Shown here in pieces: positions 1 through 6,698 of a DNA stretch of 6,698 bases. The stretch is from Paracoccaceae bacterium. Lineage in GTDB: Bacteria > Pseudomonadota > Alphaproteobacteria > Rhodobacterales > Rhodobacteraceae. The position numbers were made by a program, and so were the translations under genes. Positions within the stretch are counted from its first letter, which is position 1. Each line of letters begins with the position of its first letter. Below the pieces are notes generated by a model. It ran no database searches and was not told the origin of the DNA. It worked only from the letters and a program-made list of their open reading frames with translations. Where the stretch lies: NCBI GenBank assembly GCA_024742655.1, contig JANSYB010000123.1, positions 1 to 6,698 of the forward strand, in the 5' to 3' direction.

Positions 1-1109
1 ACCGGCACCGGAAAGGTGGTGCCGTCGAAATAGCTGGCCACGTTGAAGCCGTAGGCCTGCATTGTGCGGAACATGTTGTCGCAATGCCAATAGGCGTTGA
101 CGGCCGAGAAATCATCGCTGCGCACATTGTAATTGAACGCCCCCGCCGGGCCCGGAACGGTGGGCGGGGCAATCACCGGGTTCGATGTCTCGGCCACCTC
201 GACGAATTCGCCGGACAGTTCCTGTGGCGCGCCCGGTGTCAGCCCCGGCAGGGCCACCGAACTGCGCAGCGGGTTCAGGACCGCGTTGCTGGAGGCGCCG
301 GTCGCCGTCGTGGCCCCCTGCGTCTGCGGATCCCGCACGAAGACCATGCCCGTGGCACAGGCCACCAGCGCCCGCAGATAGAGCACGTCCCCACTGGCCG
401 GTTCGACCAGCATCCGCCAGTTGATCGGTTGTTCCTCCTTGCTGCGGGCCGCCTCGAACAGAACCTCGTCGCAGACGTAATGCTGCCCCTTGGCCAGCCC
501 GGCGATGGTGGTGTCCTTGAGTGACGGCACATGCACGTCGCCGGGGGTGAAGCAGCCACCCGCCTCATGGTCATGCGCCTCCTCGCGCTGATCGGGCTCA
601 TAGCGGTAAACGACCTGCCGTTCGATCACACCGCCATCCAGCCCCGGCAGATCGAAGCCCAGCATTTTCTTCAGCTGCGCCTTGGTTACCTTGCGCGTGC
701 CCGGCTCGGCGATCTGGTCGGGGTTGATGACCTCGATATTTCCATGCACCGAGGATTGCAGCGAGGCCACGTTCATCGACGCGCCGTCGATCTGCACGCC
801 CATCTGCGCCTTGAACACGTCGACGCCCATGATCTTCTGATTGTAGACGACGACCTTGGTGCCCGCCACGTCGCGCTCGGCCTCGAAGGCCACGACCGGC
901 CCGGCCGTGCCCGGCGCCTCCTCGCCGGTCAGCAAATCGTTTTCCAGCTGCACGCCGCTGAGATTCATGTCGGGCATGCGCTCTCGCAGGAACTGGTTGG
1001 CGACCTGCTGGGCGGTGCCTCCGGGAATGGCAGAGGCGCTTTCCTGCGGCGTGGAATAGCCGAAGAAAACAACCTCCCCGTATTCGTTTCGGATGACGTT
1101 CTGGGCCAT
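1..1109 (-). CDS. FTP/PepSY-type metallopeptidase-like protein, N-terminal part (runs off left edge)
   Basis: An uninterrupted minus-strand frame runs from ATG at 1109-1107 to the window edge (369 complete codons, no stop). The start is supported by an AGGAGG six bases upstream. Seen: no signal peptide (it begins MAQNVIRNEYGEVVFFGY). Residues ~75-115 contain NQKIMGVDVFKAQMGVQID, the style of the FTP propeptide of thermolysin/fungalysin peptidases. Residues ~160-250 include VIERQVVYRY and NWRMLVEPASGDVLYLRAL, which look PepSY-like. Residues 337-369 (VNAYWHCDNMFRTMQAYGF, then YFDGTTFPVPV) resemble the entry to an M36/M4 catalytic domain. A zinc-binding HExxH would lie beyond the left edge, so peptidase activity cannot be shown here. 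A Gly/Ala/Pro-rich stretch at ~265-330 is probably a linker. The lack of a secretion signal is odd for this family, and together with the divergent orientation it suggests a cytoplasmic partner of the rightward operon. The family call is moderate and the coding call strong. Confidence 0.72.
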   Translation of the reverse strand, partial: MAQNVIRNEYGEVVFFGYSTPQESASAIPGGTAQQVANQFLRERMPDMNLSGVQLENDLLTGEEAPGTAGPVVAFEAERDVAGTKVVVYNQKIMGVDVFKAQMGVQIDGASMNVASLQSSVHGNIEVINPDQIAEPGTRKVTKAQLKKMLGFDLPGLDGGVIERQVVYRYEPDQREEAHDHEAGGCFTPGDVHVPSLKDTTIAGLAKGQHYVCDEVLFEAARSKEEQPINWRMLVEPASGDVLYLRALVACATGMVFVRDPQTQGATTATGASSNAVLNPLRSSVALPGLTPGAPQELSGEFVEVAETSNPVIAPPTVPGPAGAFNYNVRSDDFSAVNAYWHCDNMFRTMQAYGFNVASYFDGTTFPVP

Positions 1110-1115
1110 AATGAG

Positions 1116-1121
1116 CCTCCT
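1116..1121 (-). promoter_or_regulatory. Shine-Dalgarno site of the leftward gene
   Basis: The minus strand reads AGGAGG, six bases (CTCATT) before the ATG at 1109. This is a near-perfect ribosome binding site and fixes the start of the leftward FTP-type gene. Confidence 0.85.
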
Positions 1122-1238
1122 GTGATCTGGCAAAAGGTTTTGTGCCGCCAAAACCACCCGGCGGCGTACTGGCAGGAAAACGCGGACAGGCCGCAAAAGA
1201 TCGCGCGTGAAAGTGCCACAAGCATAGCACGATTCGAT

Positions 1239-1270
1239 CCCTTTTAGGGGACAGGATTTCCTGACTGTCC
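1239..1270. repeat. Nested short inverted repeats (candidate operator)
   Basis: Three overlapping inverted repeats are visible: CCCT-TTT-AGGG (1239-1249), CAGG-ATTT-CCTG (1252-1263) and GGACAG-N10-CTGTCC (1249-1270). They lie in the centre of the divergent region. They could form alternative hairpins or serve as binding sites for a dimeric regulator. The arms are only 4-6 bases, so chance is a real alternative. Confidence 0.35.
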
Positions 1271-1294
1271 AGCACGGCGGAAACCTGCTTGACT

Positions 1295-1307
1295 TGACGT
1301 ATCGTCA
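1295..1307. promoter_or_regulatory. 13-base palindrome TGACG-TAT-CGTCA
   Basis: A perfect inverted repeat with 5-base arms around a 3-base centre overlaps the second of two tandem TTGAC motifs. It lies about 105 bases upstream of the subtilase start. Its size and position suit a dimeric transcription-factor operator. No regulator gene is visible in the window to pair with it. Confidence 0.4.
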
Positions 1308-1398
1308 CCTTTCCCAAGGGGCGCGCCCGCCCGGGCCTTTGTGTTTTGCCCGGACGACTGTAAGGTTCACTCAATTACCAGTTGTCATTTTCACATAC

Positions 1399-1404
1399 GG
1401 GAGG
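1399..1404 (+). promoter_or_regulatory. Shine-Dalgarno site deciding the subtilase start
   Basis: GGGAGG ends seven bases before ATG 1412. It selects that ATG over the in-frame TTG at 1382, which would add ten residues and put this site inside the coding region. Confidence 0.8.
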
Positions 1405-1411
1405 ATCATTC

Positions 1412-3043
1412 ATGCTCCGCGATATTTACGCACAATTGGATCAGGGCGTCCCGATCCCGGACGAGGACGCGCTTGTCATAGAGTTGGTGTTTGCCACCCC
1501 CATCGACGCCGAGACGCTGACAGCGCGTCTGGCCACCGCCCTGCCCGGGGCGCCGGCGACCGTGACGCCTGTTTTCGAAGACGGGCCGGACCAGTATCAT
1601 TTCGTCCGTTTCGACGGGGTGACGGGACAGGGACAGGAGGCACTGGCCTTCGATCTGGCGCGCGCGTTGCGCCCGCAGGTCGAGGCAGATGAGGCCAACC
1701 CGGTCCTGTCGGACAGCCTTTACGGCGTGGCCGCCGTTGGGGCCACCGATACCGAAAGCCTTGCGGGTGGGTGTTCGACCCCGCGCGATGACGGCTGGCC
1801 CTGGGGCTGGGTGCATCCGCGTATCGGCACCCGTGCCGTCTGGGACACGCACACACGCGGCGCAGGCAGCACGGTGGCCGTGATCGACACCGGGCATTCC
1901 ACGCACCAGGAACTGACCGGCGCGATCCGGCAGCAGGGACAGCGCAATTTCGTCGAGGCCGGCACCGACGCGCATGACCGGTTCTCGCGCGGGATCCTGA
2001 AACATCCCGGCCACGGCACGCTGGTCTGTTCGGTCATCGCCTCTCGCGGGACGGTGAACGAACATGGCGATGTCACCTCGGGCGGGGGCATCACCGGCGC
2101 CGCCCCCGAGGCCACGATCCTGCCCATCCGGGCGATCAAATCGGTCATCAACTTCCGCCAGACGACCATCGCCCCGGCCATCGCGCATGCCATCAACGAA
2201 GGCGCCGACGTGATCGCCATGGCCCTTGGCGGGCCGACCCGCGTGGCCTCGACCGAGCGGGCGCTGCGCCTCGCGGTGGCGCGTGGGCTGGTCGTGGTCT
2301 GTGCCGCCGGCAATTGCTGGCCCCGGGTGGTCTTTCCCGCGGCCTATGCCGCCCAAGGGCTGTGCACCGCCGTGGCGGCGCTGAACCCCGACCTGACGCC
2401 GTGGGACAAGACAGGCTCGGGCCCCGAAGTGACGATCGCGAATTTCGGTGTGCATGTCTGGGGCGCGGCCAAGAACAAGGCCAGCGACCCCGATCACGGC
2501 ATTCGCCCCGCGCAGGGCACGACGCTGGCCACCTCGCTGACCGCGGGGGCCGCGGCCTTGTGGGTGGCGCATCACGGCGGGCGCGCGGCCTTGCGGCAAA
2601 AGGCCGACGCCGCGGGCACCACCGTGCAGGCGATGTTCGTGCATTGCCTGACTCACGGGATCACCAAGCCGCCCGTCTGGGGCGGGTCGGCCGCGCTTGG
2701 TGCGGGGCTGATCGATGCCGAACGGCTTCTGGCCTGTCCGCTGCCGACGGGGGCCGAGGCCCCTGCCCCCGCCGCGCCTGAGGCGACCGGCACAGCGCCC
2801 ACGCTGGCGCTGTTGCAATCGCACCTTGCCGGGCACGATCCCGAGGCTGCCGGTGAGATCGACGCGGAGATGGCCGATTTCGCCGGCGAATTGATCTGGC
2901 TCAGCCATCGCGCACAGGCGCGCGACCGCGCCGCCCGGACCAGTGCCGCCGAAAGCGTCAGCGGCGTGGATCCCGCCAGTGCCACGCTGGATCAGGTTCT
3001 GGCCGCCAAGCCCGCCCTGCGCGCGGCCCTGCGCAGGCCCTGA
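1412..3043 (+). CDS. Subtilase-fold (S8) protein with Thr at the catalytic Ser position
   Basis: The 543-residue product has no signal peptide or membrane segment. Residues ~20-100 form an alpha/beta, prodomain-like region. The S8 domain covers ~125-445: a WGWVHPRIGTRAVWD lead-in, Asp159 in VIDTGHS, His201 in GHGTLVCSV, oxyanion Asn301 in CAAGN, and a closing GAGLIDAERLL. D-H-N spacing fits subtilisin. The nucleophile motif GTSxA(T/S)P reads GTTLATSLTAGAAAL, so the Ser is Thr371 (ACG, 2522-2524) and the Pro is Ser. The usual APG before the substrate pocket is NFG (344-346). Activity is therefore doubtful: this may be a pseudoprotease or a Thr-nucleophile variant. An Ala/Pro linker (~455-470) leads to a helical C-terminal tail (~472-543), which could be a docking region. 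It is first in the operon, and the next gene starts 4 bases after the stop. The fold call is near certain and the catalytic state open. Confidence 0.93.
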   Translation: MLRDIYAQLDQGVPIPDEDALVIELVFATPIDAETLTARLATALPGAPATVTPVFEDGPDQYHFVRFDGVTGQGQEALAFDLARALRPQVEADEANPVLSDSLYGVAAVGATDTESLAGGCSTPRDDGWPWGWVHPRIGTRAVWDTHTRGAGSTVAVIDTGHSTHQELTGAIRQQGQRNFVEAGTDAHDRFSRGILKHPGHGTLVCSVIASRGTVNEHGDVTSGGGITGAAPEATILPIRAIKSVINFRQTTIAPAIAHAINEGADVIAMALGGPTRVASTERALRLAVARGLVVVCAAGNCWPRVVFPAAYAAQGLCTAVAALNPDLTPWDKTGSGPEVTIANFGVHVWGAAKNKASDPDHGIRPAQGTTLATSLTAGAAALWVAHHGGRAALRQKADAAGTTVQAMFVHCLTHGITKPPVWGGSAALGAGLIDAERLLACPLPTGAEAPAPAAPEATGTAPTLALLQSHLAGHDPEAAGEIDAEMADFAGELIWLSHRAQARDRAARTSAAESVSGVDPASATLDQVLAAKPALRAALRRP

Positions 3044-3047
3044 GCGG

Positions 3048-4862
3048 ATGCCCGCGCCGCTCCCGCCCGCCACGCTGGCCCCGCTCTTGCGGGACGACCG
3101 GGCGTTGCTGGACGCGGTGATGGCGGATATCTACGCCGACCGGGCGTGGAAGATGACCCTGGATATCCTGTCGATGATCGCACAGGACAACCAGATCACC
3201 CTCGCCGAGATGCTGTCGCAGACGCTGGATCGTGACGGGCTGACCGGGCCGTTCACCTCCGTGTTGCGCAACCGCAAACCCGGCCTTTTGCCGATGAAGC
3301 TGGACCTGCCGCCGGTCGATGCCGACGCGTTGATCGAAACGACCGTCGACCCCGCGAAAATGAGCACGTTCATGCAGACCGGCGATGCGCGCCGCTGCCT
3401 GATCGCCATCCGGTTCAAACGCGGCCAGCGCGCCGTCGAGAAAGGCAGTGGGGTTCTGGTGGGCCGGCGCCTTGTGCTGACGGCGGCCCATGTGATCGCC
3501 GATGCGCTGACGGACAGCGCCGGCCTGCCGCGACCACGCATCCTGGTCACCGACATCAACGGCGAGGATTACGCCGCGTGGCCGGTTTTCGTCTCTCCGG
3601 TGCACGAGCGCGAATTGCAGGGCCATGACGCGCCCGCCTCGGCCTATAACAGCCATACCGATGTGGCCCTGTTGCGCCTGTTCAAGCCGATCGGACGCGC
3701 CCACAAGTTCGGGCATTTCGACATCAACGGCGCGCGGCCCGACGCGCCGGGCACCCGGCAGTTGTGGCTGCTGCATTTTCCGGCAGGACAAGACAACGGC
3801 TTTCCCATCGCCGTCTACGAACGCAAGACCGACAGGGACATGTATCTGCGGCACAATGCGCATACCGCCGGTGGCAGTTCGGGCGGCGCGGGGTTTTCAA
3901 AAGAACTCGGCTTTCTGGGGCATCACCAGGCCGGCAAGGTCGGCGGCAATGGCGGGCGGCTGGTGCCCTATGAACGCTATGCCGAAAACGCCGACTTCAA
4001 GACCCAGATCAACGGCGACACGCCGCCCGATTACCTGTGGTCCATCGATGAAAGCCCGGACGGCCATTTCATCATTGGCCGCAACACCTATTTCGACGCG
4101 TTGTCGGCGATGATCGAGGGCAAGGCCCCGAACCTGCGCGGCATCTGGGTCAAGCGGATCGACGCGCAATTGCCCCCCACCGGTCTGGCCTTCGGGCATG
4201 ACATGCTCAGCGCCTACCTCAAGGCCTATGACGCGCGCGACGTCACGCACCGCCTTTCGACCGACCTTGTCAGCGATGACCTGCTGGCCGAGGTCAACGC
4301 CCAGATCCTCGGGCCCGAGACCCCGCTGCTGGCGTCGTCGGGCGTGCGCCCGGATGAAACCAGCCTTGCGGCCTCGGCGCGGGACCGGGCGATCACGCTG
4401 GCCGACCGGCTTGAGGGGTTCGCAGCCGCATCAGGGCAGACCCACTGGCTTTATTTCGACAACCCGCCCAACGGGTTATCGCGCACGGCGCAGGTCCAGA
4501 TGGAGCACCTGGTCTCGGAGATCCTGACCCGGCCCAGCCTGCGGCTGATCCTGTCGGGGTTCGAGACATTCACCCTGCGCAACCGGCTTTACTCCACGAT
4601 CCGCGAGGCCGGCGACCAGGGTCAGCCGGGCCTGCTGGTCGAGCATATCGGCGAATTCACCCGCGAGGACGTGTATCAGACCGTGGCGGCGATGGCCGAC
4701 AGTCTCGGCCTCGACTGGAAACCGGCGGTGGTCGATCACGTGGTGCGCAACGTTCTGCAAGGTATCAGCGACACGGCCGGGGTCTTTTCGGGTCAGGCCG
4801 CGAGCATGGTGGCCAAGGCGCTGCGCCGGCAGATCCGCACACAGGGGATCGCGACGCCATGA
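3048..4862 (+). CDS. Trypsin-like serine peptidase fused to a degenerate STAND (iSTAND-like) module
   Basis: The 604-residue product has no signal peptide. Residues ~5-60 are a small helical region that could be an effector-associated-type adapter. Residues ~120-305 are a trypsin-like domain with a complete triad: His148 in LTAAHVI, Asp205 in TDVALLRL, and Ser278 in GGSSGGAGF followed by LGFLGHHQAG. Residues ~340-604 resemble a STAND NTPase: IIGRNTYFDAL (compare FVGREAEL in the next gene), strand GIWVKRI (365-371), a Walker-B-like strand THWLYFDNPP with Asp471, and RLILSGFE. Between GIWVKRI and the following helix there is no GxxGxGK(S/T), so ATP binding by a P-loop is not expected. This matches inactive STAND modules known beside trypsin-like peptidases. 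The probable job is a cytoplasmic protease effector held or activated through its iSTAND part by the downstream STAND protein. The ATG at 3048 has only a weak AGG (3035-3037), so translation is probably coupled to the upstream gene. Its stop overlaps the next start. Confidence 0.9.
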   Translation: MPAPLPPATLAPLLRDDRALLDAVMADIYADRAWKMTLDILSMIAQDNQITLAEMLSQTLDRDGLTGPFTSVLRNRKPGLLPMKLDLPPVDADALIETTVDPAKMSTFMQTGDARRCLIAIRFKRGQRAVEKGSGVLVGRRLVLTAAHVIADALTDSAGLPRPRILVTDINGEDYAAWPVFVSPVHERELQGHDAPASAYNSHTDVALLRLFKPIGRAHKFGHFDINGARPDAPGTRQLWLLHFPAGQDNGFPIAVYERKTDRDMYLRHNAHTAGGSSGGAGFSKELGFLGHHQAGKVGGNGGRLVPYERYAENADFKTQINGDTPPDYLWSIDESPDGHFIIGRNTYFDALSAMIEGKAPNLRGIWVKRIDAQLPPTGLAFGHDMLSAYLKAYDARDVTHRLSTDLVSDDLLAEVNAQILGPETPLLASSGVRPDETSLAASARDRAITLADRLEGFAAASGQTHWLYFDNPPNGLSRTAQVQMEHLVSEILTRPSLRLILSGFETFTLRNRLYSTIREAGDQGQPGLLVEHIGEFTREDVYQTVAAMADSLGLDWKPAVVDHVVRNVLQGISDTAGVFSGQAASMVAKALRRQIRTQGIATP

Positions 4863-6698
4863 CAGAAATCGATCCCCACCTGAAAAGCCTCTATGAACGC
4901 GCCTATCTCTATGCCGCACTGCACGCGCAGTTCGCGCCTGCCGACGCGGTTCGCTGGGCCAATGGCGGCCGTCTGCCCCAGGATATCCAGATCACCGCGC
5001 GCCTGATGGCGATGCTGCGCCCCCACTGTGCCGATGCGCCGGCAAAGGCGGGTGATGCCGATGCGGCCCGGCAATGGTCCATGCGGCCAGCGGCGCGCCA
5101 CTACGTGTTGTCCGAGGACAAGTTCGACGCCGACCTCGTCCGCCAATTCGACACGCCGATTGCCGATGCCCGGCTGGGACGCGGCCGATATGCGCCCGCG
5201 GCCCTTGACCGGCTGGTCCGGCTTGGCGACACGGGCACGCAGGCCGATATCGCCACCATCGCGGGCACGTTGGACCGGGCCGGACCGGATGCCCCCGGCG
5301 CCCCGCAGGTGGTGGCGCTGCGCAGTCTTTTGAACCGTCACAGCGCCGAGGCGCGCACCGATGCGATCCTGGCCGATGGTTTCGTCGGGCGCGAGGCGGA
5401 ACTCGAACGCATCGCCGACACCCTCGCCAATCCGCAATCCGAGCCACCGTTGCGGGCGATCTATATTTCCGGCCTTGCCGGGATCGGGAAATCCTACCTG
5501 CTGGAACGGGCGATCCAGATGGCCCGCCTCGATCAGCAACCGGTCATGGTGCGGCTGGATTTCGACCGCTCCGGCCTCGATGTGCAGGACGAACAGGCGT
5601 TTTACGACGAAATCTCGCGGCAGGTGGGCGACAGCCTGCCGCGCATGGCGCTGGCGCTGCGTGATCTGCGTCTGGGCGCCACGCAGGCGGATGTCGCCCT
5701 CAGCAAGGCGGCGCTGCAAACCGACCGGCCGGCGCAGGATCTGCAACGCGGCCTGCTGTCGGCCATTGCCGCGGCGATCAACGGCGCCGACAAGCTGTTG
5801 TTGATCGTGCTCGACACGCTGGAGGTTCTGCGCTCTGAGGGGGAGACACGCATTCCTCTGCTCTTCGAACGGCTGGACCGGCTGGCCCTGGCCGGGATCG
5901 ACCGGATCGCCATCATCGCCGCGGGGCGGGGTCAGGCCATGGACCCGGCGCCGGATCGCCTGCTGGGCCCGCCCCTCTCTCTGAGCGGGCTGGAAGATCA
6001 CGCAGTGGCCGATTTCCTGCGCCGCCGCGACGTGCCCGAGGCCCTTTGGCCCCGCATCAACCGGCTGGCCGGTGGCAATCCGCTGTTCCTGCAACTGGCG
6101 GTCAAGGCCGTGCAGGAGGGCGCGTTCGACGACACCGACCTGCCCGAGGCGGCCACGGCAGAGGGGGTCGGCGGATATCTTTACCGCGCAATTCTCAGCC
6201 GCGTGCCCGATACGCTGCGCGGCCTGGCAAGCGAGGGGTTGATCCTGCGGCAGGTCGACCGGGCGGCATTGCGCGAGGTGATCGCGCCCGTTATCGCCCC
6301 CGATCTGGATGCGGCCGCCCAGGCGCGCATGTTTGACGCTTTGCGCGACCAGCACTGGCTGGTCAGCAGCGACCCGGCCGCGGGCACCTTGCGGCACAAC
6401 GCGGATATGCGGCGCGCCGTCCTGCCCCTGATCTATGCCGCCTCGCCCGACCGGACGGCCCGCATCAATGCCCGCGCGGCGCAGTGGTACGACACGCAGG
6501 ACAAACCGTTCGAGGCCCTCTATCACCGGCTGCAACTGACCCGCGCCGGCGAAGACATGCCCGAAATCCCGCTCGAACTGGCCCGGCAATTCGATCCCTT
6601 CCTGCTCGAAGAGCTGCCGCCGATGGCGCGCGACGCGGTGCGCCACGCCCAGGGCCTGCGGTCGGATTTCGGCCGCATGGGCCGCGCACAGCAAGCCG
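4859..6698 (+). CDS. STAND P-loop NTPase (runs off right edge)
   Basis: The frame is open from ATG 4859 to the window end (613 complete codons, no stop). It begins inside the previous stop (ATGA). AGGGGA at 4843-4848 is a weak ribosome binding site. Residues 1-60 are a small helical N-terminal domain and ~75-170 a second helical stretch, both candidate adapters. The NTPase starts at FVGREAELERI (175-185). Walker A is GLAGIGKSYL with Lys211. Walker B is LLLIVLDTLEVL with Asp319 and Glu322. A sensor-like arginine is Arg357 in IIAAGRGQ, and GNPLFLQLA (406-414) is the GxP motif of STAND/AP-ATPases. A winged-helix-like segment (~420-500) and then helical repeats (AAQWYDTQDKPFEALYHRL) suggest a TPR-like sensor continuing outside the window. 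Expected role: a cytoplasmic ATP-dependent switch that oligomerises on sensing a trigger and activates the protease encoded just upstream. It could also be a STAND transcriptional regulator, since its C-terminus is unseen. Confidence 0.9.
   Translation, partial: MTEIDPHLKSLYERAYLYAALHAQFAPADAVRWANGGRLPQDIQITARLMAMLRPHCADAPAKAGDADAARQWSMRPAARHYVLSEDKFDADLVRQFDTPIADARLGRGRYAPAALDRLVRLGDTGTQADIATIAGTLDRAGPDAPGAPQVVALRSLLNRHSAEARTDAILADGFVGREAELERIADTLANPQSEPPLRAIYISGLAGIGKSYLLERAIQMARLDQQPVMVRLDFDRSGLDVQDEQAFYDEISRQVGDSLPRMALALRDLRLGATQADVALSKAALQTDRPAQDLQRGLLSAIAAAINGADKLLLIVLDTLEVLRSEGETRIPLLFERLDRLALAGIDRIAIIAAGRGQAMDPAPDRLLGPPLSLSGLEDHAVADFLRRRDVPEALWPRINRLAGGNPLFLQLAVKAVQEGAFDDTDLPEAATAEGVGGYLYRAILSRVPDTLRGLASEGLILRQVDRAALREVIAPVIAPDLDAAAQARMFDALRDQHWLVSSDPAAGTLRHNADMRRAVLPLIYAASPDRTARINARAAQWYDTQDKPFEALYHRLQLTRAGEDMPEIPLELARQFDPFLLEELPPMARDAVRHAQGLRSDFGRMGRAQQA

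What the first reader, a model, noticed from the sequence alone, without database searches (positions are those of the whole stretch)
1412..6698. Candidate conflict system: pseudo-subtilase, trypsin-iSTAND and STAND NTPase in one coupled operon
Three same-strand genes with 4-base spacing and an ATGA overlap encode a subtilase-fold protein, a trypsin-like protease with a dead STAND module, and an active-type STAND NTPase. STAND/trypsin pairs are known in bacterial immune-like systems (for example, AVAST type 1 pairs a trypsin-like protease with a STAND protein, and effector-associated-domain networks use iSTAND modules). I do not know a described system with an Ser-to-Thr subtilase as the first gene.
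Basis: partly seen in the sequence, partly recalled or inferred. Interest (0 to 1): 0.8.

Follow-up and report, generated by a model that had tools for sequence, protein, structure and literature searches.

The report
Threonine subtilase in bacterial NLR operon
A bacterium related to Roseovarius carries homologues of LypA and LypB, parts of the immune-like LypABC cell-lysis system of Caulobacter, preceded by a subtilisin-type protease gene that has threonine in place of the usual active-site serine and is predicted to be switched on by its partner proteases.

Summary
In detail: subtilase at 1412-3043 (Thr371 for Ser), trypsin with a degenerate ATPase-like C-terminus at 3048-4862, STAND NTPase at 4859-6697, cut off by the contig end. 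Genes 2 and 3 are homologues of LypA and LypB of Caulobacter LypABC, which resembles CARD-NLR anti-phage systems; relatives carry the fourth gene, trypsin-NucA (LypC). The core is thus known, within 'System 3' of Kaur et al. 2020. New here is the first gene: a subtilase directly upstream of lypA in 11 of 19 readable loci and in the window. Thr stands for Ser in 121 of 121 sequences examined, with Asp, His and oxyanion Asn intact; sister subtilases, some fused to NucA or trypsin, have Ser (119 of 119 scorable), so one switch fits best. Subtilase and LypC are conserved, LypA and LypB diverge. A 61-84-residue stretch of LypB goes with the subtilase (9 of 10 loci; 0 of 8 without it). Inferred: LypB senses an invader and activates LypA; LypA/LypC, predicted Glu-specific, cut the subtilase zymogen after conserved Glu115. 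Whether the Thr subtilase is catalytic is untested. New variant of a known kind.

The parts
1412..3043 (+). Subtilase (S8) with an N-terminal prodomain-like domain (aa ~20-97), flexible linker (aa 98-128), catalytic domain (aa ~128-445) and helical C-terminus
1754..1756 (+). Codon of Glu115, conserved residue in the low-confidence linker between prodomain and catalytic domain; candidate cleavage site (inferred)
   Evidence: 94 of 97 sequences at >=50% identity (window included) and all 11 operon loci read; 103 of all 121; residues 113-116 pLDDT <50
2522..2524 (+). Codon of Thr371, at the position of the catalytic Ser of subtilases
   Evidence: 121 of 121 sequences, i.e. the window and the 120 listed of 207 homologues; aligns with Ser in two other S8 proteins of the genome
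3048..4862 (+). LypA-like protein: N-terminal helical bundle (aa 1-80), trypsin-like protease (aa ~102-323), ATPase-like module without Walker motifs (aa ~338-604)
   Evidence: Pfam Trypsin_2; model pLDDT 85.6; alignment with Caulobacter LypA homologues
3879..3881 (+). Codon of Ser278, predicted protease nucleophile (aligns with LypA Ser262)
   Evidence: invariant 24 of 24; alignment with L027, whose Ser262 matches the published numbering
4859..6697 (+). LypB-like STAND NTPase, truncated by the contig end (about 1010-1090 aa in most relatives)
   Evidence: Pfam AAA_16; alignment A4; lengths in relatives
5489..5491 (+). Codon of Lys211, Walker A lysine (GLAGIGKS)
   Evidence: invariant 12 of 12

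Best explanation
The window holds a subtilase gene followed by homologues of lypA and lypB of the CARD-NLR-like LypABC system; it likely works as an invader-triggered protease cascade in which the subtilase would be a zymogen executioner with a threonine nucleophile. Shown by sequence: the homology to LypABC, the gene order, the lypC partner in relatives, and the invariant Thr. Inferred: LypB (STAND) senses a phage or other cue, binds nucleotide and oligomerises; it recruits LypA through LypA's N-terminal helical domain (two-hybrid evidence exists for Caulobacter, Banks et al.). LypA's protease, and LypC's, then cut targets after Glu. One target would be the subtilase: cutting after Glu115 would free its catalytic domain from the docked prodomain. 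Ser-to-Thr would keep the subtilase from maturing itself, so that it fires only on command. The released proteases, with or without the NucA domain of LypC, would then kill or stop the cell.
For: Homology: a scan with the LypA-like alignment returned loci of C. vibrioides (L027), C. radicis and C. zeae. All nine residues that the paper mutates (LypA S262, T356, S360, F361; LypB K230, D335; LypC S296, H471, N505) carry the stated letters in L027, so L027 is the published system. Order subtilase-lypA-lypB-lypC in 10 loci (L021 with lypC cut by the contig end), subtilase-lypA in L018, first three genes in the window. Same 4 of 394 genomes. Two changes of subtilase presence on the LypB tree, read as one gain and one loss. 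Coupling: LypB stretch of 61-84 aa in 9 of 10 subtilase loci, 20-31 aa in 8 of 8 without. Catalysis: D159, H201, N301 in 121 of 121; mean pairwise identity subtilase 0.60, LypC 0.56, LypA 0.39, LypB 0.37 over 36 pairs of 9 loci. Zymogen: the model matches Pro-S324A entries with the prodomain part (that these are uncleaved pro-Tk-subtilisin is recalled). Cleavage: Glu115; the six best PDB matches of the LypA-like profile by sequence are glutamyl endopeptidases, and in the one alignment shown the His of GIHYGG lies on His293, 24 of 24; the like His of LypC is kept in 14 of 14 aligned. That this His gives Glu specificity is recalled.
Confidence: 0.5

Rival explanations
1. The subtilase is a true pseudoprotease: it likely binds peptide-like ligands in its conserved cleft (LypB's extra stretch, LypA, or an invader protein) and acts as sensor, scaffold or brake of LypABC without cutting anything.
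For: Ser is replaced by Thr in 121 of 121 sequences, while the sister family keeps Ser in 119 of 119 scorable members; the model has the prodomain placed as in pro-subtilisin; the LypB stretch goes with it. Kaur et al. report catalytically inactive trypsin and caspase domains in effector positions and read them as regulators or peptide binders (passages).
Against: Asp, His and oxyanion Asn are invariant, which dead enzymes usually do not keep (general knowledge).
Confidence: 0.35
2. As in Caulobacter, the operon mainly controls lysis for release of gene transfer agents (GTAs); the subtilase would be an added lysis factor. This can hold together with either reading of the subtilase.
For: LypABC has this role in C. 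crescentus. The GTA family PF13547 is found in 7 of 8 genomes with the operon, the window's included.
Against: G064 has lypABC but neither PF13547 nor PF09343 (PF09343 was also missed in the window's draft genome). The operon is rare (4 of 394 genomes of the family sample); that GTAs are widespread in this order is recalled, and GTA genes in genomes without the operon were not tested here. Rhodobacter capsulatus uses a holin-endolysin.
Confidence: 0.15
3. The subtilase is an unrelated neighbour that travels with the operon by chance.
For: Two Roseovarius operons lack it.
Against: Gaps of 8-43 bases to lypA in 9 loci, with starts chosen by script, and 4 bases in the window; two changes in all on the tree; no copy elsewhere in the genomes of L016 and L017; a Ser relative beside a NucA gene in Rhodopseudomonas.
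Confidence: 0.03

Closest known systems
LypABC of Caulobacter crescentus (Banks et al. 2026, PMC13236601; abstract, sections 9 and 13 and passages seen)
   Same: Genes 2 and 3 are homologues of LypA and LypB in the same order; lypC (trypsin-endonuclease) follows in relatives
   Different: A Thr subtilase precedes lypA and LypB of most such loci carries an extra stretch; the word subtilisin was not found in that paper's main text
NucA-trypsin conflict systems, 'System 3' (Kaur et al. 2020, PMC7159879; section 32 and passages seen)
   Same: NucA endonuclease and trypsin core (seen in relatives of the window), optional STAND component with trypsin and Death-like domain, subtilisin S8 domains mentioned
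   Different: There the subtilisin is described in the same polypeptide as NucA; no Ser-to-Thr change is described in the section read
S8 peptidase with WD40 repeats beside NACHT/STAND targets of a diversity-generating retroelement in Thiohalocapsa (PMC10907252; passages seen)
   Same: A subtilase-family gene neighbours STAND proteins in a putative conflict locus
   Different: That S8 protein has C-terminal WD40 repeats; its sequence was not compared here
Bacterial gasdermin / CARD anti-phage systems (Wein et al. 2025; not held, known only through Banks et al.)
   Same: CARD-bearing trypsin protease plus NLR-like ATPase
   Different: Effector there is a gasdermin; none matched among the operon genes scanned
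Nuclease-protease pairs of Hachiman and AVAST (Tuck et al. 2025, PMC12799240; abstract, part of the introduction and passages seen)
   Same: Trypsin-like protease activates a pro-effector inside a defence system
   Different: The effector is a metallo-beta-lactamase-type nuclease, cut after Ile in Hachiman, not a subtilase

Membership tests
LypABC / CARD-NLR-like | LypA: trypsin-like protease with catalytic Ser and C-terminal ATPase-like domain lacking Walker A/B | tested here: met
   28-34% identity to seven distant homologues incl. three Caulobacter (469-598 columns); Ser278 aligned with Ser262; weak in-register profile match to the STAND
LypABC / CARD-NLR-like | LypA N-terminal CARD-like helical domain | tested here: inconclusive
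   Five helices predicted in aa 7-76; no PDB sequence match; the whole-protein fold comparison tested only the protease part
LypABC / CARD-NLR-like | LypB: AAA+/STAND ATPase with Walker A and B | tested here: met
   G205, G210, K211, D319 invariant in 12 of 12 incl. C. vibrioides LypB
LypABC / CARD-NLR-like | LypB C-terminal TPR-like repeats | not tested
   Lies beyond the contig end in the window; repeats not analysed in relatives
LypABC / CARD-NLR-like | lypC (trypsin-endonuclease) downstream | tested here: inconclusive
   Contig ends inside lypB and no lypC found in the draft genome; present in 17 of 19 related loci (L021 in part; L018 ends before lypB, L032 within 400 bases of it) and in both plasmid loci
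LypABC / CARD-NLR-like | Controls cell lysis / gene transfer agent release | not testable with these tools
   Needs experiment
Kaur System 3 (NucA-trypsin) | NucA-type endonuclease with trypsin-like peptidase in one operon | tested here: inconclusive
   Met in relatives (PF01223 E 2e-42 with Trypsin_2 in L010); not readable in the window
AVAST with nuclease-protease pair (type 1 by recall) | MBL-type nuclease gene beside the trypsin gene (pair as described in PMC12799240) | tested here: not met
   No MBL match among the four window proteins; PADLOC gave only LmuA E 1.4e-4 for the trypsin and no Avs model
Catalytically standard S8 subtilase | Asp-His-Ser triad with oxyanion Asn | tested here: not met
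   Asp, His, Asn present, Ser replaced by Thr, 121 of 121

The most novel reading that the evidence does not exclude
Rhodobacterales have built a bacterial inflammasome-like pathway whose executioner is a threonine-nucleophile subtilase: a single Ser-to-Thr switch took away self-maturation, so that the zymogen can be fired only when Glu-specific proteases on an activated NLR cut after Glu115, and the extra stretch of the NLR is the subtilase's docking or substrate site.
Probability: 0.22. Interest if true: 0.82.

Novelty: new variant of a known kind. Interest (0 to 1): 0.52.

Why it matters
For LypABC the lytic effector is unknown (Banks et al.). Here a lineage of the same system carries an extra, highly conserved protease gene that is a candidate effector or regulator in that lineage. 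A Ser-to-Thr change found in every subtilase examined, with the rest of the active site intact, raises a clean enzymological question (Thr-nucleophile subtilisin or pseudoprotease) that one assay can settle, and would link NLR-type sensing to a protease cascade in bacteria.

Tried and rejected
AVAST type 1 as the parent system: rejected. Defence-island context: 87 flanking proteins were picked by script from 13 loci and 68 from 11 loci were scanned; 19 were left out (all 15 from Caulobacter loci L026 and L027, 4 of 5 from L050). PADLOC at E 1e-10 matched 7 families in one protein each; I did not trace which proteins. A follow-up on six proteins (five of the 68 and one from L056) matched nothing at 1e-4. 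Pfam showed mostly transporters and metabolic enzymes in the 25 of 67 families listed. ORF picking was by length, and some picks in these G+C-rich genomes are probably shadow frames. Viral contigs: 7 candidate stretches for the subtilase and 22 for the LypA-like gene, none confirmed. PHROGs: only a protease family for the subtilase. Other first genes as substitutes for the subtilase: L022 has a tyrosinase and a copper-chaperone gene upstream, L012/L016 a BenE and L013/L017 a BCCT transporter, so no swapped effector seen. PDB sequence search with the helical domain or with C. vibrioides LypA: nothing. The profile comparison on whole proteins was weak (probability 2.2, E 0.021); cut to domains it stayed low in probability (10.7) though above ten shuffles. 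Rows dropped before counts: L029-L031 of the 19 loci (trypsin-only matches) and G037 (E 2.5e-4, residues 109-227 only). 14 of the 19 LypC sequences were aligned for the residue counts; L021, L026, L028, L050 and L052 were not. Class sample: subtilase only in the own genome among 385. In some searches at most three candidates a genome were scored, so misses are possible. Literature: a subtilase with LypABC/CARD-NLR was sought (open-licence PMC only) and not seen in the listings; Wein et al. 2025 is not held and may describe variants; no supplement was read.
Full report
What is there. The window is one whole contig, G000:C473, of a draft genome (745 contigs, 85% complete). Three plus-strand genes lie at 1412-3043, 3048-4862 and 4859-6697 with a 4-base gap and an ATGA overlap. 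They encode a subtilase, a trypsin-like protease with a C-terminal extension, and an AAA_16/STAND NTPase. The third gene runs off the contig.

Identity of genes 2 and 3. A scan of genome contigs with an alignment of gene-2 relatives returned 19 loci; 3 are trypsin-only matches and 16 hold a real relative. They include Caulobacter vibrioides, C. radicis and C. zeae. The loci read trypsin-ATPase, STAND, trypsin-NucA where the contig is long enough. A 2026 paper describes this trio in C. crescentus as LypABC, a CARD-NLR-like system needed for gene-transfer-agent lysis, and names complete operons in C. crescentus, C. radicis, C. zeae and C. endophyticus. All nine residues it mutates carry the stated letters in our C. 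vibrioides locus: LypA S262, T356, S360, F361 and LypB K230, D335, and LypC S296, H471, N505 in the one start frame that fits, 662 aa long. The window's gene 2 aligns with C. vibrioides LypA at 32% over 469 columns (E 3e-52) and gene 3 is 35% identical to its LypB. A like architecture was predicted earlier as 'System 3', the NucA-trypsin systems of alphaproteobacteria.

The fourth gene. In 17 of 19 related loci and both plasmid loci a trypsin-NucA gene follows the STAND gene; in L010 it matches Endonuclease_NS (E 2e-42) and Trypsin_2. Of 14 LypC proteins aligned (of 19), the catalytic Ser is kept in 14 and the DRGH nuclease motif in 13; the Paracoccus plasmid copy lacks it. This agrees with the report that the nuclease is dispensable in Caulobacter. 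In the window's own genome the gene was not found; it may lie beyond the contig end.

The first gene. A subtilase precedes lypA in L014, L015, L018, L019, L020, L021, L023, L050, L051, L052 and the Paracoccus plasmid L055, and in the window; these are Rhodobacterales as far as named (L021 is a MAG named only Alphaproteobacteria and groups with L019; L050-L052 are of the window's family). It is absent upstream in L016, L017, L022, L026, L027, L028, L032 and the Paraburkholderia plasmid L056; L024 and L025 start too near the contig edge to tell. In a family sample the subtilase and the LypA-like gene were found in the same 4 of 394 genomes, the own one included. In 146 near relatives the subtilase was in 3 and the LypA-like gene in 5, own genome included, plus one weak trypsin-only match not counted. 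A LypB tree needs two changes, most simply one gain and one loss, the loss in the Roseovarius pair L016/L017. Those two genomes hold no copy elsewhere, with L015 found as positive control.

Ser to Thr. In the window and the 120 listed of 207 homologues, Thr stands at the nucleophile in 121 of 121, and Asp159, His201 and Asn301 in 121 of 121. A Ser-bearing relative turned up in Rhodopseudomonas rhenobacensis, beside a NucA gene. A search with it gave 1435 homologues; of the 120 listed, 119 carry Ser and one is too short to tell; some are fused to NucA or to a trypsin domain. On a tree of 25 Thr and 24 Ser proteins, with the nucleophile column left out, the Thr proteins are one side of one branch (SH-aLRT 95). 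That tree is a quick one, sampled from two searches, with a long-branched outgroup, so the direction Ser to Thr rests mainly on Ser being the rule in subtilases.

Signs of coupling. Mean pairwise identity in 36 pairs from 9 loci is 0.60 for the subtilase, 0.56 for LypC, 0.39 for LypA and 0.37 for LypB: the protease/effector genes are conserved and the sensor pair diverges. LypB has a stretch of 61-84 residues between its RSDxGR motif and the next conserved block in 9 of 10 subtilase loci, 20-31 in 8 of 8 loci without it (L024 and L025, status unknown, 31 and 23); the exception is L051 with 21. The pair that lost the subtilase also lacks the stretch. Only two independent comparisons exist, so this is a lead, not a test.

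Defence or gene-transfer agents? The rare, patchy distribution and the plasmid copies favour defence in my reading, but no phenotype is known.

Noticed in passing
window 3-1109, - strand: Divergent, truncated gene with a weak thermolysin-propeptide (FTP) match (E 0.083); no relative of it was seen in the operon loci compared by blastp.
   Followed up: partly
window 1412-3043 (Cys121 and Cys302 of the subtilase): Two cysteines, one in the linker and one next to the oxyanion Asn, are conserved in both the Thr set (119 and 119 of 121) and the Ser sister set (117 and 120 of 120); possible disulfide, metal or redox link, untested.
   Followed up: no
L055 17060-19036: LypC of the Paracoccus sp. MA plasmid has lost the DRGH nuclease motif while keeping the protease Ser.
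   Followed up: partly
L025 9014-12207, - strand: Beside lypABC in Rhodopseudomonas rhenobacensis lie two trypsin genes, one with an EAD1 domain (E 6.7e-20), as in Kaur's EAD1 version of System 3.
   Followed up: no
L056: LypABC-like trio on a conjugative Paraburkholderia plasmid among transposases, DUF262 and TcmP genes.
   Followed up: no
L022 3115-6918, - strand: CHAT-domain protein of 1268 aa near the Ectorhizobium lypABC.
   Followed up: no
L010 9144-10505: Gene with a partial Recombinase match directly downstream of lypC in a Roseovarius MAG, a hint of mobility.
   Followed up: no
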